DNA of 53,118 nucleotides from Verrucomicrobiia bacterium. GTDB lineage: Bacteria > Verrucomicrobiota > Verrucomicrobiia > Limisphaerales > CAIMTB01. A program made the translations under genes and the position numbers. The stretch is from assembly GCA_019634625.1 (NCBI GenBank), contig JAHCBA010000045.1, positions 1 through 53,118 on the forward strand, given 5' to 3'. This document shows, one piece after another, positions 1 through 53,118 of this stretch; within the stretch, counting starts at the first letter, position 1, and each line of letters opens with the position of its first letter. The notes beneath the pieces were generated by a model that was not told the origin of the DNA, did not search any database, and saw only the letters and a list, made by a program, of their open reading frames with translations.

Positions 1-176
1 GAAATAATAAGACAGACAGAGTGCTATTGATTGTTGACCAGGTATTCATTCGGGCTTGGAGGGAGGGGGCGGGGTGGGTGAGGTGCAAATAGACTGAAAT
101 TCTGTGCATATGCACGCAGTTTAAGGTGATTCCGGGGCGGTTGCTTCGGGGATGTGGGTTCTCATAGGGTGGCCGG

Positions 177-761
177 GTGCGTTGGCGAGTCGTGGCATGG
201 TTATTCGGCGTGGGTCTTGCGGTGGCGGGGTGCGACCGGGAGGCGGTGTCGGTGTCTGGGCGGCCGGGGACGGCACCGGGGGCGCCTGTGGCACCGGCCA
301 CAACCGGGTTGGGGGGGGCAGGTTCGCCCTGGCTGGACGATGGACGACCGCAGGCGGGGCTGCCGCGGATGCGGTTGTATTTGGGGGCGCACGAACTGGA
401 TGCGGAACTGGCGCTGACGACGGCGGCGATCCAGAAGGGGATGATGTGGCGGACCAACGTGGCGGAGACGGAGGGGATGCTCTTTGTGTTCGGACGGCCG
501 CATCAGACGGCGTTCTGGATGAAGAATGTCCCGATCGACATCGATGTGGCGTACCTGGACACCGAGGGGATCATCCGGGAGATCCACCGGTTGGAGCGGT
601 TCAACACGAACCCGGTTCCGGCGCGGACGGACACCATTCAGTTTGCGCTGGAGACGGCGGAGGGATGGTTTGAGCGGCGCGGGATCGGGCCGGGGGTGAT
701 GGTGCGGACGGACCGTGGATCGTTGCGGGAGACCTTTGCGGGTGCGGGGCCGAGACCCTGA
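177..761 (+). CDS. DUF192 family lipoprotein
   Basis: The protein has 194 residues and starts at GTG 177. Its N-terminus is a lipoprotein signal: a short basic start, a hydrophobic stretch and the lipobox AVAGC, which puts the acylated Cys at residue 19. After a Pro/Gly-rich linker the C-terminal ~120 residues match the small DUF192 domain, with the segments GMLFVF, FWMKNVPIDIDVAYLD and a closing A-L-E-x-x-x-G-W-F-like stretch. DUF192 proteins are small exported beta-barrel proteins without a settled function. The stop lies 4 bp before hemL, so the two are probably co-transcribed. Family assignment is good; function is unknown. Confidence 0.85.
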   Translation: MRWRVVAWLFGVGLAVAGCDREAVSVSGRPGTAPGAPVAPATTGLGGAGSPWLDDGRPQAGLPRMRLYLGAHELDAELALTTAAIQKGMMWRTNVAETEGMLFVFGRPHQTAFWMKNVPIDIDVAYLDTEGIIREIHRLERFNTNPVPARTDTIQFALETAEGWFERRGIGPGVMVRTDRGSLRETFAGAGPRP

Positions 762-765
762 AATC

Positions 766-2058
766 ATGAAACGACCGAATTCGGAGCGACTGTTCGAGGA
801 GGCGTTGCGGCTCATGCCCGGCGGGGTGAATTCGCCGGTGCGGGCGTTTCGCGCGGTGGGCGGGACACCCTTTTTTGCGCGGCGGGCGGCCGGTGCGCGG
901 GTGTGGGATGCGGACGACCGGGAGTATATCGACTACGTGGGGACCTGGGGGCCGGCGATTCACGGGCATGCCTTTCCGCCGATCATCCGGGCCGTGCAGG
1001 AGGCGGCGGAACGGGGAACCAGCTTCGGGATACCGAATCCGCTGGAGGTGGAGATGGCGCGGTTGATCCGGGAGCTGGTGCCGTCGGTGGAGAAGGTGCG
1101 GTTCACCAATTCGGGGACGGAGGCGTGCCTGACGGCGGTTCGGCTGGCGCGAGGGGCGACGGGGCGGGATCTGATGGTGAAGTTTGCGGGCTGCTACCAC
1201 GGGCATGTGGATGCGTTGCTGGTGAAGGCGGGGTCGGGGGCGTTGACCTTGGGGCAGCCTGACAGTGCGGGGATCCCGGCGGAGGTGGCACGGCACACGG
1301 TGGTGTTGCCGTTCAATGATTTCGAGGCGGCGCAGGCGCTGTTCCGGGAGCGGGGCCGGGAGATTGCGGGGTTGATTCTCGAGCCGGTGCCGGCCAATGC
1401 GGGGCTGTATCTGCCGAAGCCGGGTTACCTCGAGGAACTCCGGAGGTTGACGGACGAGAGCGGGGCCCTGCTGATCTTTGACGAGGTGATGACGGGGTTT
1501 CGGCTGGCGCGGGGCGGGGCGCAGGAGGTGTACGGGATCCGGCCGGATCTGAGTTGTTTTGGGAAGATCATCGGGGGCGGGCTTCCCGTGGGTGCGATTG
1601 GAGGGCGCGGGGACGTGATGGACCGGCTGGCACCGGTGGGGCCGGTGTACCAGGCGGGGACGTTGAGCGGGAATCCGCTGGCGATGGCGGCGGGGTTGGC
1701 CTCGCTGGAGGCGCTGCGGGATGGGGCGGCCTACGGCCGGCTCGAGGCCCTGGGGTCGAGGCTGGAGGACGGGTTGCGGGAGGCGGCCCGGCGACACGGG
1801 ATACCGATGCGGTTGCAGCGTCTGGGGTCGTTGTTCTGCGGGTATTTCACGGACCGCGAGGTACACAGTCTGGACGACGCGATGACGTCGGATCGGGCCC
1901 GGTTTGCGCGGTTCTTTCACGGGTTGCTGGATCGCGGCGTGTACCTGGCGCCATCGCAGTTCGAGGCGGGGTTTGTGTCCACGGCGCACACGGAAGCGGA
2001 CCTGGAGACCACGGTGCGCTGCGCTTCGGAGGCCCTGGCGGAACTCGCACGGGGATAA
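766..2058 (+). CDS. hemL: glutamate-1-semialdehyde 2,1-aminomutase
   Basis: This PLP enzyme converts glutamate-1-semialdehyde to 5-aminolevulinate, the C5-route precursor of haem and other tetrapyrroles. The 430-residue length is typical. Visible family features are the N-terminal PGGVNSPVRAF segment, the NSGTEA phosphate-binding loop, the YHGH motif, the LIFDEVMTGFR segment with the cofactor-binding Asp, and SCFGKIIGGGLPVGA, whose Lys (residue ~267) forms the Schiff base. ATG 766 is chosen because the protein then begins MKRPNSERLF; an in-frame upstream start at 715 would only add residues overlapping the previous gene. It is tightly packed between the DUF192 gene (4 bp) and ruvX (5 bp), which suggests one transcript. 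Confidence 0.97.
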   Translation: MKRPNSERLFEEALRLMPGGVNSPVRAFRAVGGTPFFARRAAGARVWDADDREYIDYVGTWGPAIHGHAFPPIIRAVQEAAERGTSFGIPNPLEVEMARLIRELVPSVEKVRFTNSGTEACLTAVRLARGATGRDLMVKFAGCYHGHVDALLVKAGSGALTLGQPDSAGIPAEVARHTVVLPFNDFEAAQALFRERGREIAGLILEPVPANAGLYLPKPGYLEELRRLTDESGALLIFDEVMTGFRLARGGAQEVYGIRPDLSCFGKIIGGGLPVGAIGGRGDVMDRLAPVGPVYQAGTLSGNPLAMAAGLASLEALRDGAAYGRLEALGSRLEDGLREAARRHGIPMRLQRLGSLFCGYFTDREVHSLDDAMTSDRARFARFFHGLLDRGVYLAPSQFEAGFVSTAHTEADLETTVRCASEALAELARG

Positions 2059-2063
2059 GGGCC

Positions 2064-2504
2064 ATGCGCATTCTGGCATTGGATCACGGGACGGTGCGGA
2101 TTGGGGCGGCGGTGAGCGACGAGCTGGGGATGCTGGCGCATCCGATCGAGCACCTGCCGGCCGAGCCGGCGGCGACGTTTCTCGAGCGGTTGCGCGGGGT
2201 GCTGCGGGAGAAGGAGGTGTCGTTGATCGTCGTCGGGTTGCCGCGAAACATGGACGGGTCGCGCGGCCCGGCGGTGGAAAAGGTGGAGGTATTCGTGCAG
2301 TTCCTGAAGGAGGCGGTGGCCATTCCGGTGCGGACATGGGACGAGCGGCTTACCACGACGCAGGCGCACCGGATGCTGGCGGAGCGCGGTTTGAGGGAGC
2401 GGGAGCGTCGGGGACGGGTGGATTCATCGGCGGCCGCGGTCCTGCTGCAGAGCTACCTCGATGCGCAGGCGGCGGGGGGTGCAGGGGGAACGACCGGGGT
2501 TTGA
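2064..2504 (+). CDS. ruvX: RuvX/YqgF family RNase H-fold nuclease
   Basis: This is a 146-residue YqgF-family protein, a small RNase H-fold nuclease implicated in pre-16S rRNA 5' processing and also described as a putative Holliday-junction resolvase. The sequence shows the N-terminal ALDHGTVRIGAAVSD motif with the first acidic residue, the VVGLPRNMDGS strand and turn, WDERLTT with the second acidic position, and the C-terminal VDSSAAAVLLQSYLD helix with the last Asp. ATG 2064 lies 5 bp after hemL and gives the standard family length. The stop is 3 bp before truA, so this is part of the same compact cluster. Confidence 0.93.
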   Translation: MRILALDHGTVRIGAAVSDELGMLAHPIEHLPAEPAATFLERLRGVLREKEVSLIVVGLPRNMDGSRGPAVEKVEVFVQFLKEAVAIPVRTWDERLTTTQAHRMLAERGLRERERRGRVDSSAAAVLLQSYLDAQAAGGAGGTTGV

Positions 2505-2507
2505 GGT

Positions 2508-3311
2508 GTGGACGGGTCCGAGCCAGCGGCGGCCGGGGGTGGCGTGGTGAGGTTGCGCCTGGTGGTGGCCTACGACGGGACGGGGTATCAGGGGTGGCAG
2601 ACGCAGACGATCGGGCAGGGCGTGCAGGAGAAGGTTGAGGAGGCCTTGCGCCGGGTGTTCCCGGGGGCGGGGGCGTTGCATGGGTCGAGCCGGACCGACA
2701 CGGGCGTGCATGCACTGGGGATGGTGGCGCATGTGGATCTTCCCCGGGGGGAGTGGCGGATGCCGGGTTGGAAGGCGGTGCTGGCGGTGAACGCCCATCT
2801 GCCTGGGGACATCCGGGTGATGGGGGTGCGGCGGGCCCGTCCGGATTTCCATGCGCGCTTCCAGGCGATCTCGAAGGAATACCGGTACCGGATCTGGAAC
2901 GGACCGGCGGAGAATCCGCTGCTTCGTCACCAGGCGTGGCATGTGCCGCGACCGCTGGATCGGGGGGCGATGCGGGAGGCGGCCCGGCACCTGGTGGGGC
3001 GGCACGACTTTGCGTCGTTCACGGCCAACCCCGGCTACGCGAGGGCCAGCACGGTGCGGACGATTCTGAGGTGCGAAGTGGTGGGGCGATCGCGGGAGGT
3101 GACGGTGGTGATCGAGGGGACGGGATTTCTCTACAAGATGTGCCGGGGCATTGCGGGCACCCTGGTGCAGGTCGGATTGGGGCGCATCGACGTCCGGGAC
3201 ATGGCGGGGATACTGGAGCGACGGGACCGGCGGGTGGCGGGCATGACGGCGCCGGCCCACGGGTTGGTGTTGTGGCGGGTGCGGTATGGGAGGGACGGGG
3301 AGCAGGTCTGA
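2508..3311 (+). CDS. truA: tRNA pseudouridine(38-40) synthase
   Basis: TruA isomerises uridines 38-40 in the tRNA anticodon arm. The YDGTGYQGWQ N-terminal motif is followed by SSRTDTGVHALG, in which Asp64 (counted from GTG 2508) is the catalytic nucleophile. FHARFQAISKEYRYRI and GTGFLYKMCRGIAGTLVQVG are the other expected TruA segments. The length of 267 residues is normal. The first dozen residues are Gly/Ala-rich and not conserved, so translation could instead begin at the paired GTG codons at 2544/2547, giving a start like VRLRLVVAYDG. It closes the compact hemL-ruvX-truA cluster. Confidence 0.95.
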   Translation: MDGSEPAAAGGGVVRLRLVVAYDGTGYQGWQTQTIGQGVQEKVEEALRRVFPGAGALHGSSRTDTGVHALGMVAHVDLPRGEWRMPGWKAVLAVNAHLPGDIRVMGVRRARPDFHARFQAISKEYRYRIWNGPAENPLLRHQAWHVPRPLDRGAMREAARHLVGRHDFASFTANPGYARASTVRTILRCEVVGRSREVTVVIEGTGFLYKMCRGIAGTLVQVGLGRIDVRDMAGILERRDRRVAGMTAPAHGLVLWRVRYGRDGEQV

Positions 3312-3388
3312 GCTGTCCGATGGGGAGGCGCTGCATCGGAGCAGCAGTCCTGAGTTGACTTGGGTGCATCCATGCAAATCGTGGATCC

Positions 3389-3610
3389 GTGCAAAAGCTT
3401 CAGGTTCTCTTTCCTGATCCGATGATGCGGCGGCTTCGCGAGGAGGCGGACCGCGAGGATGTACCGCTCAGCGAGATCATCCGTAAGGCGACAGCACACT
3501 GGCTGGATCGTTTGCCGTCGCAGGCGAGGCGGTTGACGCGTGTTCCGGTGGTTGATGCCGGGCGGTGCCTGCTGGACGCGGATGGGATGAAGGAGGCGCT
3601 GCATGAATAG
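3389..3610 (+). CDS. ribbon-helix-helix antitoxin-like protein (orphan)
   Basis: This 73-residue protein looks like a CopG/RHH-type antitoxin: a short N-terminal beta strand (LQVLFPDPMMRRL), then two amphipathic helices around REEADREDVPLSEIIRKAT with the usual S-E-I/V-I-R pattern, and a flexible C-terminal tail. The start is GTG 3389. Such proteins dimerise, bind their own operator and neutralise a partner toxin. A toxin start codon overlaps its stop (ATG 3603 inside CAT GAA TAG), but that second frame ends after 16 codons. It therefore appears to be an orphaned antitoxin. A TTGACT box lies about 30 bp upstream, without a convincing -10. Confidence 0.6.
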   Translation: MQKLQVLFPDPMMRRLREEADREDVPLSEIIRKATAHWLDRLPSQARRLTRVPVVDAGRCLLDADGMKEALHE

Positions 3611-3653
3611 CGTGGATGACCCATCCCATCGACGGATGAGGCGCCATTGCTAG
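3603..3653 (+). pseudogene. 5' stub of a PIN-type toxin gene
   Basis: An ATG overlaps the stop of the ribbon-helix-helix gene, the typical arrangement in VapBC-like operons. The frame reads MNSVD and then loses all similarity, stopping at 3651-3653 after 16 residues. MNSVD is the usual opening of PIN-domain toxins, which continue with a D-T-N-hydrophobic segment carrying the first catalytic Asp. I infer that nearly the whole toxin was deleted just after codon 5, fusing the stub to the tail of the neighbouring convergent gene. The identification rests on five residues plus context. Confidence 0.4.
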
Positions 3654-5047
3654 GGCGCCACGGTGCATGGGGCGAGGACGGCGTCGCGCATGCCGTGGAT
3701 GATCTTCTTGTCGGCGGGGCAGAGGGTGGCGAGGACGCCGCCGAGGTGGGGGCGGGCGGCATCGCGGTCACCGACGACGAAGTAGTAGGGGGACAGGCGG
3801 ACGCGTCCGGGCATGGGGACGGGGGTGGCATGGTCGAAGTCGAACCAGGCGGTCTGGGTGAGGGCGGGTTTGTGGTAGCGCTGGAGGACGTGGGGGGCGC
3901 GGGGCCAGTTGGCGAGGGCCTGATCGACGGCGACGGACCAGTCGGCGGAGCTGAGGTCGCTGCCGAGGAAGACGCCGCGGGCGCCCCAGGCCTGGTCGGA
4001 GTATCCGGAGATTTTGAGGATGAGATCGCGATCGCGCTGGGAGAGGGCCTTGAGCTGGTGCCAGTCGGTGAGGCCGAGTTCGGGGATGGCGGCGTGGGGG
4101 GGGATGGGGGTGGGATCGAGGGCCCAGGAGTACGGGACGAGGCGCAGGAGGCGTTGCAGGAAGGCCTCGCCGAGTTCCTGGCGCCAGAAGTCGCGGAGGT
4201 GGCGGTTCCAGAGGAGGGCGAGGAGGAGTTTTTCTTCGAAGAGGGGTTTCGGAGGGGGGGTGAGGGTGAGGTGACCGTCGCGTGCGGCTTGGAAGGCGGG
4301 GGCGGCGGCCGGGACATTGGGAAGATCGAACAGTTCGAAGAAGCGATAGACGGCATCACCGTCCTGCCAGTTGCGAAAGTCCTGGGGCCGGACGTGAAAG
4401 CGGTCCGGGTCGAGCTGGGCGGCGAGCCATTCCATTTCGGGGCGGTAGGTGGCGGATTCCTCGGAGATGACGAGGTGGACACGGGGAGCGGCGCCGAAGA
4501 TGCCGGCGAAGCCTTCGCGCATGGCGTGGTCCGAGCCGAGGAACGGGGGGGCATCGGCGGGGGCGGTTTCCCGGTAAGCCTGGTAGAGCCAGGTGGTGAG
4601 GCCGATGCCGCCGGGGACGGAATCGAGTTCGGTGATGGCGAGGCCGTTGTCGGTGAGGAGGAGGTCCGGGCGGATGACCCTGGGGACCTCGTTACGGAAG
4701 GCGGGATCGCGTTGCCAGGCGATGAGTTCGGGCGGCTTGCCCTGGTCGAGCCAGCGGGCGACCCAGTCGGGGGCTTTGCCGGCGATGCTGCGTCGGTAGA
4801 GGAGATTGGCGGCGCGATAGAACTGGAGAAGGACGCGGCCGAGGGATTCGATTTCGCGGGCGAGGGGGGGTGGGAGCGGAAAGGGGTCCAGGGCGATCCG
4901 CCAGTGGAGGTCGGCGAAGAGACCGCCGGGCGGGAGCCGGTCGCGGATCTGGCGGGGGCGATCGGACGGTTCGGTGGAGGGCGGGGTGGGGGCTTGGGAA
5001 GCGGCCACGCACGAGGCTAACGGGGGTTGGGGGGTGGGGTCACGCAT
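3650..5047 (-). CDS. conserved hypothetical protein, possibly ATP-grasp-like
   Basis: This is a 465-residue soluble protein that I do not recognise with certainty. It has no signal peptide or membrane segment; the first ~45 residues are Pro-rich and probably disordered. The segment [20 protein letters not shown] followed by GIG, and later [19 protein letters not shown], resemble the substrate and nucleotide loops of circularly permuted ATP-grasp proteins, and acidic/Asn residues near the C-terminus would fit metal binding. This is a weak structural analogy, not a family match. It begins 74 bp from the divergent sensor-kinase start. Its stop overlaps the toxin stub on the other strand, so its 3' flank has probably been rearranged. 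Confidence 0.6.
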
Positions 5048-5121
5048 TCAAGCGGGGGAGTGGGAGGGCCGATAGTGAGAGAGAGCCTGAGCGTCGGTTG
5101 ACGCATTGCGCAGGGTTTGCT

Positions 5122-8100
5122 GTGTTGACGATCGAACTTCCTTTCCTGGGACCGGTCCCCTCGCGGTGGTGGAGGGGTGCCGCGCGCGGACTGGTGTTTC
5201 TCGGCGGATGGCTGGCGCTGGCGGGGCAGGCGATGGGGGATTCCGGGGCATCGGAGGATTCGATTCGGGGCACGATGGACGGCATTTCCGCCTACTGGCA
5301 GGTGCCGGACGAGCATCGCGAAGGGCGGCACCCGGTGGATATGTCGGTGGTGGTGCTTTACCACGACCGGCACTGGGGGGTGGGGTATTACGAGGATGAA
5401 GCGGGGAACCGGGGTTATCTGCCGGTGAGCCGGGAGGCCCCGGCGTTGGAGGTGGGTCAGCGGGTCCGGGTGCGGGGCGAGACCGATTGGAAGAGCGGTA
5501 TTTTTGGAGCGGGGACGACGAAGGAAGTTCTGTCGATGGGGGCGGGATGGGAGCCTCTGCGGATTGAGGAGGGTTGGGAGGAGCACGAGCGGTACGATCT
5601 ACGCTGGGTGGAAGTCGAGGGGCCGGTGGTGCGGACCATCGAGAGCGACGAGCATCATCTGGAGGTGCAGATTCAGAACGCCGGATTCCTGGTGACCGGG
5701 CGGATTCTGCTGAAGGACCGGTTTGTCCCGGTTCCGCAGGTGAGCGGGGCGCGGGTGCGACTGAGGGGCGTCTTGACGCGAACCATGGATCCGCAGGGGA
5801 GGCTGACGGCGGTGGAGGTTTGGGCGGGCCATCCGGGATTGATCGAGATTTCGGGCTGGCAGCGGGAGGATCCGCGATTCGAGGTGCCCGTCCGAGACAT
5901 TGGAGATCTGGACACGGTGGCCGGGGGCACGCTGGTCCGCGTGCGAGGCGAGGTGCGCGAACACGAGGCGGGGTTGCAGGTGACGATTCGCGATGCGACG
6001 GGCCAGGTACGGGTGCGGACATTGCAGGCGCGGCGGCTGCGTCCCGGGGGGGAGGTGGAAGCGGTGGGCCGGGCGGCGAGAGCGGGAATTGAGACGCGGC
6101 TGGAGGATGGTTGGGTGCGTCTGGTGTCGTCCGATCGAAGACGTGAGCCGGTGCCGGCGACGGGTCTTCCCAGGCTGCGGGTGGTGGAACAGGTACGGGA
6201 ACTGGCCCGGGAGCAGGCCGCGCTGGGGTATCCGGTGGGGTTGCACGGAGTGGTGACCTGGTCGCATCCGGGTGCACCGACGCTGTTTCTGGAGGACGCG
6301 ACGGGGGGGCTTCAGGTGCGCCTGTCCGAGGCGGATCGCGAGCGGCCGCCGCTGCCGGGCATGGGTGTCTTGATTTCCGGAGTGACGGAACCGGGCCTGT
6401 ACGCTCCGGTGGTGCGGGCGACGCAGGTTCGGGAGGGTGTTTCGATGGGGCTGCCCGAGGCCCGGCAGGTGACGTTGGACCATGCGCGGGCGGGGATCGA
6501 GGAGGGGCAGCGGATCGAATTGACGGGCTACCTGCGGGAGGTTGGGGGTGGGGATGGTTGGAGCCGGATGCGGCTGGCGACGCCCCGGGGCCGGTTTGAG
6601 GCGCGGTTGCCGTACGACGAGACGCTGGCGGGGTTGGTGGGAGGGATTGTGAGGGTGCAGGGCGTTTGCGTGGCCGGAGCCAACGACTCCCATCAACTGA
6701 CCGGGATCGAGTTGTGGCTGCCGTCGTCGGACGGGGTGGTGGTGGATGTGGCCCCGACCGAGGATCCGTTTGGGTTGCCCATGCGAAGCCTGGAGAGTCT
6801 GGGACGCTTCGGGACGTTCCGGTCCCTGCACCGTCTGGTGCGGGTTTCGGGCGTGGTGCGATTGCATGTGCCCGGGCAGTACATGGTGATTGAGGAGGGG
6901 GAGGATGCGGCGTGGGTGTGGAGCCGGAACACCGAGCCGGTCGTACCCGGCACGGTGGTTGACGTGGTGGGATTGCCCGGGCGGGACGGGCAGGCCCTGA
7001 TGGTTTACGAGGGCAGTTACCGGGTGAGGCGGGTGGGAGCGGAACCGCCGGCGACGGAGTTGACGGATGTTGCGACGGCGAATCCGGCGTGGGTCCACCG
7101 GTTGACCCGGCTGGACGGGGTGGTGCTGGACGTGTTCGGCGGGGAGGAGGGGCTTCACATGGTGTTGGAGAAGGACAGCGCTGCGTTCAAGGCATGGCTG
7201 GCGCCCAACACCTTGTGGGCCGGGGGTCCGATTCGGCGGGCGTGGGCACCGGGGAGCCGGGTACGGCTGACCGGGGTGTACAATCCTGCACAGGAGGAGG
7301 ACGAGGCGATGGCCGGGGGTGTCCGGATCCAGATGAGGGCTCCGTCGGATGTCGAACTGTTGCAGGCGGCACCGTGGTGGAATCTGCGTCGGGCGGCGGG
7401 GGTGAGCCTGGGTCTTGGGGTGTGCGCCTTGATGGGATTGGGATGGGCGGTGTCGCTGCAGCGGCGGGTACGGAGTCAGACCGGGGAGATCCGGGCGCAG
7501 AACGAGGATCTGGTGCGGGCACGGGATGCGGCGGAGGCGGCGACCCGGGCGAAGAGCGTGTTTCTGGCGAACATGAGCCACGAGATCCGGACGCCGATGA
7601 ACGGGGTGATCGGGATGACCCAGTTGCTGCTGGGGACGCCGTTGACGAAGGAGCAGTCCTCGATGGCGGCGACCTTGCGGGACAGCGCGGAGTCGTTGTT
7701 GAACGTGCTGAACGACATTCTCGACGTCTCGAAGATCGAGGCCGGGAAGGTTGACCTGGAGCGGGTCCAGTTCGATGTGCGGGAGACCGTCCGCTCGGTG
7801 ACGGCGCTGCTGGGTCCGAAAGCGACGGAGAAGGGGATCGGGATGGTGGCGGAATTGGGGGCTGAAGTGCCGGGGAAAGTCTGGGGCGATCCGCTTCGGG
7901 TGCGGCAGGTGCTGCTGAACCTGGTGGGCAACGCGATCAAGTTTACCCGGCGCGGGGAGGTGCGGGTGGGGGTTGACGTGGAGGAGAGCGGGGGGATGGG
8001 CGCGCTGCCGGTCTGCCTTCGGTTCACCGTGGCGGACACCGGGTTGGGCATTTCCGAGGAGGCCCGGAGCCGGTTGTTCCAACCCTTCACGCAGGCGGAC

Positions 8101-8754
8101 AGTTCGACCACGCGGCGTTTTGGGGGGACGGGGTTGGGGCTGGCGATTGCGCGGCAGCTTGTGGAATTGATGCACGGTCGGATCGACGTGCGGAGCGCGG
8201 TGGGGAAGGGATCGGTGTTCACCTTCACGGCGCGGTTTGGGGCCGGCGAGGGCGAGGGCAGGGAGCGGACGACGTCGCGACCGGAACCGGGGATGCCCGA
8301 CACCGGAGGCATGGGGGCGCCGGCACTGGGCGGCGGTGGCGGGAGCGGGGTGGACCGGAACGGATGCCTGGCGGGCCTGCGGGTGCTGCTGGCGGAGGAC
8401 AACCCTGTGAACCGGATGGTGGGCGTCCAGTTTGTGCGGAAGCTCGGGTGTGATGTCGTGGTGGCGAAGGATGGGCTGGAGGTGTTGCAGGCGATGGAGC
8501 GGGCGACGTTCGATGCGATCCTGATGGATGGTCACATGCCGGAGCTGGACGGGTACGAGACGACGCGGCGGCTGCGGGAACATCCGCGGCACCGCGGGGT
8601 GCGGATCATTGCGTTGACCGCGGATGCGATGAGCGGGGATCGGGAGCGATGCCTGGCGGCGGGGATGGATGATTACCTCAGCAAGCCGATCCGGATGGAG
8701 GCCTTGCGGGCGGCATTGGAGCGGGTTCGGTCCGGGGTGTGTGCCGGTGCGTGA
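5122..8754 (+). CDS. hybrid sensor histidine kinase with OB-like repeat sensor region
   Basis: The protein has about 1210 residues from GTG 5122; longer in-frame starts would run into the divergent gene. A signal/anchor segment at ~20-40 is followed by ~700 beta-rich residues in which strands of the form V-R-V-x-G recur near residues 112, 163, 211, 272, 371, 465, 510, 572, 663 and 713, suggesting tandem OB-like barrels. A membrane helix lies at ~758-780, then a short coiled coil. HisKA follows with the phospho-His in [11 protein letters not shown] (residue ~820), HATPase_c with [10 protein letters not shown] and GTGLGLAI, and a C-terminal receiver with the AEDN acidic pair and phospho-Asp ~1136 in [11 protein letters not shown]. 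No separate regulator is adjacent, so output may go through its own receiver or an unlinked partner. Confidence 0.88.
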
Positions 8755-8810
8755 GTGTACCGGGTGGAGCTGTTACCGGGCGGACCGGGGTCTGGCGGGG
8801 GATGCGGGTC

Positions 8811-8970
8811 GTGCATCCCGGAGTTGTGGGGAGAGGCGCGAACTTCGCGAAGCGTCGCCTCGGAGGGCCGGGTTCCACGAGGCCGCAACGGTGTGGAGCG
8901 TTGGGTTGAGGACTCGCGGAGCTCGTCCCTCCGATGCGTTGCCTCCTCACCCAAAAAATCTGGGATGCAC
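8811..8970. repeat. 160-bp dispersed nested-hairpin element, copy A
   Basis: This element is bounded by the inverted ends GTGCATCCC and GGGATGCAC. Inside lie further pairs: a CGGAGGG arm near the left third, a CCCTCCG arm near the right third, and a GAGCTC core in the right half. A second copy at 36395-36554 has the same length and the same ends, and partial copies occur elsewhere. It fills the gap between the hybrid kinase and menG, and contains no ORF of its own that looks real. It resembles a MITE or REP-type non-autonomous repeat. Confidence 0.85.
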
Positions 8971-9039
8971 CGGGATGCGGGCGGAGCGAAGGGCCGGGCT
9001 TTTCTTGGGAAGCGGGGGTGCCTAGGGTTTCGGCGAGGC

Positions 9040-9828
9040 ATGGCGAAGGCCAATCGTTATTACATCCCGGGGGAGGGGCGTGCGTCGGGGGTGCGCGACC
9101 TGTTCGCGTCCATCGCCCACCGTTACGACCTGATCAACGATCTGCAGAGTCTGGGGTTGCACCGTTGGTGGAAGGGGCGGCTGATCCGGTGGGCGGGGGT
9201 TCGACCGGGGGAGGAGGCGCTGGACCTGTGCTGCGGGACCGGGGACATCGCCTTCCGGCTGGCGGACGAGGGGGCGCGGGTGACGGCGGTGGATTTCAGC
9301 GAGGCGATGCTGGCGGTGGCGCGGAAGCGTGCGGAAGGGGGAGCGGGGCGGGGCGGGGACAGGGTGCGATTCGAGCAGGGGGATGCATTGGGACTGGCCC
9401 ATGGGGCGGGGCGGTTCGACCTGGTGACCATGGCCTACGGGTTGCGGAATCTGGGCAGCCTTGACGGGGGATTGGCGGAGATGGCGCGGGTGACGCGGGC
9501 TGGGGGGCGGGTGTTGATTCTGGACTTCGGGAAGCCACGGGTGGGTTGGTGGCGCTGGCTGTATTTCCTGCACCTGCGGACGGTGGTGCCGTTGCTGGGA
9601 CGATGGCTGTGCGGGGACACGGATTCGCACGGGTACATCCTGGAATCGCTGCGGCGCTATCCAGAAGGGGAGGAAGTGGCGCGCCGGATGGAGGGGGTGG
9701 GCTGGGAGCGGGTGGAGTGGTGGAACCTGCTTGGGGGGGTGATGACGGTGCACCGCGGCTGGCGGGCGCTTCCCCCGGGGGAGGGCGGGGAAACTGAAGG
9801 GACCGGGGAAGGGCGGGGGGGAGGATAG
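9040..9828 (+). CDS. ubiE: demethylmenaquinone/ubiquinone C-methyltransferase (MenG/UbiE)
   Basis: This SAM-dependent methyltransferase (262 residues from ATG 9040) carries out the last C-methylation of menaquinone. Family marks are the N-terminal VRDLFASIAHRYDLINDLQS block, the SAM motif LDLCCGTGDIAFRLA, VTAVDFSEAML, the MAYGLRNL segment, and GGRVLILDFGKP. The upstream in-frame DNA is the 160-bp repeat and is not coding. The last ~20 residues are a low-complexity Gly/Glu tail. Since respiratory quinone in such bacteria is usually menaquinone, menG is the likelier functional name, but the sequence alone does not decide it. Confidence 0.92.
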   Translation: MAKANRYYIPGEGRASGVRDLFASIAHRYDLINDLQSLGLHRWWKGRLIRWAGVRPGEEALDLCCGTGDIAFRLADEGARVTAVDFSEAMLAVARKRAEGGAGRGGDRVRFEQGDALGLAHGAGRFDLVTMAYGLRNLGSLDGGLAEMARVTRAGGRVLILDFGKPRVGWWRWLYFLHLRTVVPLLGRWLCGDTDSHGYILESLRRYPEGEEVARRMEGVGWERVEWWNLLGGVMTVHRGWRALPPGEGGETEGTGEGRGGG

Positions 9829-9872
9829 GACTCCCCGCCGGGAAGGTGGGCGGGAGGAACCGGACCGTGCGG

Positions 9873-10601
9873 TCAGGCCGGTGTCGCGAAGCGTCTGGCG
9901 ACGTCATCCCAGTGGATGACGTTGAAGAAGGCGGCGACGTAATCGGCGCGGCGGTTCTGGTATTTGAGGTAGTAGGCGTGTTCCCAGACATCGATGCCGA
10001 GCAGGGGGGTACGGCCGGCCATGTAGGGGGAATCCTGGTTGGGGGTGATTTCGAGCCCGATTTCACCGGACGCCTTGTCCATGCTCAGCCAGGCCCAACC
10101 GGATCCGAAGACCGACATGGCGGCCCGGGTGAACTCTGTTTTGAAGGTGTCGAAGGTGCCGAACTTGCGGACGAGGGCTTCCATGAGGGGTCCGGAGGGG
10201 GTGGCGCCACCGTTCCGTCGGAGGAGATTCCAGAAGAGGGTGTGATTGACGTGGCCGCCGCCGTGGTTGCGGACGGCGGTGCGGATCGATTCCGGCACGG
10301 CTCCCAACTGGGAGATGAGGTCGCGGGCGGACTTGGCGGCAAGTTCGGGATGGCCTTCGAGGGCCCGGTTCAGGGAGGTCACGTAACTGGCATGGTGGCG
10401 CCCGTGATGGATCTCCATCGTGCTCTTGTCGATGAACGGTTCGAGGGCGTCGGCCGGATAGGGAAGGGGATCGAGCCGGTGGGGGCCTACGGGGTTGGCG
10501 GCCGGTTGGGCCGGTTGGGCCGGTTGGGCCGAGGCGACGAGGGTTGGGGAGAGGGCGGAGGCCAGGGCGACGGTTTTGAGGGCTGAGCGACGGTTCATCA
10601 T
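9873..10601 (-). CDS. exported Mn/Fe superoxide dismutase
   Basis: This is a 242-residue iron/manganese superoxide dismutase with an N-terminal twin-arginine-like signal (NRRSALK, then a hydrophobic Ala/Leu segment), so it probably acts outside the cytoplasm. Metal ligands fit H65 (MEIHHGRHH), H120 (HGGGHVNHTLFW), D204 and H208 (GIDVWEHAYY). The NQDSPYM segment favours the manganese type over iron. A short Q-P-A triplet repeat (AQPAQPAQPA) links signal and domain; it comes from a 9-bp DNA repeat. The start is the ATG ATG pair at 10601/10598. It is convergent with menG, with 44 bp between them. Confidence 0.92.
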   Translation of the reverse strand: MMNRRSALKTVALASALSPTLVASAQPAQPAQPAANPVGPHRLDPLPYPADALEPFIDKSTMEIHHGRHHASYVTSLNRALEGHPELAAKSARDLISQLGAVPESIRTAVRNHGGGHVNHTLFWNLLRRNGGATPSGPLMEALVRKFGTFDTFKTEFTRAAMSVFGSGWAWLSMDKASGEIGLEITPNQDSPYMAGRTPLLGIDVWEHAYYLKYQNRRADYVAAFFNVIHWDDVARRFATPA

Positions 10602-10672
10602 AGGAATACCCGGGCAGGATGGGGCTGCACGGACTCGCGTCAACCGCGGGATGGACTGCGGCCAGGCAGGCG

Positions 10673-10766
10673 GTGCATCCCGGAGTTGTGGGTGAGGAGG
10701 CAGAGAATCGGAGGGACGAGCTCAGCGAGTCCTCCATCCACGGCACCCCTTCGCTGCGGGCCGGAG
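10673..10766. repeat. 160-bp dispersed element, truncated copy B (inverted)
   Basis: This copy runs opposite to copy A. It opens with GTGCATCCCGGAGTTGTGGG, continues with the TGAGGAGGCA block and the CGGAGGGACGAGCTC core, then loses similarity beyond the GAGTCCTC stretch. The far inverted end is missing. It abuts the stop codon of the convergent symporter gene at 10767. Confidence 0.75.
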
Positions 10767-12569
10767 TCAGGAGGTGGGGCGATCCTCCACGACATCTTCG
10801 ATCGGGGGCGGGGTGGGATGGGGAGGGGACAATTCGCCGCGGTCGAGGCGGCGGAGGTAGTCGCGGTAGGCGCGCATGGCGTGGTGACCGAAGAGGAGGA
10901 GGATGGGGATGTTGGCGAAGAGCATCACGCCGGTGCCGAGGGCGGTCCAGTCGTCGAGCTGGGCATCGGTACGGATGAATCCGAGGGTGGCGACGACGAT
11001 GACGGCGCAGTAGGCGACCTTGTAGGGGAGGACAGCGCGGGGGCCGGCGAGGTAGATGACGCCCTGCTCGCCGTAGTAGCACCAGGAGATGATGGTGGAG
11101 TAGGCGAAGAGCCAGCAGGCGAGGGTGACGAGCCACATGCCGAGGCCGGGGAGGACGCGGTCGAAGGCGTGGCCGGTGAGGGCGGCGCCGACGTAGTCGC
11201 CATAGATGCCGAGGTGGGGGGAGCCGTCGGGGTTGAGGACGGGTTCCGGGGCAAGGGAGGCGACGAGGGGGGTCCAGCGGACGGTCCAGCCGTCATCGGC
11301 GTTGCCTGCGACGACCCCGGCGACGCGGTGGAGGTTGCCGTCGGTATTGGGATTGGGATCGGCGCGGACGAGGAGGAAGAGGGTTTCGTTGGCACGCCAG
11401 CCGGGGCCGGAGGCGAGGTTGGCGACGCGACGGGCTTCGGCGGATTTGGGGGGCAGGGGAGGGGTTTCGAGCTGCCAGGAGCGTGGGGAAGCGGGGGAAG
11501 CGGGGGGGATTGCGGTGAAGCGGAGTTCGGTGCCCGGGGGGAAGGTGGCTTCGGGGCCGCGGTTCCAGGCGCCGCTGAGGAGGATGACGAGGGTGGTGAG
11601 GGTGCAGACGACGAGGGTGTCGATGAAGGGTTCGAGGCCGGCGACGACGCCTTCGCGGACGGGTTCGCGGGTGCGGGCGGCGCAGTGGGCGATGGGGGCG
11701 GAGCCCTGGCCGGCCTCGGAGGAGAAGAGGGCGCGTTTCATGCCCCAGAGGAAGGCGTAGCCGGCGGTGCCGCCGAGGAAGGCGCCGGTGGCTTCGGAGG
11801 GGGAGAAGGCGGCAACGACGATGGAGCGGAGGACGGCCGGGACATCGCCGAGGTGGACGACGAGGACGTAGGCGGCGGCAAGGAGGTAGAGGGCGCACAT
11901 GAGGGGGACGAGGCGGCCGGCGACGGCGCCGATGCGACGGATGCCGCCAATGACCACGGTACCGACGAGGAGGCAGAGGAGGACGCCGACGACGAATCGG
12001 GGGACGGTGGGGAAGTAGGTGTGGGTGATTTCGGCGACGTTCCAGGCCTGGAACATGTTGCCGCCGGTGATGGCGGAGATGATGAGGGTGACGCAGAAGA
12101 GGCCGCCGACGAAGGAGCCGAGGCGTGGGAGGCCGAGGCGGGCGAAGCCGGCCTTGGCGACCCACATGGGGCCGCCGTGGGGGTTGCCGGGTTCGTCGGT
12201 GTTGCGGTAGAGCATGGAGAGGGTGACCTCGGCCGATTTCAGGGCCATTCCGAAGAACCCGACCATCCACATCCAGAACACGGCGCCGGGACCGCCCACG
12301 GCGATGGCGAGGGCAACGCCGCCGATGTTGCCGAGTCCGACGGTGGCGGAGAGGGCGGTGGCGAGGGCCTGGAAATGGTTGATGGCGCCCGGGTCGTGAG
12401 GGTCGTCGTAGCGACCGCGGATGACCCGAACGCCGTGGGTGAGGGCACGGTACTGACTGAAGCCGGACCAGAAGGTGAAGAGTACGCCGGTTCCGAGGAG
12501 GATGTAGAGGACGACATCATGCCAGAGGATGGCGTTGATGGCGGGGAGGAGGTTGGCGAGCCGGTCCAT
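10767..12569 (-). CDS. sodium:alanine/glycine symporter, AgcS family
   Basis: This is a 600-residue membrane protein of the AgcS family (alanine or glycine uptake coupled to Na+). The start MDRLANLLPAINAILWHDVV is followed by FWSGFSQYRALTHGV, the strongly conserved ATALSATVGLGNIGGVALAI, GGPGAVFWMW and LSMLYRNTDEPGNPHGGPMW, plus the later ALFSSEAGQGSAPIAHCAA. The family is usually 450-500 residues. The excess is a ~110-residue, Pro/Ala-rich, apparently soluble segment between late membrane helices (after the ILLSGAWNRGPEATFPPG stretch). ATG 12569 is chosen because sequence further upstream is antisense to the divergent PduS-like gene. The stop lies at the edge of repeat copy B. Confidence 0.93.
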   Translation of the reverse strand: MDRLANLLPAINAILWHDVVLYILLGTGVLFTFWSGFSQYRALTHGVRVIRGRYDDPHDPGAINHFQALATALSATVGLGNIGGVALAIAVGGPGAVFWMWMVGFFGMALKSAEVTLSMLYRNTDEPGNPHGGPMWVAKAGFARLGLPRLGSFVGGLFCVTLIISAITGGNMFQAWNVAEITHTYFPTVPRFVVGVLLCLLVGTVVIGGIRRIGAVAGRLVPLMCALYLLAAAYVLVVHLGDVPAVLRSIVVAAFSPSEATGAFLGGTAGYAFLWGMKRALFSSEAGQGSAPIAHCAARTREPVREGVVAGLEPFIDTLVVCTLTTLVILLSGAWNRGPEATFPPGTELRFTAIPPASPASPRSWQLETPPLPPKSAEARRVANLASGPGWRANETLFLLVRADPNPNTDGNLHRVAGVVAGNADDGWTVRWTPLVASLAPEPVLNPDGSPHLGIYGDYVGAALTGHAFDRVLPGLGMWLVTLACWLFAYSTIISWCYYGEQGVIYLAGPRAVLPYKVAYCAVIVVATLGFIRTDAQLDDWTALGTGVMLFANIPILLLFGHHAMRAYRDYLRRLDRGELSPPHPTPPPIEDVVEDRPTS

Positions 12570-12699
12570 GATTGGGGCGGTATTTTGGGGGGTGAGCGGG
12601 GCGGATGATGACGAGATGGGCGGGATTGTGAATCGCGCAGTGGGTTGGCGTGTCCCGAATCCGTTGTCGGCGTTGGGGCGATGGGGTAATGGGTGGGGC

Positions 12700-14019
12700 A
12701 TGACGCTGGTGGAGCGGGTACGCGAAGCGGGCGTGGTGGGGGCGGGCGGGGCCGGATTTCCGACGCACGTCAAGCTGGGGGTGCCGGCGGAGGTGGTGTT
12801 GGGCAACGGGGCGGAGTGCGAGCCGTTGTTGCACAAGGACGGGGCGGTGATGGAGCGGACGGCGGGGGCGCTGGTGGAGGGGATGCGGCGGGTGATGGGG
12901 GCGGTGGGGGGGGTGGGGGGGGTGGTGGCGATCAAGGGAAAGAACCGCGGGGCGTGGGAGGCCGTGGAGGAGGCATGCCGCGGAGTGGCGGTGGAGGTGG
13001 CGGAACTGGGCGACTACTACCCGGCGGGGGATGAGTACGACCTGGTGCATGCGGTGACGGGGCGGGCGATTCCGCCCGGGGGTCTGCCGCGGGATGTGGG
13101 CTGCCTGGTGCAGAATGTGGAGACGCTGGTGAACGTGGCGCAGGCGGCGGAGGGGCGGCCGGTGACGCACAAGACCCTGACCGTGGCCGGGGCGGTGCGG
13201 GAGGCGGTGACCCTGACGGTGCCGCTGGGGACTTCGATGCGGGCATGCGTGGAGGCCGCGGGAGGGGCGGAGGATCCAGAGAGCGTTTTGATGATCGGGG
13301 GGGTGATGATGGGGGAGGTCACGACGGACTGGGGGACGCCGGTGACGAAGACGACGGCGGGGGTGGTGGTGTTGCCGCGGGGTCACCGGGTGGCGGTGCG
13401 GAAGCTGACGCCGCCCCGGGCGCAGGCGGCGATCGGGAGATCCGCATGCGACCAGTGCCGGTACTGTACGGAGATGTGTCCGCGGTATCTGCTGGGTTAC
13501 GCGGTGGAACCGCACCTGGTGATGCGGGGATTGGGGTTCACGGCCCCGGGTTCGGAGTCATGGAACGAGTGGGCGGGACTGTGCTGCGCGTGCGGGCTGT
13601 GCACGTTGTACGCGTGTCCGGAGGATCTGTTTCCGAAGGAGGCGTGCGACGACGCGAAGGCCGGATTGCGGCGGGGGGGCTGGCGACCCGTGGTGCGGGG
13701 GCCGGTGGAGCCGCATCCGTTCCATGAGGGAAGGCGGGTGCCGTTGAACCGGTTGATCGGACGGCTGGATCTGGCCGGGTACGACCGTCCGGCGCCCTGG
13801 CGGGAGGCGGCGGTGAGGGTGGAGTCGGTGACCTTGCCGTTGAAGCAGCATGCGGGTGCGGCATGCCGGGCGGTGGTGCGGGTGGGCGACCGGGTGCGGA
13901 TGGGGCAGCGGGTGGGCGAGGTGCCGTCGGGGGAACTGGGGGCGCCGGTGCATGCCTCGATGGACGGGGTGGTGGAGGCGGTGGAGGCGACGAGGATTGT
14001 GCTGAGGAGGACCGCATGA
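12700..14019 (+). CDS. pduS: PduS-like flavin/Fe-S electron-transfer protein (RnfC-like)
   Basis: This 439-residue protein has the RnfC/Nqo1-like N-terminal nucleotide and flavin region (VVGAGGAGFPTHVKL, GNGAECEP) and two [4Fe-4S] motifs: C250-x2-C253-x2-C256-x3-C260P and C295-x2-C298-x2-C301-x4-C306P. The layout matches PduS, the cobalamin-reductase or electron-transfer protein of B12-dependent microcompartments. The C-terminal ~80 residues fit a barrel-sandwich/SLBB-type module. ATG 12700 is the first start giving the family's N-terminus. The TGA stop overlaps the ATG of the following shell-protein gene (ATGA), indicating translational coupling. No diol dehydratase, aldehyde dehydrogenase or other shell gene is nearby. 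Confidence 0.85.
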   Translation: MTLVERVREAGVVGAGGAGFPTHVKLGVPAEVVLGNGAECEPLLHKDGAVMERTAGALVEGMRRVMGAVGGVGGVVAIKGKNRGAWEAVEEACRGVAVEVAELGDYYPAGDEYDLVHAVTGRAIPPGGLPRDVGCLVQNVETLVNVAQAAEGRPVTHKTLTVAGAVREAVTLTVPLGTSMRACVEAAGGAEDPESVLMIGGVMMGEVTTDWGTPVTKTTAGVVVLPRGHRVAVRKLTPPRAQAAIGRSACDQCRYCTEMCPRYLLGYAVEPHLVMRGLGFTAPGSESWNEWAGLCCACGLCTLYACPEDLFPKEACDDAKAGLRRGGWRPVVRGPVEPHPFHEGRRVPLNRLIGRLDLAGYDRPAPWREAAVRVESVTLPLKQHAGAACRAVVRVGDRVRMGQRVGEVPSGELGAPVHASMDGVVEAVEATRIVLRRTA

Positions 14020-14567
14020 ACGGGAAGTCGATTGGATTGATCGAGCTGACGAGCGTGGTGGCGGGATTTGCGGCGGCCGACGCGATGCTGAAGGCCGGGG
14101 ACGTCCGGTTGCTGCTCTCGCGGTCGATCTGTTCCGGGAAGTACATGGTGCTGATTGGCGGGGAGCCGGCCGCGGTGGAGAGCGCTCTGGAGGCCGGGGT
14201 GCGGGCGGGGCGGGGGTGTCTGATCGACCGCACCCTGATTGCCAACCTCCATCCCGAGGTGCTGGCGGCGATCGGGCGGGGGACGGTGCCGAAGCCGGAG
14301 GGGGCGCTGGGTTTGGTGGAGTCGTTCCAGGTGGCAACGATGGTGGCGGCGGCGGATGCGGCGGTGAAGGCGGCGGACGTTCGGATCCACGAATTGCGGT
14401 TGGCCATGGCGCTGGGGGGCAAGGCGTTCGTGGCTTTGAGCGGCGAGGTGGCGGCGGTGCAGGCCGGGGTGGCGGCGGCCCGCCGGGTGGTGGAGGAGGC
14501 GGGGGCGCTGGTGAATGCGGTGGTCCTGGCCCGTCCGCATCCCGATGTGTACCGGGAGATGGTGTAG
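14016..14567 (+). CDS. pduT: PduT-like tandem-BMC shell protein
   Basis: The protein has 183 residues with two BMC domains (about 5-85 and 95-180). The first begins GKSIGLIELTSVVAGFAAAD, the second EGALGLVESFQVATMVAAAD, both close to the BMC consensus. Cys39 in SRSICSGKYMVLIGG sits where PduT carries the Cys that coordinates a [4Fe-4S] cluster at the centre of the trimer, which would let electrons cross the shell. The gene overlaps the PduS-like gene by 4 bp, and PduS and PduT are known to interact. This supports a joint role at a microcompartment whose other parts are encoded elsewhere. Confidence 0.9.
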   Translation: MNGKSIGLIELTSVVAGFAAADAMLKAGDVRLLLSRSICSGKYMVLIGGEPAAVESALEAGVRAGRGCLIDRTLIANLHPEVLAAIGRGTVPKPEGALGLVESFQVATMVAAADAAVKAADVRIHELRLAMALGGKAFVALSGEVAAVQAGVAAARRVVEEAGALVNAVVLARPHPDVYREMV

Positions 14568-14610
14568 GGGGGAGGCCTGAAACCTGAAAGCTGAAAGCTG
14601 AAGGCGGAAA

Positions 14611-14680
14611 CCTGAGACCTGAGACCTGAGACCTGAGACCTGAGACCTGAGACCTGAGACCTGAGACCTGAGACCTGAAG
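14611..14680. repeat. 7-bp tandem repeat (CCTGAGA)n
   Basis: Nine perfect CCTGAGA units are followed by one imperfect unit (CCTGAAG). Looser related units (CTGAAAG-like) lie just upstream from about 14579. The array sits between the convergent PduT-like and sulfatase genes, 44 bp past the shell-gene stop. It has no unique spacers, so it is a microsatellite rather than a CRISPR, and copy number is likely to vary between strains. Confidence 0.95.
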
Positions 14681-14693
14681 CCTGGGGGGTGGG

Positions 14694-16073
14694 TCAGGGG
14701 GGGGGAGGAAGGGGGGAGGCGGGGGGTTGCCAGGGGACTGAGCCGGCGCGCTGGATGTGGATGCGGAGGGCGGCGAGGAGGGTGCGGAGCTGGTTGGGTT
14801 GGGTGGGGGCGAGGTTGTGTTCCTCGCGAGGATCGACGTCGAGGTGATAGAGTTCGAGGGGACTGAAGGGGTCGTTCTGGACCAGTTTCCAGCCATCGCG
14901 CAGGAGGGCGTGATAGCTCATGCCGCCGTAGCGTCCGCCTTCGCGCCGGACGAAGTAGAATTCGCGGGAGGGGGTGAGGGGCTGACCGCGGAAGGCGGGG
15001 AGGAGGCTTTCGGCGTCAAGGTCGTTGGGAAGGGGAAGGGCGGCGAGTTCGAGGAAGGTTGGGAAGACATCGAAGGTCAGGGCGGGCTGGGTGCAGAGGG
15101 TCCCGGGTTCGATGGTGCCGGGCCAGCGGGCGAGGAAGGGGACGCGGAGGCCACCGTCGTAGTGGCTTTGTTTGCCGTCGCGCCACGGATCGTTGTTTTG
15201 GGCATGGGGGAGGGAGCCGCCGTTGTCGGAGGTGAAGACGACGAGGGTTTTCTCGTGGAGGCCGGTGCGGCGGAGGGTGTCGAGGACACGACCGACACCG
15301 TGGTCGAGGTGTTCGACGAAGGCGATGTTGCGGGCACGGGGTTCGTCGAGGCCGGGGTGGCGTTGGCGGACCCGGTCGAGCCAGTCGGCGGGGGGTTCGA
15401 TGGGGAAGTGGGGGGCGTTGTAGGAGAGGAAGAGAAAGAAGGGTTGGTCCCGGGTGTGGGCGCGGTCCTCGATGTAGTCAATGGCCCACTGGGTGAAGAG
15501 GTCGGTGGCATGGCCGACGGGGTGGATGGGGTCCGCGTTGAGGCGGAGGTAGTGGTGGCCGTGACGGAGGTGGCGGGTGTAGCTGTCCATCATGTCGCCG
15601 AGGAAGCCGTGGAAATGGTCGAAGCCGCGTTCGTTGGGGGTGTTGGGGGATGCCAGTCCGAGATGCCATTTGCCCACCAGGGCGGTGTGGTAGCCGGCCT
15701 GACGGAGGTGATCGGCGAGGGTGGGGGTGGCGGGATCGAACCAGCCCCAGGAGTCGCGGGGGTCGGTGCGGATGACGCCGGGGACGCCGACACGGTCGGG
15801 GTAACGTCCGGTGAGGATGGCGGCGCGGGTGGGGGAGCAGACGGTGGCGTTGGCCCGCATGGCGGTGAAGCGGAGGCCTTCGCCGGCGAGGCGATCGAGG
15901 TGGGGGGTATGGACGTCCGCGGCGCGGTAGGCCGAGACGTCACCGATGCCGAGGTCATCGGTGAGGATGAAGAGGAGGTTCGGAGGCGCGGCGTGGGGCG
16001 AAGGGCCGAGGGTAAGGAGGGTAAGGAGGGTGAGGAGGGTGAGGAGGGTGAGGAGGAGAGGGTGGAGGGACAT
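14694..16073 (-). CDS. secreted S1-family sulfatase
   Basis: This is a 459-residue type I sulfatase. The signature C79-S-P-T-R-A (in NATVCSPTRAAILTGRY) carries the Cys that a formylglycine-generating enzyme converts to the catalytic aldehyde. The N-terminal LLFILTDDLGIGD holds the paired Asp metal ligands, and KTLVVFTSDNGG supplies the later Asp/Asn ligands. The signal peptide is odd: its hydrophobic core is made of Leu-Thr-Leu units encoded by a 9-bp DNA repeat. S1 sulfatases hydrolyse sulfate esters of polysaccharides or small molecules; the substrate cannot be read from sequence. The maturase gene is not in the window. The gene is convergent with the PduT-like gene. Confidence 0.93.
   Translation of the reverse strand: MSLHPLLLTLLTLLTLLTLLTLGPSPHAAPPNLLFILTDDLGIGDVSAYRAADVHTPHLDRLAGEGLRFTAMRANATVCSPTRAAILTGRYPDRVGVPGVIRTDPRDSWGWFDPATPTLADHLRQAGYHTALVGKWHLGLASPNTPNERGFDHFHGFLGDMMDSYTRHLRHGHHYLRLNADPIHPVGHATDLFTQWAIDYIEDRAHTRDQPFFLFLSYNAPHFPIEPPADWLDRVRQRHPGLDEPRARNIAFVEHLDHGVGRVLDTLRRTGLHEKTLVVFTSDNGGSLPHAQNNDPWRDGKQSHYDGGLRVPFLARWPGTIEPGTLCTQPALTFDVFPTFLELAALPLPNDLDAESLLPAFRGQPLTPSREFYFVRREGGRYGGMSYHALLRDGWKLVQNDPFSPLELYHLDVDPREEHNLAPTQPNQLRTLLAALRIHIQRAGSVPWQPPASPLPPPP
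16012..16056. repeat. 9-bp tandem repeat inside the sulfatase signal sequence
   Basis: Five 9-bp units (two GTAAGGAGG, three GTGAGGAGG on the + strand) encode successive Leu-Thr-Leu triplets in the signal-peptide core of the sulfatase. Gain or loss of a unit keeps the frame and changes only the length of the hydrophobic core. Confidence 0.85.
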
Positions 16074-16221
16074 GGGGATGGCAGGGGATCAGGGTGACAA
16101 AGGACCGGCCATGGGGGGCGTTTCGAAGGCAGGGAGGGCAACGAGAAGGGGCCTGGGCACGGGGGAACGGTATAGGCTGCTGAGAACCTGGTGGGTAGCT
16201 GGAAGTGAGCTGGAATGAGAA

Positions 16222-16335
16222 TGATATAGTAAGTCAGACACATTGGTGTTGACGTGCGGAAGATATAACAAGTGCAGACCCTTTGATGTTGACCGAGGAT
16301 TGATAGAAAGGCAGGCGCAATGCTGTTGACTCCGC
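16222..16335. repeat. degenerate ~40-bp direct repeats with a TGTTGAC core
   Basis: In the 339-bp gap between the sulfatase and the WD40 kinase there are three spaced copies of a TGTTGAC/CTGTTGAC core, with GTTGAC at 16248, 16288 and 16325 (spacing 40 and 37 bp). Copies one and two also share flanking AGT-CAGAC and GGA-GATA words. A similar GATTGTTGACC occurs at 29-40 near the window start. TTGAC resembles a -35 box, so these could be promoters or operators, or remnants of a small mobile repeat. The rest of the gap shows no ORF. Confidence 0.4.
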
Positions 16336-16412
16336 AGAGGAGTCCGGCGCCGATGGGGTTGGGGGTTGAGATTGGCGTGGGCGGAGGGGGTGGGAGGGGT
16401 TAACACGGGGGG

Positions 16413-19400
16413 GTGCGGGAGCCGAACGGGAACGAGGGTGTGACGCCATCGGCGTTGCCGGCCGCGGAGTGGGCGCGGCGCCAGGAGTCGTCGCGCCGGA
16501 GCGTGCGGAGGGCAAACCTGGCGGTGGCGACGGCGCTGGGGACGGTGCTGGCGCTGGCGTTCGGGGCGGTGTGGCAAGGGCATTGGGCGGTGAGATCGCA
16601 GGGGGAGGCGATCGTGGAGCGGGAACGGGCGGAACTGGCGCAGGCGGAGGCGCGGCAGGAGCTGTGGCGGGCGTTGCTGGCGGAGGCGCGGGCCACGCGG
16701 CAGAGTTCGACGCTGGACCGGCGGGAGGTGGGATTGTCGATTCTGGCGCGGGCGGCGGGGCTTGGGGCGACGGCGGAGCTGCGGGACCAGGCGGTGGCGA
16801 CGCTGGCGCTTCCGGAATACCGGCTGGAGGCCTCGATTCCACTGGGGGACACGGCGAACCGGTATGCGTTCGATCGGGCGGTGCGAAGGGCGGCGGTGGT
16901 GATGCCGGACGGGGACGTGGTGGTGCGGCGGTTTCCGGACGGGGCGGAGGTGGCGCGGTTGGGGCGGGAGGGGACGTCCGTGCCGGGAGAGCAGGGGATG
17001 CCGATGCTGCTGGAGTTCGATCCGGCGGGGGAGGCGCTGGCGGTGCGATATGCACGGGGGGCGTTTGGGGTGTGGACGCTGGGGGAGGCGGGGCTCCGGT
17101 TTGTGCGGGATGGGGACCGGGAACGCCGTCAGGCGAGCGTGCCGCGGTTTACGAGCGACGGGCGGCACCTGGTGGCGCCGGTGTTTGCGCCGGACGGGTT
17201 TGCGGTGATCGAGGCGGACACGGGCCGGATGGTGGCGCATTTCCCGGAGGTGAGTTCGTTCCGTCATGCGGCGCCGCGTCCCGGGAAGACGCAGTTTGCG
17301 GCGGACCTTGGGACACGGGTGGCGCTCTTCGATTGGGAACGGGGAGGGGAAGTGGCGGCGCATCCGTTTCCGGCGGGGGCACGGGCCCTGGCGTGGACCG
17401 GGGATGGAAGGCGGCTGGCGATTGCGGGGAATGCGCTGGAGGTCGAGGTGTGGGAGCCGGGGACCGGGGAGGTGCGGCGGTTTCCGGGCCATGGCGACGA
17501 CGTGTACGACTGCGCATTCGATCCGGCGGGGAGGCGATTGGCGACGTCGTCGCTGGATGGGACGGCCCGGTTATGGGATGCGGTGGATGGGCGGTTGCTG
17601 GCGGTGGCGACGGACCGTCGATTGGTGGCATGGGGGCCGGGGGAACGGTCGGGATGGGTGGTGAGCCGCGAGCGGTTGGAGGTCCGCGTGGGTCCGGTGG
17701 GCGGTGTGCTGGAGCGGGTGGCCGGGGTGCCGGGGCGTTCGGACGGGCTGACGTTCGACATGGATGGAGAAGGACAATGGGGATGGTCACGGGACGGGGA
17801 GGGAAGGGTATGGCAATGGGATCTGGGGCGGGGAACGGGGCCGGAGCCGACGGGACTGACCGGGGTGAGTTCGCTGAGTTACGATGCGGCGGGGTCGGTG
17901 TTGCTGCTGACGCGGGACGGCTGGCTGGAGGCATGCCCGTGGGACCGGATCGGCGACGGCGGGTTGCCCGGTGCGATGTCCGGGACGCCTCGCCGGCTGG
18001 CCGGGGTACGGAGCCGCAACGTGGATCTGGTGATGGCGGGGTTGGGGGGGCGGGGGCGGGTGCTGGTGGAATTGGGGGCGGGCGCGGTCTGGGCGGATTC
18101 CGGCGAGGACGGGCGCGATCCGGTGGAGATCGACGATCTGTTGCACAGCAGCGTGGATCGCCGGTCGGGGAGCGCGCGGGGGACGGGGACGGTGGCGTTG
18201 AGTCCGGACGGGCGATGGGTGGCGTGCGGGGCGGACGGGATCCGGGGTCCGGGGGTGTTCGACGTACGGACCGGGCGGCGGGTGGCGACGTTGGGGGAGG
18301 AGACGGGCGGGGTGCAGTTCAGCGCGGACGGGCGCTGGGTGTTGCTGGCGTCGGTGCGCGGGTGCCAGGTGTTTGAAACCCGGGGCTGGGAGCGGGTGTG
18401 GTGGCGGCCGGCGGCGGTCCGGCATCCGAACTACTCGGCGGTTGGGGCGGTGTCTCCGGACGGGACGCGGGTGGTGTACGGGGAATCGTCGCGGCATCTG
18501 GTGCTGCTGGAGGGCGGGAGCGGGCGGACGCTGGCGGCGCTGGAATCGCCGGCCGCCTCGCCGTGGGTGGCGGCACGATGGAGCGACGACGGGAGACGGG
18601 TGATCGGGCTGACGCGGGAGAATGCGGTGGAGATCTGGGATTTGGAGGCGTTGGGGGAGGCGCTGGCGGGGATGGGACTGGATTGGGACAAGCCGCTGAG
18701 CGGTCCTCCGGTGGCGGTGTTCGGGGAGGTGGAGATGCCGAGGTACCCGACGTGGGTGGCGATCGGGGTGCTGGCGACGGCGGGGATGGTGGCGGGGATT
18801 GCGATGGTATCGCTGCGACGGCACCGGAGGCTGATCGGGGATTACGCGGTGGCGGAGGATCGGGCGGCGCGGCGCGATCGGGAGCTGGCGCTCGAGCGGG
18901 AGGTTGGGGAGCTGAAGAGCAGTTTTGTGACGATGGTTTCGCATGAATTCCGGACGCCGCTGGGGATCACCATGAGTGCGGTGGAATTGCTGCGGCACTA
19001 TCTCGACCGGCTGAGTGCGGGGAAGCGCTCGGAACTGCTGGAGGACATCTACGGGGCCACGCTGCGGATGTCGGGGTTGATGGAGCAGGTGCTGCTGCTG
19101 GGGCGGGCGGAGTCGGGTCGTCTGGGATGCCGGACGGGGCCACTGGACCTCGAGGGTCTGGTGGGACAACTGCTGGATGAGGCGCGGTCTGCGACGGCGC
19201 GGCGATGTCGTTGTGTGTTCGAGACGGAAGGGGATCTTGACGGGGCGCGGGGTGACGAATCGTTGCTGAGGCACATTCTTTCCAATCTGATTTCGAATGC
19301 GGTGAAGTACTCGCCGCCGGGCGGGGAGATCGGGGTGGGGATGCGGCGCGACGGGGAGGACGCCGTATTGAGCGTGCGGGACCGGGGGATTGGGATTCCG

Positions 19401-19679
19401 GAGGCGGACCAGGGGCGGTTGTTCGAGGCCTTTCATCGTGGCGGCAATGTGGGGCAGACACCGGGGACCGGGCTGGGGCTGCTGATTGTGAAGCGATGCG
19501 TGACATTGCATGGGGGCGGGATCGCGGTGGCGTCGAGGGAAGGGGAGGGGACGGTGTTCACGGTGCGGCTTCCGCTGTTCGGGCCGGGCCGGGGGGAGAG
19601 AACGCAGGGGGGGGGCGGGGCTGCGGGCGGATCGGACGGAAGTCGGATTGGCTTCGCCGGGGAGACTCGGGCAGCGTGA
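16413..19679 (+). CDS. WD40-propeller sensor histidine kinase
   Basis: The protein has 1088 residues from GTG 16413 (a second in-frame GTG at 16440 is possible). After a Ser/Arg-rich start there is a membrane helix at ~36-56 and an Ala/Glu/Arg-rich helical segment. A long beta-propeller region (~140-740) has WD40-like units such as GHGDDVYDCAFDPAGRRLAT and LDGTARLWD. A second membrane helix lies near 775-795. The kinase core follows: HisKA with His844 in MVSHEFRTPLG, an N-box near 957 (NLISNAVKYS), DRGIGIP, and GTGLGLLIVK. The propeller thus lies between two membrane helices and is probably periplasmic. The response regulator gene starts 11 bp downstream. Confidence 0.9.
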   Translation: MREPNGNEGVTPSALPAAEWARRQESSRRSVRRANLAVATALGTVLALAFGAVWQGHWAVRSQGEAIVERERAELAQAEARQELWRALLAEARATRQSSTLDRREVGLSILARAAGLGATAELRDQAVATLALPEYRLEASIPLGDTANRYAFDRAVRRAAVVMPDGDVVVRRFPDGAEVARLGREGTSVPGEQGMPMLLEFDPAGEALAVRYARGAFGVWTLGEAGLRFVRDGDRERRQASVPRFTSDGRHLVAPVFAPDGFAVIEADTGRMVAHFPEVSSFRHAAPRPGKTQFAADLGTRVALFDWERGGEVAAHPFPAGARALAWTGDGRRLAIAGNALEVEVWEPGTGEVRRFPGHGDDVYDCAFDPAGRRLATSSLDGTARLWDAVDGRLLAVATDRRLVAWGPGERSGWVVSRERLEVRVGPVGGVLERVAGVPGRSDGLTFDMDGEGQWGWSRDGEGRVWQWDLGRGTGPEPTGLTGVSSLSYDAAGSVLLLTRDGWLEACPWDRIGDGGLPGAMSGTPRRLAGVRSRNVDLVMAGLGGRGRVLVELGAGAVWADSGEDGRDPVEIDDLLHSSVDRRSGSARGTGTVALSPDGRWVACGADGIRGPGVFDVRTGRRVATLGEETGGVQFSADGRWVLLASVRGCQVFETRGWERVWWRPAAVRHPNYSAVGAVSPDGTRVVYGESSRHLVLLEGGSGRTLAALESPAASPWVAARWSDDGRRVIGLTRENAVEIWDLEALGEALAGMGLDWDKPLSGPPVAVFGEVEMPRYPTWVAIGVLATAGMVAGIAMVSLRRHRRLIGDYAVAEDRAARRDRELALEREVGELKSSFVTMVSHEFRTPLGITMSAVELLRHYLDRLSAGKRSELLEDIYGATLRMSGLMEQVLLLGRAESGRLGCRTGPLDLEGLVGQLLDEARSATARRCRCVFETEGDLDGARGDESLLRHILSNLISNAVKYSPPGGEIGVGMRRDGEDAVLSVRDRGIGIPEADQGRLFEAFHRGGNVGQTPGTGLGLLIVKRCVTLHGGGIAVASREGEGTVFTVRLPLFGPGRGERTQGGGGAAGGSDGSRIGFAGETRAA

Positions 19680-19690
19680 CCGGATTGCCG

Positions 19691-20344
19691 ATGAAACGGA
19701 TTCTCGTGATCGAGGACCAGGCGCCGATGCTGCGGAACCTGGCGCTGCTGCTGGAGTTTGAGGGGTACCGGGTGCTGACGGCATCCGACGGGCGGGAGGG
19801 GCTCGAGGTGGCGCGGCGGGACAAGCCGGACCTGGTGATCTGCGATGTGATGATGCCGGAGCTGGACGGGTTCGGGGTGGTGCGGGCGCTGAGAGCGGAG
19901 GACGAGACGGCGGACATCCCGTTCATTTTTCTGACGGCGCGTGGCGAGCGGGCCGATGTGCGCACGGGGATGAACGAGGGGGCGGACGACTATCTGACCA
20001 AGCCGGTGATCCGGGAGGAGTTGCTGGAGGCGGTGGCGACGCGGCTGGCGCGGGCGGCGGCGGTGCGGGAGCGGATTGCGCAGGTGCGGGGCGGCGGCGG
20101 ATTCCATCCGGATTTCAGTTCCCACGAGCCGCTTCGGGCGCGGCTGGGACTGACACCGCGGGAGGCGGAGGTGTTGTTGTGGGTGGCGCAGGGGAAGACC
20201 AACGGGGACATTGCGACGATCCTGGGGTTGTCGGAGAAGACCGTGAAACAGCATCTGGGGAGCAGCTTTCAGAAGCTGGGGGTGGAGACGCGCACCGGGG
20301 CGACCCTGCAGGCGCTGGAAGTGCTGGCGAATCCGCGGGGTTGA
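19691..20344 (+). CDS. LuxR/NarL-type response regulator
   Basis: This 217-residue protein has a receiver domain (acidic pair in VIEDQAP, phospho-Asp52 in VICDVMMPELDG, Thr in FLTARG, Lys in YLTKPV) and a C-terminal LuxR-type helix-turn-helix (LTPREAEVLLWVAQGKTNGD, then LSEKTVKQHL). It is the cognate regulator of the WD40 histidine kinase 11 bp upstream, most likely a DNA-binding transcription factor. ATG 19691 places the first beta strand of the receiver directly after the start. Confidence 0.95.
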   Translation: MKRILVIEDQAPMLRNLALLLEFEGYRVLTASDGREGLEVARRDKPDLVICDVMMPELDGFGVVRALRAEDETADIPFIFLTARGERADVRTGMNEGADDYLTKPVIREELLEAVATRLARAAAVRERIAQVRGGGGFHPDFSSHEPLRARLGLTPREAEVLLWVAQGKTNGDIATILGLSEKTVKQHLGSSFQKLGVETRTGATLQALEVLANPRG

Positions 20345-20405
20345 CGGGGGCATGGAGGTGCGTTGACGCGGCAAGCCGGGTTCGAAGAGGATGGGAGGTG
20401 TCACG

Positions 20406-20777
20406 ATGAAACCGGCAATACCCATTCTCAGGATCTTCGATGAGGCGAAGGCGCGGGAGTTTTACGTGGCGTTTCTGGGGTTCGGGGTGGATTGGGAGCA
20501 TCGGTTTGCCGAGGGGATGCCGTTGTATGTGCAGGTGTCGCGGGGGGAATGCGTGCTGCACTTGTCGGAGCACTTCGGGGACGCGTGTCCGGGGGGGACG
20601 GTGCGGATCGAGACGCCGGATCTGGATGCCTATCTACGAGGTTTGCGGGCGGCGGCGTACCGGCATTGTCGTCCGGGCGAACCGGCGCTTCAGCCGTGGG
20701 GTCTGCGGGAGATCGACCTGGCGGATCCGTTTGGCAACACGCTGATCCTTTTCGCGAAGCCCTCCGGGGCGGGCTGA
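20406..20777 (+). CDS. glyoxalase/bleomycin-resistance superfamily protein
   Basis: This is a 123-residue single-domain protein of the vicinal-oxygen-chelate fold. It shows the usual beta-alpha-beta-beta-beta pattern, with AREFYVAFLGFGVDWEHRF, YVQVSRGECVLHLSEH and the closing EIDLADPFGNTLILF. The His and Glu in these segments could bind a metal. Members include dioxygenases, resistance proteins and isomerases, and the substrate cannot be told. ATG 20406 is preferred over the in-frame start at 20391 because it follows a purine-rich AGGTGTCACG stretch and gives the normal fold length. Confidence 0.85.
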   Translation: MKPAIPILRIFDEAKAREFYVAFLGFGVDWEHRFAEGMPLYVQVSRGECVLHLSEHFGDACPGGTVRIETPDLDAYLRGLRAAAYRHCRPGEPALQPWGLREIDLADPFGNTLILFAKPSGAG

Positions 20778-20780
20778 ATT

Positions 20781-20841
20781 CTGCGAGGCCGCAGGGGAGT
20801 GGAGCGGTGGGATGAGGACTCGCGGAGCTCGCCCCTCCGGA
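20781..20841. repeat. dispersed element fragment D
   Basis: This fragment corresponds to the right part of the 160-bp element: a CGAGGCCGCA-like stretch, then GAGGACTCGCGGAGCTCG and CCCCTCCGG. Both GTGCATCCC ends are absent. It lies just after the glyoxalase-like gene, and a further TCCCTCCGGAG palindrome follows at 20848-20858. Confidence 0.65.
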
Positions 20842-20914
20842 TGGCGTCCCTCCGGAGATGGGATCGGTTGGCATTGGGGCGGCGGGGGATTATGGTGGCC
20901 GACCTTTGAAGCTC

Positions 20915-21676
20915 ATGAAATCGAAACGAAGCGGATGGATGGCGGCAGGGCTGGTGGCGTGCGTTCTGGCGGGGGTGACGGCGTGGGGGCAGGGGACGCG
21001 ACGGGGAGGCGGGGAGGGGGGATTCCACGGATCGCTGGCCGGATTGTTCGGGGATGCGGTGGCCTTCAGTGCGGATGCGGAGGTCGGGCTGACGAACCGG
21101 ACGGACCAGTCGCGGTTGAATGTCCCGATGCGGGTGTTCAAGAGCCGGGACCGGTTTCGGTTGGAGGTCGATCTGCAGCGGGTGCAGGGGGCGGGGAATG
21201 CGGCGCAGGGGTTGAGCACGCTGCGGGGAATCGGGATGACGAAGATGACCTGCCTGGTGTTGCCGGAGGAGAAGGGGATGATCCTGATGTTTCCCGAATT
21301 GAAGGTGGGGATGCGGTTGCCGTTCTCGGAGACGGCGCTGCCGGCGGACGGGTTCCGGGTGGAGAAGCGGGCGGCGGGGAAGGAGACGCTGGAGGGACAG
21401 GCGTGTGTCCGACAGGAGGTGCAGGTGACGACCTCGGACGGGGCGCGGGTGGCGGGCACCGTGTGGGAGGCGACCGCGTTGAAGGGGTTTCCGGTCAGGA
21501 TGCTGTTCCAGCCGGAGGACAGCGGGCTGGGGCTGCGGTTCAGCCAGGTGCGAATGGCGGCGCCGGGCGAGGAGATGTTCCGGGTGCCGTCGGATGTGCG
21601 GCTCGTGGACGGGGCGGCGGGGTTGATGCAGGAGGCGATGAGCCGGGCGCTGCAATCGGGTGGGCTGGGGCGCTGA
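20915..21676 (+). CDS. secreted protein of unknown function
   Basis: This is a 253-residue exported protein with a classical signal peptide (basic start, hydrophobic core GLVACVLAGV, AWGQG cleavage region). The mature part is mostly beta, with alternating blocks such as MRVFKSRDRFRLEVDLQ, CLVLPEEKGMILMFPELK and ACVRQEVQVTTSDG. This recalls outer-membrane or periplasmic proteins of the DUF4412 kind, which are small lipid- or ligand-binding folds, but the match is weak. ATG 20915 is used because it begins the signal peptide. It is convergent with dsbD. Confidence 0.7.
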   Translation: MKSKRSGWMAAGLVACVLAGVTAWGQGTRRGGGEGGFHGSLAGLFGDAVAFSADAEVGLTNRTDQSRLNVPMRVFKSRDRFRLEVDLQRVQGAGNAAQGLSTLRGIGMTKMTCLVLPEEKGMILMFPELKVGMRLPFSETALPADGFRVEKRAAGKETLEGQACVRQEVQVTTSDGARVAGTVWEATALKGFPVRMLFQPEDSGLGLRFSQVRMAAPGEEMFRVPSDVRLVDGAAGLMQEAMSRALQSGGLGR

Positions 21677-21729
21677 GAGCCTGTCTGAGGGGGTGGTGAC
21701 CGGGCCTGTGACCCGGGTCGGGCGCGGGA

Positions 21730-23886
21730 TCAACGGGCTGCCTCGGCGAGGGCGTCGAGGACGATCGACGGGGTGAGGAGGGAGGGCAGGACGATGGGAT
21801 CGCGGGCCGGGTCACGGGGATAGACCACGACGAGGGGGACGCCGGCGCGTTGGAAGCGCTGGAGTTCGCGGGTGATGGCGGGCGGGTAGTCGGTGTGATC
21901 GCCCTTGAGGGGAACCCCATTGATTTCACGGAGCCGGGCGCGCACGGCGGGGATCTCGATGGACGAGCGTTCGTTGAGTTTGCAGTTGAGGCACCAGTCG
22001 GCGGTGAATTCGACGAAGACGGGGCGGCCTTCGGCACGGGCGGCGGCGACGGCTTCGGGGGACCAGGGCTGCCAGGGGATGCGTTCGGAATTGGACTGGG
22101 TGGTGGCTGGGACGGGGGTGGAGGCGCGAGGGGATCGCCATTGGAGTTCCTTTTCGAGGGCGACGCCGTAGAAGGCGGCGACGACGACCAGGGCGACGGC
22201 GATGGCGAGGCCCTGGCGTTGGCGACCGCGCTGGACGAATTCGCCCCAGACCCAGGCGGCGAGGGCGAGGCCGACGAGGAAGAGTCCGAGCCAGAGGGCG
22301 CCGCCTTCGCCGAAGCGGCGGGCGGTGAGGGTGTAGAGCCAGAGGGCGGTGGCGAGCATGGGGAAGCCCATGGCGACCTTGAAACGTTCCATCCACCGGC
22401 CGGGTTTGGGGACGAAGTGGAGCCAGGCGGGCTGCCAGCTCAGGAGCAGGTAGGGGGCAGCGAGGCCGAGGGCCACCGCGGTGAAGACGATCAGGATGGT
22501 GGCGGCGTCGGCGACGAAGGCGTAGCCGAGGGCCGGAGCCAGAAAGGGGGCGGTGCAGGGGGTGGCCAGGGCGACGGCCAGGACGCCGGTGAAGAACGAG
22601 CCGGAGTAGCCTTCGCGGCTGGCGAGGTTGCCTGCCGAGTCGAGGGCACGTCCGGTGAAGTTGATTTCGAAGACGCCGAACAGGCTGAGGGCCACCAGGA
22701 GAATCAGCACCGTCATCAGGACGAGAAAGACCGGATTGCCGAACTGCATGCCCCAGCCGGCGACACCCGCGGTGGCCTTGACTGCGATCACCACGGCGGC
22801 CAGGACAAGGAACGACACCCAGACTCCGACCGAGTAGGCGTAGCCGTGGCGGCGGATTTCGGCGGGGCGTCCGCCCGCTTGGCGGACGAACCCGAGGATC
22901 TTGAGGGCGATCACCGGGAGGACGCAGGGCATGGCATTGAGGATGATCCCGCCCAGGAAGCCGAAGAGGATGGCCGTGGCGAGGGAGATGGAGGCGGATG
23001 CGGGTGTCGAGGCGGTCAGGGCGGTGGAGGCACCGGCGGGGACATTGCCCGGGTCGCTGCTGATTGGGAGAAGGGCGTCGAAGGCGAGCGACGGGACTTG
23101 GCCCGGGTGGGCGAGGACCAGGAGGCCGCCGACGGCTTCCGGCCAGGTTCCATCGAAGAGCCGGACCTGTTTGCGGAGTGTGACGACGCCCTCCGGCCCG
23201 GGACGAACCTCCGTCGCGGTGAGGACTTCGAAGCCGTCGCCCTCGTAGGGATAGAAATCCGGGGAACCGGTCCCGGCCGGGGGGCGCCAGCGGATGAAAA
23301 GGGTACGTTCCTCGCCGTCGGCGGGTCCGTCCCAGGAAGCCACAGCAGCGCCTTCGGGCAGGGGAGGGGGCAATTGCCCGACGGCGGCGGCCAGGAGGGC
23401 GGCGTGGGGGGAGGGGCGGGTTTCCGGGCCGACGACGAGTTCGGCGCGGACGGTGGCGCGTCCGGGGACGCAGACGGCTTCGCATTCGAGCCACTGGATC
23501 GCGGCTTCGAGGGTGACCGGGCCGTGGGGGGCGTCCGGGGCGACGGTGAAGGGGACGAGGAGGGTGACGGACTTGTGGTGGACGAAGGTGACCAGGCCCT
23601 GATCGGAGTAGGTGGCGGGCGGGGGCCAGAGGATGGGTTCGGAAGAGAGGAAGGCGGGGAGCTTCCAGTTGAGGGAAGTGGGGGCGCCGGAATCGCCGCC
23701 GTTGCGCCAGTAGGTGTGCCAGCCGGGCCGGATGGTCATTTCGAGACCGGCGAGGAAGCGGTCGCCCGGGGCGACGGATTCGACCGGGAGAATCAGGCGG
23801 ACCTGGGTGGATTGAGCGGCGAGGGCGGGGGTGGCGAGCAGGGCCCAGGCGATCGGGATGAGGGCCCAAAATCGAATCCGCAGCAT
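21730..23886 (-). CDS. dsbD: thiol:disulfide interchange protein DsbD/ScsB-like
   Basis: This 718-residue protein moves reducing power from cytoplasmic thioredoxin to periplasmic thiol proteins. After a signal peptide (FWALIPIAWALLATPALAA) comes an N-terminal beta domain with the Cys pair ECEAVCVPG. An eight-helix membrane domain has its paired cysteines in LNAMPCVLPVIALK and ATPCTAPFLAPALGY. The C-terminal thioredoxin-like domain has the active site WCLNCK (Cys632 and Cys635). All three redox pairs are intact. ATG 23886 begins the signal peptide; longer frames upstream run antisense into the PQQ-protein gene. The N-terminal domain looks like the ScsB type rather than E. coli DsbD-alpha, so either name may apply. 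Confidence 0.93.
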   Translation of the reverse strand: MLRIRFWALIPIAWALLATPALAAQSTQVRLILPVESVAPGDRFLAGLEMTIRPGWHTYWRNGGDSGAPTSLNWKLPAFLSSEPILWPPPATYSDQGLVTFVHHKSVTLLVPFTVAPDAPHGPVTLEAAIQWLECEAVCVPGRATVRAELVVGPETRPSPHAALLAAAVGQLPPPLPEGAAVASWDGPADGEERTLFIRWRPPAGTGSPDFYPYEGDGFEVLTATEVRPGPEGVVTLRKQVRLFDGTWPEAVGGLLVLAHPGQVPSLAFDALLPISSDPGNVPAGASTALTASTPASASISLATAILFGFLGGIILNAMPCVLPVIALKILGFVRQAGGRPAEIRRHGYAYSVGVWVSFLVLAAVVIAVKATAGVAGWGMQFGNPVFLVLMTVLILLVALSLFGVFEINFTGRALDSAGNLASREGYSGSFFTGVLAVALATPCTAPFLAPALGYAFVADAATILIVFTAVALGLAAPYLLLSWQPAWLHFVPKPGRWMERFKVAMGFPMLATALWLYTLTARRFGEGGALWLGLFLVGLALAAWVWGEFVQRGRQRQGLAIAVALVVVAAFYGVALEKELQWRSPRASTPVPATTQSNSERIPWQPWSPEAVAAARAEGRPVFVEFTADWCLNCKLNERSSIEIPAVRARLREINGVPLKGDHTDYPPAITRELQRFQRAGVPLVVVYPRDPARDPIVLPSLLTPSIVLDALAEAAR

Positions 23887-23940
23887 GCGGACATCATGAA
23901 GCGAGGAGGGAAAGGGGGCAATGGCCGGGGGGCCTTGCCG

Positions 23941-24067
23941 GGAGGACTCGCGGAGCTCGTCCCTCCGAAAGGTGAAACGGGGTGGTGAATCCGGAGGGCC
24001 GAGCTCTGCGAGGCCGCGGGGGAGGGGTGCGGTGGGGATGAGGACTCGCGGAGCTCGTCCCTCCGGG
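23941..24067. repeat. two dispersed element fragments (E and F)
   Basis: Two fragments of the 160-bp element sit side by side: GGAGGACTCGCGGAGCTCGT with CCCTCCG at 23941-23967, and a longer piece at 23991-24067 containing CGGAGGGCCG, CGAGGCCGCGG and again the GGACTCGCGGAGCTCG core with CCCTCCGG. Neither has the GTGCATCCC termini. They fill the 190-bp gap between dsbD and the PQQ-propeller gene. Confidence 0.7.
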
Positions 24068-24076
24068 AGGGGGGGA

Positions 24077-25333
24077 TTACGGAGCGGCGATCCGGAAGAG
24101 ATGGGATTCGGAGCGGATGAAGAGGGTGCCGTCGGTGACGGCGTAGGAGGCGAGGGTACGCTCGTCGATGGGGTTCTCGGCGAGCTTCTGGAAGGTGCGT
24201 CCGGGGGCGACGACGACGCCGAGGCCGGCTTCATCGAGGAGGTAGATGCGGTCCTCGGCGAAGACGGGGGAGGCGGAGATGGGGCCGGTGGCGCGTTCCT
24301 GATAGTGCAGGGTGCCGGTGCGGGCATCGACGCAGGTGAGGACGCCATTGTCGGCGAGGAGATAGAGTTCGTCGCCGACGAGCAGGAAGCTTGGGGTGTG
24401 GCCGGCGCCACGATTGAGGGACCAGCGAAGGTTGGATTCGGTGATGTCGCCGGAGCCATCCGGATCGATGGCGAGGGCGACGGGTTGGTTGTAGCCGGTG
24501 CCGGCGTAGAGGAGGCCGTGGGCGAAGAGAGGTTTGGGGATGACCGAGTAGCCGCCGTGCTGGACGCGCCAGAGTTCGGAACCCGAGGCGGGGTCATAGG
24601 CGGCGATGAGGCCGCTGCCGGGGGCGACCACCTGGGATCGGCCGCGGACGAGGATGGCGGTGGGGGTGGAGAAGGAGAACTTCTGGCGGAGTTCGATGGG
24701 GGGACGCGGGGTGCGCCAGGCGAGCTGGCCGGTGGCGGGATCGAGGGCGACCACATGGGGATCCTGGCCGCCGTCGGCGGTGAAGATCAGGCGATTGCCA
24801 AGGAGGATGGGGGAGGCGCCGTTGCCATGGACGGGCGGGTAGGGGAAGGCGTTGGTGCGCCAGACCACGGCGCCGTCGAGGTCGAGGCAGGCGGTACCCA
24901 TGTGTCCGAAGTGCACGAACAGGCGTGAGCCGGCGACGATCGGGGTGGGGCTGGCGTGGCTGTTCTTGCGGTGGATGGCGGGGGCGTCCTGGCCTTGGGA
25001 GAAGATGTCGGTCTGCCAGAGGAGGCTGCCGGTGGCGGCGTCGAAGGCGAGCGCGGCGAGGGAGAGAGTGTCACCTGCGCCCGGAATGGCGGCGGTGAGG
25101 TAGAGGCGTTGACCGGCCAGGACAGGGGAGGACCAGCCCTGGCCGGGGACGGCGGACTTCCAGGCGACGTGTTCGGAGTCGGTCCAGCGCAGGGGGACAT
25201 TGCGGGCGGGGGAATGGCCATTGCCATCGGGGCCACGGAACTGGGGCCAGTCGGGGGAGGCGAGGGCGGAGGAGACCGTGAGGGTGAGGAGGAGGGTCAG
25301 GAGGGCGGGCGCGGAGTGCGGCGGGCGCGACAT
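24077..25333 (-). CDS. secreted PQQ-like beta-propeller protein
   Basis: This is a 418-residue exported protein with a signal peptide (LLTLLLTLTVSSALAS) and tandem propeller blades of the PQQ-binding-like type: WPQFRGPDGNGHSP near the N-terminus, then repeated A-x-D-x-x-x-G-x-x-x-W units such as FDAATGSLLWQTDIF, LDPATGQLAWRTPR and YDPASGSELWRVQ. There is no dehydrogenase active-site signature, so it is probably a structural or binding propeller rather than a quinoprotein enzyme. It is separated from dsbD by dispersed-repeat fragments and from the upstream MFS gene by a strong terminator, so it likely has its own promoter. Confidence 0.88.
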   Translation of the reverse strand: MSRPPHSAPALLTLLLTLTVSSALASPDWPQFRGPDGNGHSPARNVPLRWTDSEHVAWKSAVPGQGWSSPVLAGQRLYLTAAIPGAGDTLSLAALAFDAATGSLLWQTDIFSQGQDAPAIHRKNSHASPTPIVAGSRLFVHFGHMGTACLDLDGAVVWRTNAFPYPPVHGNGASPILLGNRLIFTADGGQDPHVVALDPATGQLAWRTPRPPIELRQKFSFSTPTAILVRGRSQVVAPGSGLIAAYDPASGSELWRVQHGGYSVIPKPLFAHGLLYAGTGYNQPVALAIDPDGSGDITESNLRWSLNRGAGHTPSFLLVGDELYLLADNGVLTCVDARTGTLHYQERATGPISASPVFAEDRIYLLDEAGLGVVVAPGRTFQKLAENPIDERTLASYAVTDGTLFIRSESHLFRIAAP

Positions 25334-25425
25334 GGCGTCGAGGTTACGGTGCCGGGGTGCGGGCGCAACGGGGGTGGACCGGAAATCCGTGCATGGGCGC
25401 GATGAACGGCGTGCACGGTCAAGGA

Positions 25426-25454
25426 AAGGGCGGTCCCGGGTGGGGACCGCCCTT
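25426..25454 (-). terminator. strong intrinsic terminator after the MFS gene
   Basis: A perfect 12-bp inverted repeat AAGGGCGGTCCC / GGGACCGCCCTT (25426-25437 and 25443-25454) with a 5-nt loop lies 37 bp past the stop of the minus-strand MFS gene. On the minus strand the right arm is followed by TTTCC. Confidence 0.85.
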
Positions 25455-25490
25455 CGATGGAACGGAAGCGGATGGGGTGGGTCGGCGACC

Positions 25491-27131
25491 TCAGTGCGAC
25501 ACCTTGGCGGCGTCGGTGCCTTCGAGGTGGACCGGGCGATAGCCGCCGATGCCCTTGAAGTAGAGGAGCAGGCCGAGATAGATGGCGGCCATGATGGCGG
25601 GGATGACGGAATCGGCGCGCAACGTCTGGCGGTCGCCGGTGATGGAGGCTGCGATGACCGTGCGCTCGTCCGGGGTCAGGCGGGCGAGGGCCTGCTCGGG
25701 GTCGCGGATGCCCTGCGCGAGGAGTTCGGTGCGGGCGATGGCGAGTTTGGACTGCACTTCGCCCAGTTTCCGACCGTCGAGGCCGTGGGCTTCGGCGAAG
25801 AAGAGGAACTTGCTGGGTTGGGCGGCCTGGTACTCGGCATGGAGGGCAGGGTTCGCCTGTTCGAGGGTTGCGCCGGCGAAGCGGTCCTTGGCGTAGCCGA
25901 GGCCGGGGGAGCCGATGAGGCCGGCGGACATCATGCCGATGCCGCCCATGATGGAGATGGCGATGGCACCGGTACGGGGGAAGCGGTCGGAGACGACGGC
26001 GAGCATGGTCGGCCAGAAGAAGGTCTTGCCGATGGCGTAGATGGTGAGGGCGAAGATGGCCCCGGCGAAGGTGGCGATGCCGGCGGCGAGGTTGAGACCG
26101 ACGCAGGCGAGGAGGGCGCAGGTCAGGAGGAGACCGACCGGCGAGAGGCCGATCTTCTTCTCGATGAAGTCGGCGCAGAAGCGGAGGAGGAACATCAGCA
26201 TCGAGGTGAACACGAAGAGCTGTTTGCCCTCGGCCGGGGTGAGGATGTTGCCGGTGATGTTCTGGATCCAGCCATCGGTGCCGAGTTCGACGGCGCCGAC
26301 GAGGGCATGGGCGATGAAGAGGACGAAGAGGAGCCAGGCGCCCCAGGAGAACCTGGTCATGACGGCGACCACGATGAGGAGGGCGCCGGCCAGCAGGTAG
26401 GAGATGATGGTGGGGACACCGAGGGCGCTGGAGAAGAAGAGCGCGAGGAGGAAGCAGACGACGAGGGCGCCGAGGAGGCCGACATCCTTGAACATTTCAC
26501 CGAGCTTCAGGCCCTTCTGGGAGGCCTCGGACTTGGGCATGTGCTGGCCGAGGAACATGACGCCATAGACGATGGTGGGGATGAGGAAGAGGCTGAGCTG
26601 GGCCTTCCAGGACCAGGCGAACTGCTCGCCGAGCACCCAGCCGATGACACCGCCGAGCACGAGGCCGGCGGGCCAGCTCGCGTGGAGGATGTTCAGGTAA
26701 TGGGTGCGGTTGTTGGGGAAGAGGGTGGCGACCAGCGGATTGGAGACCGCCTCGAGGGTGCCGTTGGCAACGGCGAAGATGAAGGTGCCCCAGTAGAGGA
26801 ACTGGTAGGCGGTGGCGGCCTCCATGCCGGAGGTGGCGCCGAAGGTGACGAAGGCGGAGAGGACGTGGAAGGCGAAGGCGGCAATGACCAGCTTGCCGTA
26901 GCCGAGTTTGTCGCAGACGACGCCGCCGATGATGATGCCGAAGCAGAACCCGGTGAAGCCGGCGCCGTTGATGGCCCCGAGCTGTTCGCCGGTGAAGCCG
27001 AATTCGGCGCCCCAATTGGCGAGGATGCCGCCGCGGATGCCGAAGCCGACACCGGCGGCGAGGATGGCCATGAAGCCGGCCCATAGAAGGCGCCCCGCGT
27101 TGGGTGCGATCCCGTCCTTTTTGATGTTCAT
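25491..27131 (-). CDS. MFS transporter with large late insertion
   Basis: This 546-residue major-facilitator protein starts [20 protein letters not shown]. About 12 membrane helices are visible, with the loop-2/3 motif [13 protein letters not shown] resembling the G-x-x-x-D-R/K-x-G-R/K MFS signature. The C-terminal half holds a ~95-residue soluble insertion (after [15 protein letters not shown] and before [13 protein letters not shown]) rich in Glu, Gln and Ala, which most MFS members lack. The substrate is unknown; sugar or organic-acid transport is plausible because a Gfo/Idh/MocA oxidoreductase gene lies directly upstream on the same strand. A terminator separates the two, so they need not be co-transcribed. 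Confidence 0.88.
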
Positions 27132-27172
27132 GATGGAGTTGGAGTCAGGTGGGGGTTGGTTGGTTGGAAAGG

Positions 27173-27209
27173 GAACCCCGCCGCAACGGCGTGGCCGGGG
27201 GCGGGGTTC
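27173..27209 (-). terminator. probable intrinsic terminator after the Gfo/Idh/MocA gene
   Basis: A 10-bp inverted repeat GAACCCCGCC / GGCGGGGTTC (27173-27182 and 27200-27209) with a 17-nt loop lies 17 bp after the stop of the minus-strand oxidoreductase gene and 42 bp before the MFS start codon. Confidence 0.6.
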
Positions 27210-27225
27210 GGGTCGGGTTGGCGGG

Positions 27226-28350
27226 TTAGAGGGTGAAAGGCGGCAGCTTCACGATGGCGCCGCCCTTGAGGGCGGACTGGTGGGCGCAGAGCCCGACGCA
27301 GGTCCAGTTGGCGGACTGGCGGGCGTTGGGGAAGGGATCGCGGTTTTCGAGGACCGCCGAGAGGAATTCGTGGGCGAGGTGCGGATGACTTCCGCCGTGG
27401 CCGGCGCCCTGGGTGAAGCTGAGATGAGTCTTCTTGCCGAGGTCGTACACGCCCTTGGTGGTGAAGGGGCGGATGCCCTTCGGGAGCCGCTTCGCGTAGT
27501 CGGGGGCGCGGACCAGCTTGGGGATCTTGGGTTCGGGGAGCTTGGCGCGGTGCAGCACGAGGGGCTCGTGTTCGATCAGGGGCCATTCGACGGAGGCCTT
27601 GGAGCCGTACACGTCGATGCTCTCGCGGTACTGGCGGGCGACATCGAACAGGGAGCGGTAGATGCGGGCGGAGAGGTCGCTGTCGCGGAATTTGATGTGG
27701 GTGGTCTCGACGGCGAAGGGGGAGTCGTAGTGGCCGATGAGTTCCTTGCGGATGGTGCCCGAGCCGAAGCAGCTCACGTATTCGGCATCGAGGCGGAGCA
27801 GGCCGCAGACCGGGCCGACGCAATGGGTGGCGTACCACATGGGCGGGAGGCCGGGCCAGTAGTTGGGCCAGCCGTCCATGTCCTGCTGATGGCTGGCCTG
27901 GAGGAACTGGATCTTGCCGAGGGTGCCCTTGTCGTAGAGTTCCTTCATGTAGAGGAACTCGCGGGCATAGACCACGGTCTCCATCATCATGTAGTGGAGG
28001 CCGGTCTTTTTCTGGAGCTGGACGATCTTGCGGCAGTCGTCGATGGAGGTGGCCATGGGGACGGTGCAGGCGACGTGCTTGCCGGCCTGCAGGGCCTCGA
28101 TGGACATCCAGCCGTGATCGGGGATCGGCGAGTTGATGTGGACCGCGTCGATGTCGGGGTCCTTGAGCAGTTCCCGGTAGTCCGCGTATCGCTTCTCCAC
28201 CCCGAAGGCGTCGCCGATGGCGTCGAGCTTGGACTTGGACCGCTGGCAGATGGCGGCCATGCGGGCGTTGGGGTGGCGTTGGTAGATGGGGATGAACTCG
28301 GCACCGAAGCCGAGACCGACGATCGCGATGTTGACCTTCTGCTGGCTCAT
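27226..28350 (-). CDS. Gfo/Idh/MocA family oxidoreductase
   Basis: This 374-residue NAD(P)-dependent dehydrogenase has an N-terminal Rossmann fold ([20 protein letters not shown], with a G-x-G-x-x-A-like dinucleotide loop) and the second-strand AICQRS. The [20 protein letters not shown] block and the K-H-V-A-C-T-V-P catalytic-Lys-type motif match the family. A C-terminal alpha/beta dimerisation domain follows ([20 protein letters not shown]). Such enzymes oxidise or epimerise sugars, inositols and related polyols. ATG 28350 gives the Rossmann fold at the N-terminus; longer frames lack similarity. The 161-bp gap upstream (28351-28511) shows no gene and may hold its promoter. Confidence 0.92.
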
Positions 28351-28511
28351 GCTTGTTCCCGTGGCCGATTCCACCTCTCCACGGGAGAACGGGGCAGAAC
28401 GGCTCCCCTCCCTGCGCGGGTGGACGGCGGTTGAATGGGGCAGATGACAGCGCGGGGGTGGAAGGGGTGTCAATTCGGAAACGCCCCAGAGAAGTCGGAA
28501 GGGGTGCTGAA

Positions 28512-29255
28512 TCAACGGGGCGAGCCGGTATGGCGGGGAGATCGGCGGAAGCCGTGCTGGGCCCACAACCGCCAGACCATGGTCAGTGCTTCGCGGACGA
28601 TGCGCCCGGTGATCTTCGAGTTCCCCTGAAACCGGTCGGTGAAGATGATCGGCACTTCGGTGACACGAAGGCCACGGCGCCAGGCCCGGTGAGTGAGTTC
28701 AATCTGAAAGCTGTAGCCGTTCGACTGGACGGCATCGAGGTCGAGTGCGGGGAGGGTTTCGCGCCGGAAGCACTTGAAGCCGCCGGTGGGGTCGGTGAAG
28801 GGCATGCCGGTGATGATCCGCACGTAGAGGGCGGCTCCCAGGCTGAGCATGAGGCGGTGGAGGGGCCAGTTGATCACCCGGATTCCGTCCCGATAACGCG
28901 AACCCAGGACGAGGTCGGAGGCGGCGCCGGCCTCGAGGAGTCGCGGGATGTCATCCGGGTTGTGGGAAAGGTCGGCATCCATTTCGAGAACGAACGGGTA
29001 GCCGCGTTCGAGGGCCCAGCGAAAGCCGGCGAGATAGGCGCGACCGAGTCCATCCTTTTCGGCACGGTGCAGGACATGAACCCGCGGATGCCGGGCGGAC
29101 AATTCGTCGGCGAGGGCTCCGGTGCCGTCGGGCGAGTTGTCATCGACGACCAGCAGTTCGATGGGTTCGGGAAGGGCGAGGAAGCGGCGAACGAGTTCCC
29201 CGAGGTTTTCGCGCTCGTTGTAGGTGGGGGTGACGACGAGTGCGCTCGGGGTCAT
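28512..29255 (-). CDS. polyprenol-phosphate mannosyltransferase-like glycosyltransferase (GT2)
   Basis: This 247-residue GT2-family enzyme resembles dolichol/polyprenol-phosphate mannose synthases. It begins ALVVTPTYNERENLGELVRR, followed by VVDDNSPDGTG, the GLGRAYLAGFRWALE segment, the metal-binding EMDADLSHNPDD (D-x-D), LGSRYRDG and DPTGGFKCFRRE, and ends near ITGRIVREAL. There are no clear membrane helices, so it is the short soluble type acting at the inner membrane face. It would transfer a sugar from an NDP donor to polyprenyl phosphate for later glycan or protein glycosylation. The exact sugar is inferred only from the family. Confidence 0.9.
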   Translation of the reverse strand: MTPSALVVTPTYNERENLGELVRRFLALPEPIELLVVDDNSPDGTGALADELSARHPRVHVLHRAEKDGLGRAYLAGFRWALERGYPFVLEMDADLSHNPDDIPRLLEAGAASDLVLGSRYRDGIRVINWPLHRLMLSLGAALYVRIITGMPFTDPTGGFKCFRRETLPALDLDAVQSNGYSFQIELTHRAWRRGLRVTEVPIIFTDRFQGNSKITGRIVREALTMVWRLWAQHGFRRSPRHTGSPR

Positions 29256-29606
29256 GGTCGGATGCAGTCGTAACCGCGGGTGTGGCGCGGGTGCAAGAGC
29301 GGGATTGAGGGGATGGCGAGTGGCGGATCGGGTGGATCGGGTGGATCGCAGGTTATGGCCCCAAGTCGCGACTTGTGGGGGGGGGGGCTTCCGGGGGGTG
29401 AACGTTCAAAGCCGGTTCGACCCCTGGCTAATCCTTGGATGAGTACGGGCAAGGGGTCATCGCCATGGGGACTTCCCGGTCGGTGCGGACAGGGCTGTCC
29501 GCGCTCCGACGCGTGGGGGTGGGCACCCTGCGTTCATCCTCCGCGGCGCACATCACCCGTGAGGGGACACGCCGGCGACGTCGGGGAGGAGGCCTGGTGC
29601 GGCGGA
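29256..29606. other. 351-bp intergenic region, no gene seen
   Basis: This gap lies between the glycosyltransferase start and the atpC stop. It holds short direct repeats (three GGATCGGGTG-like units around 29325-29350), the perfect palindrome AAGTCGCGACTT (29363-29374) inside a longer CCCC...GGGG stem, a run of 11 G (29377-29387), and a GCGGACA-GGGC-TGTCCGC hairpin (29485-29502) that might help end atp transcription, though it lacks a T-tract. A short + strand frame at 29435-29632 is Arg-rich and not convincing. Confidence 0.7.
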
Positions 29607-30020
29607 TCAGGAAGCGCGACCGCGGCGCTTGACCTTCAACTGGGCGAGGGAATTGGCGAGGGCGGCCTTGGCGGCGGCGACGTCGTCGTCGCTGAGTTTT
29701 TCCTGGAGCCGGGCTTCGGCCCGTTTGCGGGCCTCCTCGGCCTGGGTTTCGTCGATGGCATCCGCCTGGATCGCCATGTCGGTCATGATGGCGACGCGGT
29801 CGCCGGTGATCTGGACGAAGCCGTCTCCGATGGCGAGGTGGTGATCCCGACCGTCCTTGAGGGCAACGACCTCCCCAGCGGCGACCTGGGTGAGGAGGGG
29901 GACGTGCATGGGGAAGACCCCCATTTCGCCCTCGACCGCGGGGAGGGTCACCATCTCGACATCCTCGGAATAGATCCGGGCCTCCGGGGTGACGATTTCG
30001 AGTTTGAGGGTGGCGGGCAT
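29607..30020 (-). CDS. atpC: F1Fo ATP synthase epsilon subunit
   Basis: This is the 137-residue epsilon subunit of the F1 stalk, last gene of the operon. The N-terminal beta-sandwich is clear (LKLEIVTPEARIYSEDVEMV, GEMGVFPMHVPLLTQVAAGE, GDGFVQITGDRVAIM), and a C-terminal helical hairpin rich in Ala, Glu and Lys follows (TQAEEARKRAEARLQEKL). Epsilon links the gamma rotor to the c-ring and can inhibit ATP hydrolysis. It lies 37 bp downstream of atpD. Confidence 0.96.
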   Translation of the reverse strand: MPATLKLEIVTPEARIYSEDVEMVTLPAVEGEMGVFPMHVPLLTQVAAGEVVALKDGRDHHLAIGDGFVQITGDRVAIMTDMAIQADAIDETQAEEARKRAEARLQEKLSDDDVAAAKAALANSLAQLKVKRRGRAS

Positions 30021-30057
30021 GGCGCGGGGCTGCCGGTGGATCGGGGGGGGAGGCGGT

Positions 30058-32435
<2,378 letters not shown>

Positions 32436-32442
32436 GCGACGC

Positions 32443-33975
32443 TTAGCGGTAGGTGTGTTTGAACTCCGCCACGGCGGCCTTGAGTTCGCCGGTGAGGGCG
32501 TCGTTGAGGGCGCCCTGGGTGCGGATGGAATCGAGGAGGGCGGACTTGCGGGTGGCGAGGAAGTCGGTGAGGCGGTTCTGGAAATCCTTCACACGATCCA
32601 CCGGCACGTCGTCGAAGAATCCGTTCTGGACGGCCCACATGACAGAGGCCTGGACCTCGACGGGGATGGGGTTGTACTGGGGCTGCTTGAAGACCTCGAC
32701 GATGCGTTTGCCGAGTTCGAGTTTGGCCTGGGTGGCGGCGTCGAGGTCGGAGCCGAACTGGGCGAAGGCGGCGAGTTCGCGGAACTGGGCGAGGTCGAGT
32801 TTCACGCGGCCGGCGACCTGTTTCATGGCCTTGACCTGGGCGGCGGAGCCGACGCGGGAGACGGAGAGACCGACGGAGATGGCGGGGCGGACGCCCTGAT
32901 AGAAGAGGTCGGTTTCGAGGTAGATCTGGCCGTCGGTGATGGAGATGACGTTGGTGGGGATGTAGGCTGAAACGTCGCCCGCCTGGGTTTCGATGATGGG
33001 GAGGGCGGTCAGGGAGCCGTTGCCATTCTTCTCGTTGAGGCGGGCGGAGCGTTCGAGGAGGCGGCTGTGGAGGTAGAAGACATCGCCCGGGTAGGCTTCG
33101 CGGCCGGAGGGTCGCTTGAGGACGAGGGAGACCTGGCGATAGGCGACCGCGTGCTTGGACAGATCGTCGTAGATGATCAGCGCGTCCATGCCGTTGTCCA
33201 TGAACCATTCGCCCATGGCGCAGCCGGCAAAGGGGGCGAGGAACTGTTCGGTGGCGGAATTCGAGGCGGAGGCGACGACGACGATGGTGTAGGGGAGGGC
33301 GCCGTTTTCCTCGAGGACGCGGATGATGTTGGCGACGTTGGACTGTTTCTGGCCGATGGCGACGTAGATCGAGTAGAGGGGGCGGAAGGCGGGGTCGTTG
33401 GCGGCGGCGGCGGCGGCGTTGAGGCGGGCGTTGTTGATGATGGTGTCGATGGCGATGGTGGTCTTGCCGGTGGACCGGTCGCCGATGATCAACTCGCGCT
33501 GGCCGCGGCCGATCGGGATCATGGCGTCGATGGGCATGATCCCGGTCTGGACGGGCTGGCTGACGGATTTTCGCTTGATGATGCCGGGGGCGATCTTCTC
33601 GACGGGATAGAAGGCGGTTTCCTGGATCGGGCCTTTTTCGTCCACGGGCTGTCCGAGGGCATCGACGACACGGCCGAGGAGACCTTTGCCGACGGGGACC
33701 TGGAGAAGGCGGCCGGTGGTGCGGACCTCCTGACCTTCACGGATCTGGGTGTAGGAGCCCAGGATGATGGCGCCGACTTCGGTTTCCTCGAGGTTCTGGA
33801 CGAGGCCGGTGGCGCCGCCGCCGAAGTCGAGCATTTCGCTCATCATGGCGTCGGTGAGGCCCTCGATCTTGGCGACGCCGTCGCTGATTTCGCGGACGAC
33901 GCCGACGTTCTGGCGGGCGACGCCGGATTTCACCTGAGCGATCTGGGCTTCGATATCCTGCAACAAGGTGCTCAT
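32443..33975 (-). CDS. atpA: F1Fo ATP synthase alpha subunit
   Basis: This is the non-catalytic nucleotide-binding subunit of F1, 510 residues. It has the N-terminal crown ([20 protein letters not shown]), [18 protein letters not shown], the P-loop GDRSTGKT at residues 165-172, VYVAIGQK-like [10 protein letters not shown], and [17 protein letters not shown]. The [14 protein letters not shown] signature with the Arg that reaches the catalytic site is present. It lies between atpH (43 bp) and atpG (7 bp). Nothing unusual is seen. Confidence 0.98.
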
Positions 33976-34018
33976 GTCGGATGGGAGGGAGGGATCTGGA
34001 AAGGGATTGGGGTGGGGA

Positions 34019-34411
34019 TCAGAAACGGGCGTTCAAGGCTTCGAGGCGGGCGCGGATGGAGCCATCGTACACATCGCTGCCGACCCGGATGCGGAGTCCG
34101 CCGAGGAGGGCGGGATCGACCTGGAAACCGAGGTCGAGACCGGGGCCGTAGCGTTGTTCGAGGGAAGCCGCGAGGGTGTCCTGGAGGGGCTGAGGGGTTT
34201 CCACGGCGTTGACGACGGTGGCGCGGCGACTGTCGAGGTGGAGTTTGAGGAGGCGGTGGAAATGGGTGAGCGCGGCGAGGTAGCCCCGGGGTTTGGATTC
34301 GAGGACGCGCCGGGTGGTTTCTCGAACGCGGGTTTCTTCCAGGCGCCCGTCGAGGAGGCAGGCGCGGAAGAGGGATTTGCCGTCGCGTCGGGCCTGTTTG
34401 GAGATCCTCAT
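34019..34411 (-). CDS. atpH: F1Fo ATP synthase delta subunit (short form)
   Basis: The position between atpF and atpA and the C-terminal fold identify it as delta, the peripheral-stalk cap. The closing segment ([38 protein letters not shown]) matches the conserved delta C-terminus with its G-G-x-x-I/V-x-V turn and G-S-x-x-x-x-L end. At 130 residues it is clearly shorter than the usual ~175-180, and the N-terminal six-helix bundle that binds the alpha tips appears reduced. No longer in-frame start is possible without running into atpF. Either this lineage has a compact delta or the N-terminal domain is highly divergent. Confidence 0.85.
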
Positions 34412-34436
34412 GCCGGGTGGGAGGGAAGTGGGGGAC

Positions 34437-34988
34437 TCAGGCGGCGATCTGCTTCTGGGTTTCCTCGGCGAGGCGGCGCTGGTCGTCCACGGTGAGGATT
34501 TTGCCGGTGACCTGACCGGCGAGCTGAACGGCGAGGCGCCCCATCTCCTGCCGGAGGTCCTGCTTCATCTTGAGGTAATCGGCCTGGGCGGCCTCGCGGG
34601 CCTTGGCGATGATCTGCTCGGCCTGGGCGATGGCCTTCTGGGTTTCCAATTCCTGGACGCGGGCGGCGGCGGCGCGGGCTTCCTCGATGAGCTTGGTGGC
34701 ATCGAGGTTGGCCTGCTGGAGGAGTTCGCGGCGGGTGGTTTCGGCTTCGGCGAGCTTCTGTTTGATGCGTTCGGCGTTGGCGAGGCCGTCGGCGATCTGC
34801 TGACGGCGCTGGGCGAGGACCTGGAGGATGGGTTTGTAGGCGAAGCGATGGAGCAGGAAGGCGACGATCGAGAAGCTGATGAGCTGGGAGATGAAGAGCT
34901 GCCAGTTCACGCCGAAGGTGGCGGCGGTTTCACCGATGATGCCTCCACCGCCGGCGGCGGCGAACAATGCGATTGCGTCCATGGCCAT
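34437..34988 (-). CDS. atpF: F1Fo ATP synthase b subunit
   Basis: This is the 183-residue peripheral stalk b subunit. One N-terminal membrane helix (NWQLFISQLISFSIVAFLLH) is followed by a long charged coiled coil starting RRQQIADGLANAERIKQKLA and ending in the Ala/Gln-rich delta-binding tail. ATG 34988 is followed by a second in-frame ATG (MAMD), and either may be used. The gene order (after atpE, before atpH) and the helix-plus-coil design leave little doubt. Confidence 0.95.
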   Translation of the reverse strand: MAMDAIALFAAAGGGGIIGETAATFGVNWQLFISQLISFSIVAFLLHRFAYKPILQVLAQRRQQIADGLANAERIKQKLAEAETTRRELLQQANLDATKLIEEARAAAARVQELETQKAIAQAEQIIAKAREAAQADYLKMKQDLRQEMGRLAVQLAGQVTGKILTVDDQRRLAEETQKQIAA

Positions 34989-35042
34989 GAGTCAGGGGAA
35001 AGGGGGGGATGCAGGGTCCTGGTGACCCCGCATCGGGGCGGT

Positions 35043-35255
35043 TTATCGGGCGAGGAAGATCGCGAAGAACACGATGCCTTCGGCGAAGGCCGTGCTCAGG
35101 ATCGCCTGCACGAGGATTTTGGTGGAGGCTCCGGGATTGCGGCCGACCGCTTCCGAAGCCTTCATGCCGATGATGCCGACACCGATCGCGGCACCGAGAC
35201 AGGCGGCCGCGACGTGAATGTTGCCGGTCATCTCCGCCAGCATGGGCATTAACAT
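35043..35255 (-). CDS. atpE: F1Fo ATP synthase c subunit
   Basis: This is the 70-residue hairpin of the rotor ring. Helix 1 contains the glycine-rich GAAIGVGIIGMKASEA, the polar loop is VGRNPGAS, and helix 2 is ILVQAILSTAFAEGIVFFAI with the ion-binding Glu in FAEG. The Gln and Ser/Thr pattern typical of Na+-type rings is not evident, so proton coupling is the likelier reading. ATG 35255 follows a good AAAGGAAA ribosome-binding site on the minus strand; further ATGs at codons 3 and 5 are in frame. Confidence 0.95.
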   Translation of the reverse strand: MLMPMLAEMTGNIHVAAACLGAAIGVGIIGMKASEAVGRNPGASTKILVQAILSTAFAEGIVFFAIFLAR

Positions 35256-35332
35256 GGTAGTTTTCCTTTCTTTGTTGCAGCAGCGGCCCCCGCAGTCCTG
35301 CCACGGTCCGGCCGCCGCAATCCGTGGGGGGT

Positions 35333-36235
35333 TCAGTGCTTCGCGGGGGCCGCGTGACCGTGCCCGTGGTCATCCTCGTGCTGACAGATCAGCAGGGTGA
35401 ACACGGAGGTGAGGAGCATGAACACCAAGGCCTGAACCAGGCCCACCAAAAGTTCGAGAAAGTAGAAGGGGATGGGCAGGAGCCATCCGAGTTTGGCACC
35501 GCCGAGAATGGCCATGGTTTCGAGCATGCTCTCGCCGGCGAAGACGTTTCCGTAGAGACGGAAGCTGAGGGAGACCGGGCGGAAGAGGATGGAGACGACC
35601 TCGAGGAGACCGACGACGAGGAAGACCCCGATCATGAGGATCTTCAGGGCGCCGGCGGTATCGCCTTTGGGGCCGAAGATATGGAGGACGAACCCCTTGG
35701 CGCCGTTGGCCTGGAGGGCCCAGACGGTCCAGCAGGCGAAGAACACCATGGCCATGGCCAGGGTCATGTTGAGGTCCGCATTGGTGCCACGGAAGATGGG
35801 TTCGCTGAGGTGATGGAAGCTGCCGTCCGGTTCGGGGTGGCCCCAGCCGATGGAGCCGACGCCGGGGATGAGGCCGAACCAGTTCGCGGCAAGGATGAAG
35901 ATGAAGATCGTGGCGAAGAACCAGAACGTCTTCTTCACAAGGTCCGGCCCGATGATGCCTTCGAGGAAATCGTGAAGGCTCTCGACCAGCCATTCCCAGA
36001 AGTTCTGGGCGCCCTCGGGGACGGCGCGGATGGAGCGGGTGGCGGCACGGGCGCCGAGGATCAGGGCGACGGCGACGATCCAGGTGACGACCATCGAGTT
36101 GGTGACCTGGAAGAAACCCAGCTTGAAGAGCACCGGGGCGGCGGAGGGCAGCCCGTGGGCGCCTTCGGCGGCCCGGGTGGCGAGGGGCAGGCCGGACAGG
36201 CCGGCCAACAACAATGCCGATCGCAATGCGCGCAT
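35333..36235 (-). CDS. atpB: F1Fo ATP synthase a subunit
   Basis: This is the 300-residue stator a subunit, first gene of the operon. An N-terminal hydrophobic segment ending ATRAAEG could be a signal. The membrane helices include FWFFATIFIFILAANWFGLI, and the essential Arg lies in VSLSFRLYGNVFAGE. The last helix LVQALVFMLLTSVFTLLI precedes a His/Asp-rich tail (HEDDHGHGH). No atpI or atpZ-like gene is seen upstream. The operon reads atpB-E-F-H-A-G-D-C on the minus strand, the canonical bacterial order. Confidence 0.96.
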   Translation of the reverse strand: MRALRSALLLAGLSGLPLATRAAEGAHGLPSAAPVLFKLGFFQVTNSMVVTWIVAVALILGARAATRSIRAVPEGAQNFWEWLVESLHDFLEGIIGPDLVKKTFWFFATIFIFILAANWFGLIPGVGSIGWGHPEPDGSFHHLSEPIFRGTNADLNMTLAMAMVFFACWTVWALQANGAKGFVLHIFGPKGDTAGALKILMIGVFLVVGLLEVVSILFRPVSLSFRLYGNVFAGESMLETMAILGGAKLGWLLPIPFYFLELLVGLVQALVFMLLTSVFTLLICQHEDDHGHGHAAPAKH

Positions 36236-36342
36236 GAATCAGGTCGGATCAGATCCCGCCGCGCCAGCCGAGAATCGAAGCACCGAAAATCGGAGCGCCG
36301 AAGCGTTCAACCCTGCGCAAACGGGGCGGAGACGTTGCCGCG

Positions 36343-36360
36343 TTGTGAAATCCTTCACAA
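36343..36360 (-). promoter_or_regulatory. CRP/FNR-like palindrome upstream of the atp operon
   Basis: The sequence TTGTGAAATCCTTCACAA is a perfect 7+7 bp inverted repeat and matches the CRP half-site pattern TGTGA-N6-TCACA exactly. Its centre is about 115 bp upstream of the atpB start, in otherwise GC-rich DNA. I do not see a convincing sigma-70 promoter between it and atpB, so the regulator and the sign of control remain open. The rest of the 386-bp gap is repeat copy C and unremarkable DNA. Confidence 0.5.
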
Positions 36361-36394
36361 GGAATTTCTCGGGCCGGGAAGTGCCCTGCTCTCC

Positions 36395-36554
36395 GTGCAT
36401 CCCGGAGCGGGTGGGGAGAGGTGCGAACTCGGCCAAGCGGCGCTTCGGAGGGCCGGGTTCCACGAGGCCGCAACGGTGTGGGGCGTTGGGTTGAAGACTC
36501 GCGGAGCTCGTCCCTCCGGTTCGCTGGCTCGGTACCGACAACATGGGGATGCAC
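36395..36554. repeat. 160-bp dispersed nested-hairpin element, copy C
   Basis: This copy has the same length and orientation as copy A (8811-8970) and the same inverted ends (GTGCATCCC...GGGATGCAC). The central blocks CGGAGGGCCGGGTTCCACGA and ACTCGCGGAGCTCGTCCC are identical in both, while the flanking stretches differ. It lies between atpB and the receiver-like gene. Sequence outside the ends differs from that around copy A, which supports real element boundaries. Confidence 0.85.
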
Positions 36555-36621
36555 CGCGGGCCTCCGAGCTTCGAGGAAAGCCCTTTGCATTCGCGGGCGC
36601 GTTTTCCATCCTCAGCGGGCC

Positions 36622-36996
36622 ATGATGAAGCCGTTGGCGCTCCTGCTGCACGAGAAGCCGGTGCCGGGAACGCAGTTGAGGAACAAGCTCGAGGGGCTGG
36701 AATACCGCGTCGCGACGGTGTCGGATCCGCGCGACCTGGTGACGACGGCGACGCGGGAGATGCCCATGGTCGTGGTGGCGGACCTTACCAACCGGCAGGG
36801 GGACGTGCTGGCGGCGGTGGCGGCGATGCGGGTGAACGAGGCGACGTCGCATGTGCCGGTGATTGCCTACGGACCTCGGGAGGATGGGCAGCAGCGGGAG
36901 ACGGCGTTGGCGGCGGGAGTGAAGGTCATGGCCACCGAGGCCACCATTGTGCCGCATCTGGCGCAATTCCTGGAGCACGCGCTGCAGTTGGAGTGA
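36622..36996 (+). CDS. degenerate receiver-domain (CheY-like) protein
   Basis: This 124-residue protein has the length and secondary-structure pattern of a lone receiver domain: LALLLHEKPVPGTQLRNKLE, VVVADLTNRQGDVL where the phospho-Asp would lie, and VPVIAYGP for the fourth strand. The acidic pair of strand 1 is missing (the position reads HEK), and the conserved Lys near the end is not found. It is probably a pseudo-receiver with a protein-binding role. ATG 36622 is directly followed by another ATG. The stop codon lies in a 12-bp tandem repeat (GAGTGAGATCCG, 2.5 copies from 36991). No kinase is adjacent. Confidence 0.65.
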   Translation: MMKPLALLLHEKPVPGTQLRNKLEGLEYRVATVSDPRDLVTTATREMPMVVVADLTNRQGDVLAAVAAMRVNEATSHVPVIAYGPREDGQQRETALAAGVKVMATEATIVPHLAQFLEHALQLE

Positions 36997-37174
36997 GATC
37001 CGGAGTGAGATCCGGAGTGACTCTTCCGAGACGCGCCCCGCTCACTCCTCGCCTTGCCCGAAAATCGGCGGCGCCATCGCTTTCCTCCTTGCTGCATGGA
37101 TACGGCGATGGCGGCCTCCATGAAGGATGCCATGGATGTGATGAGCAGGGGTGCGCGCTATTCCGCTCAAGCGC

Positions 37175-39055
37175 TCAGGGCTGACGGACGGTGTTGAGGG
37201 CGTTCACCTGCCACGTGTCGAGCTGCTGCCGGGAGCCGTCCGGCCATTGGATTTCCACCGAATCGATCCGGGGAGTCCCCGGCCCGAGGCCGAAGGTGAC
37301 GGGCAGCTCGGACTGGGAGAGGTAACTGCGGGTGGGCATGACCTGCCGGGTCTGGGTGCGGCCGTTGGCGGTCACCCGGACCAGGGCGCCGATGGCATCG
37401 CGGTTGGCGCGGGTGCCGACGAGGCGGAAGCGGATCCAGGAATGGCCCAGGTTCTGGTCATTGCGCAGGAGGATGGGCGGCCCGCCGACCTGGAGGAAGA
37501 GGACATCCAGATCGCCGTCGCCATCGATGTCGGCGTAGGCGGAGCCACGCCCGACGATGGGTTGGAAGAGGTCCGGCCCGGCGCGATCGGCGTGGATGGG
37601 TACGAATCCGCCGTCGGTGGCGCCGGCATTCCAGAAGAGCTGGGCGGGTTGGCGGTAGGCCTGGCTTTCCTGGAGGAGGGAGATCTCCTCCTCGAGATGG
37701 CCGTTGCAGGTGAGGAGGTCCGGCCAGCCGTCGAGGTCGTAGTCGAAGAAGAACAGGCCGAACTTCAGAAGCAGCCGGCTGACCGGGCCGATGCCTTCGG
37801 CGATGGCCTCGTCGGTGAAGATCGCGGAGGGGCGGTCGGCCACGTACAGGGCGGTCATCTCGTTGGCGAAATTGGCGATGCCGATGGCGAGGGCGTCGTC
37901 ATTGCGGTGATGGACGGTGTCGATGCCCATGGCGCCACGGGCGTTGCCCAGCGGGTCGAAGGCGACCCCGAGGCGGGCGCCGACCTCGGCGAAGGTGAGG
38001 TCATGGCGGTTGGTGAACACCAGATTCTGAACGGTGTCGTTGGCCACCACGAGATCGATCCAGCCGTCGCCGTTGAGGTCGATGGGGGCGATGCCGAGGG
38101 ACTTGGCCGCCGGGACCCCGGTGGCCGGATTGCGGACGGCGAGGCCGGCCTGGGCGGTGATGTCGGTGAAGCGTCCGTTGCCTTCGTTGCGATAGAGGTA
38201 CGGCACGGTGCCCTGGAAGTTCATCGGCGGGCCGTAGGCGCGGTTTCGTCCGTCGAGCGAATACCCGACTTGGAAGTCGATGTCGCGGGACCACTGGACA
38301 TAGTTGACCACGACGAGGTCGAGGAGGCCGTCGCGGTCGAGGTCCACAAAGGCGGCCGCGGTGCTCCAGACCTCGGGACCGCCTCCCACGCCGGCGGACG
38401 CCGTGACGTCTTCGAAGCGCCCGTTGCCAAGGTTGCGGAAGAGGCGGTTGGAACCGACGGCGGTGATGAACACGTCCACCAGTCCGTCGTTGTCGAAATC
38501 CCCGCAGGCGACGCCCATCCCGTAGAACGTGACATCGAGCCCGGAGCCGGCGGTCACGTCGGTGAAGCGCCCGGTGCCGTCGTTGCGATAGAGGGCATGG
38601 GTGGGGGCGGGGACGGGCGGCTGTTTCGCCCAGGGCCAGGGGGCACCGTTGACCAGGAGGAGGTCGGGGTGTCCGTCGCCATCGAAATCGAAGAAGGCGC
38701 CGCCGCCGCCCATGGTTTCCGGGAGCAGTTTCTCGCCCTCGGCTCCGGTGAAGTGGGTGAAGCGGATCCCGGCGGAGGCCGTGACATCCGTGAACCGGAC
38801 CGTGGGGACGACGGCCTGCTCATGGGTGCGGGCGACGGGCGTGCGGATTTCGGTCACCTGCGGCGGCGGCGCGGGGGTGGGGCGCCGGAACCAGAGGAGG
38901 GTGGCGCCGATGGCGAGGACGATGCCAATCAGGGCATAGGCCGAGCGCCGCATGGCGCGGCCGATGATCGCATCGTCCAGGGGTGCCTGATCGTCGGCAT
39001 CGGGTAGGGGTTCCCGGTCCGGCGGGGACGGGGGACGCGAAGCGGGGGACGACAT
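37175..39055 (-). CDS. FG-GAP/VCBS repeat protein with ASPIC/UnbV domain
   Basis: This membrane-anchored protein has 626 residues. A single membrane helix (SAYALIGIVLAIGATLLWF, about 38-57) is followed by an extracytoplasmic propeller of FG-GAP/VCBS blades with Ca-binding D-x-D-x-D-G loops: FFDFDGDGHPDLLLVNG, GDFDNDGLVDVFIT, VDLDRDGLLDLVVVNY, IDLNGDGWIDLVVAND, FDYDLDGWPDLLTCNG and ADIDGDGDLDVLFL. The C-terminus (SWIRFRLVGTRANRDAIGAL and RSYLSQSELPVTFGLG) is the ASPIC/UnbV domain. Such proteins are common in Verrucomicrobiota and Planctomycetota; a carbohydrate or surface role is usual but unproven. ATG 39055 is preferred; an in-frame ATG near 39150 would add residues that look like leader DNA. 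Confidence 0.9.
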   Translation of the reverse strand: MSSPASRPPSPPDREPLPDADDQAPLDDAIIGRAMRRSAYALIGIVLAIGATLLWFRRPTPAPPPQVTEIRTPVARTHEQAVVPTVRFTDVTASAGIRFTHFTGAEGEKLLPETMGGGGAFFDFDGDGHPDLLLVNGAPWPWAKQPPVPAPTHALYRNDGTGRFTDVTAGSGLDVTFYGMGVACGDFDNDGLVDVFITAVGSNRLFRNLGNGRFEDVTASAGVGGGPEVWSTAAAFVDLDRDGLLDLVVVNYVQWSRDIDFQVGYSLDGRNRAYGPPMNFQGTVPYLYRNEGNGRFTDITAQAGLAVRNPATGVPAAKSLGIAPIDLNGDGWIDLVVANDTVQNLVFTNRHDLTFAEVGARLGVAFDPLGNARGAMGIDTVHHRNDDALAIGIANFANEMTALYVADRPSAIFTDEAIAEGIGPVSRLLLKFGLFFFDYDLDGWPDLLTCNGHLEEEISLLQESQAYRQPAQLFWNAGATDGGFVPIHADRAGPDLFQPIVGRGSAYADIDGDGDLDVLFLQVGGPPILLRNDQNLGHSWIRFRLVGTRANRDAIGALVRVTANGRTQTRQVMPTRSYLSQSELPVTFGLGPGTPRIDSVEIQWPDGSRQQLDTWQVNALNTVRQP

Positions 39056-39175
39056 CGGCGCGAGGGTGCGACGGGTGAGAGGGGAATTCCAGCGTGGAAG
39101 TGTTGAGGGGCAGGGGGGCCCTTTGCGATTGTTGTTCCGGAGGCACCCGTTCATCGTCGTCAGGGTATTCAGGTC

Positions 39176-40297
39176 ATGGACGAGGCGCCTCCCACCAAGC
39201 TTAGCAGCCTGACGATCCAGGGGTTCCGGTCGATCCGGGACCTGAAAGGCTTCGCCGTCCGGCCCATGAACGTGTTGGTCGGGGCGAACGGTTCGGGAAA
39301 GAGCAATTTCGTGGAGTTTTTCCGGATGCTGCGGGCCCTGTGCAATGAGGGACTGCAGCGCTTTGTGATCGGGCGGGGAGGTGCTGACGGGTTTCTCTTC
39401 AATGGCCCGAAGGTGACCCCGAGGATCCGCGGAGACGTGCAGTTCGGGGAGAACCGGTATCAATTCACCCTGGCTCCGACGGCCTCGGGGGAGCTGATGA
39501 TTGAAAGTGAGTCAGTTCCCTACGGCCTTCATCGGAATGACATGGGCGGCGGCCGGCTCGAGTCCCTGCTGAAGGACCGGATGAAGAAGAGAGCTTCCTG
39601 GAACCAGCCCGATAAGGTTTATTTCTACGTCTGGAGGGCCATGATCCAATGGGTGGTGTATCACTTCCACGACACCAGCCTCCTCGCTGCCGCGCGGCGC
39701 GAGTGCCCGGTGGAGCACCATCGTGAGCTGGGTGAGGATGCCGGAAATATCGCGGCCTTCCTGCTGCACCTGCGCGAGAACCATGCGGCCACGTATCGCC
39801 GGATTCGGGACGTGATCCAAGGGGTGGCTCCGTACATCGAAGACTTCCTCCTGGAACCGCGTCGGCGCGGGGATGGCGATTTTGTAAAGCTGGAGTGGAA
39901 CCAGCGCGGAGTGCCATCGTTCCCGTTCCAGCCTTATCACTTGTCGGACGGGACCCTTCGGTTCATCTGTCTCGCCACGGCCGTGCTCCAGCCGAAGCCG
40001 CCACCCGTTCTGATCCTTGATGAACCGGAACTGGGACTTCATCCGTACGCTCTGGACCTGCTTGTGGATCTGTTGAGGGATGCATCCCGGCGCGGGGTGC
40101 AGGTGATCGTCTCGACGCAGTCCCCTGCCTTCCTGAATCGATGTGATCCGGAGGATATTGTGACCGTGGACCGTGAGGGAGGGGCTTCGGTCTTCCGGCG
40201 ACTGGAGGAGGAGCCTCTCGCCGCCTGGTTGGAGGACTACACCCTGGGTGAGCTCTGGCAGAAGAATGTGATCGGAGCTGACCTCAATCATGAGTAG
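39176..40297 (+). CDS. AAA ATPase (RecF/SMC-type, AAA_21 group)
   Basis: This 373-residue ABC-type ATPase has the Walker A motif GANGSGKS (residues 36-43), an ABC-like LSDGT signature and the Walker B VLILDEPELGLHP with the catalytic Glu, followed by the D-loop and the STQSP switch segment. The start is SSLTIQGFRSIRDLKGF, the hallmark of these RecF-like proteins. Its stop overlaps the start of the DUF4276 gene by 8 bp. Pairs of this kind resemble PARIS-like and OLD-like ATPase/TOPRIM modules that guard against phages, so a defence role is inferred. Base composition looks less extreme than in neighbouring genes, consistent with transfer. Confidence 0.88.
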   Translation: MDEAPPTKLSSLTIQGFRSIRDLKGFAVRPMNVLVGANGSGKSNFVEFFRMLRALCNEGLQRFVIGRGGADGFLFNGPKVTPRIRGDVQFGENRYQFTLAPTASGELMIESESVPYGLHRNDMGGGRLESLLKDRMKKRASWNQPDKVYFYVWRAMIQWVVYHFHDTSLLAAARRECPVEHHRELGEDAGNIAAFLLHLRENHAATYRRIRDVIQGVAPYIEDFLLEPRRRGDGDFVKLEWNQRGVPSFPFQPYHLSDGTLRFICLATAVLQPKPPPVLILDEPELGLHPYALDLLVDLLRDASRRGVQVIVSTQSPAFLNRCDPEDIVTVDREGGASVFRRLEEEPLAAWLEDYTLGELWQKNVIGADLNHE

Positions 40298-41029
40298 GGA
40301 ATGCGTGTTGGCTCTGGTCGAGGGGCAGACGGAAAGGGGAATTGTCAAGCAGGCCATCGCTCCCTACCTGGGGGAGCGCGGCGTGTACCTGCGGGCGCAA
40401 ATCATCGGAAAGCCGGGGCACAAGGGCGGGGTTCCCGCGGATTTCGGTGTCGTGTTGAAGGAGTTGACAGCACTGGCGAAGCAATGGCCGACGAGAGCGC
40501 TCACGACGCTGTTCGATTACGCCGGGATGCCTCGTGGATGGCCTGGAGTCGAGAGGGCTGCCGGTCTGACTCATGAGGAAATTCCACGCTGCATCGAAGG
40601 CGCGATGCGCACGGAGGTGCTTCGAAACCTGGGTGACCTGCTCCGACCTGACCGGTTTATTCCCTACGTGCAGATGCATGAGATCGAAGCCCTGCTCTTC
40701 GCCGGTCCCGAGATCATGCAGATGCCTTCGATCAAAAGGACTTGGCGGATGGCTTTCGGAGGATTGTTGAGCAGTGCGGCGGCTGCGAACGGATCAACAC
40801 AGGTCCGGAAACCCGGCCCTCGAAGCGAATCACAGCTGCGTATCCCAGCTATCGGAAAGGGGATAGCGACCTCGCGCATGCCCCTGGAATTGTGTCGCGG
40901 ATAGGCATCGAGCCAATACGGCAAGCCTGTCCCCACTTTCACGAGTGGTTGACCGTGCTCGAAGGCTTCGGCGGATCTGCAATCCCTGCGAATCCGGATT
41001 CATCGGGTATGTCGCATCCGAGCCCATGA
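40290..41029 (+). pseudogene. DUF4276 (TOPRIM-like) protein, frameshifted
   Basis: The first frame (from ATG 40290) reads the N-terminal half of a DUF4276 protein: LALVEGQTERGIVKQ with the E-G-x-T-E motif, TTLFDYAGMP, and MHEIEALLFAGPEI. Near 40734-40737 the frame is lost. The family continues in the -1 frame as DLADGFRRIVEQCGGCERIN, GPETRPSKRITAAYPSYRKG and CPHFHEWLTVLEGF, ending at 41029. Restoring one A to the run AAAA (ATC AAA AAG GAC) rejoins the halves. As given, the product of frame 1 would end at 40904 with a wrong C-terminus. It could be a true mutation, a sequencing error at the A-run, or slippage. Confidence 0.8.
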
Positions 41030-41033
41030 CGGG

Positions 41034-42521
41034 TTATGCCATCCGGGAGAGGGTGGTCTCGACGGAGCCGGGGGGGAGCCAGTGGACGTTGGGGGGGAGC
41101 GGGGAATCGGCGGGCGGAGGGCTGCGGTGGACGATGAAGGTGAGGGTGGGAACGCGATGGGCTTCGAGGCGGTCGCGCAACTGGCGGCGGGCGGGATCGA
41201 AGTCGAGGAGGACGAGGATGCAGCCGCTGAGGCGGTGGAGGTGACGGAGGACGAGGGTTTCGAGATCGTCGAGGCGGCCCTGGGGATCGAGTTCCACGCT
41301 GGCGAGGATTTCGAGCATCTGCTCGGCGTGGGCCAGGCCGCGTCCGGCGGTGAAGACGTAGGCCTGATCCCCGATGAACATCAGATCCAGCAGGGAATCG
41401 CGCTGGTCCACGGTGCTGACGAACGACGCCGCCAGGCGCACGGCGTCCTCGAAGGCATCCGACTCGGGTCCTCCGCCGAAGGTGTCGAGGAGGAGTGCGT
41501 GGCGGACGAAGAACTCCTCCTGGAACTCCTTCACGACGGGCTGGCGGGTGCGGGCCCAGCCGGCCCAGTGAATGCGGCGGACCGGATCACCGGGGCGGTA
41601 ATCGCGGACGGACACGAACTCCTCGGATTCTCCGACCGAGCCGGCCATGGCGATGCCGCCCGCCTGGAGCCGGCGCGACTGGCCGGGGAGCGGGATGGGA
41701 GGCAGGCGGAACGGGCGGGGAAGGACGATGACCGAATCGGGTTGTTGTCGGACGACGCCCAGGCGTCGGAAGAGGCCGAACGGGTCGGAGCGGGCGACCT
41801 CGGTGCCGGCGAAGGTGAGGCGGCCCCGGCGGAGAGCGGTGACCGGCACCACCACCTCGGTTCCGGCGGAGGCCGGCAGTGGGGGCAGGGGGATGGGTTC
41901 GAGGCGGGCGCGGGTCTTGCGGGCACAATGCCAGGTCCAGCGGTAGAACCGGTAGCGGCGATCGAACCAGTTCCGGCGTTCCTCGCCGGGTTCCGCGAGG
42001 TGGGAGAACTCGTAGAGGGTGGGCCGCGGATCGGACACCCCTTCCCAGAGGTCCATGGCGGGCAGCGGGCGGGGGGTGAGATTGCGGACGTGGAGCCGGA
42101 GGGGGAAGGCGATGCCGGCAGTGACGCGGCGGGGCAGGGTCCGTTCGAGGGCGAGGCGGCGTCGCGGTTTGCGGGCCCAGACCAGGGACACCAGAAGGAG
42201 GCAGAGGAGCACTCCGAACAGGTGGTGGGACATGGTCTGGGAGATGTCCGTGAAGGCGCCCGCCGTCAGGGTGGCCCAGAAGAGAAGGGCCCCCGCGGGG
42301 GTGATGTGGCGGCGCAGCCATTGGCGGATGGCATGGAACATCCAGTAACTGCGGTGCAGCCGGCGATCGAGGCGGCTGGCCTCGGGCGCGGTGAAAGCGT
42401 GAGGGGTTTCGCGGCCGGGAGACTGGCCGGAGCGGTGGCCTGTCGATTCGGGGGGCCGGGTGAGGGTGGGATGCAGCACGCGGTCCGGCGCGGACGGGAG
42501 GACGGGCGGCGTGCGGCTCAT
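41034..42521 (-). CDS. DUF58 domain protein
   Basis: The protein has 495 residues with two membrane helices near the N-terminus (AGALLFWATLTAGAF and SHHLFGVLLCLLLVSLVWA). The DUF58 domain includes RSDPFGLFRR, then SEEFVSVRDYRPGDPVRRIH with WAGWARTRQPVVKEFQEE, the most conserved DUF58 block, and a vWA-like C-terminal region. DUF58 genes typically pair with MoxR ATPases, as here (13 bp apart, MoxR upstream), where they are thought to assist assembly or maturation of other proteins. The first ~60 residues are disordered and Pro/Arg-rich, so a shorter start cannot be excluded. Confidence 0.88.
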   Translation of the reverse strand: MSRTPPVLPSAPDRVLHPTLTRPPESTGHRSGQSPGRETPHAFTAPEASRLDRRLHRSYWMFHAIRQWLRRHITPAGALLFWATLTAGAFTDISQTMSHHLFGVLLCLLLVSLVWARKPRRRLALERTLPRRVTAGIAFPLRLHVRNLTPRPLPAMDLWEGVSDPRPTLYEFSHLAEPGEERRNWFDRRYRFYRWTWHCARKTRARLEPIPLPPLPASAGTEVVVPVTALRRGRLTFAGTEVARSDPFGLFRRLGVVRQQPDSVIVLPRPFRLPPIPLPGQSRRLQAGGIAMAGSVGESEEFVSVRDYRPGDPVRRIHWAGWARTRQPVVKEFQEEFFVRHALLLDTFGGGPESDAFEDAVRLAASFVSTVDQRDSLLDLMFIGDQAYVFTAGRGLAHAEQMLEILASVELDPQGRLDDLETLVLRHLHRLSGCILVLLDFDPARRQLRDRLEAHRVPTLTFIVHRSPPPADSPLPPNVHWLPPGSVETTLSRMA

Positions 42522-42534
42522 GGGGAGGCCGGAT

Positions 42535-43482
42535 TCAGCGGGGCGGCGGGTGGCGCTGGAGGAGTTCGGCGACCAGCGCCTCGGGGCTGGTGCCGGCGAA
42601 CCGGGCCTGGGGATCGACGACCAGGCGATGGGCGATCACGGGAACGGCGAGATCGGCCAGGTCGGCCGGGGTGACAAAGTCGCGACCGTCGAACAGTGCC
42701 AGGGCCTGGGCGGCCTTCATGAGGGCCAGCGAGGCACGCGGACTGGCGCCCAGCGGGACGCCGGGGAGACTCCGGGTGGCCTGGACCAGGGTGACGATGT
42801 AGTGGAGGAGTTCCTCGCCCACCCGGACTTCCCGCACGGCGGCCCGGACGCGCCTCAGTTCATCCTGGGAACAGCACGGTTCGATGCGGCTGAGGGGGTG
42901 TTCGCGGACCTGGGCGGTGAGGATGGCCACCTCCTCGACGGGCGGCACGTAGCCCAGTCCGAAGCGCATCATGAAGCGGTCCATCTGGGCTTCGGGGAGG
43001 GGGTAGGTGCCGCGGAACTCGACCGGGTTCTGCGTGGCGATCACGAAGAACAGGTCGGACAGGGGGCGCTGGGATCCATCGACGCTGACCTGGCCCTCGG
43101 CCATGGCCTCGAGGAGGGCCGACTGGGTGCGCGGCGAGGCGCGGTTGATTTCGTCGGCGAGGAGGATGTCGGTGAAGACGGGACCTTCCCGGAACCGGAA
43201 GGCGTGTTCCTCCTGGTAGAAGACCGAGACGCCGACGATGTCGGTGGGAAGGAGATCCGGGGTGAACTGGATGCGGGTGAAGTGCGCATCGATCGACAGG
43301 GCGAGCGTCTTGGCCAGGGTGGTCTTGCCGGTGCCGGGAAAATCGTCGAGCAGGACGTGTCCGCCCGCGGCGAAGGCGGCAAGGAGCCTCCGGGTGGCCA
43401 CTTCCTGACCCCGCAGGACGCGCTGGATGTTGTCCGACAGGCGGCGCAGGACCTCGGCCGCCCCGGCGGGATCGTCTGGCAT
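42535..43482 (-). CDS. MoxR-family AAA+ ATPase
   Basis: The 315-residue protein starts at ATG 43482. It has the MoxR N-terminus (LSDNIQRVLRGQEVATRRLL), Walker A GHVLLDDFPGTGKTTLAKTL (GTGKT at 50-54) and DIVGVSVF. Walker B is DILLADEINRASPRTQSALL, sensor 1 is FVIATQNPVEFRGTYPLPEA, and the closing ASPRASLALMKAAQALALFD block is present. It precedes the DUF58 gene on the same strand, with 13 bp between them, the classic MoxR-DUF58 arrangement. These ATPases act as chaperone-like factors; the client is not evident here. Confidence 0.94.
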   Translation of the reverse strand: MPDDPAGAAEVLRRLSDNIQRVLRGQEVATRRLLAAFAAGGHVLLDDFPGTGKTTLAKTLALSIDAHFTRIQFTPDLLPTDIVGVSVFYQEEHAFRFREGPVFTDILLADEINRASPRTQSALLEAMAEGQVSVDGSQRPLSDLFFVIATQNPVEFRGTYPLPEAQMDRFMMRFGLGYVPPVEEVAILTAQVREHPLSRIEPCCSQDELRRVRAAVREVRVGEELLHYIVTLVQATRSLPGVPLGASPRASLALMKAAQALALFDGRDFVTPADLADLAVPVIAHRLVVDPQARFAGTSPEALVAELLQRHPPPR

Positions 43483-43576
43483 GCGCGGGACGATGCGATG
43501 GGCCGGGCCTGGATCGCAACCTTGCACTCAGTCGGGCGCTTGCCGGTGGGGCGTGGGGACGGGCAAGGTCGGGAGC

Positions 43577-46500
43577 ATGCCTTCCGGCGGTGCCATGAAG
43601 TCACGGCGATGGGGCGGGTCGGTCCGCGGCGGCCGGCTTGGGTGGGTGGCCGCCATGGCGCTGGCGGGATGGGCGTGGGGGAACCCGGTTCAGGCCGGGG
43701 CGGACGGGCTGGAGCCGCCGTATTCGATCCGGGTGTGGCGGGTGGAGGATGGATTGCCGGACAATGTGGTCCACGCGATTCAGCAGGGGCCCGATGGATA
43801 CCTGTGGATCAGCACGCCGGGAGGACTGGCGCGCTTCGATGGGGTGCGGTTCCGGGTGTTCGACCGGCGCGAGCCCGGACTCGAGAGCGATCGCAGCGTC
43901 CGGATGGCGCCCGGGGCGCAGGGCGAACTTTGGATTTCGATGGACCGGGGGGAACTGGTGCGGTTGCAGGACGGGCGGTTCACGACCTTCGATGCCAGCG
44001 CGGGTTGGCCGATGGAACGTTTCCAGGCCCGGGGTGGAGTCAGGCTGCCGGATGGGGCCATGGTGTTTGTCACGGCTTCTGGAAGTCTGTGGCGGTACGA
44101 CGGACGGCATTTCTCCGGGATGCAGGGCCCCCCAACGGAGCAACCCGTGACCGGCATGGTGAACGACGAGGCGGACCCGGCCTGCCTCTGGGGGCGCACG
44201 GTGCAGGACCTGTTCCGGTTCGACGGGGAATCATGGACGCAGGTTCCCACCCACGGCGGGGCGGAATCCGGGGAGGAGCACCGTCGTTTTGTGGCCATGG
44301 CTCCCCGTCACGGCGGAGGGGTCTGGCTGCTCCGGCGCGGTTCCGTCACGGGGATTCAGCCCGATGGGGGTGAGCCGCTGGTGTTCCCTTTTCTCGAGAT
44401 CCCGAGCGCGGCCTCGCTGGTCGAGGACGCGCAGGAGCAATTCTGGATTGGGACGTGGAGTGCCGGTCTGGTGCATTTGAACGGGAGGACGGGTGGCGTG
44501 CGGGTGTTGGGCCGGGAAGAGGGATTCCCCGCGGCGTCCGTGCGGGCCATGATTCTGGATCGGGAGGGAAATCTTTGGGTGGGGACCAATGGCAGCGGTC
44601 TGGTGCGGGTGCGTCCGGGGATCTTCGGGAGCCGGGACCGGGCCCGGGATTTCCCGGCGCCAGACTTCATGCCCCTGAGCCTGGCGGAGGATGAGAATGG
44701 ACGGATCTGGGTGGGGCGCCTCGATGGCGGGCTGGCGGTGATCGATCGGGCGGGGGCGGTGCATTCCGGCGAACCTGGGCCGATCAATGCCTGGTCGGCG
44801 GCGGCGCGACGGGACGGCCGGCTTTGGTTCGGTACGTACGCCGGGGTGTGGTTCAAGCTGGATCAGGCCGGACGCACTGCGCTTCTCGGGACCAACAAGG
44901 TCGATGGGGCGAGTCCCCTGATCCGCACGCTGTGCGAGGATTCGCACGGAACGCTGTGGGTGGGCACGGAAGGGGGCTTGTGGCGCCACAACGACGCGAA
45001 AGGCGTCCTGGAGCCAGGAGCCGACGGATCGATCCGGGACGCGGTCCAGGTGATCGAGCGCGATCCGGGCGGCGGACTCTGGATCGGACTCCGCGACGAC
45101 GGGCTGTTGCACCTTCACGGTGCCGAGGTGAAGCGGATCGAGGGGGAACTGCCCAGTCCCGGAGTGCGGTCGCTGCTGGCGGAGAGGGAGGGTTCGCTGT
45201 GGATCGGAACCCGCCTTGGGCTCGCGCTGTACCGCCATGGGCGGATTCGCCCCATCGACGCGGGGGAACGGTTGGGCGAGGCGGAGGTGACGGGCATTCT
45301 GGACGACCAGGCGGGGTCGCTCTGGCTGGGATCGACGCGGGGAGTCTTCCGGTTGTCCCGCACGGGCATCGAGGCGTTTCTGCGCGGGGAAACGCGCCGG
45401 GTCCATCCGGGCGCCTACGGCACGGTCGATGGGCTTCCCTCGAATCAGAGCGCGTCCGGGTGCCCTTCCGCGTTGCGGGCGCGGGACGGGCGATTGTGGT
45501 TCGCGACCGTGGATGGGGTGGCGGTGGTGGATGCGGCGCGACTGCCGCGTTCGCTCAATCCGCCACGGATGGTGGTCGAGGAGGTGCTGGTGGATGGGGT
45601 ACCCGGCGCGGGACGGGGTTCCGTGGCGCCGGCGACCGTGACGGTGCCGCCGGGGCCGCGTCGGGTGGACATTCGCTACACGGGGATCAGTCTGGGTGCG
45701 CCGGAAGCGGTGCATTTCCGGTGGCGCATGGTCGGGTTCGATTCGGAGTGGCGGGAGGTGGGCGGCGAACGCATCGCCTCGTTCCACGGCCTGCCGCCGG
45801 GCCGGTACCGGTTCGAGGTGATGGCGGGGAACAACGACGGTGTCTGGAGCGCGTCGGCGGCGACGGCGGCACTGATCATCCGGCCGGCGTGGTGGCAGAC
45901 GTGGTGGTTCCGCGCCGCCGGGGGCGGGGCGCTGGCCGGCATGGTGGCCCTGGGCTACGGCGCCCGGGTGGCACGGCTGGAACGGGCACGCCGGATGCAG
46001 AGGGAGTTCTCGCGGCGGTTGATGGAGTCGCAGGAACAGGAGCGCCGCCGGCTGGCATCGGAACTGCACGACAGCCTCGGACAGAACCTGCTGGTCATCA
46101 AGAATCGGGCCCTGCTCGGCCTTCGCCATGAAACGCAGGCTGCCCGGATGTCGCAGGAACTGGCCCAGGTCTCCGAACTGGCCTCGCAATCCCTGCGCGA
46201 GGTGCGGGCCATGGCCCATGAACTGCGCCCGTTCCAACTCGATGAACTCGGACTGACCCAGGCCATCACCCACATTGCCCGGCGTCTCGGGGACGCATCG
46301 GACATCGAGGTCGGGACCGATCTCGAGGACCTCGACGGCGCGCTGCCGAAGTCCGCGGAGATCCACTTCTTCCGATCCGTGCAGGAATGCCTGACCAACA
46401 TCGCCAAGCACTCGGGAGCGCGAACCGCCAGCGTTCGGGTCCGGCGTGAAGGGAACCACCTGGCCGCTCTGATCCGGGATGACGGCTGCGGGTTTGATCT

Positions 46501-46651
46501 GCGGGGGGCCGGCGCCGGTTTCGGCCTGCGCAGCCTGCGCGAGCGGGTGGGCACGCTGGGAGGCCGGATCGAGTTCGAGTCCCGTCCCGGAGCCGGCGTC
46601 CGGGTGGAGATTGTGGTGCCCCTGGCGGAAGCCATCCCCCCCGAATCATGA
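43577..46651 (+). CDS. sensor histidine kinase with two-component propeller (Y_Y_Y) domain
   Basis: The 1024-residue protein starts at ATG 43577 (ATG 43595 also possible). A signal peptide leads into ~14 periplasmic reg_prop blades with repeated W-x-G-T/S-x-x-G units such as DGYLWISTPGGLARFDG, GNLWVGTNGSGLVRV and GSLWIGTRLGLALY. A Y_Y_Y domain follows (VDIRYTGISLGAPEAVHFRW, LPPGRYRFEVMAGNNDG), then one membrane helix near 780-800. The HisKA_3 core has the phospho-His in SELHDSLGQNLLVIKNRA (residue ~831), and HATPase_c has ECLTNIAKHSGA and DDGCGFD. The design is that of hybrid-type carbohydrate sensors. The regulator gene overlaps by 4 bp. Confidence 0.92.
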   Translation: MPSGGAMKSRRWGGSVRGGRLGWVAAMALAGWAWGNPVQAGADGLEPPYSIRVWRVEDGLPDNVVHAIQQGPDGYLWISTPGGLARFDGVRFRVFDRREPGLESDRSVRMAPGAQGELWISMDRGELVRLQDGRFTTFDASAGWPMERFQARGGVRLPDGAMVFVTASGSLWRYDGRHFSGMQGPPTEQPVTGMVNDEADPACLWGRTVQDLFRFDGESWTQVPTHGGAESGEEHRRFVAMAPRHGGGVWLLRRGSVTGIQPDGGEPLVFPFLEIPSAASLVEDAQEQFWIGTWSAGLVHLNGRTGGVRVLGREEGFPAASVRAMILDREGNLWVGTNGSGLVRVRPGIFGSRDRARDFPAPDFMPLSLAEDENGRIWVGRLDGGLAVIDRAGAVHSGEPGPINAWSAAARRDGRLWFGTYAGVWFKLDQAGRTALLGTNKVDGASPLIRTLCEDSHGTLWVGTEGGLWRHNDAKGVLEPGADGSIRDAVQVIERDPGGGLWIGLRDDGLLHLHGAEVKRIEGELPSPGVRSLLAEREGSLWIGTRLGLALYRHGRIRPIDAGERLGEAEVTGILDDQAGSLWLGSTRGVFRLSRTGIEAFLRGETRRVHPGAYGTVDGLPSNQSASGCPSALRARDGRLWFATVDGVAVVDAARLPRSLNPPRMVVEEVLVDGVPGAGRGSVAPATVTVPPGPRRVDIRYTGISLGAPEAVHFRWRMVGFDSEWREVGGERIASFHGLPPGRYRFEVMAGNNDGVWSASAATAALIIRPAWWQTWWFRAAGGGALAGMVALGYGARVARLERARRMQREFSRRLMESQEQERRRLASELHDSLGQNLLVIKNRALLGLRHETQAARMSQELAQVSELASQSLREVRAMAHELRPFQLDELGLTQAITHIARRLGDASDIEVGTDLEDLDGALPKSAEIHFFRSVQECLTNIAKHSGARTASVRVRREGNHLAALIRDDGCGFDLRGAGAGFGLRSLRERVGTLGGRIEFESRPGAGVRVEIVVPLAEAIPPES

Positions 46652-47301
46652 CCTCGCCCCACGAACTCATCCTGGCGGACGATCACCCGGTCTTTCGGCG
46701 CGGCCTGGCGGATGTGTTGCGCGAGGAGCCTTCGGTCCGGGTGGTCGGGGAAGCCGGGGACGGCGAGGAGGCGCTGGCCTTGATCCGGGCCCGGCGACCG
46801 GCGGTGGCCATTCTGGATGTCCACATGCCCAAACGGACCGGCCTCGAGGTGGCGCGGGCCTTGAAGGAGGAGGGCCATCCGACACGGGTGGTGTTGCTCA
46901 CGATGCATGAGGATCCCGAGTTCCTCGAAGCGGCGATGGACCTCGGGGTCTGCGGCTACGTGCTCAAGGAGAACGCCGTGACCGATGTCCTCGCGGCGCT
47001 CAAGACCGTGCTGGAGGACCGGATCTACATCAGTCCCACGATGTCCGGCCTGGTGGCGCGCCGCGCCGGGGAACGGGCGTCCCTGAAGCGGGAGAAGCCC
47101 GGGCTCGACCGGTTGACCCCGGCGGAACGGCGGATTCTGCGGCTCATCGCCGACGACAAGACCACCAAGGAGATCGCCGGGGTGCTCGGCATCAGCGTGC
47201 GGACCGTGGACACGCACCGGCAGAACATGAGCCACAAACTGCACCTCGAGGGAGCGCACAGCCTGCTGAAGTTTGCCTTCGCGAACCGGTCGAGGCTGTG
47301 A
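46648..47301 (+). CDS. NarL/LuxR-type response regulator
   Basis: This is a 217-residue regulator whose ATG overlaps the stop of the propeller kinase (ATGA), so the two are translationally coupled. The receiver carries the acidic pair in ILADDHPVFRRGL, phospho-Asp57 in VAILDVHMPKRTG, Thr in LLTMHEDPEF and Lys in GYVLKENA. The C-terminal LuxR helix-turn-helix is LTPAERRILRLIADDKTTKE followed by VRTVDTHRQNM. It fits the DesR/NarL class that pairs with HisKA_3 kinases. Targets are unknown. Confidence 0.95.
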   Translation: MTSPHELILADDHPVFRRGLADVLREEPSVRVVGEAGDGEEALALIRARRPAVAILDVHMPKRTGLEVARALKEEGHPTRVVLLTMHEDPEFLEAAMDLGVCGYVLKENAVTDVLAALKTVLEDRIYISPTMSGLVARRAGERASLKREKPGLDRLTPAERRILRLIADDKTTKEIAGVLGISVRTVDTHRQNMSHKLHLEGAHSLLKFAFANRSRL

Positions 47302-47405
47302 GGGTGGGGCAGGGATGGGCCGGGACGGGCTGGTCACGAAGGTCGTCGCCACGCCTGCGGCAACACCTGGGACCGGACAGAAATCACATCATTCAAGTCT
47401 GGAAT

Positions 47406-47433
47406 ATCCACATATTTACGTTAATTTGTGGAT
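47406..47433. promoter_or_regulatory. 28-bp near-perfect palindrome at the DUF4143 ATPase start
   Basis: The AT-rich block begins ATCCACA and ends TGTGGAT around an ACGT centre (47418-47421). 24 of 28 positions match the reverse complement, and the four mismatches are two pairs of T:T positions. It lies directly before the GTG start at 47435 in the only markedly AT-rich spot of this region. It could be an operator for autoregulation or an mRNA hairpin blocking initiation. Confidence 0.75.
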
Positions 47434-47434
47434 C

Positions 47435-48571
47435 GTGATCCCGAGATTACTAAAGAAAAAGCTGCTTGCGGCACTCGATGGGAGCGAGTCGCGCAAGGTC
47501 GTGTGCCTGTTCGGTCCCCGGCAGGTGGGAAAGACCACGCTGCTGCGGACCCTCTTCGCAGAACTCCCGGGCAACCGGGAATTCCTGAATGGCGACTATG
47601 CGGACGACCGGGCGCTGCTGGTGCCGGAAAGGGCGGCCTTGCAACGGCTGGCGGGGCACCTGGATCTGCTCTTCATCGACGAGGCGCAAAACGTGCCCGA
47701 GATCGGCCGGGTTCTGAAGCTGCTGCACGATGAGTTCCCCCGTCTGCGGGTGGTGGCGAGCGGATCGGCATCGTTCGATCTGCGCCGGAAGACGGGGGAA
47801 CCTCTGACCGGACGGCAGGTGGTCTTCCATCTGTTCCCTTTCGCGCTGGCCGAGTTGAAGCCGGGCGCCACAACGGTCCGGCAGTGGATCGAGCACGGGA
47901 TGATCTACGGCTGTTATCCCGAGGTGGTACTGACCGTGTCGCCGGAGAAGAAGCGGGCTGCGCTCCGACAGCTCGCTGCGGACCATCTCCTGAAGGACCT
48001 CTTTGCCCAGGTGAACGTGAACCGCGACCGGCTGCACGATCTGTTGCGCCTCATCGCGCTTCAGGTTGGCTCCGAGGTGTCCCTCCATGAGCTGGCGGGC
48101 GCCGTGCGGCTCGATGTGAAGACCGTGGACCGCTATCTGGGATTGCTTGAGGACGCTTTCGTGATCTTCCGGCTTGGCGGGTTCAGTCGCAACCTCCGCA
48201 AGGAGGTTGGGAAATCACGGAAGATCTACTTCACGGACCCGGGCATCCGTAATGCCCTGCTGGACGCCTTTCACCCGCCCACGTTACGCGATGACCTGGG
48301 CCGGTTGTGGGAGAACTACCTCCTGATCGAACGGCGCAAGCGACTGGCCCACGAGGGGATCTCCGTCACGCATTGGTTCTGGCGCACCTACGACCAGCAG
48401 GAGATCGATCTCATCGAGGAGACGACTGACGGCGCGCGGCTTGCCGCCTTCGAGTTCAAGTGGAATCCAGCTGCGGGCCGGACCCGCCTGCCGAAGGCGT
48501 TTCTCGACACCTATCCTCATGCGGAGGCGATGGTGGTGACGCCGGAGAACGTGCAGGATTTCCTGCTTTGA
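47435..48571 (+). CDS. AAA_14/DUF4143 family ATPase
   Basis: The protein is 378 residues from GTG 47435 (TTG 47426, inside the palindrome, is an alternative). It has the AAA_14 Walker A motif VVCLFGPRQVGKTTLLRTLF (GPRQVGKT at 27-34) and Walker B LDLLFIDEAQNVPEIG. The arginine-finger region is SGSASFDLRRKTGEPLTGR. The C-terminal DUF4143 nuclease-like domain shows VKTVDRYLGLLEDAFVIFRL, KIYFTDPGIRNALL and the acidic/Lys pattern EIDLIEE...AFEFKWN typical of PD-(D/E)XK-like folds. These proteins are widespread, often sporadic, and of unproven role. The local drop in GC at the start suggests transfer. Confidence 0.9.
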   Translation: MIPRLLKKKLLAALDGSESRKVVCLFGPRQVGKTTLLRTLFAELPGNREFLNGDYADDRALLVPERAALQRLAGHLDLLFIDEAQNVPEIGRVLKLLHDEFPRLRVVASGSASFDLRRKTGEPLTGRQVVFHLFPFALAELKPGATTVRQWIEHGMIYGCYPEVVLTVSPEKKRAALRQLAADHLLKDLFAQVNVNRDRLHDLLRLIALQVGSEVSLHELAGAVRLDVKTVDRYLGLLEDAFVIFRLGGFSRNLRKEVGKSRKIYFTDPGIRNALLDAFHPPTLRDDLGRLWENYLLIERRKRLAHEGISVTHWFWRTYDQQEIDLIEETTDGARLAAFEFKWNPAAGRTRLPKAFLDTYPHAEAMVVTPENVQDFLL

Positions 48572-48745
48572 ACAGGTGCCGATCGGGGAATGGCGAATCG
48601 GGGATGGCGAAGGTTGCTCTGGCTACTGGAGACGCATCATCCATTTCAGTGAAAGATGAAATCCGGGCCTTGGCGGGCCGTTACGCGGCCGGGTCGAAAA
48701 ATGCAGCACGGACAACCGTGTCGCCGAAATGGAGCAGGGACGGCA

Positions 48746-49660
48746 TCACCAGGTTTCCGGGTGCGGCTCATGATCGTTGTTCCAGATCCGGCGCGCCGCA
48801 TCGGAGGCCTCGGTCCACCGCCGGAACTTCCTGTATTCGACATGTCCATCAACAAACACGGCATTGGCGCCGGCGTTGTGGGGCTGGCCAAGGGCGGCCT
48901 TGTTATCCGGGTAAGGGTTCACGTAGTCGAACAGGTTTCCCACGGCATCGGCGATCGCCAGCATTCCGCTTGGCGCCTTGACGGCGGAGTCCGCCACCGA
49001 TTGCAGCCTCCCATCCACCGTCACCGCAGGCCCGAGCCCCAGCGGCGTGACCACGGGCGGTCTCCACACCGTTCCAAGCCCGTTGTAGCCGTACCCGTAT
49101 GGATTCAATTCAAAGGGCCGAAGCTCGATCGTCGGCAGCCCTGTCGGAGTGTCTCCGAAACTCACACTGCTTCCGATCCCTCCCGCCGGTTGGACAGGAC
49201 CGGAGCCGCCGCCGAACCGCTGCACCTTTTTCGCCGGACAGTGAAAAACCGTCCTCTCATGTGGCCTGGCAAGACGCACGGATAGATCCCAGACCTCGCC
49301 CCCCAGGACGTACCGCGCCAATTCCGGCAGCCCTCGGGTCCCGGGCATATTCGGCGAGCCCAACCAGGTGGCATCGGTCGAGGTCGCCTGCGACGGGAAA
49401 CCCCCGGGATAGGTCCCGGCATCCCCGACATACAGGTTGAGGGCGATCCCCAGTTGCCGAAGGTTCCCCTTGCAGACCGCCGAGTAAGCGGCCGACTTCG
49501 CGCGGGATAATGCCGGGAGGAGCAGCGACGCAAGCACGGCAAGGATGGCGATCGTGACGAGCAGCTCGATGAGAGTGAAGCCTCCTTCCCGGGTCCCCAT
49601 TCCCTCGTCCCGGACCCGTCCGGGCCCCATGCCACGTTCTGGAGTGAATCTGCGGATCAT
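48746..49660 (-). CDS. type II-like pseudopilin (DUF1559 type)
   Basis: The protein is about 304 residues from ATG 49660; a GTG or ATG further up (49690) and ATGs at 49630 and 49600 are alternatives. The prepilin leader ends in GG, followed by [20 protein letters not shown], so cleavage and N-methylation occur before Phe. The globular part has paired Cys residues, G-x-G and H-V-E-Y segments, and ends in [11 protein letters not shown], an ending very common in Verrucomicrobiota. Members are numerous per genome, and their role in secretion or surface display is unclear. Nothing links it to its neighbours. Confidence 0.85.
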
Positions 49661-50206
49661 CGTACGGCGGGCGCAGGTTGAGGATTTCACGACTACGTCC
49701 GCACTCCATCATGGCCGAAAAGGAAGAGTCAAGGGGGAATGCCGCCACGGGCGCATCTGCGAGTTGTCGGAAGGCGCAACGGAATCGGGGTCGGGGTCGC
49801 TATCGGAATCGGTATCGACGGGAGCCATAAAGCTTCGCGCATCCCCGGAGATCATTCCGGTTCGATTCCGATAGCGATCCCGACCCCGACGGTCCCCTCC
49901 TCGTATCCATCGACCGATCGCATCTCCGTGGGTGTCGGAGTCGCGGTGGGTCGAGAGCTCCGCGTCGGTAGCTCCGCTCCATCCTGTTCATCGTGTTCAT
50001 CCTGTCCAAGACCTCAGACCCGTTGACGTCGGGTCCGATTCTACATTCCTGGCACAAACGATGCTGACGAGCCTGCCCCAGTTGCACCAACGGACTTGCC
50101 CGAATGGAGGTTCTGCTTAGGCTGCGAGAAATGAAAACCCGACCCCACAGATGAATCATGGAGGGCATGCCGAAGGGCCGAGTCGTCAGGGTGTGAGTGG
50201 CGGTCT
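49661..50206. other. ~550-bp repeat-rich intergenic DNA, no gene seen
   Basis: This region holds the large inverted repeat at 49785-49889, simple repeats of the GTCGGGGTCG and TGTTCATCGTGTTCATCCTG kinds, and decayed DNA up to the flank of the IS remnant. Short frames on both strands lack codon structure or known motifs. TGTTCATC-type words are common in verrucomicrobial intergenic DNA. Confidence 0.6.
49785..49889. repeat. 105-bp inverted repeat with 27-bp arms
   Basis: The arms at 49785-49811 (TCGGGGTCGGGGTCGCTATC...) and 49863-49889 (...GATAGCGATCCCGACCCCGA) pair over 26 of 27 positions around a 51-bp loop. The arms are themselves made of GGGGTC and GAATCG-like units. The purpose is unknown; it could form a strong cruciform or RNA stem. 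Confidence 0.75.
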
Positions 50207-51530
50207 AGCCCGACTTGGCGGATTCGAGGGGTCACCAGAGCGTAAGTCTCGTAAAATCAACAGATCGGGACCATGGGTCTGCACTACAGACCCGGTTGCG
50301 GGGGCACCTCCTTCGCCGCGATGCGCGGGGGTGGTTGCGCGGGTAGCGTCAGCTTCAACTTCTCCAACAACAGTCGAAGTTCTGCTTCCGGTTGGGTGTA
50401 GCGCGTGAGGATCAGCTCGCAACTATTCGCAGCGTCCTTTTCCACCGTCGGGATATGCACGTCCACCATGACCATCGATGTGAACTTTTCCAAAGCGCTA
50501 CGAACCGTCAGCCCCGGGGCCAGTTGCTTGAGTCGATGTCCCAATATCACGTGAAGGCAGTACGCCAGGAAGCACACGAAGATGTGCGCCTCGATCCGGC
50601 GTTCAGAGTTGATGGTGGATCGGCCGGATGCCGAGGTCCCCTTTGATCTCCTTGAAGGCTTGCTCGACGGCCACCAGCTGGATGTAGAACTGCCACAGGC
50701 GAGCCGGATCGCCGTCCTTCAGGTTCGTCCGAGACAGATACCGGCCTTCCCGGCGCCTCACCTGACGGAGCTTCTTCTTCCTGAGTTCATACGTGAAGGC
50801 ACCCTTCCCGGGGTCGATCGTCACCTGGACCAGGGGCCAGGCACTCGGGGACTGGTTCTGCGCCGCGCACAACTTCATCAGCAACTGCTCACGACTCAGG
50901 TCCATCTCCGAGAGTTCTCCCAGGCGCCTCCAAGGTTGCTTGAGCTGGCGCCGGCGCATCGCCCGTTCCTTGGCGACGCGATCGACGCTTCGGGCCAGCA
51001 CATAGACTTCCTCCAGATCGGCGAGCAGCTTGACCTCCACACCTTCGCACACCTCCTGCCACCACAGATCGGTCAGGCGCTTCTCCAACCGACTCAACCG
51101 CCCTTTGGGCGTGCCGACCAGATACTGTACCGGCGGATCGTGCCGGCGCATCGATCCTCGGGAAAGAGGGCGAGTGTGCGGGGATCGGACTCCTGCTCAC
51201 TCAGAACCTCAATGGACTTTCGCCAGGCGGCCTCCTGGGAAGAGTTGATCTCGCCCAGGTAGAGAACATGGCGCTGAGCGATGCGCCCGTCACTCAGGCG
51301 CCGGTTCTCGACCAGACTCCAGTAACGATGTTCCTTCCCATCCTTTTTCCGGGTGCAGTAGCGCAGGAACATGGCCGCCAGCGAGGATACACACGGCGGG
51401 AATCCCGGGAATGGGCAGGGTCTTCACTACAGCACTTTGGAGCCCCGAAGCAGAACCCGCGCCAGCGTCCTATCAATGACTTCCACCGACCAAATTTGCT
51501 CTCTGCCGTCCGAATCCGCCAAGTCGGGCT
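50207..51530. mobile_element. decayed IS1634-like insertion with 20-bp flanking inverted repeats
   Basis: A perfect 20-bp inverted repeat, AGCCCGACTTGGCGGATTCG at 50207-50226 and its complement at 51511-51530, brackets the transposase remnant. Inside these, near-identical 15-mers GGGTCTGCACTACAG (50275-50289) and GGGTCTTCACTACAG (51418-51432) lie in direct orientation; the left one is also a 7+7 palindrome (GGGTCTG/CAGACCC). Which pair marks the true element ends is uncertain. No target duplication is obvious. Confidence 0.55.
50284..51372 (-). pseudogene. IS1634-like (IS4 superfamily) transposase, deleted and frameshifted
   Basis: Three minus-strand pieces of one transposase remain. The N-terminal piece (51372 to ~51155) reads MFLRYCTRKKDGKEHRYWSL and ends at ALFPEDR. 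It is joined directly to the late part (~51151 to 50603), with YLVGTPKGRLSRLEKRLTDL, VKLLADLEEVYVLARSVDRV, AKERAMRRRQL and VEQAFKEIKGDLGIRPIHHQ. The C-terminal piece (50604 to 50284) starts ERRIEAHIFVCFLAYCL. The middle of the protein, including the first two catalytic Asp residues, is deleted. An extra base at 50605 makes a TGA and shifts the frame. The Glu-containing segment survives. It cannot encode an active enzyme. Confidence 0.85.
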
Positions 51531-51574
51531 CGCGCCGAGCAGATACCAGCCACCAGAACAGTACGCTGATCATC

Positions 51575-53118
51575 TCAGGGTCGAATTTGTACTCTGAAGA
51601 ACCTGTGGCCGTCGTGAAGGTCTGCCCAAGGAACAAGCAAGCCCGAATCGCGAAACTGAATGCCCTCCCGAACCTGATTCCAATCCATAAGGTTCGTGGT
51701 AGATTCAAGATCGACGTGTGCCCCTGTTGAGATTCCCACCTCGAACCACAAGCCTTCAGCACGGACCCGAGGGACCGCGACCATCAGCGGTGCGATGGAC
51801 TGTCCAACGAGTCGAATAGCATCAGCGACCACCAACCCGGGCACGTCACCGCCGGGTGAGAGAATCAAAAAATCATTTGTTCCCCCGTCGAGAAACACAT
51901 CATCAGCAACCTTGAGCCAGGCACCTGAAGCCCTGGGTTGGTAAACGACGACGTTGCTACGACCGCCCGGAACGGGTATGTCCCAGAGAGCGGTTCCATA
52001 TTGAGGAGCCCTCACGACGCTGGGCATCCATGCCATGACTGCATAGACGCCGGCAAGATGCACCTGCGGTCGATAGGCAACTCGGACCGGCGGGGCAGCG
52101 TTCGCACCCGCGACCCGGTAGACACCGCCGGAGTATCCACGGCCGTCGTGTTGCACTGCCCAGGTACCCTCAACAGAAACCCCCGCATCATCGTCATCCA
52201 GGACCAAGTTCGTAACAGAATCAGAGAAATGCGCTGTAATGCTGAGATTCGTAGATATATTTATCTGCGTTGGGTTGTCTGGTCGCGTGTGGTCTCCACT
52301 CCACCGCGAGAAGCTGGTTCCCAGATCAGGCACCGCCGTCAATCGAACCATCTCCCCGTAAGGATAGGAGCCCCTGAAAAACCCGCCGTCCAATTTGGGT
52401 TCCCGATCCACCCGGCCGGTACCTTGTATGCGAAGGCGCAACTCGAAGAAGATTGTTAAGCGGGCAACTGCGCTGGTGGTGCTGCCGAAGCGGTTACGCG
52501 CCACTAACTGATAGTCGCCCTGGTCTCGGAGCTGGCAGTTAGTTATGACAATCGAAACGTTTGTGGCTGCAGGAATGTCTAGTCCATTGTTCTGCCATTG
52601 AAAATCGACCGGATGGATGCTCCGAACGTTGGGGGAGAAAGCCACGTTCGAACCGAGTTGAAGCCCAAATGGAGAAGGAGCCGGCTGGCTGACGAATACC
52701 GGAGCAACGTCCTCCGATAGTCGGGTCAGAAAGAAATCGCCTGCTCCGTATGAGGTGTAGGTGTTGTGCCCGAGCGGCAGCGTCCCTTCAGACCACAATG
52801 CGAGGCTCACGGCGCCCCCGGCGTCCACCGCCAGGTTGTTGCCGCGCGAGTTCCCGGTCAGACTTGATTCAATGAACCAGACGAGGTTGTCGTTGCGATC
52901 ATATTTGGCGACCACCCACCCCACGCCCACCTTAGAACCTGTTAGAAGATAATGTCCTCTTGATGCGGCTGCCACTCTGGCCGGCGCAATTCCGTGCATT
53001 CCAAAAGCGCTGATTAAGCCACCCTCTCCGTCAAATTTCGCTACATAACCGGTAGGAAACCCCAACCCGGCACCTACTATTTGGTTTGTCTCTCCGAAGG
53101 TGATCTTCGACTGATGGG
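51575..53118 (-). CDS. secreted multidomain protein: propeller, Ig-like, InlB-type repeat and golvesin-like domains (5' end outside window)
   Basis: The open frame continues to the window edge (KITFGETNQIVGAG at the very end), so the true N-terminus is missing. Visible parts in order are: propeller-type repeats (GYVAKFDGEGGLISAFGMHG, VAKYDRNDNLVWFIESSL); a linker ending SEDVAPVFVSQPAPSPFGLQ; an Ig-like domain (DFQWQNNGLDIPAATNVSIV, DQGDYQLVARNRFGSTTS); an InlB/Listeria-type repeat (GEMVRLTAVPDLGTSFSRWS); a golvesin-like domain (LVLDDDDAGVSVEGTWAVQH to PGLVVADAIRLVG); and a C-terminal verrucomicrobial tail (ESTTNLMDWNQV, GHRFFRVQIRP). It is probably an extracellular or surface adhesin or carbohydrate-associated protein; no catalytic motif is seen. 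Confidence 0.85.
   Translation of the reverse strand, partial: HQSKITFGETNQIVGAGLGFPTGYVAKFDGEGGLISAFGMHGIAPARVAAASRGHYLLTGSKVGVGWVVAKYDRNDNLVWFIESSLTGNSRGNNLAVDAGGAVSLALWSEGTLPLGHNTYTSYGAGDFFLTRLSEDVAPVFVSQPAPSPFGLQLGSNVAFSPNVRSIHPVDFQWQNNGLDIPAATNVSIVITNCQLRDQGDYQLVARNRFGSTTSAVARLTIFFELRLRIQGTGRVDREPKLDGGFFRGSYPYGEMVRLTAVPDLGTSFSRWSGDHTRPDNPTQINISTNLSITAHFSDSVTNLVLDDDDAGVSVEGTWAVQHDGRGYSGGVYRVAGANAAPPVRVAYRPQVHLAGVYAVMAWMPSVVRAPQYGTALWDIPVPGGRSNVVVYQPRASGAWLKVADDVFLDGGTNDFLILSPGGDVPGLVVADAIRLVGQSIAPLMVAVPRVRAEGLWFEVGISTGAHVDLESTTNLMDWNQVREGIQFRDSGLLVPWADLHDGHRFFRVQIRP

Follow-up and report, generated by a model that had tools for sequence, protein, structure and literature searches.

A 163-bp MITE from Verrucomicrobiota that very probably joins the ends of an ISKra4-like insertion sequence to a resident palindromic repeat

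Transposon-derived MITEs and REP-like palindromes are usually treated as separate classes, and the element described here unites the two. In plants, Mutator-type ends carry foreign DNA that is then amplified, producing Pack-MULEs; the present element differs in that its cargo, probably captured, is a short palindromic repeat rather than gene fragments. A parallel among bacterial MITEs is MITEAba12 of Acinetobacter, which is likewise short and non-coding, has the ends of a co-resident insertion sequence (ISAba12), resembles that insertion sequence at the ends only, and is flanked by 9-bp duplications (PMC6382973). It differs in its length of 113 bp, in a copy number of no more than tens per genome, in having another insertion sequence as partner, and in that its movement has been observed; moreover, unlike the present MITE, it has no described repeat cargo that also lives outside the MITE (PMC6382973). 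The ISKra4 group of Mutator-type transposases (p-MULT 4) is characterized by 18–39-bp inverted repeats with a terminal C, by 8- or 9-bp direct repeats, and, in some members, by accessory genes (PMC3942029). The partner insertion sequence described below has the same traits of end length, terminal C and duplication size, is similar in its transposase, and has a DruA-family ORF as its accessory gene, although the transposase scores below the curated cut-off for the ISKra4 family. The word MITE is absent from the ISKra4-group paper (PMC3942029), and a partial literature search turned up no previous account of MITEs from an ISKra4-like group or of REP-like cargo inside such a MITE. Finally, REPINs and GTAG-tagged REPs consist of paired inverted palindromes, as do the core of the present element and several sister interiors, and GTAG repeats are abundant in O. 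terrae, also a member of the Verrucomicrobia (PMC3116915, PMC3733652). In contrast to these repeats, the present core has no GTAG tag and, at the loci tested, no repeat-flanked RAYT gene, and the full element has target duplications. That the element is of a known kind, a MITE with an ISKra4-like partner, is well supported. What appears to be unusual is that the same transposon ends surround different, genome-specific palindromic repeats.

The window, meaning the whole 53,118-nt stretch that was analysed, is contig C45 of a draft assembly (6.74 Mb, 88 contigs) from the host, an uncultured Verrucomicrobiota bacterium. The original prediction described two exact 160-bp copies of a dispersed element at 8811-8970 and 36395-36554. 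Both are real, are equal in length, and share inverted ends and inner blocks; each is 164 bp long, with two additional bases at either end. A supposed partial copy at 10673-10766 is indeed a truncated copy with a single end, its extent now amended slightly, but two others, at 20781-20841 and 23941-24067, are instead the inner palindrome, alone and chained respectively, and carry no transposon ends. The features in the window are as follows.

8800..8808, no strand: left 9-bp target-site duplication of copy 1, GGATGCGGG, from flank comparison
8809..8972, plus strand: full-length MITE copy 1, 164 bp, between a sensor-kinase gene (end at 8754) and a UbiE/MenG-type methyltransferase gene
8809..8832, plus strand: left terminal inverted repeat of copy 1, IS-like, TCGTGCATCCCGGAGTTGTGGGGA
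8861..8933, plus strand: inner palindrome of copy 1, a hetero-arm, REPIN-like core, CGGAGGGCCG...TCCCTCCG
8948..8972, plus strand: right terminal inverted repeat of copy 1, IS-like, inner part degraded
8973..8981, no strand: right 9-bp target-site duplication of copy 1, GGATGCGGG, from flank comparison
10671..10766, minus strand: one-ended truncated MITE copy, with one terminal repeat and the right arm of the core
20768..20839, plus strand: inner palindrome alone, without terminal repeats
23945..24065, plus strand: inner-palindrome chain (right, left, right arm; ~98-bp period), without terminal repeats
36393..36556, plus strand: full-length MITE copy 2, 164 bp, upstream of a reverse-strand ATP synthase A-chain gene

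The core pattern GACTCGCGGAGCTCGTCCCTCCG matches 7 times in the window, compared with 0 matches in 100 shuffles, and 532 times in the whole host genome, compared with 0 for a reversed control. Rfam has zero matches within the window. The gene beside copy 1 was suspected from its N-terminus to encode a Y1 transposase and turned out to encode the UbiE-type methyltransferase.

The repeat has a largely uniform length and fixed ends across the sampled host DNA. In a 2.02-Mb sample, with ends located at ≤5 mismatches and then paired, there are 87 full copies; 63 of these are exactly 163 bp, which is the genome mode, and the GTG-to-CAC distance is exactly 159 bp in 61 of 90 convergent end pairs. The termini read C[C/G]GTGCATCCC ... 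GGGATGCAC[C/G]G, and the 22-bp end pattern has 342 matches in the host genome. In 613 kb of contigs C1 and C2, which were chosen regardless of hits, there are 22 full elements, from which ~240 copies are estimated genome-wide. Convergent end pairs 0.9–3.4 kb apart in the sampled host DNA were considered as autonomous elements, and on inspection were chance pairs or the ends of separate MITEs. The left and right flanks of 82 elements were compared at every shift, and shift 13 alone stands out: flank positions 3–11 agree in 62%–77% of elements, with agreement near 30% at other positions and shifts. This pattern indicates an element length of 163 bp and a 9-bp target-site duplication. Window copy 1 still has the exact duplication on both sides, so its flanks are not unrelated as had been proposed; copy 2, at 36393-36556, has lost its target duplication. 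Plain segmental duplication is ruled out by the fixed ends and the 9-bp duplications; the copies share a common length and ends, and their flanks are not conserved.

The repeat therefore has terminal inverted repeats, no coding capacity, a uniform length within 70–300 bp, and a target-site duplication of fixed length, as MITEs do. It is a gene-less passenger MITE, whose mobility is suggested by the duplications and the copy numbers, in line with the original view of a non-coding, MITE-like dispersed element with defined ends and a mover encoded elsewhere. Median nearest-neighbour identity among copies is 0.914 and the best pair reaches 0.994, indicating mainly old copies with a few younger ones. 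The host also contains a graded series of truncated forms and many decayed copies.

What moves the element? A search of relatives with the element returned, in a congener, end matches only, 2.2 kb apart. They bound a 2,199-bp insertion sequence that has the same ends as the MITE, a DruA-family ORF (PF14236, 4e-23), and a stop-free transposase ORF. The best curated family for the transposase is ISKra4 (NF033572, 5e-45); because its 154 bits fall below the curated NCBIfam cut-off of 205, the autonomous partner is filed as ISKra4-like only. The host has a single 2,195-bp counterpart on G000:C21, again with a DruA ORF (PF14236, 4e-25) and a transposase ORF. This transposase ORF is 59% identical to that of the congener, contains one in-frame TGA, and is the sole close homolog found in the host. 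The left and right ends of the host insertion sequence are not identical, and five MITE copies agree with each of them, at 22/22 and 22/22 positions (44/44 bases). Thus, the MITE ends match an autonomous-type insertion sequence in the same and in related genomes. Since the likeness between insertion sequence and MITE is confined to the ends, descent by simple internal deletion is left unsupported.

Relatives provide further examples of the partner. At least nine further loci have a MITE-type end 30–31 bp past the stop codon of the transposase. No target duplication is seen at the host and congener copies themselves; among the relatives, the 9-bp duplication is perfect at copies L256 and L297 and 7/9 at L262. 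With positions assigned by eye, D164 and E371 of the putative DDE triad are invariant and the middle D is present in 4/5 sequences. The closest partner copies among named genomes are in Verrucomicrobiota MAGs. Among the close relatives scanned, the ORF upstream of the transposase is DruA-like in L253, L256, L257, and L262; in the more distant L266 and L268 it is not DruA-like. Several insertion sequences of Verrucomicrobiota (e.g., L205:576-2770 and L191:93-2291) have a DruA-family ORF, related to Druantia defence proteins, ahead of an ISKra4-like transposase, so that a gene known from a defence system appears as a companion of an insertion sequence transposase.

These sequences are best explained, with high probability, by a MITE composed of ISKra4-like ends around a resident palindromic repeat and moved in trans. 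The repeat would lie between two ~25-bp ends (CSGTGCATCCC...) that belong to an ISKra4-like insertion sequence with a Mutator-type DDE transposase. An older, independent inner palindrome would have come between the two ends and then been amplified as cargo. The full 2.2-kb element would supply the transposase in trans, acting on both MITE ends, and insertion by staggered cuts would duplicate 9 bp of target. The ISKra4-like transposase is the likely mover. Counting against this reading, the host and congener insertion sequences show no duplication of their own and an intact close transposase was not found in the host. Since the only close copy found has a stop within its transposase, the family is presumably now mostly inactive in this strain.

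The original prediction favoured a different mover, a REP-associated Y1 transposase. In that case the whole 163-bp unit would be of REP/REPIN type and mobilized by a Y1 (RAYT) transposase via single-stranded DNA. The inner core is indeed an inverted palindrome pair like a REPIN, and the host genome has 30 Y1_Tnp matches. However, the exact 9-bp duplications, of a kind that DDE elements produce, argue against this type of mobilization for the full element, and none of the loci tested shows a RAYT gene with the repeat on both sides, the arrangement that defines such systems. A core copy lies within ~1.5 kb of 4 of the 30 host Y1_Tnp loci, and none is bracketed by the core; 0 of 30 loci in six relatives carry it. 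Even for the stand-alone core, no RAYT gene flanked by cores was found among the Y1_Tnp loci tested in the host and six relatives. The GTAG palindromes of a genome's own MITEs are likewise missing from the Y1_Tnp loci of four additional genomes (0 of 21), although three loci in G087 lie close to different GTAG palindromes. The duplications and the unbracketed loci together rule out a REP-associated Y1 transposase as mover of the full element, and the REP/REPIN reading of the whole unit retains almost no probability. Several of the host Y1_Tnp loci (L031-L060) end at contig edges, suggesting a multi-copy IS200-like or RAYT-like family.

The inner palindrome also exists independently of the transposon ends. 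In the host it occurs alone or in chains with a ~98-bp period. With ≤1 mismatch, its right arm is present in 28 of 293 genomes of the order, including 460 occurrences in the host, and is absent from four congeners. Other families of the order have stand-alone cores: 19 clean palindromes of 65–82 bp in other genomes have no transposon ends and no target duplication. The stand-alone core has the form of a REP/REPIN, with two inverted palindromic arms, a short spacer, and no target duplication. In the congener G002 and in G028, hetero-arm cores resembling the MITE core occur by themselves. The inner hairpin is a repeat separate from the transposon that also lives alone in related bacteria. Head-to-tail chains with a ~97–98-bp period and a 24-bp linker are seen at L096:5258-5377, L135:16961-17226, and L140:8104-8321. 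Another repeat, like ACGAGTACCGCCCTTCGGGCTGAGTACGAG, often directly adjoins stand-alone cores (L007, L009, L025, L096, L135, L143).

The transposon ends, in turn, occur with other interiors. The MITE end pattern is found in 23 of 146 genomes of the order, and at least eight other genomes have elements with the same ends and a different interior, many with 9-bp duplications. These include G001 (114–121 and 171 bp), G032 (134 and 210–220 bp), G087 (137 bp), G092 (79–200 bp), G057 (193 bp), G116 (203 bp), and G040 (241 bp). Inverted GTAG...CTAC palindromes can be read directly in the interiors of the elements of G001, G032, G087, and G092. Elements of 161 bp in G007 (L337, L359, L399, L401) and G093 (L388-L395) have the same ends and interiors similar to each other, and two families of the order may have exchanged this interior. 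The 134-bp MITE of G032 (L429-L458) is nearly identical across roughly 150 copies, with perfect 9-bp duplications in 21 of 27 scorable copies; the near-identity and intact duplications point to a young burst. G032 has no homolog of the transposase at E 1e-10 or better, which weighs against the proposed mover, although draft assemblies often lose multi-copy insertion sequences.

Did the core arise within the MITE, with stand-alone copies being MITE remnants that lack ends? The graded truncated forms in the host fit such a history, as do the GTAG palindromes of G032, 29 of 30 of which, in the sample taken, lie inside MITEs; for G032, capture from a resident family is therefore unsupported. Against this, families in which no transposon ends were found, such as those of G020 and G006, still have lone cores; the hetero-arm form likewise occurs by itself in G002 and G028; and a single origin would require many lineages to have lost the ends, a less parsimonious history. 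An origin within the MITE is consequently unlikely, and the core was probably captured rather than evolved in place. More tentatively, ISKra4-like ends may have repeatedly captured resident palindromic repeat pairs in one Verrucomicrobiota order and amplified them as MITEs, a possibility to which we give somewhat less than even weight. If true, repeated capture would make these elements the bacterial equivalent of plant Pack-MULEs, with cargo resembling REPs. Several genomes with the same ends and different interiors, including one young burst, provide a direct testbed for how MITEs originate and how palindromic repeats spread.

The repeat could instead be kept for a host function, as a transcription terminator, an mRNA stabilizer, or a nucleoid site, with mobility incidental or past. 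Insertion points are intergenic in 63 of 85 cases in a genome that is ~82% coding by a rough home-made gene caller, and copy 1 forms a strong hairpin (z −6.8 for copy 1 and −3.0 for copy 2, relative to shuffles). Yet the purging of harmful insertions also predicts an intergenic bias, many copies are truncated and decayed, and the insertion points have no uniform position relative to gene strands. Compensatory changes are also few: across 40 copies, 35 pairs are predicted, and only 3 of the 35 have double-sided changes. Hence, the nested arms that had been proposed as a folded structure do fold strongly, and the inverted repeats account for this folding, leaving an RNA function undemonstrated. 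A terminator or RNA function is unsupported by covariation; some host role is possible, and host function as the main reason for the repeat's presence is improbable. Elsewhere in the window, a 7-bp unit, GAGACCT, is repeated in tandem at 14572-14690, and copies at the left edge of this array have diverged.

What the first reader, a model, noticed from the sequence alone, without database searches (positions are those of the whole stretch)
47406..47433. 28-bp near-perfect palindrome at the start of a DUF4143 ATPase
ATCCACA...ACGT...TGTGGAT matches its reverse complement at 24 of 28 positions in otherwise GC-rich DNA and abuts the GTG start codon. Such placement suggests autoregulation by the protein or an mRNA hairpin that controls initiation. 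If conserved, it would be an unrecognised operator of a very common but poorly understood gene family.
Basis: partly seen in the sequence, partly recalled or inferred. Interest (0 to 1): 0.55.

Follow-up and report, generated by a model that had tools for sequence, protein, structure and literature searches.

The report
Private DNA switch of defence ATPase
A short mirror-image DNA sequence in front of a very common but uncharacterised suspected antiviral gene travels with that gene between distant bacteria and looks like the gene's own on/off switch; most relatives carry a different sequence there, often built the same way, so the control of this family can now be tested.

Summary
The palindrome is real: 47406-47433, 12 of 14 base pairs (24 of 28 letters), one base before the GTG of an AAA_14-DUF4143 ATPase. 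By composition alone a 53-kb window gives 0.4 such sites, so the case rests on comparison. In an Akkermansiaceae gene (79% protein identity), a Bacteroidia gene (46%) and a gutted gene elsewhere in the phylum, the 28-mer is 22, 22 and 25 of 28 identical, while DNA just upstream is unrelated where checked. Across 182 family genes, 91 have a significant inverted or direct repeat just before the start. Sequences differ, but direct repeats sit 32-33 or 22-23 bp apart, whole helical turns, and this recurred in 51 held-out genes. Operator similarity follows protein similarity; the flank does not. The protein is a STAND-like ATPase with a winged helix and a PD-(D/E)XK-like nuclease, matching PDC-S01, an unvalidated but very common defence candidate. 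Best reading: a private operator bound by the gene's own product. That the protein binds it is inferred, not shown. An RNA hairpin fails in the closest relative. The layout is not unique: Fic genes, my intended negative control, also show it (13 of 30).

The parts
47406..47433 (.). 28-bp imperfect palindrome, proposed operator
   Evidence: 12 of 14 pairs; 25, 22 and 22 of 28 letters identical to sites of L334, L043, L044
47415..47432 (+). conserved core TTTACGTTAATTTGTGGA
   Evidence: in G000, G058 and G059 the zero-mismatch hits to TTTAYGTWAATTTGWGGA are one per genome, those of window, L043 and L044; of 387 phylum genomes the only other exact copy precedes a decayed DUF4143 gene
47435..48571 (+). 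AAA_14-DUF4143 ATPase gene, 378 aa, GTG start (PADLOC PDC-S01 family)
   Evidence: Pfam AAA_14 E 1.3e-27 and DUF4143 E 7.5e-37; PDC-S01 model E 3.4e-127 over residues 1-377
47435..48019 (+). AAA+ ATPase part (residues 1-195)
   Evidence: AlphaFold model pLDDT 91; 2qen Z 16.4, 2fna Z 15.7 over about 1-277
48020..48184 (+). winged-helix part (residues 196-250), candidate reader of the operator
   Evidence: helix-helix-helix-strand pattern in the model; covered by the matches to 2qen, 2fna and Cdc6/Orc1
48296..48568 (+). PD-(D/E)XK-like nuclease domain (residues 288-378; E323, D325, E340, K342 invariant in 16 relatives)

Best explanation
The palindrome is a DNA operator that belongs to the ATPase gene and is inherited with it. 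The gene's own product, a STAND-like ATPase with a winged helix and a PD-(D/E)XK-like nuclease domain, most likely binds it as a dimer or higher oligomer and holds its own transcription down until infection or DNA stress changes its state. Each family member has a private operator sequence, but a common geometry: palindromic units, or direct copies two or three helical turns apart, within about 60 bp of the start codon. Shown: conservation of the site with the gene, its confinement, the family-wide excess of repeats, their helical spacing, and the link of operator similarity to protein similarity. Inferred: that the protein itself binds, that binding represses, and that a defence signal relieves it.
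For: Site conserved while flanks are not: window vs L334 25/28, vs L043 22/28, vs L044 22/28; 60 bp upstream 16/60 (L334) and 11/60 (L043), not computed for L044. Among related pairs, similarity is confined to about -60..0 and the gene, absent further upstream and after the stop (159 pairs). Repeats in 61 of 131 genes at p<=0.05; with 90-bp regions 53 of 123 vs 11 of 106 neighbour genes (fractions 0.43 and 0.10; Fisher 2e-8); 30 of 51 held-out genes. Direct repeats (score >=9) at 32/33 bp: 20/131 and 11/51, against 4 of 246 neighbour genes by spacing counts. Operator similarity >=12 in 15/29 pairs with protein identity >=0.6 and 36/159 with >=0.5, vs 0 in the region -230..-140; permutation mean 2.8, maximum 10 of 159. 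One operator per genome. Model contains a winged helix in a Cdc6/Orc1- and STAND-like arrangement.
Against: No binding or expression data. Protein segments that track operator similarity best are in the C-terminal domain (partial correlation 0.25-0.29), more than the winged helix (0.12-0.14), with AAA segments near 0; this may only reflect rates of change. No sigma-70-like promoter was found around the window's site, and repeats overlap promoter-like sites only slightly more than random placement (43 of 57 vs 34.1 expected). Half of the genes (91 of 182) show no significant repeat by my test. Fic genes show the same layout, so it is not specific to this protein family. TetR-family genes scored only 3 of 29, so the test may be blind to ordinary short operators.
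Confidence: 0.7

Rival explanations
1. An mRNA hairpin at the start codon controls translation.
For: The window's leader folds with z -2.2 and a second hairpin covers the GTG; L044 and L014 also fold better than shuffles (z -2.1, -2.2).
Against: The 79%-identical relative L043 forms no such hairpin (z +0.56) and L046 none (z +1.52). 31 of 182 genes have significant direct but not inverted repeats. Spacing by whole helical turns is expected of double-stranded DNA, not of RNA.
Confidence: 0.1
2. The repeats are sites of another, host-encoded regulator or nucleoid protein.
For: Not excluded by sequence; the genes are mobile and AT-rich upstream (GC 0.38 at -90..0).
Against: Only 10 of 405 paralogue pairs within one genome share a similar operator; operator similarity follows protein identity across genomes while the flank does not.
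Confidence: 0.12
3. The repeat is a DNA substrate: a cruciform, a replication or transposition site, or the cutting target of the nuclease domain rather than an operator.
For: Palindromes can extrude; the C-terminal domain resembles PD-(D/E)XK nucleases including Holliday resolvases and the ATPase part resembles RuvB and Cdc6/Orc1.
Against: No partner repeat at the 3' end: similarity ends at the stop codon; placement is just before the start; direct-repeat members cannot extrude; the core is not enriched in viral contigs (1 hit vs 2 for the reversed pattern).
Confidence: 0.06
4. Chance palindrome of no function.
For: Shuffled windows give 0.4 such sites.
Against: 22-25 of 28 letters kept in three relatives, amid unrelated flanks in the two measured; family-wide excess.
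Confidence: 0.02

Closest known systems
PDC-S01 (PADLOC candidate single-gene defence; AAA_14-DUF4143)
   Same: The window protein matches PDLC04789 over its full length, E 3.4e-127; PMC12988326 (passages read) calls PDC-S01 the fourth most common defence across prokaryotes, an ATPase fused to PD-(D/E)XK, unvalidated.
   Different: No upstream operator is mentioned in the passages read of PMC12988326 and PMC13356809; my searches for DUF4143, PF13635 and PDC-S01 listed no paper on its regulation by such a site. The library holds open-licence papers only.
BrxR / CapW regulators of BREX and CBASS
   Same: Transcriptional control of a defence locus through palindromic sites (from titles, abstract starts and term counts in the listing; details recalled).
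   Different: There the regulator is a separate WYL-domain protein; here the only candidate reader in view is the ATPase itself and nearly each copy has its own site.
Cdc6/Orc1 initiators and archaeal STAND-type ATPases (2qby, 2qen, 2fna)
   Same: AAA+ followed by a winged helix; fold match Z 16.4 (2qen), 15.7 (2fna), 13.5 (2qby_B, at 9.6 A rmsd). Cdc6/Orc1 bind repeated origin boxes (recalled).
   Different: No origin at these loci is shown; a nuclease-like domain is added.
Self-regulating repressors with palindromic operators (general)
   Same: Repeat next to the start of the regulator's own gene.
   Different: TetR-family genes of the same genomes scored 3 of 29 by the same test; DUF4143 sites are longer and helically spaced.

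Membership tests
PDC-S01 / AAA_14-DUF4143 | AAA_14 and DUF4143 domains over Pfam cut-offs | tested here: met
   96.8 and 127 bits against 27 and 28.1
PDC-S01 / AAA_14-DUF4143 | full-length match to a PADLOC PDC-S01 model | tested here: met
   1-377 of 378, model 1-373 of 375, E 3.4e-127
PDC-S01 / AAA_14-DUF4143 | antiphage activity | not testable with these tools
   no experiment; the family is unvalidated (PMC12988326, passages)
PD-(D/E)XK nucleases | conserved acidic-acidic-Lys core on the restriction-endonuclease fold | tested here: inconclusive
   E323, D325, E340, K342 invariant in 16 sequences; the listed matches are mostly nucleases of this kind but Z is 7.1 at best and Foldseek has none at E<=0.001
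self-bound operator | conserved palindromic or repeated site next to the gene | tested here: met
self-bound operator | site bound by the gene's own product | not testable with these tools
   only indirect:
RNA leader element | hairpin kept in relatives or a known Rfam family | tested here: not met
   L043 and L046 do not fold; only a sub-threshold Rfam match inside the gene (22.7 of 40 bits)

The most novel reading that the evidence does not exclude
One of the most abundant candidate defence families consists of self-contained modules in which effector and repressor are the same protein, each reading a private operator of fixed helical geometry, so that a genome can hold dozens of such modules side by side with little cross-talk; lone Fic genes may be built on the same principle.
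Probability: 0.5. Interest if true: 0.78.

Novelty: new variant of a known kind. Interest (0 to 1): 0.62.

Why it matters
PDC-S01 is described as the fourth most common defence across prokaryotes and is unvalidated (PMC12988326, passages read). A gene-specific operator gives direct handles: what the protein binds, when it is switched on, and which protein part reads DNA. It also predicts dozens of mutually independent repressor-operator pairs, and offers a marker for finding related single-gene modules.

Tried and rejected
mRNA hairpin: rejected as the general explanation. Regulon of many genes: rejected for this genome, the arms and core occur only here. Mobile-element ends: no partner repeat near the 3' end. 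Decoy of viral DNA: the core has 1 match in viral contigs against 2 for the reversed pattern. A single family-wide operator sequence: rejected, sequences differ. Fic genes as a negative control failed as such: 13 of 30 have repeats. Broad motif search in 387 phylum genomes: 23 places in all with at most one mismatch; only the two exact copies of TTTACGTTAATTTGTGGA belong to DUF4143 genes, and the other 21 places show no DUF4143 frame; the table's reversed control was of similar size by eye. A relative scan of viral contigs with the protein found none. No close solved relative by sequence.

Rows dropped: genes were found by a Walker-A pattern, so family members without it (some loci) were not examined; genes with under 110 bp upstream and near-duplicates were left out (131 kept; all 182 match the family profile). 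7 of 58 paralogue genes were already in the first set and left out of the held-out count. One of 30 TetR genes was not testable (too little upstream DNA, no ATG, or an N).

Full report
Observation. The 28-mer at 47406-47433 reads as described: 12 of 14 pairs, the only such site in the window; shuffled windows hold 0.4 on average, local shuffles none in 2000. The gene starts at GTG 47435; the alignment with relatives supports that start. The protein carries AAA_14 and DUF4143 and matches PADLOC's PDC-S01 over its whole length. The arms are found once in the genome.

Conservation of this site. The nearest relative found in the genome-contig scan is in an Akkermansiaceae genome, 79% identical; the others are mostly Bacteroidetes at 40-50%. 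In the four other genomes of the same genus that were searched, no match exceeds 34% identity, so the gene probably arrived laterally (inference). Within the 28-mer the window is 22 of 28 identical to L043 (79% protein) and 22 of 28 to L044 (46%, Bacteroidia); the 60 bp upstream are at background for L043, 11 of 60 (alignments); the same count was not made for L044. Of 387 genomes of the phylum, the only exact copy of the core apart from the window lies in L334 in front of ATGATCCACAGATTC; downstream follows a stop and then a fragment that aligns with the last part of the window protein (21 of 48 identical, E 5e-10). There the 28-mer is 25 of 28 identical and has 11 of 14 pairs, with 16 of 60 upstream. 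The palindrome is weaker in L043 and L044 (9 of 14 pairs each), so the core, and in window, L334 and L043 the outer TCC and GGA, are what is kept, rather than perfect symmetry.

Family-wide pattern. In 123 non-redundant family genes the best inverted or direct repeat in -90..0 is significant (p<=0.05 against dinucleotide shuffles) in 43%, against 10% of 106 neighbour genes, 8% at -190..-100 (122 genes) and 2% inside the genes. With 131 genes and 110 bp it is 61 of 131, 15 of 23 among the closest relatives. In 51 genes fetched afterwards from four genomes it is 30 of 51. In all, 91 of 182 by the combined test. Taking the two tests apart, 49 genes are significant for inverted only, 31 for direct only, 20 for both and 82 for neither.

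Geometry. Direct repeats of score 9 or more peak at 32 bp (15 genes, 0.25 expected), 33 (5, 0.2), 22 (5, 0.05) and 44 (3, 0.1); no other spacing has two. Held-out genes: 32 (6), 33 (6), 23 (2), 22 (1), with single cases at 14, 20, 31 and 46. By gene, 20 of 131 and 11 of 51 have a 32/33-bp repeat; neighbour genes show 2 + 2 of 246. These are two, three and four turns of DNA, while the repeated sequence itself differs from gene to gene. I read this as the footprint of a protein that binds one face of DNA (inference).

Gene and operator travel together. Operator similarity of 12 or more is seen in 15 of 29 pairs with protein identity of 0.6 or more and 36 of 159 with 0.5 or more, and in 0 of either for a control region upstream; permuted operators give 2.8 of 159 on average. 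At identity 0.4 or more it is 71 of 947 against 3 of 947. In related pairs the similarity covers about -60 to the stop codon and nothing beyond. Paralogues inside one genome rarely share an operator: 10 of 405 pairs.

Which protein? The model (pLDDT 91) shows AAA+ (1-195), a winged helix (196-250) and a C-terminal domain. The first two match archaeal STAND-type ATPases 2qen (Z 16.4, 251 aligned, 3.4 A) and 2fna (Z 15.7, 253 aligned, 3.7 A), NLR proteins and Cdc6/Orc1. The last, folded alone, matches mostly PD-(D/E)XK nucleases at modest Z (7.1 at best), with invariant E323, D325, E340, K342. Operator similarity correlates with the C-terminal domain (partial 0.25-0.29) and the winged helix (0.12-0.14), hardly with AAA segments (-0.07 to 0.09).

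RNA alternative. The window leader can fold (z -2.2), but L043 (z +0.56) and L046 (z +1.52) do not fold better than shuffles, and direct repeats are common.

Against my reading. The layout is not unique: 13 of 30 Fic genes, my intended negative control, have significant repeats, while 3 of 29 TetR genes do. I cannot show a promoter at the window's site, and overlap with promoter-like sites is only a little above chance (43 of 57, 34.1 expected).

Literature. DUF4143 occurs in one paper of the library: in Thermus thermophilus HB27 an AAA_14-DUF4143 gene, TT_P0211, was 6.6-fold up with a plasmid in the Argonaute-bearing strain (PMC4406477, section 7 read). The pTT27 gene in L186 is probably that gene, but the old locus tag could not be checked. 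PDC-S01: passages of PMC12988326 and PMC13356809 read. PF13635: no paper. BrxR and CapW: search listing only.

Conclusion. The palindrome is a conserved operator of this gene (about 0.9) and most likely its own product's binding site (about 0.7). The novelty lies in the private but geometrically uniform operators of a huge candidate defence family.

Noticed in passing
L269-L298 (Fic genes of 12 searched genomes): Fic-domain genes also carry strong inverted or direct repeats just before the start (13 of 30 at p<=0.05; direct repeats of 44 bp in four).
   Followed up: partly
L334:127-302 (G210, contig 104): A gutted DUF4143 gene: operator core and start codons followed by a stop and a fragment of the last domain; the operator outlived the gene.
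   Followed up: yes
L110 (second gene) and L146: DUF4143-family genes from different sampled groups share TTGACTATTTTGCA-like direct repeats 32 bp apart, a candidate for an operator kept across phyla.
   Followed up: no
window 43427-47301 (+): Two-component system directly upstream: a sensor kinase with Reg_prop propeller repeats and Y_Y_Y domain, overlapping a LuxR-type response regulator by four bases.
   Followed up: no
window 50284-51372 (-): Fragmented frames that look by eye like a decayed transposase; not searched.
   Followed up: no
window 48746-49690 (-): Frame with a prepilin-type [25 protein letters not shown] start, by eye.
   Followed up: no
L186:2375-2434: Thermus pTT27 DUF4143 gene has short palindromes by eye in the 60 bp before its start; probably the plasmid-responsive TT_P0211 of PMC4406477.
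   Followed up: partly
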